From positions 1-43,459 of the forward strand of contig JAKCEW010000007.1 of assembly GCA_023539445.1 (NCBI GenBank): DNA of 43,459 bases, read 5' to 3'. This DNA comes from Candidatus Terraquivivens yellowstonensis. Lineage in GTDB: Archaea > Thermoproteota > Nitrososphaeria_A > Caldarchaeales > Wolframiiraptoraceae. Positions 1-43,459 of the stretch are shown here, in pieces. Position 1 is the first letter of the stretch. Every line of letters starts with the position of its first letter. The notes beneath the pieces were generated by a model. The model ran no database searches, was not told where the DNA came from, and saw nothing but the letters and a program-made list of their open reading frames with translations. A program made the position numbers and the translations under genes.

Positions 1-2
1 AA

Positions 3-76
3 AGCCTCGGGCGGGATTTGAACCCGCGACCGCCGGCTTACCAAGCCGGCGCCCCACCCGGCTAGGCTACCGAGGC
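3..76 (-). tRNA. tRNA-Thr (anticodon GGT)
   Basis: Reading the reverse strand gives a complete cloverleaf: acceptor GCCTCGG (76-70) pairs with CCGAGGC (10-4), the D arm is GCC/GGC, the anticodon stem is CCGGC/GCCGG around the loop TTGGTAA, and the T arm is GCGGG-TTCAAAT-CCCGC. The anticodon GGT reads ACC threonine codons. No intron is seen and CCA is not encoded. An AT-rich box at about 97-106 lies about 26 bases upstream of the 5' end and is probably its TATA box. It diverges from tRNA-Trp. Confidence 0.95.
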
Positions 77-132
77 TGCCATAATGGATGGAACCGAAAA
101 TTATTAGCTTTACCGTTTCGGATCACAAAAAT

Positions 133-143
133 AATTTATAAAT
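133..143 (+). promoter_or_regulatory. TATA box of tRNA-Trp
   Basis: AATTTATAAAT lies about 26-30 bases before the first base of tRNA-Trp at 169, the spacing expected for archaeal TBP/TFB promoters. Confidence 0.65.
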
Positions 144-168
144 GTGCTAGAACAAAAGCTCAAGAGAG

Positions 169-294
169 GGGGGCGTGGCCCAGAGGAGCAAGTCTCCGGG
201 GAACAAGGTCTACGGCGCCGGGCTCCAGATCTCCATGAAGCAAGTTGGGTGTGCAGAAACCCGGAGACCGCCGGTTCGAATCCGGCCGCCCCCA
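169..294 (+). tRNA. tRNA-Trp (anticodon CCA) with one clear intron and probably a second
   Basis: Acceptor GGGGGCG (169-175) pairs with CGCCCCC (287-293), with discriminator A294. The anticodon stem CCGGG (218-222) pairs with CCCGG (260-264). Loop bases are CTCCAG (223-228) plus A259, so the anticodon is CCA (225-227). Bases 229-258 are a 30-nt intron at the canonical 37/38 position; AG^A and AA^A fit three-base bulges cut after the second base, with one mismatch in the central helix. The T arm is GCCGG-TTCGAAT-CCGGC. The D arm GCC (178-180)/GGC (214-216) encloses 33 bases, about 20 more than normal, which points to a second intron within 184-206. T-rich sequence after 295 may end transcription. 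Confidence 0.93.
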
Positions 295-363
295 CTTTTT
301 AATTAACCTCCGGCTTCAGTTGGACACAATCTATGACGGGCAGAACGACGACCACAAGACCCA

Positions 364-1167
364 TCAGAACCGCAGCACTAGCCTTATAGCGACAAGCAGG
401 AGCGTAAGACCCAGTAGCCTCTTGATCTTCACATCGCCCACGCGACTCGATACGCGTGCGCCCACCTGAGCACCCAGCACACCACCTAAGCCTAAGAAGA
501 TGGCATACTCGAATGAGACATTGTTTAGCGTGGAATGGGTAATGGAACCAAAGAGCGTTGTAAACACGAGTATAAAATGCGATGTGGAAGTTGCAACGTG
601 AACTGGCATGCCGAGTATGTGTATCATGATAGGCACGTGCAACACACCCCCACCGATGCCGAACATGCTGGATGCAAAACCTGCGACAAAGCTCGTTACG
701 AGCCCTAAGGGTATGTTAACCGAGTACGTGTAGACTTTGCCACTAGAGTCGACAATCTTCCTTCCATACCCTCCAGTCTTCACGCTACCGGATTGGGCTT
801 TAGGCTTAAGTAGTAAGTAAAGCGATGCCCAAACCAAAAGTGCCGCAAAGAGAAGCCTAAACGTAAAGTGCTCAATATATCCCACAAGGTACGCACCTAT
901 AATTGCGCCCGGAATCGTTGGAATAGTAAGTATGAGTCCAAGCTTAACGTCAACCCTTCTAAGCCTCAAGTATGAAATGCTCCCGGACAAAACGTTTAGG
1001 AAAATGAAAAACAAACTCGTCCCAGTCGCCAGTTTGGGCTCGAAACCGTATAGCAGGATGAGGGCAGGAACAAGATACATGCCACCGCCTATCCCTATTA
1101 ACGTCCCTAGCCCGCCTATTCCGAAACCAAGAGCCACAAGTATCAGATATTCGTACCATAACATCAT
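364..1167 (-). CDS. TauE/SafE (TSUP) family membrane permease
   Basis: This is a predicted multi-spanning permease of the sulfite exporter TauE/SafE family, which moves sulfur-containing or organic anions across the membrane; its substrate here is unknown. Two homologous halves each carry the family Gly-rich signature: GTLIGIGGG near the N terminus and SMFGIGGG after the central loop. About eight hydrophobic segments fill the protein, which is about 267 residues and normal for the family. A GTG at 1188 is in frame, but I prefer ATG 1167 or 1164 because AGGTG lies just upstream. It is monocistronic, ending close to tRNA-Trp on the other strand. Confidence 0.85.
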   Translation of the reverse strand: MMLWYEYLILVALGFGIGGLGTLIGIGGGMYLVPALILLYGFEPKLATGTSLFFIFLNVLSGSISYLRLRRVDVKLGLILTIPTIPGAIIGAYLVGYIEHFTFRLLFAALLVWASLYLLLKPKAQSGSVKTGGYGRKIVDSSGKVYTYSVNIPLGLVTSFVAGFASSMFGIGGGVLHVPIMIHILGMPVHVATSTSHFILVFTTLFGSITHSTLNNVSFEYAIFLGLGGVLGAQVGARVSSRVGDVKIKRLLGLTLLLVAIRLVLRF

Positions 1168-1345
1168 TAAACACCTTTTAAACCCCACTCATTCGGCTTA
1201 ATGGAAAAATTCCGTATTTTTTATTCAATGCGACCGCCTTTGTTTACGGAAATTTGTCAAACGATTTAAATATATCTTTAAGCAGAGCATCGTTTAATGT
1301 AACGAATACATGTAACCTCGGTTGCCTCAAGGAAAGTCCGCAAAC

Positions 1346-1385
1346 CTTAAAAATAAGATGTGGTCGTAGTTTTCAATACGGTGGG
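1346..1385 (+). promoter_or_regulatory. TATA box and ribosome binding site of the acidic microprotein
   Basis: CTTAAAAATA at 1346-1355 predicts a start near 1376. GGTGG at 1380-1384 sits six bases before ATG 1391. A second TATA-like box, GATTTAAATATA, lies at about 1264 and could give a longer leader. Confidence 0.5.
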
Positions 1386-1390
1386 TTAAT

Positions 1391-1531
1391 ATGGTATATC
1401 CAAACATATTATCAGTTGAAGAAGAGGAGGAATTCGAAGAAGAGTTTGAGGAGGAGTTTGAAGAAGAGGAATTCGAGGAGGAGGAAGAATTCGAAGAGGA
1501 AGAGTTTGAGGAGGAAGAGGAAGAGTTTTAG
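1391..1531 (+). CDS. Glu/Phe low-complexity acidic microprotein (46 aa)
   Basis: This 46-residue ORF begins MVYPNILSV and continues as blocks of three to six glutamates separated by single phenylalanines to the C terminus (EEEF, EEEEF and EEEEEF units). No family is recognised. It is preferred over the Lys/Arg-rich reading in another frame because it has an ATG with a well-spaced GGTGG ribosome binding site and a TATA box, and the N-terminal nine residues look like ordinary protein. The predicted charge is strongly negative. It could be an acidic partner for a basic protein or nucleic-acid-binding surface; that is speculation. No neighbour is co-transcribed. Confidence 0.6.
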   Translation: MVYPNILSVEEEEEFEEEFEEEFEEEEFEEEEEFEEEEFEEEEEEF

Positions 1532-1575
1532 CGCTTGACAGTAATCAGTTAGTTTCTCCGTTACTAACCTTTTAT

Positions 1576-2130
1576 TTATACACCCTTCTTAAACTCAACC
1601 ACACTTATTTCCTCGAAGAAGAGCTTAACAGATTTGAGAATTTTATGGTTGAGTTTCAGTTTTGATGCCACCGCCCATAACTTTCCTAGGTCTGAGATAC
1701 TCGAAACCACCAATAGTATGCTACCAGAGTGCGAAAGCGCATGGTGGGCTTGTTGTAGGAACTCTGCTGAGGTCTCCACACCATGCTTGCCACCGAATAT
1801 TGAAACGTCCTTTAAGCACTCATCAGGGAGGTATGGGGGGTTGAAAACGATAAGGTCAAAGCTCGAGCTTTCCCTAAAGGCCGAGAGAAGGTCACAACAA
1901 ACAACGTCAGTATTAGCCCTTAGGTTATGTTTACGAAGCCGTTCTAGCGTGGCATGGCACGAGTTCAAGTCTATGTCTGTAGCTATTAAATAATCAGTCT
2001 TGTGTGCCAAATTTACAGAGACGGCACCGCTACCTGAGCCTACCTCCAACGCCCTTCTGACGTAGGGCACTTTCTTGATGACGTCCATTAGCAAGAAAGT
2101 ATCCTCTGAGGGCTGGTACACATCATTCAT
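1576..2130 (-). CDS. HemK/PrmC-type class I methyltransferase (probable release-factor or protein glutamine methyltransferase)
   Basis: This is a SAM-dependent methyltransferase of the HemK/Mtq2 class. The glycine-rich SAM motif (LEVGSGSGAVSV), an acidic residue after strand 2 (ATDID) and the diagnostic NPPY motif (FNPPYLP) are present. NPPY enzymes of this type methylate a glutamine side chain, classically in the GGQ loop of release factors. The start at 2130 gives MNDVYQPSEDTFLL, the usual family N terminus, with a length of 184 residues. Its ATG overlaps the asnS stop as ATGA, implying translational coupling. The longer in-frame extension upstream is inside asnS and is not needed. Confidence 0.85.
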   Translation of the reverse strand: MNDVYQPSEDTFLLMDVIKKVPYVRRALEVGSGSGAVSVNLAHKTDYLIATDIDLNSCHATLERLRKHNLRANTDVVCCDLLSAFRESSSFDLIVFNPPYLPDECLKDVSIFGGKHGVETSAEFLQQAHHALSHSGSILLVVSSISDLGKLWAVASKLKLNHKILKSVKLFFEEISVVEFKKGV

Positions 2131-3434
2131 GGATAAACCCTTGTTGGGGTTCTCGGAAACAGCGTGACGCTCCTGATATGCACCATACCAAGTAGCCACC
2201 AAAGCATCCTTTCCAAGCCGAGGCCAAACCCGCTATGCGGCACTGAACCGTACTTCCTTAAATCCAAATACCACTCATAATCCGAGGGGTTAAGACCGGC
2301 CTCCCTTATTCGCTGGACAAGCAACTCGTAATCATGAATCCTTTGCCCCCCTCCAACTATCTCACCGTAACCTCCGGGTGCCAGAAGGTCGGCACTGAGC
2401 GTAACTCTGGGGTCTGAGGGGTCCGGCATGTGATAGAAGGCCTTCGCCTCCTTTGGGTAATGGGTAACGAAAAAGGGCTTATCGAACTCCTTAGAGAGCT
2501 CCCTCTCTTCGTCGGCCCCAAAATCCTGCCCCCATTCTATGTTGAAACCTTTGCTCCTCAGAATCTCTAGAGCCTCGGCATACTTTATTCTGGGATAGGG
2601 AGGTTCTGCAATCGAGGCGTTTATGTTCTTGCCCAAAATTTTAAGATACGGCCCAGCCGACTCTGCTAGCGCCTTGACCGTGTCGCCGACAAGTCTTTCC
2701 ACAACTGCCATCATGTCCTCTAACGTAGCGTTGGCCATCTCAGCCTCAACATGCCAAAACTCGGTCAGATGCCTCCTAGTTCTGCTGAGTTCTGCCCTAA
2801 AGCTTGGCTGTATCGTGTAAACCTTTTCCAACCCGAATATTGCGGCCTCTTGATAGAACTGAACACTTTGGGTCAAATAGACGTTCTTGCCGAAGTAATC
2901 CACCTTAAAGAGCGTGGCACCACCCTCGACAGCGGCCGTTATGAATGTAGGGCAGTGGATCTCAGTAAACCCGTTCTTCCTAAACCATTCGTGGAGAAGA
3001 CCTGTTAGTAATGCACGTATCTTCATTATAGCAGTAACCTTAGGGCTTCTGAGGTGGAGGTGCCTGTTGTCTAGTAGAAACTTAACGCTAGCGCCGGGCT
3101 TTATTGGGAACTCAGCTATAGATTTGCCGATAACCTTAAACGACGTACAGCGGATTTCCGCTCCACCAGGAGCCCTCGGGTCCTTTTTTACGATACCCGT
3201 TACTATGACGGATGATTCCCTTGTAACCTCCGAAGCCTCTACAAAGCTCCCCTCCTCAATAAGTCCGCGCTTTACGGTAACTTGGATGGTTCCGGTAGAA
3301 TCCCTGAGCTCCAGAAAAACTAACCCTCCATGTACTCGCTTGTTCCTGATCCAGCCGAATAATTCGACCTCCTCGTCCTCCGGCGCTTCAAAAGCATCGG
3401 CAACGTGTAACCTTCTGGCCAATTCTAACACCAT
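2127..3434 (-). CDS. asnS: asparaginyl-tRNA synthetase
   Basis: This class IIb aminoacyl-tRNA synthetase charges tRNA-Asn. An N-terminal OB-fold anticodon-binding domain (about residues 20-110) is followed by the catalytic domain. Motif 2 is FRAE followed by RTRRHLTEFWHVEAEMA; the FW-x-VE-x-EMA form is typical of AsnRS and differs from the AspRS form. Motif 3 is GFGLGLERML near the C terminus, and the protein ends with the AsnRS-like FPRTPTRVYP. At 435 residues it has the family length. The methyltransferase gene follows with a four-base overlap, so the two probably form an operon. Confidence 0.93.
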   Translation of the reverse strand: MVLELARRLHVADAFEAPEDEEVELFGWIRNKRVHGGLVFLELRDSTGTIQVTVKRGLIEEGSFVEASEVTRESSVIVTGIVKKDPRAPGGAEIRCTSFKVIGKSIAEFPIKPGASVKFLLDNRHLHLRSPKVTAIMKIRALLTGLLHEWFRKNGFTEIHCPTFITAAVEGGATLFKVDYFGKNVYLTQSVQFYQEAAIFGLEKVYTIQPSFRAELSRTRRHLTEFWHVEAEMANATLEDMMAVVERLVGDTVKALAESAGPYLKILGKNINASIAEPPYPRIKYAEALEILRSKGFNIEWGQDFGADEERELSKEFDKPFFVTHYPKEAKAFYHMPDPSDPRVTLSADLLAPGGYGEIVGGGQRIHDYELLVQRIREAGLNPSDYEWYLDLRKYGSVPHSGFGLGLERMLWWLLGMVHIRSVTLFPRTPTRVYP

Positions 3435-3475
3435 CCTCTACGTTTAAGACATGCTTTGAAGGTTTCCTATAATGC

Positions 3476-3805
3476 TTACAATACTTGAGACCCTACCTTA
3501 ACATCCCTTTCGGGGATTATCGGAGCTATGACTTCCTCAGACTCGGCAGCTGCCAATATCATGCATTCAGATACCTCGCCCCTAACCATCTTTGGCTTGA
3601 GGTTCACCAAGAACACGAACTTCTTGCCGACAAAGTGCTCCGGCTCGTATATGTGGCCAAGGCCTGTTATCGCCCTCTTCTTGAAGGAGCCGAAGTTGAC
3701 AATTAGTTTTATGAGTTTGTCAGTCCCTGCTACCCTTTCCGCATGCTCGACTAAACCTACCCTGAAATCAAACCTTTTGAACTCCGATATGTCAACTTGT
3801 GACAA
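3476..3805 (-). CDS. stand-alone tRNA-binding domain protein (MetG C-terminal/Trbp111-like)
   Basis: The whole 109-residue protein is an EMAP/Arc1p-type OB fold, like the C-terminal beta domain of methionyl-tRNA synthetase. Recognisable pieces are the FDFRVGLVEHAERV start, TDKLIKLIV, and the KFVFLVNLKPKMVRGEVSECMILAA core. Such free-standing domains bind tRNA elbows and can act in trans with MetRS. It lies 41 bases upstream of asnS on the same strand, so a tRNA-related transcription unit is plausible. A TATA-like box is visible at about 3831-3842 on the same strand. Confidence 0.88.
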   Translation of the reverse strand: MSQVDISEFKRFDFRVGLVEHAERVAGTDKLIKLIVNFGSFKKRAITGLGHIYEPEHFVGKKFVFLVNLKPKMVRGEVSECMILAAAESEEVIAPIIPERDVKVGSQVL

Positions 3806-3951
3806 CTGGCTTCAAGCATCTAGATCCTAAATCATTTAAAAAGATTACTTGGCATGACGACTCCATGCATAGATGAAACTGCATGCGAGATTGTTACAAA
3901 ATTCGAAAAATTTTTATAACCATAAATTTGTATAAAGTGTTGTGAATAAGT

Positions 3952-4059
3952 ATGCCAAAGAAAAAGGCAAAGAAGACAAAAGCAAAAAAGAAAAAGACAA
4001 AGGCAAAGAAGACCACAGAGGAAAAGGCACCGGAGGCTCCTGCTGAAGGGGAAGCCTGA
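3952..4059 (+). CDS. Lys-rich basic microprotein (35 aa)
   Basis: ATG 3952 opens a 35-residue ORF. Residues 3-20 are almost only lysine with Ala and Thr (PKKKAKKTKAKKKK region), and the tail (TTEEKAPEAPAEGEA) is acidic and proline/alanine-rich. TTTTTATAAC at 3911-3920 is a good TATA box, placing transcription start about 10 bases before the ATG. The sequence resembles the lysine-rich tails of nucleic-acid-binding or ribosomal proteins, but no globular domain follows, so it is not a truncated ribosomal protein that I can identify. A role in binding DNA or RNA is an inference from charge only. Confidence 0.6.
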   Translation: MPKKKAKKTKAKKKKTKAKKTTEEKAPEAPAEGEA

Positions 4060-4135
4060 CACAACGCATCTTATACGCTAATCCCTTAAAATCACCCCTC
4101 AATATTTTTACCTCGTCTTTCTTTGTAGAGGCCTC

Positions 4136-4648
4136 TCAGACAGCTACTGTCTCTTTGCGGGTTAAAAGTGTTGATGATAAAAACCCGAACATGCCTGAAA
4201 ATACTAAGACGATCAAGTAGGGCGTAACGAGGTTAAACGGATGGGGCGGTATGAGGTTTTCTATGAATGTATTCACCTTAACCAACCAGAATTGGGGGGC
4301 ATAGACTTCTGAAAAAACCACACCGATCAAGCCAAGCCACAATAGTATGATGGAGGAAGGGATGAGCAGTGCTAGCTTTATGGAGGCAGAAAGCTTACCG
4401 GCTATCAATCCAGCGAGCGCAGAGGCAACTGCCCATATTATGAGACATATCAAACCATCGCCGCCACTTACAAAACCCGTGAACATGGGTGCTAGGAGTG
4501 CCGTGTATGCTTGGAGCAACACCGAGAGTATTAAAAGCTGGAAACTTGCAGGCTCTGGCCATGGCGGGCTATTGCCCGTAAATAAAACGACGGACGCCAA
4601 AGTGAGGGTAGCTATGCCGATGATGAAACCGGCTATCAGCCTAGCCAT
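4136..4648 (-). CDS. hypothetical integral membrane protein (170 aa)
   Basis: No family is recognised. About four to five hydrophobic segments are visible: residues 4-24, 37-58, 65-85, 90-112 and 143-163. The loop NSPPWPEP precedes the second segment, and a short basic tail (TRKETVAV) ends the protein. Codon use matches the neighbours. It is monocistronic and divergent from the Lrp-domain gene, with about 140 bases between the two starts. Confidence 0.65.
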   Translation of the reverse strand: MARLIAGFIIGIATLTLASVVLFTGNSPPWPEPASFQLLILSVLLQAYTALLAPMFTGFVSGGDGLICLIIWAVASALAGLIAGKLSASIKLALLIPSSIILLWLGLIGVVFSEVYAPQFWLVKVNTFIENLIPPHPFNLVTPYLIVLVFSGMFGFLSSTLLTRKETVAV

Positions 4649-4753
4649 GCCAATAGCTTCATGGGCTAGTTCATCATAAACTTTCCTTTAAGCACATGTA
4701 CGGCAGATTCTATGCTGGCAGTTTCCTGTATTATGTGGGTAGCATTAGCAAGA

Positions 4754-4763
4754 TTTTTATACT
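4754..4763 (+). promoter_or_regulatory. TATA box of the Lrp-domain gene
   Basis: TTTTTATACT lies about 26 bases before 4785, so the transcript probably begins at or next to ATG 4787 (leaderless). Confidence 0.6.
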
Positions 4764-4786
4764 AAGCATTTTGTGGTAAGCATGGT

Positions 4787-5014
4787 ATGCAGATAGCATA
4801 CGTTTTGTTAACTGTGGAGCCCGGATATGAAGAGGAAACGCTAGCCGAGTTAAAACAACTAGTCAACGTAAAAGAGGCTTGCAGGGTGTACGGGGTTTAT
4901 GATATAGTGGTCAGGATAGAGGCCGAGGACCACGAGAAGCTCAGGGCAATGATATCTAAAATAAGGCACATACAAAGGATCAGGTCGACGACCACGCTTA
5001 TAGTCTGGGAGTAG
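4787..5014 (+). CDS. Lrp/AsnC ligand-binding (RAM) domain protein without a DNA-binding domain
   Basis: These 75 residues form a single RAM/ACT-like beta-alpha-beta-beta-alpha-beta domain (start MQIAYVLLTVEPGYEE, middle GVYDIVVRIEAED). This is the effector-sensing half of Lrp/AsnC regulators, without the helix-turn-helix. Stand-alone RAM proteins in archaea bind amino acids and oligomerise, and may modulate full-length Lrp proteins. It is leaderless and monocistronic; leucyl aminopeptidase follows 120 bases downstream on the same strand. An amino-acid signal linked to peptide breakdown would fit this neighbour but is an inference. Confidence 0.88.
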   Translation: MQIAYVLLTVEPGYEEETLAELKQLVNVKEACRVYGVYDIVVRIEAEDHEKLRAMISKIRHIQRIRSTTTLIVWE

Positions 5015-5133
5015 CCCTCTCCGATCTACCGCTGTTTCGAGTTGTTGAGGATGCTAAGATGTTTGGGGCCCATTGTCTAGCTTTGGTGCTCCGATTAAAA
5101 GTTATTAAACTACTACTGGTTGATTAAAAAACG

Positions 5134-6630
5134 ATGAAATTTGAAGTAATTTCAACAAATTTGGAGGAAGTAAAGTCAGATTCTGTTGTTATTCAGTTCT
5201 TCGAAGGTACAGAATTTCCAGAGAGCGTTCTTACATTACCTGAAAGCATTAGGGGGGAGATAGCGTCACCAATCGAGGCGGGTGGCTTTAAGGCTAAGCT
5301 TGGCCAGGTACTTCCAGTATATCCAAAATCGGTAGGCCCAGTCCGCTGTTTTCTGTTAGTGGGTCTGGGGAAAAAGCAAGACTTCAGCTTAGAGGCTATA
5401 AGGCAAGCTCACGGTTATGCTGCCCTGAAAGCTAAGGAAATTGGTAGCAGTAGCGTAGCGGTGCCCATACCAAACCTACCTCCTTATTCTGCTCCCGAGA
5501 TAGTCGCTAGCGTCGTCGAGGCGGTAAATCTAGCCTTCTATAGGTTTGACAGGTATAAGTCAAAGGTTGAGGATAGCAAGTATCCAGAACTCATTAGCCT
5601 TGTAGTTGAGCCAGATGTGAAGACATTATGCGATACGGCGGCACAGGAGGCCGTTATAGTATCAGAGGCCGTGAAGCTTGCGAGGGATATAGCCAACATG
5701 CCGAGCAGCGACATACCACCCAAAAAGCTGGCTGAGATAGCGACCGAGGTTGGCGCAGCAAGTGGCTTCTCTACCAAGGTCTTTGAGATGGAGGTTCTTG
5801 AAAGAATGGGTATGGGAGGTATAGTGGGCGTCGGAAAAGGTAGCTCTAACCCGCCGGTCTTGATAGTTATGAAGTATGACGGCGGTGGTGATACCTACGC
5901 GGTCGTAGGAAAGGGCGTAATTTTCGACAGCGGTGGCATATCCATAAAGCCTTCTGAAAAGATGGAGGAGATGAAATACGACAAATCGGGTGCTGCCGCG
6001 GTCATAGCGCTCATGAAGGCTGTAGCCGAGCTCAAGCTTCCCGTAAGGTTGATAGGCATAGTGCCTGCCGTCGAGAATCTACCGAGCGGTAATGCGCTTA
6101 AGCCTGGTGACATAATTAAGTTCAGAAATGGGAAGACGGCAGAGATAATAAGCACAGACGCGGAAGGCAGGCTCATACTTGCGGATGCGCTCGCTTATGC
6201 CTCCGAGATGAAGCCAAAAGCGCTGATAGATCTGGCAACGCTGACTGGCGCCTGCGTCATAGCCCTCGGAACGCACGCGAGCGGCTTGTTCAGCAACAAT
6301 GACAGGCTGGCCGACGCGCTTATAAAGGCAGGGGAAAAGACTGGGGAGAGGCTTTGGAGGCTCCCGCTCTGGAAAGAGTATTTCGAACAGATAAAGAGCG
6401 AAGTGGCCGACATGAAGAACGTCGGTGGCAGACCTGCCGGTGCAATAACCGCAGCGGCCTTCTTGATGAACTTTGTGGACAGCGGCATACCTTGGGCCCA
6501 TATAGACATAGCGGGAACGGCATGGACCCAAGAATCGTCACCGGAAAAGAGCTACATACCAAAAGGGGCTACGGGCATCGGCGTTAGGTTACTCATCGAA
6601 TTCCTGAAGTCAGAAATCAAAGGGGGCTAA
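5134..6630 (+). CDS. pepA: leucyl aminopeptidase (M17 family)
   Basis: This cytosolic dinuclear-metal aminopeptidase removes N-terminal residues from peptides. A poorly conserved N-terminal regulatory domain (about residues 1-165) is followed by the catalytic domain. It has the metal and substrate residues of M17 enzymes: GKGVIFDSGG (metal-ligand Asp), KYDKSGAAAV (Lys and Asp) and the signature STDAEGRLILADAL (close to NTDAEGRL). At 498 residues it has the family length. TATA-like sequence at about 5093-5105 lies before ATG 5134. It would feed amino acids into the GDH and transaminase steps. Confidence 0.95.
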   Translation: MKFEVISTNLEEVKSDSVVIQFFEGTEFPESVLTLPESIRGEIASPIEAGGFKAKLGQVLPVYPKSVGPVRCFLLVGLGKKQDFSLEAIRQAHGYAALKAKEIGSSSVAVPIPNLPPYSAPEIVASVVEAVNLAFYRFDRYKSKVEDSKYPELISLVVEPDVKTLCDTAAQEAVIVSEAVKLARDIANMPSSDIPPKKLAEIATEVGAASGFSTKVFEMEVLERMGMGGIVGVGKGSSNPPVLIVMKYDGGGDTYAVVGKGVIFDSGGISIKPSEKMEEMKYDKSGAAAVIALMKAVAELKLPVRLIGIVPAVENLPSGNALKPGDIIKFRNGKTAEIISTDAEGRLILADALAYASEMKPKALIDLATLTGACVIALGTHASGLFSNNDRLADALIKAGEKTGERLWRLPLWKEYFEQIKSEVADMKNVGGRPAGAITAAAFLMNFVDSGIPWAHIDIAGTAWTQESSPEKSYIPKGATGIGVRLLIEFLKSEIKGG

Positions 6631-6726
6631 GCTTTACTACTTAGATGCCAACGCTTAAATTATGCTAAATGCTCATCAAACCTTGCACGGTAAAAGACGT
6701 GTTTAGGCACTTGAGCTCGTATTTGT

Positions 6727-6732
6727 AGGTGA
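6727..6732 (+). promoter_or_regulatory. ribosome binding site that sets the ABCE1 TTG start
   Basis: AGGTGA lies seven bases before TTG 6740. It matches the 3' end of archaeal 16S rRNA and supports the rare TTG codon as the true start, since no in-frame ATG precedes the conserved N terminus. Confidence 0.7.
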
Positions 6733-6739
6733 GCCGACA

Positions 6740-9487
6740 TTGCACAGAGTCGCGGTCATAGATTATGATTTCTGCCAGCCGACAAAGTGTGGCCAGCCTT
6801 GCATATCATTCTGCCCGCCCGTGAGGAATAAGATAGAGGCGATCAAGCTTGGCGAGAAGGGTTTCCCGGTGATCAACGAAATACTGTGCATCGGGTGTGG
6901 TATATGCCTCGACCCCAATACGCCAGTGGTGACTGAGGCTGGCTTGAAGCCCATTAAGGAAATCAGGGCGGGCGATAGGGTGCTTACCCATAGGGGTAGG
7001 TTTAGGCCCGTTCTTTCGAAGAGCGTCAGGCTTTATACCGGGCCTCTCTACAAGATAAGGGTCCATGGCATACCTGACCCGATAACTATAACCAAGGAGC
7101 ACCCCGTACTCGTGGCATCCAAAGGTCAAGAAGGGAACGATTTTACGTTTGCGTGGAAAACCCCGCCGGAATTGAAAGAGGGCGACTACCTTTGTGTTCC
7201 AATAGTTGTGAATGAAAGCAGATTGGTACAATGGGAATCATCCACCGTTAACGCCTCGGGATGCTTAGCTCAAATGTCACAACTCCGACCAACGTTCGAG
7301 CTTGGTGCGATATTTGGCTACTACATCGCAAAAGGCTACATAGAATGCGAAAAACTCGTGTTTAGACTCGATGAAGAAAGACTGGCTAAGAAAGTCGTTA
7401 GACTTTTAGAGAAATGTTTTGGCGTAAAAGCTATCCACGAAGATCGTGGTTTGCTTACCATCAACTCAGAGTCGCTGACCAGTTTGTTCCGTAACCTTGT
7501 CGGGGACTCGGAGGAGACCAAGAGCATACCTGTGAGCTTTCTATCAATGCCTCTAGACTTCTTAAAAGGTTTCGTCCTAGGGTTTGTGGAGGCTGGAGGA
7601 GACCGTGCGGTCTCATGTAACTCCATGAACGACGCATACATCATAAAGTTGATGGGGGCCAGACTAGGATTACCGTTGTTGATAAACAAGGTTGCAAACA
7701 CCTATACGATCTCGCTCGGCGACGGTAAAGATAACGTCTCATCGCAAGGCTACCAGCTACATCCAGTAGACTCAGTAAGCGTCGAACTCGTAAAGGATTA
7801 TGTCGTAATGAACCTAGAAGTCGAGGACGATGAAACATACAACGCCGCAGGGCTTGTAGTCCACAACTGCGTCAAGAAATGCCCATTCAAGGCGATTACG
7901 ATAGTCAACCTAAGCGAAGAGCTCGGTAAGGACTTGGTGCACCAATATGGCATAAACTCATTCAGGCTTTACAGGCTTCCGTACTTGGAGAAGGAAAAAG
8001 TCATCGGTATAATCGGAAAGAACGGCATAGGCAAGACCACGGCATTGCAAATACTCGCAGGCCGCATCATACCGAATTTGGGTAAACTTGATGGAGGAAC
8101 ATCTCTGCAGGATGTTGCCAAAATGTTCAGGGGCTCGCTTGTACAGGATTATTTGACGAAGCTCGCCGATGGTAGTGTGAAAATTTCTTACAAGCCACAA
8201 TACATCGACATGATACCAAAGGTCGTTAAAGGTAAAGTCGGCGCAATTTTATTGAAGATAGGCCCAGAAGACCGTGTTAACAAGCTAATAGATGCGCTGG
8301 AACTTCGCAACCTGTTGGATAGGGACATTTCCGTACTCAGCGGTGGCGAGCTCCAGCGTCTTGCGATAGCGGCTTGTCTTGCGAGGGATGCTAACGCATT
8401 CATCTTAGACGAGCCGACCAGCTTCCTCGATATCAAGCAGAGGTTCAGAGTTGCCTCTGTAATTAGGGATGCGGCACGGGAAGGTATGGCTCTCGTATCC
8501 GACCACGACCTTGCAGTCCTCGACTACATGTCTGATAAGATCTTCGTGTTTTATGGCGAGCCTGGGGTATACGGTATTGTCGCAGGCCCTTACGGTGTTA
8601 GGGAAGGCATAAACATATTCATAGAGGGTTACATACCTGACGAGAACGTAAGGTTTAGAAATGAAAGGATATCATTCCAGCTAAAGCCTCCAACGGAAGC
8701 TTACGAGGAAGGGTACTTGACGCTTAGCTGGCCTAACATGACGAAAACCTACGATGCCTTTAAGCTGGAGGTCGAGGAAGGGTGTGCATATCCGGGCGAA
8801 GTAATAGGTATAGTGGGTCCAAACGGCATAGGCAAGACGACGTTCATAAAGATATTAGCGGGTATCGAGAAGGCCGATGCGGAGTTTCAGCTACCTTATA
8901 GGACGATAAGCTACAAGCCGCAGTATCCGGAGATAAAGGATGGTAGAGTCGAAGCAATTCTCAGGGAGGCCGCTGGGAGCAAGTTCGAGACAGACATTTA
9001 CCAGTCGGAGTTGATTAGACCATTAGGTCTGCATAGGCTGTTTGAAAGGAACGTTAAAGAATTGAGCGGCGGTGAGCTCCAAAAGGTCGCGATAGCGGAG
9101 GCTCTTTCAAAGGATGCTGAAATCTACTTGATAGACGAGCCCAGTGCTTACTTAGATGTCGAGGAAAGATACACAATTGCAAAGTTGTTGAAGAGGATAA
9201 CGCGCGAAAGGCAAGCATATACCTTCCTAGTCGAGCACGACCTTATGGTGCTGGACTTTGCATCGAATAGACTAATGGTCTTCTCAGGTGAGCCGGGCAC
9301 TTATGGGCGTGCCAGCAAGCCTATGGACCTTAGGTCCGGGTTTAACACTTTCCTAAAGGAGATGGGTGTCACATTCAGAAGGGACCAACAGACATTTAGG
9401 CCGAGGGCGAACAAACCCGACTCTAGGTTGGATAGACAACAGAAAACAATCGGTGAATATTACTATCCAGTACCGATGGCCGAATAG
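6740..9487 (+). CDS. ribosome recycling ATPase ABCE1 (RNase L inhibitor homologue) interrupted by an intein
   Basis: ABCE1 splits post-termination ribosomes into subunits. The 915-residue precursor minus a 321-residue intein leaves 594, the normal ABCE1 length. Cluster I ligands are C12, C17, C21 and C25. Cluster II is C50, C53, then after splicing C377 and C381 followed by P. NBD1 has Walker A GKNGIGKTT and signature LSGGELQR; NBD2 has GPNGIGKTT and LSGGELQK. Asp-Glu-Pro Walker B ends (LDEPTSFLD, IDEPSAYLD) and the SDHD/VEHD histidine loops are intact. The start is TTG 6740, set by AGGTGA. The intein sits between I55 and C377 (see its own entry). Without splicing, the iron-sulfur domain would be broken, so splicing should be essential. 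Confidence 0.96.
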   Translation: MHRVAVIDYDFCQPTKCGQPCISFCPPVRNKIEAIKLGEKGFPVINEILCIGCGICLDPNTPVVTEAGLKPIKEIRAGDRVLTHRGRFRPVLSKSVRLYTGPLYKIRVHGIPDPITITKEHPVLVASKGQEGNDFTFAWKTPPELKEGDYLCVPIVVNESRLVQWESSTVNASGCLAQMSQLRPTFELGAIFGYYIAKGYIECEKLVFRLDEERLAKKVVRLLEKCFGVKAIHEDRGLLTINSESLTSLFRNLVGDSEETKSIPVSFLSMPLDFLKGFVLGFVEAGGDRAVSCNSMNDAYIIKLMGARLGLPLLINKVANTYTISLGDGKDNVSSQGYQLHPVDSVSVELVKDYVVMNLEVEDDETYNAAGLVVHNCVKKCPFKAITIVNLSEELGKDLVHQYGINSFRLYRLPYLEKEKVIGIIGKNGIGKTTALQILAGRIIPNLGKLDGGTSLQDVAKMFRGSLVQDYLTKLADGSVKISYKPQYIDMIPKVVKGKVGAILLKIGPEDRVNKLIDALELRNLLDRDISVLSGGELQRLAIAACLARDANAFILDEPTSFLDIKQRFRVASVIRDAAREGMALVSDHDLAVLDYMSDKIFVFYGEPGVYGIVAGPYGVREGINIFIEGYIPDENVRFRNERISFQLKPPTEAYEEGYLTLSWPNMTKTYDAFKLEVEEGCAYPGEVIGIVGPNGIGKTTFIKILAGIEKADAEFQLPYRTISYKPQYPEIKDGRVEAILREAAGSKFETDIYQSELIRPLGLHRLFERNVKELSGGELQKVAIAEALSKDAEIYLIDEPSAYLDVEERYTIAKLLKRITRERQAYTFLVEHDLMVLDFASNRLMVFSGEPGTYGRASKPMDLRSGFNTFLKEMGVTFRRDQQTFRPRANKPDSRLDRQQKTIGEYYYPVPMAE
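6905..7867 (+). other. intein in the iron-sulfur cluster II motif of ABCE1, with a degenerate LAGLIDADG endonuclease domain
   Basis: Residues 56-376 of the ABCE1 precursor form a class 1 intein. Block A begins with Cys (CLDPNTPVVTEAG) and runs through AGDRVLTHRGRF. Block B is ITKEHPVLV, with the Thr-x-x-His motif. Block F is NLEVEDDETYNAAG, and the intein ends in LVVHN with the penultimate His and terminal Asn. The +1 extein residue is C377. Between blocks B and F, two motifs resemble the LAGLIDADG helices: IFGYYIAKG (residues 191-199) and FVLGFVEAGGD (278-288). In the first, the usual acidic catalytic residue is Lys198, so the endonuclease is probably inactive. Codon use is like the host gene. 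Confidence 0.95.
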
Positions 9488-9522
9488 GAAAAATTAAATA
9501 TCGTCAATTCTAAAGCCAAATT

Positions 9523-11816
<2,294 letters not shown>

Positions 11817-11865
11817 ATTGGACTTTATAACTAAGCCTAATCCTTTCTTTTATAAGTGGTAGGGA

Positions 11866-12333
11866 TTGGTAAGGCTTACCTATGAGAACAGGTTGAAGGA
11901 GCTAGGATATTCGTTACCCGAGCCGCCAAAACCCGTTGCATCATACGTTCCGAGCGTAAGGGTAGGCAAGCTACTTTTCGTGAGCGGCGTTCTGCCCTTG
12001 GTGAACGACAGACCGCTTTATACCGGTAAGCTGGGCAGGGAGGTCACGCTGGAGCAAGGATACGAAGCGGCTAAAGTTGCCGCGTTAAATGCTCTCTCCA
12101 TCATAAAGTCCTCACTCGGTAGCCTAGAAAAAGTGAGGAGGGTTGTTAGGCTGGTTGGTTATGTGGCTTCGGCAGAAGGTTTCAATGAGCAACCAAAGGT
12201 CGTTAACGGCGCCTCAGACCTTCTTATTCAAGTATTCGGTGAGAAAGGGAAGCACTCAAGGGTTGCAGTGGGCGTCATGGAGTTGCCGAGAGGAGCTCCG
12301 GTAGAGATCGAAATGATAGTTCAAACGAAGTAG
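11866..12333 (+). CDS. RidA/YjgF/UK114 family protein
   Basis: RidA-type proteins hydrolyse reactive enamine/imine intermediates produced by PLP enzymes. The family core is visible: LLFVSGVLPL, GREVTLEQGYEAAKVAALNALSIIKSSLGSLEKVRRVVRLVGYV, and the C-terminal GVMELPRGAPVEIEMIV. The usual substrate-binding Arg is not at the classical RxxxxxxxLPxxxxVE spacing, so it may belong to a divergent subgroup. At 155 residues it is slightly long. The start is TTG 11866, chosen because a stop codon lies two codons upstream. A TATA-like box, CTTTATAAC, is at about 11822-11830. The HAD gene follows 13 bases later. Confidence 0.85.
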   Translation: MVRLTYENRLKELGYSLPEPPKPVASYVPSVRVGKLLFVSGVLPLVNDRPLYTGKLGREVTLEQGYEAAKVAALNALSIIKSSLGSLEKVRRVVRLVGYVASAEGFNEQPKVVNGASDLLIQVFGEKGKHSRVAVGVMELPRGAPVEIEMIVQTK

Positions 12334-12345
12334 CGGTAGGATGGG

Positions 12346-12987
12346 ATGACCAAGCAAAAGCTGATAGTTTTTGATATAGATGGCACTTTGTATAGGAGCG
12401 ATGATTACGAGAGAGATCTCCATAAGGAGATCGTGGAGTTGCTAGCGGAAAAACTCGGCTGCAGTCCCGATGAGGCTAAAGCTAAGCTCAGGGCTTTGAG
12501 GAAAGATGTTGCGAGCATAAGTTGGTGTTTAATAAAACTCGGGATAAACCTGAAGGAGTTTTATGGGGAGCTTGCCAAAAGGGTAAACCCGTCCAATTAC
12601 ATAGGAGAGGCAAAAGACGTCAAGATTTTGCTGAGAAAGCTTAAGGAGGCCGGATTCAGGCTAGCAGTACATACAAACTCTGGCAAAGCGCTTGCCCTTA
12701 AGGTACTCGGGGCCCTCGGGATAGATCCCTCGATGTTTGACATAATGGTCACGAGCGACGATGCAGAACCAAAACCTTCCCGCGATGGGTACCTGAAGAT
12801 CCTCGAGCTCGCAGGCACGACCGCCGATGAGGTTGTGTATGTCGGCGACCGCTACGACATCGATTTGAAGACAGCAAAGGAGCTCGGTATCAAGACAGTA
12901 ATGGTGGGAAAAGGCACCGCATCAAGCGACGCGGACTTCAGAGTTGAAAGCATTCTTGAAATTGAAGACCTGTTTCTAAAAGACTGA
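12346..12987 (+). CDS. HAD-superfamily hydrolase (phosphoglycolate-phosphatase-like)
   Basis: This is a phosphatase of the haloacid dehalogenase superfamily. Motif I is FDIDGTL (nucleophile Asp and acid/base Asp), motif II is AVHTNSG, motif III is a Lys in AEPKPSRDGY, and motif IV is YVGDRYDIDLKTAKELG. A helical C1 cap lies at about residues 20-85. At 213 residues it fits the phosphoglycolate/beta-phosphoglucomutase-like group. The substrate cannot be told from the sequence. It is close behind the RidA gene and likely co-transcribed, with the pair perhaps handling metabolite repair. Confidence 0.85.
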   Translation: MTKQKLIVFDIDGTLYRSDDYERDLHKEIVELLAEKLGCSPDEAKAKLRALRKDVASISWCLIKLGINLKEFYGELAKRVNPSNYIGEAKDVKILLRKLKEAGFRLAVHTNSGKALALKVLGALGIDPSMFDIMVTSDDAEPKPSRDGYLKILELAGTTADEVVYVGDRYDIDLKTAKELGIKTVMVGKGTASSDADFRVESILEIEDLFLKD

Positions 12988-13017
12988 AGGATAGGGTACA
13001 ATTCACGCTGGCAAACT

Positions 13018-13028
13018 CAAGTATAAAA
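13018..13028 (+). promoter_or_regulatory. TATA box of the lut-like operon
   Basis: AAGTATAAAAG lies about 55 bases before ATG 13081, predicting a leader of about 30 bases. Confidence 0.5.
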
Positions 13029-13080
13029 GGAACAAATTGGAATAACACTATTTTGGGGATAAATCCCGGGACGTAAACTT

Positions 13081-13659
13081 ATGAATAGAGGTTCTGACAC
13101 CGTTGAAAGGTTCATATCCGAGTTGGAGAAGCTAGGGGCAACCGGTAAGCTTCTTAAAACGTATGCAGATGTTGTTAAACACATCTCGGGACTCGTGGTG
13201 GAGAAAGGGGCTAAGCTAGTACTCATGGGCGATCTGGAGCGCAGGCTGTCTTCTGAACTCTCGAAGGCCATAACCTCGATTGGCGCATCCTGCTTTGACA
13301 TAAAGGATGTTGACAGACGTGAACTGCGTAAGCTCCTTGAAAAGGCGGACATAGGAATAACGGGTGCAGATCTAGCAGTCGCCGAGACGGGCTCGCTCGT
13401 CATAGCAAGCGAGAACGATGCAGAAAGACTCCTGTCTTGCCTACCACCGATCCACATTGCCATAATTTCAAAGGAGAACATAATCGATAACTTCTTAGAG
13501 CTTGCCGAGTGGCTTAGGAGAATGCAGAATACGGGTACGCGTACAATATCCATAATAACTGGACCGAGTAGGACTGCCGACATAGAGCTCGAAATCGTAA
13601 TGGGTGTTCATGGGCCTTGTGAACAACACGTGATAATCTTGGAAGGGGATGTCGAGTGA
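13081..13659 (+). CDS. LUD-domain protein, LutC-like
   Basis: This is the small LutC-type subunit of the iron-sulfur lactate-oxidising complex (LutABC/LldEFG). The LUD domain signature is ADIGITGADLAVAETGSLVI, followed by PPIHIAIISKENI and the C-terminal TGPSRTADIELEIVMGVHGP, typical of LutC. At 192 residues it is normal. It overlaps the next gene by four bases (GTGA), so the two are translationally coupled. It probably works with the 708-residue partner in oxidation of lactate or a similar 2-hydroxyacid, passing electrons to a membrane acceptor. Confidence 0.87.
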   Translation: MNRGSDTVERFISELEKLGATGKLLKTYADVVKHISGLVVEKGAKLVLMGDLERRLSSELSKAITSIGASCFDIKDVDRRELRKLLEKADIGITGADLAVAETGSLVIASENDAERLLSCLPPIHIAIISKENIIDNFLELAEWLRRMQNTGTRTISIITGPSRTADIELEIVMGVHGPCEQHVIILEGDVE

Positions 13660-15782
13660 AGGGTAGAAATTTAATCGCTGAAGTTTCCGAGGCACTGAAG
13701 AACAGGAACCAGATCGAGAATCTGAGAACCTCCATGCTGTGCATGAGGGACAAAAGAGATGCCGCCATGGCGGGATATACCGAGAGGGATGTTGCCGAGT
13801 TAAGGAGCATAAGGCAGTCATCGTTAAGCTCACTCAATGAAAACATCAAGATACTTAAGGAGAGGCTTGAGAAAAATGGATGCAATTTTTACTTTGCTAA
13901 AACAGCAAAAGACGCATGCGAATATGTTGCCAGCTTGGCAAGATCCAAGTCTGTTAAGAGAATCGTTAAAGCGAAATCCATGACCACAGAAGAGATAGAA
14001 CTGAACAAGTGGCTTATAGCTGAAGGTTTTGAGGTTATCGAGACAGACTTGGGCGAGTGGTTAGTTCAGATAGCCGGCCAGAGACCGTCGCATCTGACGG
14101 CTCCAGCCATACACCTTTCCAGGTATGAGATATCCAAGCTCATAGAAGAGAAGATTGGGGTCAAGCTACCAGCAGACCCTAAAGAGGTTACTAAATTTGT
14201 TCGTTCATTCCTCAGAGAAAAGTTCCTCACTGCAGATATGGGAATAACTGGCGGGAACATTCTAGTCGCGGAGACTGGAAGCTTAGTGATAGTTACGAAT
14301 GAGGGGAACGGTAGGCTTGTTACATCGCTCCCTCGCATTCATGTAGCGATAGTCGGTGTAGAGAAGCTGGTAAGAACATGGAACGATGCAGTAAGGATAC
14401 TCGATGTTCTACCGAAGAGCGCCACTGGACAGAAAATGGCCACCTACATCACAATACTGAACTCTGGCTCTGAAACACCATTGCCAAACGATGGGTTAGC
14501 TAAACGAGAGTTCCATCTAGTTTTGCTGGACAACGGAAGACTTAACGCACTTCAAGACAAAGTCATGTCCGAGGCGTTGAAATGTATAAGGTGTTCCGCA
14601 TGCTTCAACGTCTGCCCAACTTACAGTGTTTTAGGCGGTCACGTCTTTGGATACATATACAGCGGCCCTATAGGCATACCTTGGACATACATATCGCATG
14701 GTCTCGAGAACGCGGCAAGCTTTGCATCCCTTTGCATATCTTGCGGATTATGCCGCGAGACGTGTCCCATTAACATAGACACGCCGACCATGGTTTCCGA
14801 GATAAAGCATAGGTATGGGGCGCGTAATGGTTACCGCTGGGTTGACAGAAGGCTTGCCGGGTATGAGGATCTCATAAAGCTTGCGAGCATTGCACCAGAT
14901 ATGTCAAACTTCTTACTGGACACAGGTACAATGAAATGGATTTTGGAAAAATTCATCGGTATAGATAGAAGGGTAAGTCTTCCGAAATTCTCAAAGAAGA
15001 GTTTGCGTGAGCTATTGGATGTTGCGTTTGCTTCACGTACAGAAGGTGAGAGAAAGGTCGCATACTTCGCGGACAGCATGGCTTACTATATAAATACCGA
15101 TGTCGGGTTAGCTGCAGTTAACGTGCTTCGGAAGAATGGTTTTGAGGTTACGATGCCGCCCCAGAGGGGTAGCGGCATGCCTTCGTTCCTTTATGGTCTT
15201 TTAGATTCCACGAAAAATGTTGCGGAGTACAACGTGAAGCATTTATACGAATACGTGTCTAGAGGTTACGATGTGGTTTCTACAGAGCCGACAGCTATCT
15301 ACTGCTTCAGGTTTGTATATCCTAAGCTGCTCGGAACAAAAGAAGCGCAGGAAGTAGCAGAAAAGAGCTATGAACTCTTCGGCTATCTTTTAAGAATGCT
15401 AGAGAATAACAAACTCGACTTAAGCTTTAAGCGGTACAAGGACGTAAAAGCCATTTACCACCTTCCATGCCATTCAAGACACCTGAGCAAAGACAAACCC
15501 GTCTTAAAATTTTTGGAAATGCTCGGGATAGAGACGGAATTCATCGACTATGGTTGCTGTGGCATGGGAGGCACATGGGGCATGAAGAGAGGTTACGAAG
15601 GGTACGAGATAAGTAAGGTGATCGCCGAGCCGCTTGTTTCTGCTATATCCGAGTCGGACGTGGATTTTGTCGTTACGGAGTGTAGCCTCTGCAAGATTCA
15701 GATAGAACGATTTACTGGCAAAAAGGTCATCCACCCGATATTGCTGCTGGACAAGGCATATAAGGGTCTGCCAGTACCCTAA
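13656..15782 (+). CDS. LutB-like LUD/ferredoxin protein fused to a LutA-like CCG domain protein
   Basis: Domain order in 708 residues: LUD domain (about 60-290, with MGITGGNILVAETGSLVI); two [4Fe-4S] motifs, CIRCSACFNVCP at about residue 310 and CISCGLCRETCP at about 359; then a LutA-like region. There, the first cysteine-rich repeat is degenerate (QRGSGMPSF instead of a CCG), while the second is intact (LPCHSRH, DYGCCGMGGTWG, TECSLC). In Bacillus the LutB and LutA functions are separate proteins, so this is a fusion. The protein is a likely electron-transfer and catalytic subunit for lactate-type oxidation. The start is GTG 13656, overlapping the upstream stop. Confidence 0.87.
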   Translation: MKGRNLIAEVSEALKNRNQIENLRTSMLCMRDKRDAAMAGYTERDVAELRSIRQSSLSSLNENIKILKERLEKNGCNFYFAKTAKDACEYVASLARSKSVKRIVKAKSMTTEEIELNKWLIAEGFEVIETDLGEWLVQIAGQRPSHLTAPAIHLSRYEISKLIEEKIGVKLPADPKEVTKFVRSFLREKFLTADMGITGGNILVAETGSLVIVTNEGNGRLVTSLPRIHVAIVGVEKLVRTWNDAVRILDVLPKSATGQKMATYITILNSGSETPLPNDGLAKREFHLVLLDNGRLNALQDKVMSEALKCIRCSACFNVCPTYSVLGGHVFGYIYSGPIGIPWTYISHGLENAASFASLCISCGLCRETCPINIDTPTMVSEIKHRYGARNGYRWVDRRLAGYEDLIKLASIAPDMSNFLLDTGTMKWILEKFIGIDRRVSLPKFSKKSLRELLDVAFASRTEGERKVAYFADSMAYYINTDVGLAAVNVLRKNGFEVTMPPQRGSGMPSFLYGLLDSTKNVAEYNVKHLYEYVSRGYDVVSTEPTAIYCFRFVYPKLLGTKEAQEVAEKSYELFGYLLRMLENNKLDLSFKRYKDVKAIYHLPCHSRHLSKDKPVLKFLEMLGIETEFIDYGCCGMGGTWGMKRGYEGYEISKVIAEPLVSAISESDVDFVVTECSLCKIQIERFTGKKVIHPILLLDKAYKGLPVP

Positions 15783-15813
15783 AAGTACGTTTACAAAAAG
15801 GCTGGGAGCGAGG

Positions 15814-16362
15814 TTGAAGTACGGTAGCGGTGATGATGGCACTACCGGGCTTTTGGGAGGTGTTAGGGTTCCAAAGGACGACCCAAGGGTCGAGGTGTTG
15901 GGAACCCTCGATGAGCTGAACTCCATCATAGGTCTTGCCAGAGTCTTAACTGGGTACCAAGATCTAAAGGACACTTTGTCGCATGTGCAAAAGTCGCTAT
16001 ACCTCGTAGGTGTTGAAGTGGCCTCTATTGGAACGCCAGCGTATAAAGAGACAGTTAATGAAGGAATGGTAAAGGAGCTTGAAAGTTTAATCGAGCGTTA
16101 CGAATCTGAAGTGCATGAGACGCAAGGATTCATAATACCTTACGGAGCTGTGAGTAGCGCAGTATTGCACGTGGCAAGGTGCGTCGCCCGAAGGCTCGAG
16201 AGAAGAGCCGTATCGCTAAAGGCAAGCTTTTACGTAAGCAAAACCCTTCTCGCATATTTGAATAGACTCTCTACGTTCCTCTTCATACTGGCAAGGGTAA
16301 TAAACGCTAGGGGATATGTCGAGGAAGAGGTTCTAAAAATTAAAAACATGATGCATGATTGA
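15814..16362 (+). CDS. ATP:cob(I)alamin adenosyltransferase, PduO/MMAB type
   Basis: This enzyme transfers the adenosyl group of ATP to cob(I)alamin, making coenzyme B12. The N-terminal KYGSGDDGTTGLLGG is the ATP-binding loop of PduO-type enzymes, followed by DPRVEVLGTLDELNSIIGLA and the C-terminal helix CVARRLERRAVSL and AYLNRLSTFLFILARVINA. At 182 residues it is normal for the family. TTG 15814 is the apparent start, 31 bases after the lut-like gene, so co-transcription is plausible. An adenosylcobalamin-dependent mutase elsewhere is implied. Confidence 0.93.
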   Translation: MKYGSGDDGTTGLLGGVRVPKDDPRVEVLGTLDELNSIIGLARVLTGYQDLKDTLSHVQKSLYLVGVEVASIGTPAYKETVNEGMVKELESLIERYESEVHETQGFIIPYGAVSSAVLHVARCVARRLERRAVSLKASFYVSKTLLAYLNRLSTFLFILARVINARGYVEEEVLKIKNMMHD

Positions 16363-16364
16363 TT

Positions 16365-17045
16365 CTAACGCCGCTCAAGTTGTGTGTATTTATTCGCTTC
16401 CTTTTCTAGCATGTCTACCAATAATAGAGATACCATTCCAAGCTCGCGGGCTGGAAGAAACCTGTCGGAATTTGCGCTGAATGAAACATTAGCCACCGCT
16501 GGTACATATTCCTGCCTCTCAGCCGCCCAAAGCTGGCAAAGTATTCGAACCCTCGGAAGCATTACGAAAGAAAAGCTTACACCTCCCAACTTTTCCCGCT
16601 TTCCGCCCAACGTTTTGCAAGCATATTCATATACATCCACTACGTTGCCGAACCTATTAACCAACCGCTTTAATACGAAATCCTCGAACTCTCTAAGGTA
16701 GGGGGCAGCACCAGCGATGTCCTTGTAGTTTATCCACATGGTGCCTAGCGGCGTACCATCACCTGTTACAAGGTATTTGAGAATTATGTACTGGATGTTT
16801 ATTGGTGCAGACTTATCGGTTAGCAGGTCAACGACACGTTCTTCTGAAACCTCGACCGAGTATGTTCTGTTGAGGAAAGTTATTATGAACCTGCCCTTGA
16901 CACTCGAGCCCCGAGGGGGCATGTATGCGACGGAACATTTTCTGGCAACATCGTCGAGATTTCTTTGAGACAGTTCGGCAAACATCTTCTTGTTTTCGGT
17001 AGCTAGGAGGTTGTCAGGCATCTTGATCGAACGGTATCCCGACAT
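16365..17045 (-). CDS. DUF3786 family protein
   Basis: The sequence matches the DUF3786 pattern: ATENKKMFAELSQRNLDDVARKC, then RTYSVEVSEERV, GTPLGTMWINYKDIAGAAPYLREFEDF, and the C-terminal LLVDMLEKEA. Family function is unknown; members are common in anaerobic bacteria and some archaea. The family often has a conserved D..FPA..N..F segment; here it reads EYVPAVANVSFSANSDRFLPA. TTG 17057 and ATG 17045 or 17021 are possible starts; I chose ATG 17045. It is convergent with the cobalamin gene (two bases apart) and divergent from the CinA-like gene. Confidence 0.75.
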   Translation of the reverse strand: MSGYRSIKMPDNLLATENKKMFAELSQRNLDDVARKCSVAYMPPRGSSVKGRFIITFLNRTYSVEVSEERVVDLLTDKSAPINIQYIILKYLVTGDGTPLGTMWINYKDIAGAAPYLREFEDFVLKRLVNRFGNVVDVYEYACKTLGGKREKLGGVSFSFVMLPRVRILCQLWAAERQEYVPAVANVSFSANSDRFLPARELGMVSLLLVDMLEKEANKYTQLERR

Positions 17046-17071
17046 TCCAAGCCGCAATTAAAATGTGACCC

Positions 17072-17992
17072 ATGTTTCTATATGAATTTTGCCATCCAAT
17101 GGATTTAAGAAAAGTTTTAAGGCATGAGTTGATAAAGACATACAACGGTGCTGAATGGTTGAAACGTAAAACCCAATACAAACAAACCACTTTCGAGATA
17201 ATATGTGTCGGAAACGAGTTGCTGATAGGCAAGGTTGTTAACACGAATGCAAACTGGTTGGCTAAAATGATTACAGAGATTGGTGGGTTTGTCAGGAGGA
17301 TCACAGACGTCAGGGATGATTTGTCCGAAATCTCCTCGGTTGTGAGGGAAGGTCTGAAAAGGGGTACGGATTGGATAATAACAAGCGGCGGCCTCGGGCC
17401 TACCTTTGACGATATGACGCTAAACGGTGTTGCTAAGGCTATAAGGAGACCATTAAAGTTGAACAAGCAAGCCTATCAAATGATCCTTGAAAAGTACAAA
17501 GATATGTTTGAACGCGGCATCCTAAAGAGCTTGGAGATAACGCCAGAGCGGAGGAAGATGGCGGAGCTCCCTGCAGGCGCTATTCCCTTACGAAATCGTG
17601 TGGGTACCGCACCAGGCGTACTCATAAAGTTCGGCCGCCAAAGGATAGCTTGCTTACCTGGCGTTCCGGCAGAGCTGATGGACATTTTTGAAAACGAGTT
17701 ACTGCCGATAATTCAAAAATCCATAAAGCGCGTATGTGCCATCGAAAGGACATTGATTGCAAAGGATGTGATAGAATCCGCTTTAGCCCCTGTGATAAAG
17801 GAGCTCGTATCGAAATATCCTGCGATTTATATAAAATCTCATCCGAAAGGCAGGGAGTCGGGTGTATCTATAATAGAGTTGCATTTGACAGCTACGGCCC
17901 CATCGCCTGAGAAAATTGAGAAAGAGATGGAGCAAGTTGTGCAAGAACTAAAGGAAAAAATAGCGGCGTTGGGTGGAACGACCGAGCAATGA
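17072..17992 (+). CDS. CinA-like molybdopterin-binding-fold protein (COG1058)
   Basis: This protein has the MoaB/MogA-like fold found in the N-terminal domain of CinA. Core motifs are EIICVGNELLIGKVVNTNANWLAKMI, DWIITSGGLGPTFDDMT and RIACLPGVPAELMDIFENELLP. The bacterial homologues act in pyridine-nucleotide repair (ADP-ribose pyrophosphatase, with an NMN deamidase domain). The deamidase domain is absent here, as is usual in archaea. The first 40 residues of the longest frame are not family-like, so the start may be TTG 17129 or TTG 17159; I give the full frame. Its stop overlaps the start of the PGI/PMI gene, so the two are coupled. Confidence 0.85.
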   Translation: MFLYEFCHPMDLRKVLRHELIKTYNGAEWLKRKTQYKQTTFEIICVGNELLIGKVVNTNANWLAKMITEIGGFVRRITDVRDDLSEISSVVREGLKRGTDWIITSGGLGPTFDDMTLNGVAKAIRRPLKLNKQAYQMILEKYKDMFERGILKSLEITPERRKMAELPAGAIPLRNRVGTAPGVLIKFGRQRIACLPGVPAELMDIFENELLPIIQKSIKRVCAIERTLIAKDVIESALAPVIKELVSKYPAIYIKSHPKGRESGVSIIELHLTATAPSPEKIEKEMEQVVQELKEKIAALGGTTEQ

Positions 17993-19086
17993 TGCTGGAT
18001 GAGCTTAACTTATATGAAAAGTCAGAGGCGAGGGAGTTCCTAGCTCAGCTAAGGGCTGAGCTGGATGGTTTCTTGGAGGGCATGAAGTCCGCCGAAGCTA
18101 TTTCACTCAAACCGCATCGTAACATAACCTCGATAGTGTTCCTAGGGGTTGGTGGCTCTGGGATAGTTGGCGACCTTTTGTCAGACATCACAGCAAAACG
18201 TAGGGACTTGCCGATTATCTGCCACAAGGATTACTCCCTGCCTCCTTATCTAACGAAGGATGTCCTAGCCGTTGCGGTCAGCTATTCGGGCAACACCGCT
18301 GAAACGCTGTCCGCAATCGTTGAGGCTTACGATGCGGGCTTGCCTATGTTCGGCATTACGTCAGGAGGTTTGATGGAAAAAATTTGTAAGAAGATGGGAA
18401 TACCGATTGTTAAGGTTAGGGATGGACTTCTACCGCGAATGGCCGTTCCCCATATGCTCGGAGCTGCCGTTTCAGTTTTGACGAATGCCGGACTCATAAA
18501 GATGTCTGCCGACGAGCTCAGGAATGCTGTTGAAAATGCAAGGCGCGCACAGGAGTCTGTGGAAGTTCATGTAGGGCTGGAATCAAACATAGCAAAGCAG
18601 GTTGCAAACCAGATATACAACAAGGTAACTTTCATATACTCCCATGGGCTCCTCTCCTCCGTTGGCTACCGTTTAAAGTGTCAGTTGAACGAGAATGCTA
18701 AAATGCTGGCGGTGAATCAGTGTTTGCCAGAAATCCTGCACAACGATATAGAGGGTTGGAGTCCAGCATTGGCTAACTGCTTGGCGGTTGTTGTGCTAAG
18801 GCATAAAGACGAACCCCTGGCTGTTAAGGAGGCGCTGGATAGGATGGAGGTCTTCCTAGGAGAACAGTTAGGTATAAGTGTGTCGAGGATTGTCGGTGAC
18901 GGAAACGATGATGCTACCAAAATCCTCTCGAGTATGGTTATATGCGATTATGTAAGCTTCTACACGGCAATGATGAGGGGGGTAAATCCTATAAGGGTTG
19001 ACAGGATAAAATCTATGAGGGAGGGTATCATAAGCAACTCGAGGCTACTCGAGCAAGTTGCAAAGAGGTTTGAGGTCAAACCATGA
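17989..19086 (+). CDS. bifunctional phosphoglucose/phosphomannose isomerase
   Basis: This archaeal-type PGI/PMI interconverts glucose-6-P or mannose-6-P with fructose-6-P. Two SIS domains are recognisable: VFLGVGGSGIVGDLL starts the first, and AVSYSGNTAETLSAIVEAYDAG contains the sugar-phosphate loop. The active-site region LNENAKMLAVNQCLPEILHNDIEGW carries the conserved His and Glu. About 365 residues is slightly longer than the 300-330 common in Thermoproteota. It overlaps the CinA-like gene (ATGA) and the SpoIIM-like gene (four bases), so three genes form one tight operon. Confidence 0.92.
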   Translation: MMLDELNLYEKSEAREFLAQLRAELDGFLEGMKSAEAISLKPHRNITSIVFLGVGGSGIVGDLLSDITAKRRDLPIICHKDYSLPPYLTKDVLAVAVSYSGNTAETLSAIVEAYDAGLPMFGITSGGLMEKICKKMGIPIVKVRDGLLPRMAVPHMLGAAVSVLTNAGLIKMSADELRNAVENARRAQESVEVHVGLESNIAKQVANQIYNKVTFIYSHGLLSSVGYRLKCQLNENAKMLAVNQCLPEILHNDIEGWSPALANCLAVVVLRHKDEPLAVKEALDRMEVFLGEQLGISVSRIVGDGNDDATKILSSMVICDYVSFYTAMMRGVNPIRVDRIKSMREGIISNSRLLEQVAKRFEVKP

Positions 19087-19649
19087 TGCTAGGTTCCATC
19101 CAAATTAAGAAGAGAGCGTTGCTGTCCATCATTACCACGATAGCATTGATGATGGTTCTTCTATCCGGGTCTTTGGTGACTTTAACCCAAGAAGAGAGCG
19201 AAGAAAAGATTCAGCAGGTTAGCGAACTCCTTCGCGATATAACTGTTTGGAAGATCTTCTTCAACAATTTTCAGATAGCTTTGCTGATGTTTATTCCAGT
19301 GTTTGGTACTTTTATCGGAGGATACATAATTTACTCGACGGGAACGGTCTTTGCGGCATACTCCGTTCAGTCGAGCATACCGGCCGTGTACCTCGTCGGG
19401 CTTAGCCTGTTGTCGCCGTACGGCATATTAGAATTCTTGGGTTATGGGCTGGCGATGTCGGAGGGATTTTTGATAATCTACTCGGCCTTTAAGAAAAAGT
19501 TAGGGTCTGAAGCTAAAGCACTTCCGTTAATAATTCTGGCAGTTGCTGGGTTACTGCTTACGGCGGCGGCATTAGAGATGCTGACTATAGAGATTTATTC
19601 TCAAGCACCAAGCAGTTTGTGGAGCATCAATCCCAGCAGATCTCCATAG
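19083..19649 (+). CDS. SpoIIM/DUF95-like integral membrane protein
   Basis: This 188-residue membrane protein resembles the stage II sporulation M family of archaea and bacteria. Features are an N-terminal hydrophobic segment, the FFNNFQIALLMFIPVFGTFIGGYIIYSTG segment with paired Asn, and the SPYGILEFLGYGLAMSEGF motif (like PHGIxE in the family). Molecular function is unknown. It overlaps the PGI/PMI stop by four bases, so it is in that operon. Its last 49 bases overlap the end of the convergent prepilin peptidase gene. Confidence 0.75.
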   Translation: MMLGSIQIKKRALLSIITTIALMMVLLSGSLVTLTQEESEEKIQQVSELLRDITVWKIFFNNFQIALLMFIPVFGTFIGGYIIYSTGTVFAAYSVQSSIPAVYLVGLSLLSPYGILEFLGYGLAMSEGFLIIYSAFKKKLGSEAKALPLIILAVAGLLLTAAALEMLTIEIYSQAPSSLWSINPSRSP

Positions 19650-20320
19650 AATACGGAGACCACGAAGCCACAGGTTATAAAGATCAACAAAGGTATGCCG
19701 GGTGTAAGCCATGCCCTGTCCCTGTCAATCTGTGGCTCAAAATCAACAAGAATGTTGAACGTAAACTTGCGCTTACCTTCCAGAACTTCTTCCATGGGCA
19801 TCCAGAACTTTTTAGCCTTCGCGTTGTCGCAAAGCGTTCCAAAGAAACAGGCTAGAGCCTTCCTCAGGACGTGCTCGTGCTCTAGGCCCTCGAAGATATT
19901 ATCGCCTTTGAGTATGCGTATAAGGTTGTAGATCGCAAAGCTCACCGGTAAGATTGCGGATATCAACAATCCATTCATGAAAGAGTGAATTGCCGTAAAA
20001 GGATGAATGGCAGCGGCTGGCCAGTATATGGGCATGATCACGGAGATCGCAGTCAAAGCTTTTGCGTCCGCTCCACCATAAAGCCTAGCATAGTATAGAC
20101 CAAAGGCTAAGGCAGCACTCACACCTATCGAAATTAGGCCCAAAAAAGTGTAGTTAGATAGTCCTGCAGTCATAAAGTCGTACGCAGTTATGATCGCACC
20201 GATGGAACCGCAGAGCACCCATAGTTTGTCGCTAACCTCCCTGAACCTAAAATCGCTGTATGATGCATAGCACATCATCATCAATATTAGGGCTATCCTA
20301 ATGACGTCTAACGTCAGCAT
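19601..20320 (-). CDS. A24-family prepilin/archaellin peptidase
   Basis: This membrane aspartyl protease removes class III signal peptides from archaellins and pilin-like proteins. The first catalytic Asp is in ASYSDFRFREV in the first cytoplasmic loop, and the second is in the GxGD-like motif YGGADAKAL. About six hydrophobic segments are present, plus a cytoplasmic insert (about 130-200). At 239 residues it fits FlaK/PibD-type enzymes with an insert. It is convergent with the SpoIIM-like gene. No pilin gene is present in the window. Confidence 0.85.
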   Translation of the reverse strand: MLTLDVIRIALILMMMCYASYSDFRFREVSDKLWVLCGSIGAIITAYDFMTAGLSNYTFLGLISIGVSAALAFGLYYARLYGGADAKALTAISVIMPIYWPAAAIHPFTAIHSFMNGLLISAILPVSFAIYNLIRILKGDNIFEGLEHEHVLRKALACFFGTLCDNAKAKKFWMPMEEVLEGKRKFTFNILVDFEPQIDRDRAWLTPGIPLLIFITCGFVVSVFYGDLLGLMLHKLLGA

Positions 20321-20333
20321 GATCGTAGTTTGA

Positions 20334-21572
20334 TTAGAACCAGCTACCTAAAGCCTTTACTGCTTCCGCAACCCTCTTCACGGCAACAATCATTGCTGCC
20401 TGTCTTGCATTCACGGCATACTCTTTGGCGGTCCTCATGACATCGTTAAACGCCTTCACCATTTTCGTATCCAAGTTCGCCTTAACATCTTCCACAGACC
20501 ACTTACTGCGCGTAAGGTTCTGGACCCATTCGAAGTAACTGACAGTTACACCGCCTGCGCTAGCCAGCGTGTCCGGTACGACGAGTATGCCCTTCTCGAA
20601 CAAAATCTTATCCGCATCAGGCGTAGTAGGTCCGTTAGCCGCCTCTATTACGGCCGACGTATTAATCCTATCCGCGTTCTTTGCTGTTATCACGTTCTCG
20701 ATGGCAGCAGGGATTAGAAAGTCGCACTCCAACTCTAGAAGCTCCTCGTTCGTTATGTTCTTAGCCTTTTCGTAGTTTATGACAGAGCCCGTCTTTCTTT
20801 TGTGCTCTGCTATTTTTTCAACATCGAGCTGATCTTTGGAGTATATGCCGCCCTTTGAGTCGCTTACCGCTATGATTCTGCAGCCCATCTCCTGGAGTAG
20901 CTTAGCGGATATGGATCCCGCATTACCGAAGCCCTGTACCACGACCCTCGCGCCCTTCAATGGTTTTCCCAAGTACTTAGCGACCTCTCTCGTGACGATG
21001 GCCACGCCCATCCCGGTGGCCTCATTCCTACCCTCGCTACCACCCAAGGCGATTGGTTTACCAGTTACAACAGCGGGCGTCGGTTCGCCATACATCTTAC
21101 TGTACGTGTCCATTATCCAAGCCATCGTCTGGGCATCCGTGTAGACATCTGGGGCGGGTATGTCTAAATAGGGGCCTATGACCCTTGCAATCGCCATCGT
21201 ATATTTCCTAGTGAGCCTTTCGAGCTCCGCTTGGCTCATGCTCTTTGGATCGCATCTTATCCCTCCTTTCGCTCCGCCGAAAGGTATGTCGACCACCGCA
21301 CACTTCCAGGTCATCAGCATGGATAATGCCGTAACTTCCTCAAGAGTTACGTCCGGATGATACCTTATGCCACCTTTGTATGGTCCCCTCGCGGAATTAT
21401 GCTGAACCCTGTACCCGGTGAAAACCTTTACCTCACCATTGTCCATTTTACAAGGCAGAGACACAATGATGGTGCGCTCAGGCTTCTCAAGAACTTCACG
21501 TAGCCCTTCGTTTAAATTTAGTATCTGCGCCGCCTCTTCGAATTGCTCCCTCACATACGATAGGAAGGACAT
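20334..21572 (-). CDS. gdhA: glutamate dehydrogenase, paralogue 1
   Basis: This hexameric-type GDH interconverts glutamate with 2-oxoglutarate and ammonia. The N-terminal domain has RVQHNSARGPYKGGIRYHP and IPFGGAKGGIRCDP with the substrate lysines, and the catalytic Asp in DIPAPDVYTDAQTM. The Rossmann domain starts with VVVQGFGNAGSISAKLL, and LIPAAIENVIT and EAANGPTTPDAD follow. At 412 residues it is typical. It lies 108 bases downstream of a second paralogue; an AT-rich TATA-like stretch around 21602-21610 suggests its own promoter. Confidence 0.94.
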   Translation of the reverse strand: MSFLSYVREQFEEAAQILNLNEGLREVLEKPERTIIVSLPCKMDNGEVKVFTGYRVQHNSARGPYKGGIRYHPDVTLEEVTALSMLMTWKCAVVDIPFGGAKGGIRCDPKSMSQAELERLTRKYTMAIARVIGPYLDIPAPDVYTDAQTMAWIMDTYSKMYGEPTPAVVTGKPIALGGSEGRNEATGMGVAIVTREVAKYLGKPLKGARVVVQGFGNAGSISAKLLQEMGCRIIAVSDSKGGIYSKDQLDVEKIAEHKRKTGSVINYEKAKNITNEELLELECDFLIPAAIENVITAKNADRINTSAVIEAANGPTTPDADKILFEKGILVVPDTLASAGGVTVSYFEWVQNLTRSKWSVEDVKANLDTKMVKAFNDVMRTAKEYAVNARQAAMIVAVKRVAEAVKALGSWF

Positions 21573-21680
21573 GTTTACCAGAAATTCGGCAAAACATCTG
21601 CATTAAATCTTTTTTTGTTTTTTGTAAAGATTTTTGTTATATATTACGCAACTTGTAAAAATTGTGTAATTCCTAAACGT

Positions 21681-22919
21681 TTATAGACCGTCAACCCTCC
21701 ACATATATTCCTCTAGGTCCTCGCGGGCATACGCCTCCGTAGCTACGTCTATTGCACCCTCTCTCAGTAGCATTGCCTTCTTGACCCTTCTCTTTGCCAC
21801 ATCTTCGGCAACGATTCTGGGAGGATTGTTTGAGTTGGCGGCCTCTATTAGAACCCTCTTCACATTGGTGGTTATCTTGTACTTGATCAGCTCAAAAGCC
21901 TGCATCTCAGTTCCGCCTATATATTCAACATAAGATCCAATGACACCGCCCGCATTAACGAGGAAGTCGGGTATGATCCATACGCCGTTTTGCTGCAATA
22001 TTCTTTCTGCGCCCTTCGTCGTAGGTATGTTTGCAGCTTCGACGACCATCTTTACCTTGGAGGAGATAAGGTGGTGCACGGTTTGCTCATTTATCGTATA
22101 CGAGGTTGCGGCGGGTATGAATATGTCCGCTTCTTTCTCAAATATTTTATCCCTAGGCTCTTTTGGTACGTCATTTAGGTCATTAAGCACAGGAGCTTTC
22201 ATTTTTGTTCTTAAGAGCTTTAGCTCCTCCATTATCTTCGGTATGTCCAAACCATTTGGGTCGTAAATACAAGCTGAGGCGTCGTTTATGGCGACAACCT
22301 TGTATCCCATTTCGTCAAGAAACTTTGCTGTGAATGAGCCCACATTACCGAAGCCCTGTATCGCGATTCTGGCCTCCTTTGGATCAATATTCAATATGTT
22401 TAACTTGTTCAGAATCTTGAGCGATAAATCCGTCGCTATGGCTACACCATAACCCGTGGTTCCGAGCTCATGCGGTATGCCTCCCAACTCTGTAGGCTTG
22501 CCGGTGCAGGCCTTCATGTCACCTATCTCATGCGCAAATACTGCCATATCCATCTCAGTCGTTCCCATATCCGTAGCAGCTACGTATTGTAGCGGCACGT
22601 ACGGTTTAATGGCCTTTGCAAATGCCCTAACCCATGCTACCCTATCAACCTCTAAAGGATTGCCCCTAATGCCCCCTTTCGCTCCGCCGAACGGTAGTCC
22701 GGCTATAGCACACTTCCAAGTCATGACTCTTGCGAGCTGAAAAATCTCTTGGGGCGTCACGGTTGGCTGAAACCTTATCCCGCCTTTTCCTGGGCCCATA
22801 GCTGTGTTGTCAATTACCAAGACGCCCCGCATCTTCGTATGTGGATCGTAGACCTGTATGACCTTTTCTGGTCCCCATTCGTCGGCTAAACTCCATACAT
22901 CAAAATACTGGCTTGACAT
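21681..22919 (-). CDS. glutamate dehydrogenase family paralogue 2
   Basis: This is a second Glu/Leu/Phe/Val dehydrogenase family enzyme of 412 residues, clearly divergent from its neighbour. The substrate lysines are kept (GPGKGGIRF, PFGGAKGGIRG) and the catalytic Asp is in YVAATDMGTTEMD, where paralogue 1 has PAPDVYT. The Rossmann motif is IQGFGNVGSFTAKFL. The differing pocket suggests altered substrate or coenzyme preference, or a regulatory subunit, but GDH is the safest call. It is translated from ATG 22919 with a strong AGGTGAT site at 22925-22931. It has a leader of about 125 bases with three inverted repeats. Confidence 0.88.
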   Translation of the reverse strand: MSSQYFDVWSLADEWGPEKVIQVYDPHTKMRGVLVIDNTAMGPGKGGIRFQPTVTPQEIFQLARVMTWKCAIAGLPFGGAKGGIRGNPLEVDRVAWVRAFAKAIKPYVPLQYVAATDMGTTEMDMAVFAHEIGDMKACTGKPTELGGIPHELGTTGYGVAIATDLSLKILNKLNILNIDPKEARIAIQGFGNVGSFTAKFLDEMGYKVVAINDASACIYDPNGLDIPKIMEELKLLRTKMKAPVLNDLNDVPKEPRDKIFEKEADIFIPAATSYTINEQTVHHLISSKVKMVVEAANIPTTKGAERILQQNGVWIIPDFLVNAGGVIGSYVEYIGGTEMQAFELIKYKITTNVKRVLIEAANSNNPPRIVAEDVAKRRVKKAMLLREGAIDVATEAYAREDLEEYMWRVDGL

Positions 22920-23260
22920 TTCTCATCACCTTTACAATCTCAAGAAGCTTTTGCTTCTCGCATTCTACATTGTTGGGATGCCAACCTAATACCTTTAATA
23001 ACGCATGAGATTCATACAACCATGAATCCCTTTTATTATTGTTCCTTCCATGTTTATCAATATTTTTTATACACTTACAACTACTGTACAAAATTAAAGC
23101 GTCTCTTTGACGTCGCAGTATGCGTTGGGTTGTATAAAATAACAAGACCCCTTCTGACAGCGTGTCGCTACGAACATTTTGCAGATGCTTTGCAGATTTT
23201 TTAACACTATAATAAACCTTAGCGAAATTTTATATATGAACGCTTGCGCTTTGGTTGAAG
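22920..23260. promoter_or_regulatory. divergent intergenic region with a structured gdh2 leader
   Basis: On the reverse strand, GTGTATAAAAAA (23064-23075) is the gdh2 TATA box, giving a start near 23044 and a leader of about 125 bases. Inverted repeats in it are GATTCAT/ATGAATC (23009-23028), GTTGG/CCAAC (22972-22985) and AGAAGC/GCTTCT (22943-22958); the last is about 12 bases before AGGTGAT. On the forward strand, TTGTATAAAATAAC (about 23129-23143) is a second TATA-like box. A direct repeat TTTGCAGAT and T-run near 23175-23202 could mark a short transcript. ATTTTATATAT (23226-23237) serves the chaperonin gene, whose message would start at ATG 23261. Confidence 0.5.
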
Positions 23261-25090
23261 ATGAATGCATCCGCCCACAGGTTCAGAGGCAGGGACTTTG
23301 TACCAACGATTTCCCATAGGTTGCTTATGGAAAAACTCGATAGGGGTTATGCCAAGCTAGCTAATGTTGACCAGAGGCTGTTGCCCCTTTCGCATGAATC
23401 CGTGCCAGAACCCACAATATACGTTAACGGTGAGCCGGCATCCGTACTCAGCATAAGTTCTGAGTTTAAGCTGGGTGAGGATGCCCAATCCGAGAAGTTT
23501 TCTGTCGTCCAGTGGGTGACAGAGTTTGTCTCAGGACTTTATGGACCATTCAGGATGAGTAAGTTGATAACTGATGAAAGAGGTCTAAAATATTTGGCAA
23601 GCGATGTTAGGACCATTCTAAGAAAAGTAGGATTGGCACATCCGATAGCCCAGCTCATGGCAGGTGCTGGTTTGACGATGTCTAAGACTGCGGGCGACGG
23701 GGCCGTTTACACCATAATCTTGGGCGGCAAGATTTTGGAAAGATGTCGGGAACTCATGCTGAAAGGCCTTAGTGTATCTACAATACTTGACGGGCTTCTG
23801 GATGCGCTTAACCAAAGCTTGCACATGCTGGAGCGTCTGTCAATTGATGTTTCATCTCAACGCGAAAAGATGTTGATGTTGGTTATGAATACGAGTGTGA
23901 TGAACAGATTACCTGAGCACATTCGGCATAAGTTTGCAAACATTCTAAACAGGGTGGTGGAAATTGTCGGAATAGATGAGCTGGCATCTGTTGACGTGGA
24001 CAAGGTGGTCGATATAAAAGCCGTTGAGAGCGGATCGCTCGACGACTCGCTTGTTTTAGATGGCGTTGCTGTCTTCAAAGAAATGGCACACCCAGACATG
24101 CCGAAAAAGATAGAGAGCGCGAGGGTTGCCGTGCTTAAAGATGAACTGAGAGTGCATGAAAAAATTGGACGCCAGCTAAACTATTCCTTGGAACTTGAGG
24201 GTGCAGGATTAAAGGAGTTGCTGGAGAGTAAGAATGCGTACGTATCCAGTCTAGTTAAAAAAATCAAGGACCTGAACGTCAGCTTTGTCGTTATTGAAAA
24301 GGGAGCAACACCTATCGCCATTGAGCAGCTTGCAAAAGCGGGAATTGCTGCCATATATGGGCTTCCACATCCTGAGGTAGAGTTGATAGTTAGGGCAGTT
24401 AATGCGCTACCAGCAAAAACGACGCTACTAGAAGACTCAGACCTTGGATGGGCAGGACTCATAGAGGAAGTTGACTTTAATGGTAAGAAAGCAGTGCTTA
24501 TTCATAAATGTAGAAAACCAAAAAGCGTTACTGTTCTGCTCAGAGGTGTAACAAATTTGCTGCAAAGTGATGTGGAGAGGAGTCTTAAGCACTCCCTTCC
24601 GATTTTCTCCCTCATCAGAGAATGTTGTAAGGTTGTCTATGGCGGCGGTGCCTTCGAGATAGAACTATCGCTACACCTTAAAGAGTATGCCGAGAACATT
24701 CCAGACAAGAGGCAGCTGGTCATTAAAGCCATAGCGGATGCGTTTGAGGACGTTGTGTCTGTTCTCTCTACGAACCTAGGTCAAGACCCATTAGAGGTTT
24801 TGAGTAGGCTAAAGTCAGAGCATATGTCTGGAAAGGTTGATGCGTGCGTTAACTCTGAAGGCGGTGTTGCGGATGCTAAAGGTTTAGGCTTGTACGAGTT
24901 GTCCGCTGTTAAGCAGCAGGCTATCAAAACTGCCTTTGAGCTTGCTTACACAATCCTTAGAATAGATGGGATAATAACCGGCAGGAAATTATCAGAATCT
25001 GAGTATTACTACGTGAAAAGGACTAAGGGGACGTCCCCAGAAAGGCTGAGGGAGCTTAAGAAAGAGTACGGTCTTGAGACTTTAGAATAA
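23261..25090 (+). CDS. divergent group II chaperonin (thermosome/CCT homologue)
   Basis: This TCP-1/thermosome-family protein of about 609 residues is longer than the usual 540-560. Family landmarks survive: GPFRMSKLITDERG (canonical GPRGMDKM), a GAGLTMSKTAGDGAV segment where thermosomes have GDGTT, SVTVLLRGVTNLLQSDVERSLKHSL (canonical LLRGGT region) and VVYGGGAFEIELSLHLKEYA. The NDGATIL nucleotide motif is replaced by SDVRTIL. Loss at both nucleotide motifs suggests reduced or absent ATPase activity, or co-assembly with an active thermosome. TTG 23255 is in frame, but the TATA box at 23226-23237 points to leaderless ATG 23261. It is monocistronic. Confidence 0.85.
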   Translation: MNASAHRFRGRDFVPTISHRLLMEKLDRGYAKLANVDQRLLPLSHESVPEPTIYVNGEPASVLSISSEFKLGEDAQSEKFSVVQWVTEFVSGLYGPFRMSKLITDERGLKYLASDVRTILRKVGLAHPIAQLMAGAGLTMSKTAGDGAVYTIILGGKILERCRELMLKGLSVSTILDGLLDALNQSLHMLERLSIDVSSQREKMLMLVMNTSVMNRLPEHIRHKFANILNRVVEIVGIDELASVDVDKVVDIKAVESGSLDDSLVLDGVAVFKEMAHPDMPKKIESARVAVLKDELRVHEKIGRQLNYSLELEGAGLKELLESKNAYVSSLVKKIKDLNVSFVVIEKGATPIAIEQLAKAGIAAIYGLPHPEVELIVRAVNALPAKTTLLEDSDLGWAGLIEEVDFNGKKAVLIHKCRKPKSVTVLLRGVTNLLQSDVERSLKHSLPIFSLIRECCKVVYGGGAFEIELSLHLKEYAENIPDKRQLVIKAIADAFEDVVSVLSTNLGQDPLEVLSRLKSEHMSGKVDACVNSEGGVADAKGLGLYELSAVKQQAIKTAFELAYTILRIDGIITGRKLSESEYYYVKRTKGTSPERLRELKKEYGLETLE

Positions 25091-25111
25091 AATAAAAAAT
25101 TAGGGATTGCT

Positions 25112-26527
25112 CTAAACTGGGAGTGCGGCCTTTAACTCCTCGAACTTTCTCACGTAGTATTCGTTGTTGTCAGGCAGGTCCGGTGACAGGAAGTATCTTG
25201 TCATCTTTTGCTTATCCTCAACGGAGCCAAGGTCCCTAACGTTGCCTCTTGGATGCGGCGTACCCTTTCTTGGCGGCTCACCGGTCCAGAAGTGCTTGAA
25301 GTATACGTCAGGTAAGAAGAGCGCGTTCTGTAATCTTTCTGGTAGCGTCGCAAACTCTGGCTTATTGGGCCATATAATCTTCATCACTTCCTCTATTGGT
25401 AGATACGTGCTCTTGCCCTCATAGAACCATCCGTAGAATTCATCTCCCATAGCATTCTTGTAATCCTCCCAAGCCCAAGCAGGCGACGGGTATCCCTGTC
25501 TAGTGTAAAGCATCTGTGTGTAAAGCTCGAGGTGCCAGTTGAGTAACCTTATGCCCTCTTCCGCGACCTCAGGTGAGACCAATGAAGAAACGTAGCCAGA
25601 GTTGTACCAGAAGAACGGTCCGTGTTGTAGCGCTGCGTAGTATGCAGGGGTGCCAGCTTTTCTCGTATCAAAACACACAGGCTGCCAAGTGCTGGCTAGC
25701 CACACTTCTCTAGTCGAGAATAGCGAAACGATGTCTCCGTAGGAGAACCAGAACGTCTTGATGAAGCCCTGCTTAACATGCGGTAGGAGGTAATTAAAGA
25801 CGGCATCAACCTCTTCCTCAGTTAGAGAGGTTATAGCACCTGAAAACGTCATCTGCTCTGTTGCTTCTAAGTAGTTTGCAGTCTCGCTAAATACCGTGAA
25901 AGCCTCATCTTGCATTCCGGTCCTTCCTTTCCATTCTGGGTTCCAAAGTTCTGAATAAGCCAACGTTCTCTTCGTACCGCCACGCTCTTCATAGGGTAAG
26001 AACTCAGGTAGGTATGTTACGGAGTCGAAGTTCCACATTACTGGAACGGCTATGAGGGTCTTTCCATATTCGTGCCATAGCAAATAGTTGAATCTCTTTA
26101 CCTGTGCTGGCTTAAAGTACTTCTCGACGTGGTAGAATATGTCTAAGACTTTGTCTGGCTTCCATCTAGGTACCTTCTCAACAGGTATCGGCCTCGCCAA
26201 CCCCTCGGCTATGATGGGCCTGTATCTTCCCGAGGCGGCCACATCCCACGCAGTAGGGTCAGCCAGTTGTTTTTGAGTCATGACAAAGAACTCTAGATAA
26301 GTGGTTTCTACATCAATGCCTGTTATCCTCTCGTATTCTTTCTCGGCATCAGGTGGGAAGTAGAATGGGTGCGTTGAGTATCTGATTCTTGAAGGTCTCG
26401 CCACAGTAGGTGTCGGAGTTGGTGGTGCGCTTGTATAGAGGTACCATGCCACTCCGCCGACGACGGCAGCGGCAGCTATTCCTCCAACCGCGGCTAGGAA
26501 CTTCCTCCTGGATATTTTTTCCGACAT
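25112..26527 (-). CDS. ABC transporter substrate-binding protein (spermidine/putrescine class), Tat-exported
   Basis: This is the extracellular solute receptor of the importer encoded upstream. The N terminus has a twin-arginine motif SRRKFLA followed by a hydrophobic segment AAVGGIAAAAVVGGVAWYLY and a Pro/Thr-rich linker (PPTPTPTVARP), so it is probably exported folded and membrane-anchored. Similarity is to the PotD/PotF-type class: YSTHPFYFPPDAEKEYERITG, AYSELWNPEWKGRTGMQD and a C-terminal DNNEYYVRKFEELK. GTG 26533 and ATG 26527 are possible; TTAAATAT at about 26557-26564 gives a near-leaderless message. It is last in the operon, after a 73-base gap. The ligand is unknown. Confidence 0.85.
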   Translation of the reverse strand: MSEKISRRKFLAAVGGIAAAAVVGGVAWYLYTSAPPTPTPTVARPSRIRYSTHPFYFPPDAEKEYERITGIDVETTYLEFFVMTQKQLADPTAWDVAASGRYRPIIAEGLARPIPVEKVPRWKPDKVLDIFYHVEKYFKPAQVKRFNYLLWHEYGKTLIAVPVMWNFDSVTYLPEFLPYEERGGTKRTLAYSELWNPEWKGRTGMQDEAFTVFSETANYLEATEQMTFSGAITSLTEEEVDAVFNYLLPHVKQGFIKTFWFSYGDIVSLFSTREVWLASTWQPVCFDTRKAGTPAYYAALQHGPFFWYNSGYVSSLVSPEVAEEGIRLLNWHLELYTQMLYTRQGYPSPAWAWEDYKNAMGDEFYGWFYEGKSTYLPIEEVMKIIWPNKPEFATLPERLQNALFLPDVYFKHFWTGEPPRKGTPHPRGNVRDLGSVEDKQKMTRYFLSPDLPDNNEYYVRKFEELKAALPV

Positions 26528-26600
26528 TGTCACCTAATTTTTTGCAAGAGATATTTAAGCTTTTTAACGAATTTTTGTTATAAATAAATATAAATTCCGT

Positions 26601-27422
26601 TTACCGGACTCTTCGGGACATTATGTAAGCGAATATTGCTAAACCTATGAAGGCCATTATCGCGATGATGGTGCCGGCGGCAAACCACTTTGGAGTTATC
26701 GGGTTTATAGAGAGCTCGTTTCTGATATAAGTCGCTAAAGTCCCTGTGCCTTTCATGACAAATTGTGTCCTGATTATTTCACCCCATGAAAGTAGGAAAC
26801 CTATTATGGCTGCCGATATGACCTCGAATATTATCAGAGGCAACGTTATGTGTCTGAATACTTTGAGCGGGCTTGCCTTTAGTACGCTAGCCGCGTATTC
26901 GTATGTGGCTAGATCAGGGTCGAATCTTGACATCATGAGTATGAGGCCGAAGGGCACAGTGTAGACCGTAACAACAGCCGCAACAGCAAGAAGGGATGAT
27001 TCAATACCGAAGAGCCTAAACATGAAGTTTACACCCAAGCCAAGTGCGACACCGGGAACTATGAAACCCAGTATGAACAGATAGAACAACAGGTCCCTGC
27101 CAACGATTCTCCTCCTAAGGGCCAACGCGGTTGTAGTGACCAAGAGGCAGGTAAGTAGCGCCGTTATGATCGATACGTATAGCGAGTTGTTTAAGGCAGT
27201 AAAGAAGTTCTTGTCATGCAGTATTGAGATGTATGCAGAATACTCATAACCAGACGGCGGTTTTGCGTACCAATCCAGCGTAAAGCCCTCTATGGGGAAG
27301 CTCACCTTAGAGCCGCTCTTGAAGGACAGGAATATCATGAAGAAGACTGGAAGGTATATAAAGAGTATGATCAAGGCGATGTAAACTTTTGCTAACCTAT
27401 CTCCCCATCCCATTCTTAACAC
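26601..27422 (-). CDS. ABC transporter permease, PotC-like
   Basis: This inner-membrane permease has about six hydrophobic helices and the EAA loop characteristic of binding-protein-dependent importers (EYAASVLKASPLKVFRHITLPLI). It starts MLRMGWGDRLAKVYIALIILFIYLPVFFMIFLSFK, as in PotC. At 273 residues it is normal. It is separated by four bases from the PotB-like gene, so co-translation is likely. It pairs with that permease to form the transmembrane pore. Confidence 0.9.
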   Translation of the reverse strand: MLRMGWGDRLAKVYIALIILFIYLPVFFMIFLSFKSGSKVSFPIEGFTLDWYAKPPSGYEYSAYISILHDKNFFTALNNSLYVSIITALLTCLLVTTTALALRRRIVGRDLLFYLFILGFIVPGVALGLGVNFMFRLFGIESSLLAVAAVVTVYTVPFGLILMMSRFDPDLATYEYAASVLKASPLKVFRHITLPLIIFEVISAAIIGFLLSWGEIIRTQFVMKGTGTLATYIRNELSINPITPKWFAAGTIIAIMAFIGLAIFAYIMSRRVR

Positions 27423-27426
27423 CTCA

Positions 27427-28317
27427 CTAATACACCAACTTCTTTATATCAACCACCTTCAGAAGCAGGTAAAGTATGAGCAGAGCTATCGCCACCAAAA
27501 TTGTAGAAAGCGCGGCAGCGTAAGGCCATACGAAGTTGGCGGCGTAGTTGGCCACCGATAAGCCAAGCGTCTGTATACCTCCAGCCCATAAGGCCGGTGT
27601 TATGTAGTCTCCTAAGGCACTTACGAAGACGAATATGAAGCCCATCACGACACCAGGAAGTGAAAGTCTGAACGTTATATCGAAGAATACACGGTGCGGC
27701 GGAGCCTTTAATACCTTGGCCGCGTTTATTATGTCAGGATCTATTCTCGTTAACGCAAGATACGACGGGAATATCATCCAGAGCAGATAGGTCTGGGGCC
27801 AGATTATGAGTAGGGCACTGCGCCCGAACAGTAACTCCAAGGGCTCTTTGATCACGCCTAAAGACATAAGGGTATAGTTGACTATGCCGCTCTCTCCGAG
27901 TATCGGTAGCCAAGCAACAACACGGACGCTCCAGTCGATCAGGAATGGTACGAGTAGCAAGCTGACCACGAAAAACCTAGTGCGTGCACTCTTAACCCTA
28001 AACACCAGAAAGTATGCCATAGGATAACCAAGCAGGAACGTTATCAAGCATGCGAGCAAAGACATCCCGAACGTGTTCCACAGTATTACCGGTGTTTGGG
28101 GAGATGTGAAGAATGTAATGTAGTTTTTCAACGTGAAGTTTTCAGGACCTGCGATCGTAAATCTTTCGAAGAAGCTTATGCCGATTATCATGCTGAGGGG
28201 TATCAGCAAAAAAAGCAGTATCAACACAAACCCTGGGAGGAGCAATAGATAACGAGAGTACTTGGCAACCTTATCAATCAGGCCCAACTTCAACTGGGGC
28301 GTACTCAAGCCACACAC
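27427..28317 (-). CDS. ABC transporter permease, PotB-like
   Basis: This is the first permease of the importer. About six transmembrane helices are visible, and the EAA loop reads INAAKVLKAPPHRVFFDITFRLSLPGV. The N-terminal YLLLLPGFVLILLFLLIPLSMIIGISF is typical of the PotB/ModB-related group. At 296 residues it is normal. It directly follows the ATPase gene, with the start adjoining its stop, and precedes the PotC-like gene. Confidence 0.9.
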   Translation of the reverse strand: MCGLSTPQLKLGLIDKVAKYSRYLLLLPGFVLILLFLLIPLSMIIGISFFERFTIAGPENFTLKNYITFFTSPQTPVILWNTFGMSLLACLITFLLGYPMAYFLVFRVKSARTRFFVVSLLLVPFLIDWSVRVVAWLPILGESGIVNYTLMSLGVIKEPLELLFGRSALLIIWPQTYLLWMIFPSYLALTRIDPDIINAAKVLKAPPHRVFFDITFRLSLPGVVMGFIFVFVSALGDYITPALWAGGIQTLGLSVANYAANFVWPYAAALSTILVAIALLILYLLLKVVDIKKLVY

Positions 28318-29445
28318 CTACTTTCCGTATATCACTTCTTCTATATCCAGCCCTTCTATCATGCATGGTTTCTCTATCAACAGAGCATCCTTTGCATCCC
28401 ATCCCAGAAGGTATGTGGACCCAAGGGTAAGGTTGCCTACCTTCTCCGTAGGAACGGAGACCTTTATCTTCGTGCTATCGCCTGTTTGGAACACATACTC
28501 CATATAGTGGCCGAAGTAGTAATAGCTGACTAGCTTTGCATCTACTTTGTTGTCGCACAGCTTGGCCTCTTCTCCTATCTTTACACGTTCAGGTCTTACC
28601 GCGTATGCTACCTTATCGCCAGATGAAAGGGCACTCTTGTTTTTGGGATTTGCCTTAAGTTCGCCTATATCGGTGTTAAGGTAGCATAGCCCCCCATTCC
28701 AAGACTTAATTTGCGCTGAGAACAGGTTTATCTCACCGACGAATCTCGCGGCGAAGACTGTAGCAGGATTATTGTAAACTTCTTCGGGTTTTCCAATCTG
28801 CTCTATTACTCCCGTGTTCATAACCATGACGGTATCTGCAAGGCTTAGCGCATGTTCCTGAACATGGGTCGTTAAGATGAAAGTGTTGCCCACTTTTCTG
28901 TGAATTTCCTTAAGATCCTCCATCAACTTTCTCTGTAACCTGTAGTCTACGTGGCTAAGCGGCTCATCGAGTAGAAGAATGCTTGGGTTAGTGACCAACG
29001 CCCTCGCCAGCGCAACCCTCTGCCTCTGCCCACCGCTCAGCTCGAGCGGCATCCTTTTCTCAAGTCCGGCTAAACCGACGAGTTTTAGGGCTTCCTTTAC
29101 CTCTCTTTCTATTTCCGACTTGTCCTTTCCTAACATCCTAAGACCGAATGCTACGTTGTCGAAAACGTTCATGTGGGGAAATAGTGCATAGTTCTCAAGC
29201 ATCATTGAAACGTCCCGCTTGTAAGGTGGGACGCCCTTCATATCTACGCCGTTTATGTAAAGCTTCCCAGAATCGTAGTCCAATATGCCCGCGATGACCT
29301 TCAGGAGAGTACTCTTACCGCATCCGCTAGGACCGACTATGACGAAGAAGTCTCCTGCATCTATATCAAAAGTTACCTTATTAAGGGCTAAGACCTCCTT
29401 TCCGTACCACTTCACGAGTTCTTTGGTTTCTAAGGCCTTACCCAT
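28318..29445 (-). CDS. ABC transporter ATP-binding protein, PotA-like
   Basis: This is the energising subunit of the importer. Walker A is GPSGCGKST, the Q loop region is MMLENYALFP (Leu in place of the usual Gln), the signature is LSGGQRQRVALARAL, Walker B is LLLDEPLSHVD and the switch His is in TTHVQEHALSLAD. The Glu residue where a Gln is usual (MLEN) is a variation to note. The C-terminal third is a TOBE-type domain that senses substrate. It is first in the reverse-strand operon; a TATA-like box is at about 29490-29505. Confidence 0.92.
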   Translation of the reverse strand: MGKALETKELVKWYGKEVLALNKVTFDIDAGDFFVIVGPSGCGKSTLLKVIAGILDYDSGKLYINGVDMKGVPPYKRDVSMMLENYALFPHMNVFDNVAFGLRMLGKDKSEIEREVKEALKLVGLAGLEKRMPLELSGGQRQRVALARALVTNPSILLLDEPLSHVDYRLQRKLMEDLKEIHRKVGNTFILTTHVQEHALSLADTVMVMNTGVIEQIGKPEEVYNNPATVFAARFVGEINLFSAQIKSWNGGLCYLNTDIGELKANPKNKSALSSGDKVAYAVRPERVKIGEEAKLCDNKVDAKLVSYYYFGHYMEYVFQTGDSTKIKVSVPTEKVGNLTLGSTYLLGWDAKDALLIEKPCMIEGLDIEEVIYGK

Positions 29446-29581
29446 GACGGTACCACGCCTTCCATTTTTAGGATATTACGCTTTAACCTGTACTTATATT
29501 TTTTACTCTAAAGCAAAAATTTCTTGTTGCCGTTTTACATCCAAAAGGGAGACTTTTCCAATTCGCTTACACCACGAAAAA

Positions 29582-29619
29582 TTTATAAACGCATCCCTCC
29601 TCATTTTGCCCGTCGGAGG
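29582..29619 (+). promoter_or_regulatory. TATA box and ribosome binding site of the DUF917 gene
   Basis: TTTATAAA at 29582-29589 and a perfect GGAGG at 29615-29619 precede ATG 29628 with good spacing. Confidence 0.65.
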
Positions 29620-29627
29620 AATTTAAA

Positions 29628-30680
29628 ATGAGGATTTTAAGGGAAAGAGAGCTGAAAGACATCGTATACGGTGCTACTTTGCTTGGAGCTGGTGGTGGCG
29701 GTTCGCCTGAAAACGGGATGCAACTCGTTAATAGCATACTAGAAATTAGCGAAGAGGTTAAGATGGTCAGCCCAGAAGAGGTGCCGGATTATAGCATGAT
29801 AGCGGTCGTGGCGGGTATGGGTGCTCCGGAAGTATTGCTCAAGAGGGGATGGAAAAACGAGGACATACCTGCCCTTCGATTGTTGGAGCAAGTACTTGGC
29901 AGGAAGATGGATTACATTATCGCGATTGAAACCGGGGGCTTTAACTCTATAACACCACTCCATGCCGCTGCGGCAAGCGGCGTTCCAGCAATTGACGGCG
30001 ATGGTGTAGGAAGAGCTATACCGCAACTGGAGATGACGATGTTCTACGTACACAACTTGCCTTTAGCTCCAGTCACGCTGGCGGACGCTCACGGGAATTC
30101 GGCAGTTCTTTATCCTGTAGACGCCCCGATGGCTGAAAAGATGGCTAGGGGAATAACTGTGGCTTTTGGTATGCAAGCCGGCATCGCATGCCATCCCATG
30201 GCAGGGTGGCAGATGAAGAAAGCGGTAATAGGCGGAACCTATACGATGGCTGAGAAAGTTGGCAGGGCTATTAGGGAGGCGAGGGACAAAGGCAAGGATC
30301 CCGTCAAGGCTGTAGTGGAAGTCACAAACGGTTTCGAAATCGCAAGAGGAAAGGTTACTAAGAAGGAGGTAGAAACCAAGGGAGGCTTCGATTACGGAAA
30401 AGTCTACGTTGGTGATATACGCGTAGACTATAAGAACGAAAACATGATAGCTTGGAAGGCAGGAAAACCGGTGGCAATATCGCCCGACCTAATATGCTGG
30501 TTAACGACAGATGGTCGTCCCCTTACCAACGCTGATATAAAAGAAGGCTTAGAGGTTGCTGTGATAGGAATAAAGGCTCATGAAAGGTGGAGAACACCGG
30601 AAGGGCTTGCCGTGTTCCGTCCGGTTCTTGCTGAGCTGGGCTACACCGGAGAGTACATACCAATAGAAAAGCTCCTCTAA
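29628..30680 (+). CDS. DUF917 family protein (hydantoinase/oxoprolinase-associated)
   Basis: DUF917 proteins are often encoded next to hydantoinase/oxoprolinase and racemase genes. Family features are LLGAGGGGSPENGMQLV, VAGMGAPEVLLKRG, ETGGFNSITPLHAAAASGVPAIDGDGVGRAIPQLEMTMFY and WLTTDGRPLTNADI. At 350 residues it is the normal length. No independent catalytic motif is established, so the reaction is not known. It starts a forward cluster that continues with the Asp/Glu racemase-like gene and stands back to back with the importer operon, suggesting import and breakdown of the same N-containing compound. Confidence 0.87.
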   Translation: MRILRERELKDIVYGATLLGAGGGGSPENGMQLVNSILEISEEVKMVSPEEVPDYSMIAVVAGMGAPEVLLKRGWKNEDIPALRLLEQVLGRKMDYIIAIETGGFNSITPLHAAAASGVPAIDGDGVGRAIPQLEMTMFYVHNLPLAPVTLADAHGNSAVLYPVDAPMAEKMARGITVAFGMQAGIACHPMAGWQMKKAVIGGTYTMAEKVGRAIREARDKGKDPVKAVVEVTNGFEIARGKVTKKEVETKGGFDYGKVYVGDIRVDYKNENMIAWKAGKPVAISPDLICWLTTDGRPLTNADIKEGLEVAVIGIKAHERWRTPEGLAVFRPVLAELGYTGEYIPIEKLL

Positions 30681-30758
30681 AACCAGAACCATCCGCTGAA
30701 AGACCTAAAACGCCTTTTATCTTGAAATCTTATATCAAACTTTTTTATTTAAAACTGC

Positions 30759-31511
30759 ATGCGAAAGATAAGAGTATTGGTAGTTCTCCCTATACTGAAG
30801 AATCCAGCGCTTGAGGAAGTTACACGAAAGGAAATTGAGCAGATTCGAGATGAAACCCTTGAAGTGAATTTGGTCAGCTTGGAACAAGGGCCGGCATCGA
30901 TTGAATCGGAATTTGATGATAGGATAGCATCGCCTTGGGTGCTAGAGAAGGTTAAGGAGGCCGAGGTTAATGGATTTGACGCCGTGTTCTTAGATTGCAT
31001 GGGAGACATAGCTCTGAATGCGGCAAGGGAAATCGTAAGGATACCCGTGATTGGTCCATGCCAGGCCACGATGGCGATTGCCTCGATGCTCGGCGATAGG
31101 TTCTCGGTAATCACAATCCTAGAAAATGTAGTCCCGCTTTTCTGGAGAAAAGCCAGAGAATATGGCTTCATACAAAACCTCGCCTCCGTGAGGTCTGTGG
31201 AGGTACCGGTACTTGAGCTGGATACTAAGAGGGAGTTGGTTAAAAAGAAGCTGGCCGAAGAATCAAAGATTGCAATAGAGAAGGATGGGGCTGACGTAAT
31301 AATCCTAGGATGCACCGGTATGGTGGGAATGGCAAGAGACGTTCAGGAGGTTGTTGGCGTCCCCGTCATAGACCCGGTACCAGTATCGATAAAGCTCGCC
31401 AAACTTATGGCGGAGCTCAGGCTTATTCACAGTAACAAAGCTTACCCAAAGCCGCCATCGAAGTTGAGGAAGTTTCCGGGAGTCTCGGAACTGTTATTCA
31501 AGGGACTTTGA
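30759..31511 (+). CDS. Asp/Glu/hydantoin racemase family protein (1)
   Basis: This cofactor-independent racemase-fold protein has 250 residues. Two catalytic cysteines sit at FLDCMGDIALNAAREIV (N half) and VIILGCTGMVGMAR (C half), as in the two-cysteine mechanism of the family. The PVIGPCQATMAIASMLGDRFSVITI segment is diagnostic. It could racemise 5-substituted hydantoins or Asp/Glu. It follows the DUF917 gene on the same strand, after about 80 bases with TATA-like TTTATTTAAA near 30740. Confidence 0.88.
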   Translation: MRKIRVLVVLPILKNPALEEVTRKEIEQIRDETLEVNLVSLEQGPASIESEFDDRIASPWVLEKVKEAEVNGFDAVFLDCMGDIALNAAREIVRIPVIGPCQATMAIASMLGDRFSVITILENVVPLFWRKAREYGFIQNLASVRSVEVPVLELDTKRELVKKKLAEESKIAIEKDGADVIILGCTGMVGMARDVQEVVGVPVIDPVPVSIKLAKLMAELRLIHSNKAYPKPPSKLRKFPGVSELLFKGL

Positions 31512-31523
31512 GGTCGGCTGACT

Positions 31524-32252
31524 CTATTTCAACCATCCTTCGTCAATAGGTGGGGGTTCGTATCCGTATAACTTGCTATGAGCTACGCCAAGATTTCTGT
31601 AAAGGTCTGCCAGCATCTCAGCATATTTCCATGCGATAACTACTGGGTCCAGAACAGGGACGCCCAGTCTACGGCTGAGCTCTTTCATGAAGCCCGACTC
31701 TGCCGTGCACCCCAATATTATGACCTCTGCACCGTCTTCTTTTATGGCCTTCTCGGCCTCCACGATTATAGCCTCCTTTAATTTTTCTGGCTCCTTCATC
31801 ATCCTTCTCACGCTAAAACCGACTTCTCTGAAGGATGCCAGCTTCTTCTCTAGACCGTAGAGCCAGACGTTCCCCTCCATCTTTGGTATCCACTTTCGCC
31901 TCCCCACTATAATGGAAAACTTGTGCCCAAGAGTGGAGGCAACATGCAAACAGGCCTCCGCGGGTGCCACGACGGGTATTGAGACCAATTCTCTAGCTTC
32001 TCTCAGGCTCGGGTCGTAGAAGCATCCTATAACTACGGCATCGAAGCCATCCGATTCAGCCTTTCTTACAACTCTAAGGAGCTCATCCGCCACAAGGTGC
32101 TCGTAGTAGTGGTATTCAAGATGATCCGGTCCTTTTTCTAGATGGGTAACGAAGGGCTCGACATCGGGTCTCTTGATGCCCCTGAGTATCCCAAGCATGT
32201 GCTCATCATACAAAGCCGTTCCTACGGGATTGATCCATAAAATTTTTAACAT
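31524..32252 (-). CDS. Asp/Glu/hydantoin racemase family protein (2)
   Basis: This is a second family member, convergent with the first. Catalytic cysteines are in VVIGCFYDPSLREARELV and VIILGCTAESGFMKEL; VVAPAEACLHVASTLGHKFSIIVG is the family core. ATG 32252 gives MLKILWINPVGT, the usual N terminus; TTG 32270 extends it by six residues but overlaps the region of the TATA-like AAATTTAAAT at about 32279-32288. The two racemase-like genes are paralogues of clearly different sequence, so may act on different substrates. Confidence 0.87.
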   Translation of the reverse strand: MLKILWINPVGTALYDEHMLGILRGIKRPDVEPFVTHLEKGPDHLEYHYYEHLVADELLRVVRKAESDGFDAVVIGCFYDPSLREARELVSIPVVAPAEACLHVASTLGHKFSIIVGRRKWIPKMEGNVWLYGLEKKLASFREVGFSVRRMMKEPEKLKEAIIVEAEKAIKEDGAEVIILGCTAESGFMKELSRRLGVPVLDPVVIAWKYAEMLADLYRNLGVAHSKLYGYEPPPIDEGWLK

Positions 32253-32295
32253 AAAACCGTAATTTAACAAAAAATGTATTTAAATTTTTGGAGCT

Positions 32296-33930
32296 TTATT
32301 TTGACGATTTGCTGTACTCCTCCTCCCTCAAAAGCCTTCTATGGACCTTGCCCGCGGACGTCAAAGGCAACTCTTTTCTAAACTCTACTTCCTTCACCAC
32401 CTTATGCGGCTCTAGCCTCTCTTTCAGAAAGCTGATGAGCTCATCCGCCGTTAGCTGAGCTCCGTCCTTCAGTACGACGAATGCCTTCGGTACTTCACCG
32501 GCAATCGGGTCGGGCTTGCCGACGACGGCGCAAAGCTTCACAGCTGGGTGTTCATATATGACGTCCTCAATCTCCCTCGGGTATATTGAATAGCCTTTAT
32601 ACTTGATAAGGTCCTTCTTCCTGTCGACTATGTAAAAGTACCCGTCCTCGTCCATTTTAGCCACGTCTCCGGTGTACAGCCAACCATCCTTCAGTACCTC
32701 TTTAGTCTCCTCAGGTCTCCTCCAATAACCCAACATGACTTGAGGTCCCTTTATAACGAGCTCCCCTACCTCCCCTGGAGGCAACGTCTTGCTTCCAGTT
32801 TCAAGGTCGACGATCCTTGCATCCACGTCAGGCCAAGGTAGGCCGATGGAGCCTATCTTAACGGTCTTCATGGTAGGGTCTACAGGGTTTGTATGAGTTC
32901 CTGGCGAGCATTCTGTCAGACCGTAACCCTCCACGAGCACACCGCCCGTAAGCTGAATGAACTTTTTCTGAACTTCAGGAGGAAGGGGTGAGCCACCAGA
33001 TATGCAACATCTTACCGACCTGAGGTTATAAGATTGTACATCTGGTGAGGCGACGATTAACGCGTACATCGTGGGTACGCCGCAAAAAACTGTCACGCCA
33101 TAATTCTGAATGGTGTCTAATGTTTTTTTCACGTCAAACCTTTGAAGTAGTACGATGGTCCCAGCAGCATAGATTGGTGCATTCATCGACGTCGTCATCC
33201 CGAATATATGAGAGAGCGGTAAAACGGTCAAGAAGACCTCTTCGGCAGGTCTGCACTTTATCCAAGAAGAGAATGCAATAGCGTTTGAGACCATGTTAAA
33301 GTGTGTGAGCATCGCTCCCTTAGGCGTACCCGTCGTACCGCCAGTATACTGAAGGCAAGCAAGGTCGCTCTTCGGGTTTATCTCGACCTTTGGTGGCTCT
33401 TGAGAATGCTTCGAAAGTATTGCGTCAAAGTCGTAAAAACTTCCTTGTGGTAGCTGTGGGGGCTTGCTTGTATCGCCGCTCGTCACGAAGATTCTTTTAA
33501 TGCTAGTGGATGATGCAACCTTAAGGAATACAGGGAGTAAGGACTCATGAATGACTAAGGTCTCGGCCTCCGAATCGTTAAGCTGGAAGAGGAGCGTCCC
33601 CTCGCGTGCCAGCGGGTTTATGGTGGTTACTACGCAACCGGCCTTGAGTGTACCGTAGTATGCTATTAGGAACTGCGGTATGTTGGGTAAGAAGAGGGCT
33701 ACTCTATCGCCTTTGGTAGCGCCCATGCTGACCAGCGCGTTTGCAAAACGAGATGCAAGGCTATCTAGCTCACGGTAAGTTAATCTGTATCCGCTCTCAC
33801 CCGACACGACCGCAACCCTTTCTGGATACGTTGACGCAGAACGTTCCAGCAAAGCGTGCAGCGGTATCTCCGGGTAAGCTATGGATCTCGGCACACCCTC
33901 AGGATAAAACCTATACCAAGGCCGCTCCAT
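32296..33930 (-). CDS. AMP-forming acyl-CoA synthetase (4-coumarate/fatty-acid-CoA ligase type)
   Basis: This adenylate-forming enzyme activates a carboxylic acid with ATP and loads it onto CoA. The P-loop-like motif is LQYTGGTTGTPKGAMLTH, and GYGLTECSPGTH, GWLYTGDVAKMDEDGYFYIVDRKKDLIKYKGYSIYP and the catalytic Lys motif PLTSAGKVHRR are all present. At 544 residues it is complete. Substrate specificity cannot be read from the sequence. It is upstream of the second racemase on the same strand, with 43 bases between them. A TATA-like box is at about 33951-33965. Confidence 0.92.
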   Translation of the reverse strand: MERPWYRFYPEGVPRSIAYPEIPLHALLERSASTYPERVAVVSGESGYRLTYRELDSLASRFANALVSMGATKGDRVALFLPNIPQFLIAYYGTLKAGCVVTTINPLAREGTLLFQLNDSEAETLVIHESLLPVFLKVASSTSIKRIFVTSGDTSKPPQLPQGSFYDFDAILSKHSQEPPKVEINPKSDLACLQYTGGTTGTPKGAMLTHFNMVSNAIAFSSWIKCRPAEEVFLTVLPLSHIFGMTTSMNAPIYAAGTIVLLQRFDVKKTLDTIQNYGVTVFCGVPTMYALIVASPDVQSYNLRSVRCCISGGSPLPPEVQKKFIQLTGGVLVEGYGLTECSPGTHTNPVDPTMKTVKIGSIGLPWPDVDARIVDLETGSKTLPPGEVGELVIKGPQVMLGYWRRPEETKEVLKDGWLYTGDVAKMDEDGYFYIVDRKKDLIKYKGYSIYPREIEDVIYEHPAVKLCAVVGKPDPIAGEVPKAFVVLKDGAQLTADELISFLKERLEPHKVVKEVEFRKELPLTSAGKVHRRLLREEEYSKSSK

Positions 33931-34049
33931 TTCGCTCGTTAAAGGAAAAAATGGTTATATATAATTTTTAAGACATGTGGCAATTTTGCCGGCAGGAAGC
34001 AGTTCAGCACATATGGAAAAATTTTTCCGCGGTGCTAAACTAATAACTC

Positions 34050-34057
34050 TATATACT
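34050..34057 (+). promoter_or_regulatory. TATA-like box of the orphan 100-aa ORF
   Basis: TCTATATA lies about 45 bases before ATG 34099. Confidence 0.35.
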
Positions 34058-34098
34058 CTAAGAATCGTTAGTACCTGACGCTGAGATATAGCAGAACT

Positions 34099-34401
34099 AT
34101 GAGCGCAGCAAACGTGAACAGCTCAGGCAGCAGGGCAAAGGGTCCAAGACCGAATGGCCTAAACCCGAAGGCCAGCATCACCATTGGGTTAGAGGTAAGA
34201 GCATATAGAAACAGTATCATCAATGTAAGACCGGTAGTAAAAACCATAGTCGGAGATGACGGAAGCGTCACGATGAAGGCGACCGGCGCTATAGTGACGC
34301 TAAGCAAAGAATCAACGAGAGTAATAGTAAAGGTTGATGTAGAAAACGCCAAGGTAACCGAGATCGTGACTTTTACAGAGACAACGATAACAAAGCCTTA
34401 G
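34099..34401 (+). CDS. hypothetical protein (100 aa), orphan
   Basis: No family is recognised. A Gly/Ser/Pro/Lys-rich N-terminal 28 residues is followed by strand-rich sequence (SITIGLEVRAYRN, VRPVVKTIVGDDGSVTMK, GAIVTLSKESTRVIVKVDVENAKVTEIVTF). It has no signal peptide. Codons show the strong purine-first pattern and AGA/AGG arginine use of surrounding genes. This is why I prefer it to the hydrophobic reading on the opposite strand, which lacks a clear promoter. It may be a small beta-rich soluble protein. Confidence 0.55.
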   Translation: MSAANVNSSGSRAKGPRPNGLNPKASITIGLEVRAYRNSIINVRPVVKTIVGDDGSVTMKATGAIVTLSKESTRVIVKVDVENAKVTEIVTFTETTITKP

Positions 34402-34445
34402 GAAGATGCCCCTCTAATATACCTCAAAAATTCTGATTTTTTATG

Positions 34446-34455
34446 CTTATATAAA
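34446..34455 (+). promoter_or_regulatory. TATA box of the C/D-box sRNA
   Basis: CTTATATAAA lies about 26 bases before 34476, the predicted 5' end of the sRNA. Confidence 0.7.
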
Positions 34456-34474
34456 TCTGACATCATTAACGATA

Positions 34475-34530
34475 TGGGATGATGAGCAACGTCCGAGTTG
34501 ATTCATGATACTCGACGGGCAGGCTGACCA
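34475..34530 (+). ncRNA. archaeal C/D-box guide sRNA
   Basis: Box C ATGATGA (34479-34485), a 12-nt guide (34486-34497), box D' TTGA (34498-34501), a three-base spacer, box C' ATGATAC (34505-34511), a 12-nt guide (34512-34523) and box D CTGA (34524-34527) give the exact spacing of archaeal 2'-O-methylation guides. GG/CC flanks the C and D boxes, and a TATA box is at the right distance. The D guide has CGACGGGC, complementary to GCCCGUCG of the 16S decoding region; the fifth base from box D would pair with C1402 (E. coli numbering), which is 2'-O-methylated in bacteria. The remaining guide bases mismatch in part, so the target is a prediction. The D' guide target is not recognised. Confidence 0.85.
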
Positions 34531-34558
34531 AGCTACAGCTTTGTGCCACTCATGCTCC

Positions 34559-35287
34559 TTACATGATTTTTAGGGGACCCGTGAAGAGCAGTAAAGAAAT
34601 AAAGCTGACAAGCGGTATAGTTATGTTGTCATCGATCAAACCAAACTCAAACTTCTCCACAATGCTTGCAAGTGCTGCGGAGATTAGGCCCGCATAGCTA
34701 AACACAGCAAATGCCATCGGCGCGCATACTGCGAACATAGCTAGGTTCCCCCACCATGACTTAGTCCTCTTTCCATAAAGCAAATTCCTTACGATGCCTG
34801 TAATACCATCTCCAAAACTCATGAAGAGTATTGGGATTATGGCAACCCATATGTTGTTTATTAAGAAACCGACCATCATTACCAGCCCCCACATTATTAT
34901 GAAGTGGACTTCGTATGCGTTTTCCTTTACTTGATACCAGTAGAATAGCTTATTCAACCTATGCGGCAGATAGTTGCCGATCGCCAGAAAAATGACCATG
35001 ATGCCTATGGGTATGAAGCTTTTGTATAAAAAGGGGACGAGAATGGCAACCAGCCCACCAGCTAGCATATGTATGATCTTTCTGTTATAGTAAACGGCGA
35101 TGTTATGCGCGCATCCCCGTGAAACGAACATTTCGTAAGTTTTCTTGGTCAGGAAGAGGCTGACGAATAGTACCCATCCCGCTAACAGGAAACTGATCAA
35201 TAATTCTTCGAGTGTCGGTGCGTGAAACACAAGTTTTACTGCCAGCTTTAAAGATATATAATTTTCCAAAAAGCGGGAACCGCTCAA
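34559..35287 (-). CDS. dolichol kinase/phytol kinase family membrane protein (SEC59/VTE5-like)
   Basis: This integral membrane protein resembles CTP-dependent polyprenol or phytol kinases. After five hydrophobic segments, FMSFGDGITGIVRN carries the conserved Asp of the CTP-binding signature, followed by KRTKSWWGNLAMFAVC, the equivalent of the KS-x-EG segment. At 242 residues it is normal. In archaea this type could phosphorylate geranylgeraniol or dolichol for lipid or glycan synthesis, or link to phosphatidate cytidylyltransferase-like enzymes. It is divergent from nadA. Confidence 0.75.
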   Translation of the reverse strand: MSGSRFLENYISLKLAVKLVFHAPTLEELLISFLLAGWVLFVSLFLTKKTYEMFVSRGCAHNIAVYYNRKIIHMLAGGLVAILVPFLYKSFIPIGIMVIFLAIGNYLPHRLNKLFYWYQVKENAYEVHFIIMWGLVMMVGFLINNIWVAIIPILFMSFGDGITGIVRNLLYGKRTKSWWGNLAMFAVCAPMAFAVFSYAGLISAALASIVEKFEFGLIDDNITIPLVSFISLLLFTGPLKIM

Positions 35288-35354
35288 GTGTCATACATAG
35301 CGCCCAACAACATTAATATACTATGTGAGGTCATCATAGGAGCCGCTCCAAAAT

Positions 35355-35360
35355 AGGTGA
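35355..35360 (+). promoter_or_regulatory. ribosome binding site deciding the nadA start
   Basis: AGGTGA overlaps an in-frame GTG (35357) and lies five bases before TTG 35366, favouring TTG 35366 as the start. Confidence 0.5.
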
Positions 35361-35365
35361 GGCAT

Positions 35366-36301
35366 TTGAACAACACCGTCCAAGAAATTAACAGGTTGAA
35401 AGAGGGACTCGGCGCCATTATACTCGCCCACAATTATCAACCTCCTGAAGTACAGGACGTGGCGGACTTCGTTGGCGACAGCTTAGAACTCTCGATAAAG
35501 GCCATGCAAATCGATGCCCGATTTATTGTTTTTTGCGGTGTGGACTTTATGGCCGAGCAGGCGGCCGTAATTAATGAGGGATCTGTGATCCTTCATCCAG
35601 ATCCTGAGGCAAAGTGCCCGATGGCATCGATGATATCTGTCGAGGACATTCGAAGAGCTAGAGAACGTCATCCCAAAGCACCAGTAGTAATCTACGTGAA
35701 CAGTCCGGCTGTCGTGAAAGCCGAGGCCGACTATGTAGTCACGAGTGCGAATGCCGTGGACGTTGTGAGTAACATAAGTAGCGACACAGTCCTCTTCGGT
35801 CCTGACAGGCATTTGGCCGAATATATAGCTAAGAAAACCGGAAAGATAGTAATTCCAGTGCCCGAAGATTGTTATTGTCCGGTGCATGTGAAGTTTAATC
35901 CGAATGAGATAAAGGTATTGAAGTCTATCTATAAGGACCACGTGTTTATTGCCCATCCGGAGTGTCCGGCCAGCGTAAGGGCTTTGGCCGATTTTGTAGG
36001 TAGCACCAGCCAGATGATAAAGTTTGTCAAAAGTTGTCCAAACACGCGTTTCCTCGTAGGTACCGAGGTAGGCATAATTTATCGCATGGTCAAGGAGTGC
36101 GTAGGCAAGTCGTTCGTCCCTGCCTCTACGAGCGCCATATGTGAAGATATGAAAAAAATAACCCTTGAAAAGCTCCTACAAAGCTTGAGGAACAAACTCT
36201 ACAGGGTTGAAGTTGATAAGGAAGTGGCTATAAAGGTAAGAAAGGCCCTCAAAAACACCTTTGATGTTCTTGGGGTCGAGTCGCCGTGGTCCAAGAAGTA
36301 G
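35366..36301 (+). CDS. nadA: quinolinate synthase
   Basis: NadA condenses iminoaspartate with dihydroxyacetone phosphate to quinolinate, using a [4Fe-4S] cluster. The N-terminal region AIILAHNYQPPEVQDVADFVGDSL is a strong signature. Three cysteines are placed as in the archaeal/bacterial enzyme: AKCPMAS, AHPECPA and AICEDM. At about 311 residues it is normal. The start TTG 35366 was chosen for its AGGTGA site; GTG 35357 adds three residues. It is first in the NAD operon, overlapping nadC by 16 bases. Confidence 0.94.
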   Translation: MNNTVQEINRLKEGLGAIILAHNYQPPEVQDVADFVGDSLELSIKAMQIDARFIVFCGVDFMAEQAAVINEGSVILHPDPEAKCPMASMISVEDIRRARERHPKAPVVIYVNSPAVVKAEADYVVTSANAVDVVSNISSDTVLFGPDRHLAEYIAKKTGKIVIPVPEDCYCPVHVKFNPNEIKVLKSIYKDHVFIAHPECPASVRALADFVGSTSQMIKFVKSCPNTRFLVGTEVGIIYRMVKECVGKSFVPASTSAICEDMKKITLEKLLQSLRNKLYRVEVDKEVAIKVRKALKNTFDVLGVESPWSKK

Positions 36302-37146
36302 TATTCAGAAAGTTTTTGAGCTTTCTCGAAGAAGATGTGCCGTTCCGGGACGTCACTACAGATGCGCTGATCCCCGAGGATGTCGTGGTTAGAGCACATG
36401 TAGTAGCCAAGCAAAGCTGTGTTGTCGCTTGTATAGATGACATAGTTTACTTCCTCGAGAGGTTAGGATTACATGTAAAAGAGTTAGTTAAAGATGGTGC
36501 TGAAGTCGAGAAAGGTGCTGTGCTCTTGGAACTCGTTGGCCCTGCTAGAGTTGTTTTAGGTGTCGAGAGGTTAATGCTCAACATACTAATGCATTGTAGC
36601 GGCATCGCCACGGAAGTTAGGAAGCTGGTCAGGTTGGTGAGGAAGGTCAATAGCAAGATCAGAGTAGCGGCGACTAGGAAGACTTTGCCCGGACTGAGAT
36701 ACTTTGAGAAGAAGGCAGTACTAGTGGGCGGCGGGGATGTTCACAGATACTCGCTGTCAGACGCCATACTCATCAAGGACAACCATATTAAGATCATCGG
36801 TAGTGTCGAGAAAGCCTTGGAGATTGTCAAAAACAAGGCCAGCTTCGTGCAAAAGGTCGAGGTCGAGACCTCAACGATTGAGGAAGCAATTAAGGCCGCC
36901 GAGAGCGGTGTGGATATAATAATGCTTGACAACATGAAGTCTGAGGAGGTTGCTAAAGTAGTCGAGGAGCTTAAAAGGAGGGGCTTGAGAGAGAAGGTCT
37001 TGATAGAAGTATCAGGTGGCATAACTTCTGAGAACATTTTAGAGTACGCGAAGCTAGACATCGACATCATCAGTTGCGGTTACATAACAATGTCTAGCAG
37101 GGCAAGTGACATGAGCTTAGAAGTAGTCGAGGTGATTAAGAAGTGA
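36286..37146 (+). CDS. nadC: nicotinate-nucleotide pyrophosphorylase (quinolinate phosphoribosyltransferase)
   Basis: This converts quinolinate and PRPP to nicotinate mononucleotide and CO2. Conserved pieces are EEDVPFRDVTTDALIPED, the ERLMLNILMHCSGIAT helix, ATRKTLPGLRYFEKKAV with the substrate Arg/Lys, HRYSLSDAILIKDNH and VEVSGGIT. At 286 residues it has the usual length. The start GTG 36286 overlaps nadA, and the end overlaps the aspartate dehydrogenase start. Confidence 0.95.
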   Translation: MVQEVVFRKFLSFLEEDVPFRDVTTDALIPEDVVVRAHVVAKQSCVVACIDDIVYFLERLGLHVKELVKDGAEVEKGAVLLELVGPARVVLGVERLMLNILMHCSGIATEVRKLVRLVRKVNSKIRVAATRKTLPGLRYFEKKAVLVGGGDVHRYSLSDAILIKDNHIKIIGSVEKALEIVKNKASFVQKVEVETSTIEEAIKAAESGVDIIMLDNMKSEEVAKVVEELKRRGLREKVLIEVSGGITSENILEYAKLDIDIISCGYITMSSRASDMSLEVVEVIKK

Positions 37147-37955
37147 GGATAGGAGTGATAGGTTGCGGAGCAATAGGCTCCGTTATAATGAATGCCATAA
37201 GTAGAGGCGAATTAAAGGCCGAACTCGTGGGCTTAATGGATATTTATCCAGAAAAGTGCGAAGGGCTGTTGAGGGATTTTGTCGCTAAGAATGAGGTCCT
37301 CGTATGCAGAGATCTCGAAGAATTCTTAAAGGCAAGGCCCCAGCTGGTCGTCGAGGCAGCGTCGCAACAGGCTGTCAGGGACTACGTCCCCAAAATACTT
37401 AACGAAGGAATTGACGTAGTCCTGCTAAGCGTAGGGGCTCTACTGGACGAAGGGCTCTATAACGAAGTCGTTGAGGCAGCTAAGAGAGGAAATGCAAAAG
37501 TGTACATACCTACTGGCGCCATAGCTGGCATAGATGCCATAAAGGCCTTGAAGCCCCTCGGTATTAAAAGGGTCGTGTTAAGAAGTTATAAGAACGTTAA
37601 GGCTTTCGATAGGGAAGTATTGAGACGGCTTGGTTTCAGCGAGGTCAAGGAGACAACGAAGATATTTGAAGGGGAAGGAACTGTGGCTGTAAAGTTATTT
37701 CCAGCCAACGTGAATGTCGTAGCGACGCTAGCCCTAGCCTCAGGCAAGATTCCATGGGTCGAGATATACGCAGATCCCAAATATGATAAGAACGTCCACG
37801 AAATCGAGGTAGAAGGAGAAGTCTCAAGGATATGCGTGAGGGTTGAGAACGTGCCGCATCCAGACAATCCGAGGACTAGTTATTTAGCGCCCCTCTCGGT
37901 AGTTCGGTTAATAAAGCAGCTAACTGAGGGCTCAGGCTTAGTTATCGGCACGTAA
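37143..37955 (+). CDS. nadX: L-aspartate dehydrogenase
   Basis: This makes iminoaspartate for NadA, replacing the oxygen-dependent aspartate oxidase. The NAD motif is RIGVIGCGAIGSVI, and later sections match the family: QLVVEAASQQAVRDYVPKIL, YIPTGAIAGIDAIKAL and the C-terminal VENVPHPDNPRTSYLAPLSVVRLI with the conserved His. At 270 residues it is the normal length. It overlaps nadC by four bases. The three genes form a complete route from aspartate to nicotinate mononucleotide, suitable for anaerobic conditions. Confidence 0.93.
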   Translation: MRIGVIGCGAIGSVIMNAISRGELKAELVGLMDIYPEKCEGLLRDFVAKNEVLVCRDLEEFLKARPQLVVEAASQQAVRDYVPKILNEGIDVVLLSVGALLDEGLYNEVVEAAKRGNAKVYIPTGAIAGIDAIKALKPLGIKRVVLRSYKNVKAFDREVLRRLGFSEVKETTKIFEGEGTVAVKLFPANVNVVATLALASGKIPWVEIYADPKYDKNVHEIEVEGEVSRICVRVENVPHPDNPRTSYLAPLSVVRLIKQLTEGSGLVIGT

Positions 37956-38054
37956 CACTTTTCGCCCGCAAGAGCATGAGTGCGACATCTTTGACACTTT
38001 TAACATGGCTAGAGGTAATGAAGATTGAACGTCGCGGCTGAGCCGGCCAATGCA

Positions 38055-39164
38055 TTACTCCCCTCTTAAGAGGGCTATTGCCTCTAGGTGTGGTGTCTGT
38101 GGGAATTGATCTATTAGGGAAAGCCGGTCAATCCTGTATCCAAGCTGCTTTATGTCCCTAAGCATTGTCTCGGGGTTGCATGATATGTAGAGGATCTTTT
38201 TCGGAGACGCTTTTCTCAACCTCTTCACGAGCTTGTAGCTCAGCCCGGAGCTCGGTGGGTCAACGACTATGCAGTCGTACTTTAGTGAGACGCTCTCGGC
38301 CCTCTCATTAAGCACCTCGACAGATTTTACCCGGTTAAGCTTGAGATTCATCTCGGCGATTCTGGCGGCGTCTGGACTCGCCTCAACCGCCGTCACCCTT
38401 GCATGCCCCCGTGCGGCGAGGGGTACCGTGAATGTTCCCGGACCTGAAAAGAGCTCAAGAACTCTCTCCCCGCCCTTTAAATCTAGGAAGTTCAGCACAG
38501 CCCTCATCATATTCTCCAAGACGTATGGGTTTGGCTGGAAGAATACGTTAGGATGGAGCAGGTAGGTGAATTCTCCGATTCTCTCCAGTATGGTCTCAGA
38601 TCCGCATAACACCCTAATGCTCTCCGCCCTAGCATCGTTCCTTACATCCTGATTTATCCCTAGCAGGAGGCTGTTGAATGGTATGCCCGCCTCCTTGAGG
38701 TCCTCGAAAAATTCTTGGAGCGGAACTTCATTATAGGCTACGATGAAGACCATCCTCTCGCCCGTGAATTTCCCCTCGATTATCGAGAGGAACCTTACGT
38801 CGCCTCTGCGCTCAACCCTATTCCACCCGGATATGCCGCGCTCCCTAAGATGCTCTCTGAACATGTTCCTGATGGCATTCGACTCAGGTGACTGGAGGAG
38901 GCATTCCTCGATGTCTACTGTCTCGCTCCAGCTTCCCTTCCTGTTGAGCCCTATGACCGGCCCTTCGCTGACGACGAAGTCCATTCGGTTCCTGTAATAG
39001 TGCTGTCTCGGTGATGGATGGATCTCCTCTGCTCGCATCTCGAGGAGCTTCTCGGCATGCGAGACCTTCTCATCCAACTGCTCCTCATATGGTTTATCTA
39101 GGTAGGTACATCCACCGCATTCCCGGAAATGCTTACACATTCTGGTGCTCATCCTTGAGCACAT
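38055..39164 (-). CDS. RNA m5U methyltransferase (TrmA/RumA family)
   Basis: This SAM-dependent enzyme makes 5-methyluridine in tRNA or rRNA. An N-terminal cluster motif CKHFRECGGCTYL suggests a [4Fe-4S] site (C, C, C; the fourth may be the Cys in EECLL). The SAM motif is VLELFSGPGTFTVPLA, the DPPSSGL motif follows, and the catalytic Cys lies in YISCNPETMLRD. At 369 residues it lacks a TRAM domain, as in the archaeal TrmU54/RumA-like group. A TATA-like box on the reverse strand is at about 39266-39275. Confidence 0.91.
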   Translation of the reverse strand: MCSRMSTRMCKHFRECGGCTYLDKPYEEQLDEKVSHAEKLLEMRAEEIHPSPRQHYYRNRMDFVVSEGPVIGLNRKGSWSETVDIEECLLQSPESNAIRNMFREHLRERGISGWNRVERRGDVRFLSIIEGKFTGERMVFIVAYNEVPLQEFFEDLKEAGIPFNSLLLGINQDVRNDARAESIRVLCGSETILERIGEFTYLLHPNVFFQPNPYVLENMMRAVLNFLDLKGGERVLELFSGPGTFTVPLAARGHARVTAVEASPDAARIAEMNLKLNRVKSVEVLNERAESVSLKYDCIVVDPPSSGLSYKLVKRLRKASPKKILYISCNPETMLRDIKQLGYRIDRLSLIDQFPQTPHLEAIALLRGE

Positions 39165-39650
39165 TTTCCATGGAGAAGGTTGTAAAGGTTACGGAGGTTG
39201 ATTCCTTTCTGGTCTCATGCGTATCGGACCATGGTACACTTTCTCCTCTAATTAGAGTATGAAGAGTATTTATCCAAGCATCCGGGAAAAATTTTTTCCA
39301 AGGGTGCTGAACTTCCTATGCGCTTTCCCCGAAGCCACAGTCCATGAATCCTTTACCAGTAAAGTATGCTGGGATGAGATTTTAGGCTGGAGTCTTAAGC
39401 ACAAGAAGCCTCTATAATCCCTGAAGGAGCTAGAATTGTGAACATAAAACAAAACATATTCGAAGAACCAGAAAATACGCCCAAAAGATAGAAGCACTTT
39501 ATCCCGCATAGTATCGAATAATGAATACGAAATCCTCAAAAATTTTACGATATTTGGATACGAAATAAAGCAAATATTATAAACTTGACAATGTTTTTCG
39601 TAAAGTTTAAATATTACGTTTTCGTTTTCAAGCGAAAAAAGTGGTAGACA
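39165..39650. other. intergenic region with no convincing gene
   Basis: This 486-base stretch between divergent genes holds no recognisable gene; an 89-codon reverse reading has no family match and poor codon pattern. It contains the perfect palindrome CTCTAATTAGAG (39246-39257) near the probable start site of the methyltransferase gene. The right half is AT-rich, with repeated ATACGAAAT elements (39525-39533 and 39558-39566) and inverted copies described separately. Confidence 0.6.
39606..39638 (+). promoter_or_regulatory. glutamate synthase promoter with inverted repeat
   Basis: TTTAAATATT (39606-39615) is the TATA box. The inverted repeat TTTTCG (39619-39624)/CGAAAA (39633-39638) lies over the expected start site, so a regulator there could block transcription. 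ATG is at 39651. Confidence 0.5.
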
Positions 39651-40565
39651 ATGTGCGGGATAACCGGTGTCATGTGTTCCAAAGAGAGCAATGTGGGAGA
39701 ATTATTAATAAAAATGCTAAAAGCATTACAACATAGAGGAACTGAGTCAACAGGGGTTGCGATCTACAGTAAAGAAGCTAATTCAGAGGATGAATACATC
39801 TTCAGGATCTTTGTAAAAGATATAGTAGGGGCTATTAGTAAGATTTCGACAGCTATTGCGTCAGCTGGAGGTGACATCAGAAATATTTCTATTCAATTGG
39901 TTAATGGATATGGTCTCGATAAATATCTAGTTAAAGTAAAAAGTAATTCATTGAAAAACATAGTTCAAAACATTAACTCGACTGGAATAGCGAAAGTCAT
40001 TAGTGTAGGACGGAATATGGATATCATAAAAGATACTTGCTCAGTAGCAGAATTTGAAGAAAAATATAATATTTCAGGAATGAAAGGGATTTTCGGTTTA
40101 GGTCATGTTAGATTCTCTACTGAGAGCAGAGTAGACCTCTTACATGCACACCCATTTCAATCTTTTGACTACCCAGATATATCTGTAGTACATAATGGGC
40201 AGATTACAAATTACTGGAAACTAAGAGGTATGTTAGAAAGGCAGGGCATCAACTTCATGACTGAAAATGATTCAGAACTAATAGTCCACTATATAGTTAG
40301 AAAACTAAATGCTGGGCTCTCCTTGTATGAAGCCTTAAGTGAGTCTGTGAAAGAATTAGATGGTCCTTTCTCGTATATAGTCGCTACATCTACTGAAATA
40401 GGAATGGTGAGAGACAAACTTGGATTAAGACCTCTTCTAATATATGAAGATGAAGACGTTCTCGCAGCAGCCTCAGAAGAAGTAGCTCTAAGAATAGTAG
40501 GGCGGCATGGTGTGATTAGGAACCTAAAACCCGGTGAGGTAGTATGCTGGAAACAAAAAAATTAA
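39651..40565 (+). CDS. glutamate synthase glutamine amidotransferase subunit with an ACT-like insert
   Basis: This class II glutamine amidotransferase releases ammonia for glutamate synthase. The nucleophile Cys2 follows the initiator Met (MCGITGVM), with LQHRGTESTGVAIY, GLGHVRFSTES, AHPFQS, VVHNGQITNYW and ENDSELI as the expected core. Residues about 50-115 form an ACT-like beta-alpha-beta fold (IFRIFVKDIVGAISKISTA, AGGDIRNISIQLV), which may sense an amino acid; this insert may be typical of the archaeal subfamily. At 304 residues it is the amidotransferase domain only. Codons are AT-richer than those of neighbours. It overlaps the partner gene by 22 bases. Confidence 0.9.
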   Translation: MCGITGVMCSKESNVGELLIKMLKALQHRGTESTGVAIYSKEANSEDEYIFRIFVKDIVGAISKISTAIASAGGDIRNISIQLVNGYGLDKYLVKVKSNSLKNIVQNINSTGIAKVISVGRNMDIIKDTCSVAEFEEKYNISGMKGIFGLGHVRFSTESRVDLLHAHPFQSFDYPDISVVHNGQITNYWKLRGMLERQGINFMTENDSELIVHYIVRKLNAGLSLYEALSESVKELDGPFSYIVATSTEIGMVRDKLGLRPLLIYEDEDVLAAASEEVALRIVGRHGVIRNLKPGEVVCWKQKN

Positions 40566-42670
40566 TTGACGCATCTGAACTTACACCTCGGGGTATTAAC
40601 AAGCTCCTAAAGGAGCTGGCTAAGAAGTATAGGAAAATTGGTATAGAGAATCCAGGCAGTAAACACTACATAGCTGCAGGCATCATAGACGATGTTGAGA
40701 TTGAGATCTACGGCTCAGTTGGATATTATCTTGGAACGATGATTGAGAAAGCAAAGATACTAGTCCATGGCAATGCTGGATGGTTTGCTGGAGATAACAT
40801 TACTTCGGGAGAGATAATAATTGAAGGAAGCGGAGGTAATGGCGTAGGTCAGGGAATGTATGGAGGTCTTATAGTCGTTAGAGGAGACGTTGGTGAGAGA
40901 GTTGGAGCATTAATGAAAGGTGGAAAAATAATAGTAGGTGGGAATACGAGTCTTATGACAGGTTTATACATGATGGGTGGAGAAATTATAGTTTTAGGAA
41001 GTTTAGGCGAATACGCTGGTGAATCGATAATTGGTGGTACAATATATTTTACGGGTAGCGAACCAACGCTCGGCAAAAATGCTGTGGTTGCCGATTTAGA
41101 TGAATTAGAAGTAAAGAAGATCCAAGAATTACTAAAAATTTACGGCTTCACAGCCCCGTCAAAATTTAAGAAAATTATTCCTAAAGATCCAAGACCTTTC
41201 TATAAACCAGAACCTCTAATCAAGAGTAGAATACTAAGATCAAAGAATATGTATCAAGTTAACATAGATCATAAGCTCTGCACTTTATGCGGTGTATGTG
41301 TAAGATTCTGTCCTGTTAATGTTTTTAAAAAAGTAAAAGAAGACTATATTGCACCTGTAAATAGTTTTCAATGTGTAGGATGTCTAACATGTGAAGAATA
41401 CTGTCCTATGAAAGCTATAAGAGTCATACCATATCCGCAAGACACAAAGTATGGTTACTCACAAGATACTATTAGTGAAATTCAACTAAAATCTATATAC
41501 GGAAGGCCATTGGTTAGAGGTAGTGGCGCATGGAGGAGATTTCCACATTTTGATGATTTCATAATCTTATGTGCTCAGACATCTAGACCTCCAATAGATC
41601 ATTTTAGAGAACCTTGCGATATGGAAACAGTTCTAGGAGCTAGATATGCAGAAAAGCCTTTGAGATTAAATGCGCCCATAATTATAGGTGCTATGTCTTT
41701 TGGTGCAATAAGTAGAGAAGCAAAAATAGCCATAGCGAGAGCTGCATCAAGAGTGGGCATAGCTGTAAATACTGGTGAAGGGGGGTTGCTACCTGAAGAA
41801 AGAATGGAAGCCCCTACTCTCATAGTCCAATATGCTTCTGGAAGGTTTGGTGTATCAGCACGTTATCTACTATCTGGTGATGCTGTAGAGATTAAGATAG
41901 GTCAAGGTGCAAAAGCTGGTCAAGGAGGTCTGTTGATGGGTGAGAAGGTAAATCAGGAGATTGCAGAGATTAGGGGCATACCTATTGGAACGGACGCAGT
42001 TAGTCCAGCAAGACATTTAGATATAGTAGGCCCAGAAGACTTGAAAATGAAGATAGAGCAATTGAGGGAAATAACTGATTGGAAAGTACCCATAATAGTG
42101 AAGTATTCAGCAGGACATGTAGCAGAAGATGTAAAGATTGCCGCTAAAGCAGGTGCAGATATAATCGTTGTTGATGGTTGTCAAGGTGGCACAGGCGCAG
42201 CTCCAGAAATAGTTCTTGAGAATGCTGGTATGCCTACTCTTCCAGCACTCGTAGAAGCAGATAGAGCTCTTAAAGAAATAGGTCTAAGAGAAGAAGTTAA
42301 CTTAGTTGTCTCTGGTGGTATCAGGAATGGGGCTGATATAGCTAAAGCGCTGGCATTAGGCGCAGATGCAGTAGCGATTTCAACATCCGTCCTCATTGCG
42401 ATGGGTTGTAAAGTTTGTGGACTATGTTATACTAATAAATGCCCAGTAGGAATTGCAACACAAGATCCAGTATTAAGAAAGAGGTTAAAAGTTGATGTTG
42501 CAGCAGCAAGAGTAGAAAACTTCTTGAGGGCGACGATGGAAGAGCTCAAAATGCTGGCGCAATTGGCTGGTAAAACACATGTAAGAAATCTTGAAAAAGA
42601 AGACTTAAGGGCTCTAACTTTGGAAGCTGCAATAATAACTGGAGTAAAATTGGTTGGGACGGATTCCTAG
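40544..42670 (+). CDS. glutamate synthase large chain: GXGXG, ferredoxin and FMN domains fused
   Basis: This subunit makes glutamate from 2-oxoglutarate and ammonia delivered by the amidotransferase. Order in 708 residues: a GXGXG beta-helix domain (about 50-180, with repeated GSxGYYLG/GGLIVVRGD units); two [4Fe-4S] ferredoxin motifs (CTLCGVCVRFCP, CVGCLTCEEYCP; about 246-285); then the FMN synthase barrel (about 340-690) with GAMSFGAISREAK, KAGQGGLLMGEKV and the cluster motif CKVCGLCYTNKCPVG. In bacteria these parts belong to one large GltB; here three parts are fused while the amidotransferase is separate. AT-rich codons match the upstream gene. Confidence 0.92.
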   Translation: MLETKKLIDASELTPRGINKLLKELAKKYRKIGIENPGSKHYIAAGIIDDVEIEIYGSVGYYLGTMIEKAKILVHGNAGWFAGDNITSGEIIIEGSGGNGVGQGMYGGLIVVRGDVGERVGALMKGGKIIVGGNTSLMTGLYMMGGEIIVLGSLGEYAGESIIGGTIYFTGSEPTLGKNAVVADLDELEVKKIQELLKIYGFTAPSKFKKIIPKDPRPFYKPEPLIKSRILRSKNMYQVNIDHKLCTLCGVCVRFCPVNVFKKVKEDYIAPVNSFQCVGCLTCEEYCPMKAIRVIPYPQDTKYGYSQDTISEIQLKSIYGRPLVRGSGAWRRFPHFDDFIILCAQTSRPPIDHFREPCDMETVLGARYAEKPLRLNAPIIIGAMSFGAISREAKIAIARAASRVGIAVNTGEGGLLPEERMEAPTLIVQYASGRFGVSARYLLSGDAVEIKIGQGAKAGQGGLLMGEKVNQEIAEIRGIPIGTDAVSPARHLDIVGPEDLKMKIEQLREITDWKVPIIVKYSAGHVAEDVKIAAKAGADIIVVDGCQGGTGAAPEIVLENAGMPTLPALVEADRALKEIGLREEVNLVVSGGIRNGADIAKALALGADAVAISTSVLIAMGCKVCGLCYTNKCPVGIATQDPVLRKRLKVDVAAARVENFLRATMEELKMLAQLAGKTHVRNLEKEDLRALTLEAAIITGVKLVGTDS

Positions 42671-42753
42671 ATTCGGCTATCCAGCAGTTTGAAGATGTAG
42701 CTGACATACTAGGTCTTGAGGATGGATTTAGAGAGATGTTGAAGATAGTGTAG
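42664..42753 (+). pseudogene. glutamate dehydrogenase N-terminal remnant
   Basis: Immediately at the end of the glutamate synthase gene, an overlapping frame reads FLDSAIQQFEDVADILGLED then GFREMLKIV before a TAG at 42751. This matches the first 28 residues of GDH paralogue 1 (FLSYVREQFEEAAQILNLNE then GLREVLEKP). No start codon precedes it and no rest of a gdh follows; a +2 shift gives SVARIVVH, which may continue the match for a few residues. It is best read as a broken gdh left at the boundary of the AT-rich block. Confidence 0.7.
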
Positions 42754-42800
42754 CGCGTATAGTAGTTCATCCTTCGGCATCAAAAAAATAAAAAAGGAAT

Positions 42801-43400
42801 TTATTCGATTTTCTCCAGAAACTCCTTGCACGTCATTACCTCGGCTATCAATGGAAAGAGCTTAGTCTCGGCGTACCTCTGCTCCTCCCAAGACGTGGCC
42901 GCGGTGCAATCCTTGACTATTATCACATGGTAGTTCAGGTCGAATGCGGACCTTGCTGTCGATTCAACGCAGACGTTTGTCAAGAAGCCGCATATTGCTA
43001 CGTTCTTGATGCCTCTATACCTGAGTATCATGTCGAGATTTGTTCCATGGAAACCGTCCAAACCTCTCTTTCCTTCCACGTAAATATCCACATAAGGTTT
43101 CAATTCATCTATGAATTCTGCACCTTTCGTTCCTTTCCTGAACGTCCCGGTCTTCTTAACGTTGGCCTTTATACCGAATTCCTGCCCAAGGTCTTTGTAG
43201 TCTGGCTCGAAAGTTATCGGGCATCCGACGACCAAGACGCCCTTAGCCTTTGCTCCCTTGGCAAGCTCTACCGCATTCTCTATTACCTTGTACTCCTTCA
43301 GTATCTGCTCAACGCCAGGGTATAGAGGAAAGCCTGGCTTGCAAAAATCGTTCTGAAACTCTATCATAACTACGGCCGTTTCTCTTGCCTTAAAGGCCAT
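42801..43400 (-). CDS. isochorismatase-family cysteine hydrolase
   Basis: This alpha/beta hydrolase of the isochorismatase/nicotinamidase superfamily acts on amides or carbamoyl compounds. The triad is visible: Asp in VMIEFQNDFC, Lys in VEGKRGLDGF, and nucleophile Cys in GFLTNVCVESTAR. At 199 residues it is complete. The start ATG 43400 was chosen over ATG 43430 because the TATA box TTATATAAG (about 43433-43442) abuts the latter; the start site would then be near 43410. Substrates such as N-carbamoyl compounds or nicotinamide are possible, and the former would suit the DUF917/racemase cluster. Confidence 0.88.
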   Translation of the reverse strand: MAFKARETAVVMIEFQNDFCKPGFPLYPGVEQILKEYKVIENAVELAKGAKAKGVLVVGCPITFEPDYKDLGQEFGIKANVKKTGTFRKGTKGAEFIDELKPYVDIYVEGKRGLDGFHGTNLDMILRYRGIKNVAICGFLTNVCVESTARSAFDLNYHVIIVKDCTAATSWEEQRYAETKLFPLIAEVMTCKEFLEKIE

Positions 43401-43432
43401 AAAATTCTCCTCAAAGAATCTGGGTCGCATTT

Positions 43433-43442
43433 CTTATATAAG
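43433..43442 (-). promoter_or_regulatory. TATA box of the isochorismatase-family gene
   Basis: CTTATATAAG on the reverse strand predicts a start near 43410, about 10 bases before ATG 43400, ruling out the longer ATG 43430 start. Confidence 0.6.
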
Positions 43443-43459
43443 ATTTTTGTATCCTTGAA

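Follow-up and report, generated by a model that had tools for sequence, protein, structure and literature searches.

The 43,459-bp stretch of the Candidatus Terraquivivens yellowstonensis genome analysed here (the window; contig JAKCEW010000007.1) encodes a divergent group II chaperonin paralogue that is paired, here and in related genomes, with the solute-binding protein gene of a PotABCD-like ABC importer (Table 1). We favour, without quite granting it an even chance, the explanation that this paralogue is a specialised chaperonin for the adjoining importer, most likely for its Tat-exported binding protein. The underlying linkage between accessory chaperonins and importers is well supported by the gene order of Caldarchaeales genomes. 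Chaperonins are usually viewed as generalists of protein folding, and we know of no prokaryotic chaperonin assigned to a single transporter. No earlier description of a chaperonin-importer linkage was found in the open PMC literature, and the paper on Ca. Terraquivivens, a genus of Caldarchaeales (formerly Aigarchaeota), mentions no chaperonin (PMC9246946).

Table 1. Features of the chaperonin-importer locus, with positions in the window (residue numbers refer to the 611-aa product)
Feature	Position	Strand	Basis or remark
Divergent group II chaperonin paralogue	23261..25090	+	609 aa from ATG, 611 aa from TTG
N-terminal extension, ~60 aa, GRDF...DxGYxK...LLPLxHExVPxPTIY	23261..23434	+	~44-47% identity between families
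SDVRTI replacing NDGATI, residues 116-121; Gly lost, Asp117 kept	23600..23617	+	Alignment
GDGAV replacing GDGTT, residues 147-151; Asp148 kept	23693..23707	+	Alignment
LKHSL, His446 at position of catalytic Asp (Mm-Cpn D386)	24584..24598	+	Mm-Cpn alignment
C-terminal tail RKLSESEYYYVKR...YGLETLE	24983..25087	+	Kept in paralogue family, not in canonical thermosomes
PotD-like solute-binding protein, twin-arginine (Tat) signal SRRKFLAAVGG	25112..26533	-	TIGR01409 20.4 bits, cut-off 16.7
ABC importer permease, PotC-like	26601..27422	-	Importer operon
ABC importer permease, PotB-like	27427..28317	-	Importer operon
ABC importer ATPase, PotA-like	28318..29445	-	Importer operon
S-methyl-thiohydantoin desulfurase-like protein	29628..30680	+	Kept in cluster
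Asp/Glu/hydantoin racemase family protein	30759..31511	+	Kept in cluster

The reading frame of the paralogue is open from a TTG at 23255 or an ATG at 23261, and its stop codon ends at 25090. The initial annotation had placed the product in the thermosome/CCT family, and this is borne out by Pfam Cpn60_TCP1 (PF00118), which it matches with 347 bits (cut-off 34.3) over profile positions 2-487 of 490, that is, across the equatorial, intermediate and apical domains; the Pfam search returned no other family. Like thermosome subunits and Mm-Cpn (PDB 3rus, E 4e-69), with which it aligns over its full length, it retains the whole three-domain sequence, the P-loop GP, the Asp of GDG and the GGG motif. 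It differs from them in having His446 for D386, SDV for NDG and GDGAV for GDGTT, in its long conserved tails and in its gene being tied to an importer, and its scores fall below the NCBIfam cut-offs for the thermosome alpha (313 of 450 bits), beta (311 of 400) and archaeal (302 of 671) subfamilies. The host genome (1.16 Mb) encodes three chaperonins: two canonical thermosome subunits of 560 and 545 aa (663 and 626 bits), and the paralogue (348 bits). The latter is thus about 50-65 aa longer, in line with the ~60 additional residues claimed at the outset, and the extra length is due to the N-terminal extension and the C-terminal tail. A single-chain AlphaFold model based on an alignment of 8 rows had a pLDDT of 52 and a pTM of 0.45, too poor to support arguments on the fold or the ATP pocket.

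Both canonical subunits of the host genome read NDGATI and GDGTT, and the two motif replacements reported in the initial annotation hold against either of them. Each altered motif keeps its Asp, D117 corresponding to Mm-Cpn D60 and D148 to the Asp of GDG. That annotation was right about altered ATP motifs on a retained fold, but it missed the strongest lesion, the His at the position of D386; both D386 and GDGTT are kept in 39 of 39 canonical controls in the alignment. Sequencing error or chance was rejected as the source of the changes, since they are seen again in independent genomes, in all six Ca. Terraquivivens members, and the gene is under purifying selection. In Mm-Cpn, the D386A substitution leaves ATP bound but blocks its hydrolysis (PMC5019054). 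With the equivalent residue gone, loss of hydrolysis is likelier than the annotation could know, and the window paralogue has probably lost it; since the P-loop GP, the GDG Asp and GGG are present, nucleotide binding may persist. Within the paralogue family, the D386 position is occupied by His in six Terraquivivens, Ser in two Ca. Pelearchaeum genomes, Asn in genome G041 and Asp in archaeon HR01 (G031). As HR01 keeps the D386 equivalent, loss of hydrolysis is not family-wide, and these residues suggest that ATPase activity was probably lost in some branches. K161 was also considered as an ATPase marker and dropped, its column being variable in canonical subunits as well.

Near relatives of the paralogue were found in genomes of Ca. 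Terraquivivens, with orthologues in 6 of 6 genus members and in three genomes of another family (two of Ca. Pelearchaeum, and HR01). Both tails are kept between the families although overall paralogue identity is only about 34-35%. A profile of the N-terminal tail matches 9 of the 44 genomes of the class, and a search of 398 phylum genomes added just one match, in a gene truncated where its contig stops. A more distant family member with the same gene arrangement is encoded in G041. Apart from these, a weak match of the tail profile that contains stops (G005:C5:151834-151980, L051; E 3e-4) lies away from the main gene and could be due to chance or be a relic. Within the genus, dN/dS of the paralogue is mostly 0.09-0.12, indicating purifying selection; a canonical subunit gave about 0.03, and the binding protein encoded next to the paralogue 0.04-0.06. 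Between families, identity is 35% for the paralogue, 67% for the binding protein and 63-64% for the permeases. A pseudogene was rejected, since the frame is open in six species and dN/dS is about 0.1.

The gene of the binding protein converges on that of the chaperonin, its 3' end lying 21 bp from the chaperonin stop. Full-length orthologues of the binding protein were found, among 41 genomes searched, in the same 9 genomes as the tail profile, one copy being broken; outside those nine, only signal-region matches and one distant homologue were detected. The two genes are convergent neighbours in 9 of 9 genomes, with a gap of 15-29 bp or an overlap of 8 bp. In the Pelearchaeum genomes and HR01 the layout is inverted, with ATPase, permease, permease and chaperonin in this order on one strand (permease-chaperonin gaps of 4-25 bp) and the binding-protein gene facing the chaperonin, and the pair is nevertheless kept. 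The main counter-evidence to a client-dedicated chaperonin comes from Ca. T. tikiterensis (G004), whose genome encodes an intact chaperonin but no copy of the permease, and in which the binding-protein gene (L038, 11394-12780) is broken, lacking its N-terminal part, with matches beginning at residue 106. A recent loss or a MAG misjoin is possible there.

Two other explanations bear on this neighbourhood. The initial annotation had suggested a regulatory or adaptor subunit comparable to the BBS proteins; MKKS/BBS6, BBS10 and BBS12 are chaperonin paralogues that evolve fast, have altered ATP motifs and keep a conserved Gly-Pro (PMC2846930). A monomeric scaffold or regulator of the BBS/MKKS kind, independent of the importer and devoid of chaperone activity, would agree with the altered motifs and fast evolution that the paralogue shares with MKKS and BBS12 (PMC2846930), but the tight, conserved linkage to the importer and the co-occurrence with it make this quite improbable. 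The comparison stands as an analogy only: the BBS proteins resemble the paralogue in their altered ATP motifs and conserved Gly-Pro but are eukaryotic and cilium-related, whereas the archaeal gene is transporter-linked, and its context points to the Tat-exported ABC binding protein rather than to general thermosome regulation. Alternatively, the clients could be the ABC ATPase, the permeases or the hydantoin-type enzymes of the cluster instead of the binding protein. We regard this as unlikely: it would suit the position of the chaperonin gene at the end of the importer run in Pelearchaeum and HR01, as well as the hydantoinase-type, kinase or AOR-like genes beside other accessory chaperonins, but such enzymes vary by cluster, the element shared among clusters is an importer whose binding protein has a twin-arginine (RR) motif, and in the window family the nearest neighbour is the binding-protein gene.

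An RR motif followed by a hydrophobic stretch is present in every chaperonin-linked binding protein with a readable start, compared with 16 of 38 unlinked binding proteins in three genomes (0/5 readable N-termini in the window's genome, 9/16 in G031 and 7/17 in G024; the ambiguous KRRGIG was scored as lacking the motif). The p-value of this contrast is about 1e-3 when the linked proteins are counted as about ten independent groups. Tat signals are therefore not a universal property of binding proteins in these genomes, 22 of the 38 unlinked ones lacking the motif. The Tat HMM gives a weaker contrast: of 12 linked binding proteins, 3 reached its cut-off, the assignment of the others resting on the RR motif, and none of the 5 unlinked ones of the window's genome did. 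The window's genome encodes TatC, as do 40 of the 44 class genomes.

The chaperonins of the 44 class genomes were divided into canonical (≥573 bits, fragments aside) and accessory (≤521 bits) ones, and 34 accessory loci were examined, including one from outside the class (G264). An ABC binding-protein gene lies within 6 kb in 27 of the 34 accessory loci versus 0 of 39 canonical loci (Fisher p about 1e-13, a value that overstates independence because the loci are related), and the gene directly beside the chaperonin encodes an ABC component in 17 of the 27 accessory loci whose flanks are long enough, versus 0 of 39. As the seeds for importer recognition were taken from accessory loci, importers of other types near canonical genes could have been missed in this comparison. 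Some chance proximity is expected, since ABC importers are abundant (about 13-50 permease genes per genome), and was roughly estimated at 10-22% per locus. Among the seven accessory loci with no importer, four are at contig edges, and L108, L109 and L114 are true exceptions. The linked importers are of the Pot, ribose-like, branched-chain amino acid/urea-like and sugar-like types. The linked accessory chaperonins do not group together on a tree limited to sequences of the window's phylum, where they require at least 6 label changes; a single origin is unsupported by this tree, although its long branches leave the branching order uncertain. Outside the class, the linkage extends to two accessory chaperonins of G229, a genome that belongs to another family (f48) of the phylum, which are linked to RR-motif binding proteins. 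It is not general to accessory archaeal chaperonins, none being seen in G046, G049, G078, G090, G123, G219, G226 and G236.

The individual loci also yielded some separate observations. In G229 (L165, L169), each chaperonin gene adjoins that of a binding protein with the Tat-like signal SRRGYVKY, together with permeases. Accessory chaperonins lie beside ABC operons with twin-arginine binding proteins at L089-L095, L097, L099, L100, L104, L110-L113, L115 and L116, and one accessory clade, with GDGTK and D386 kept, shares its gene cluster with an AOR-like gene and a kinase resembling xylulokinase. The simplest interpretation of the order-wide linkage is that accessory chaperonins work for the Tat-type binding protein encoded next to them.

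The repeated linkage also bears on a third alternative, that the paralogue is an extra subunit in mixed rings with the canonical subunits, tuning their cycle or choice of client like the divergent CCT subunits, and that its adjacency to the importer reflects nutrient co-regulation. Two canonical subunits are available in the host genome, the paralogue aligns across the whole chaperonin with P-loop GP and GGG kept, and eight copies of its ~60- and ~35-aa tails would largely fill the cavity of a homo-ring, so that a minority subunit would fit better. We nevertheless consider this explanation rather unlikely, since it leaves unexplained why separate accessory lineages are repeatedly linked to importers with RR-motif binding proteins. 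An adaptor role of the paralogue within such a mixed ring is nevertheless conceivable.

Tat substrates have to fold in the cytoplasm before export. For the specialised-chaperonin explanation that we favour, the following steps can be proposed: i) the paralogue would use its apical domain, its family-specific N- and C-terminal tails, or both to bind the precursor of the binding protein, ii) it would hold or proof-read the precursor until folded, a role like that of TorD and DmsD with redox enzymes, and iii) it would probably bind nucleotide but hydrolyse it poorly, given the loss of the catalytic Asp, and would then serve either as a holder that cycles slowly or as a subunit that modifies the canonical thermosome. 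The analysis shows the sequence changes, the purifying selection, the conserved tails, the co-occurrence and linkage of the genes and the Tat motif of the client, whereas physical contact between the two proteins, its direction of action, the oligomeric state and the loss of ATPase are inferred. From the linkage and the residues together, we infer that an ATPase-impaired holder or thermosome-modifying subunit is more probable than a folding ring of the ordinary kind.

A known counterpart of such a role is provided by the Tat proof-reading chaperones (REMPs), whose genes lie close to those of their clients. The same arrangement was found here, the paralogue gene being 21 bp from one whose product passes the Tat-signal model TIGR01409 (20.4 versus 16.7). 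The Tat pathway exports folded proteins, some of which are held by dedicated chaperones until ready (PMC3316669), and the proposed role of the paralogue resembles that of TorD, DmsD and NarJ in assigning one chaperone to one Tat client (PMC3316669). The REMPs differ from it in their unrelated fold, the Pfam search of the paralogue having given no match to a TorD/DmsD/NarJ-type family, and the putative clients here are binding proteins without known cofactors. The other Caldarchaeales accessory chaperonins are closer in that they are likewise linked to importers with twin-arginine binding proteins, but they belong to separate lineages, and many keep D386 and read GDGTK. It is conceivable, and we put it forward tentatively, that group II chaperonins of Caldarchaeales were repeatedly duplicated and recruited for single Tat-exported ABC binding proteins, in some cases, such as that of the window paralogue, after losing hydrolysis, as a chaperonin-based counterpart of the Tat proof-reading chaperones. 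If true, this would show how hot archaea ready folded proteins for export, and would offer single-client chaperonins, some having the ATPase residues and others lacking them, in which the evolution of client specificity could be tested.

Three further features of the window were noted. Two adjoining glutamate dehydrogenase paralogues (20334-22919), 412 aa each, are of clearly different types, the second scoring low against archaeal GDH models. A tRNA match at 169-294 (+) spans 126 bases compared with a 71-position model and is probably an intron-containing tRNA. The genes for NadA, quinolinate phosphoribosyltransferase and aspartate dehydrogenase follow one another at 35357-37955, forming a compact NAD synthesis operon.
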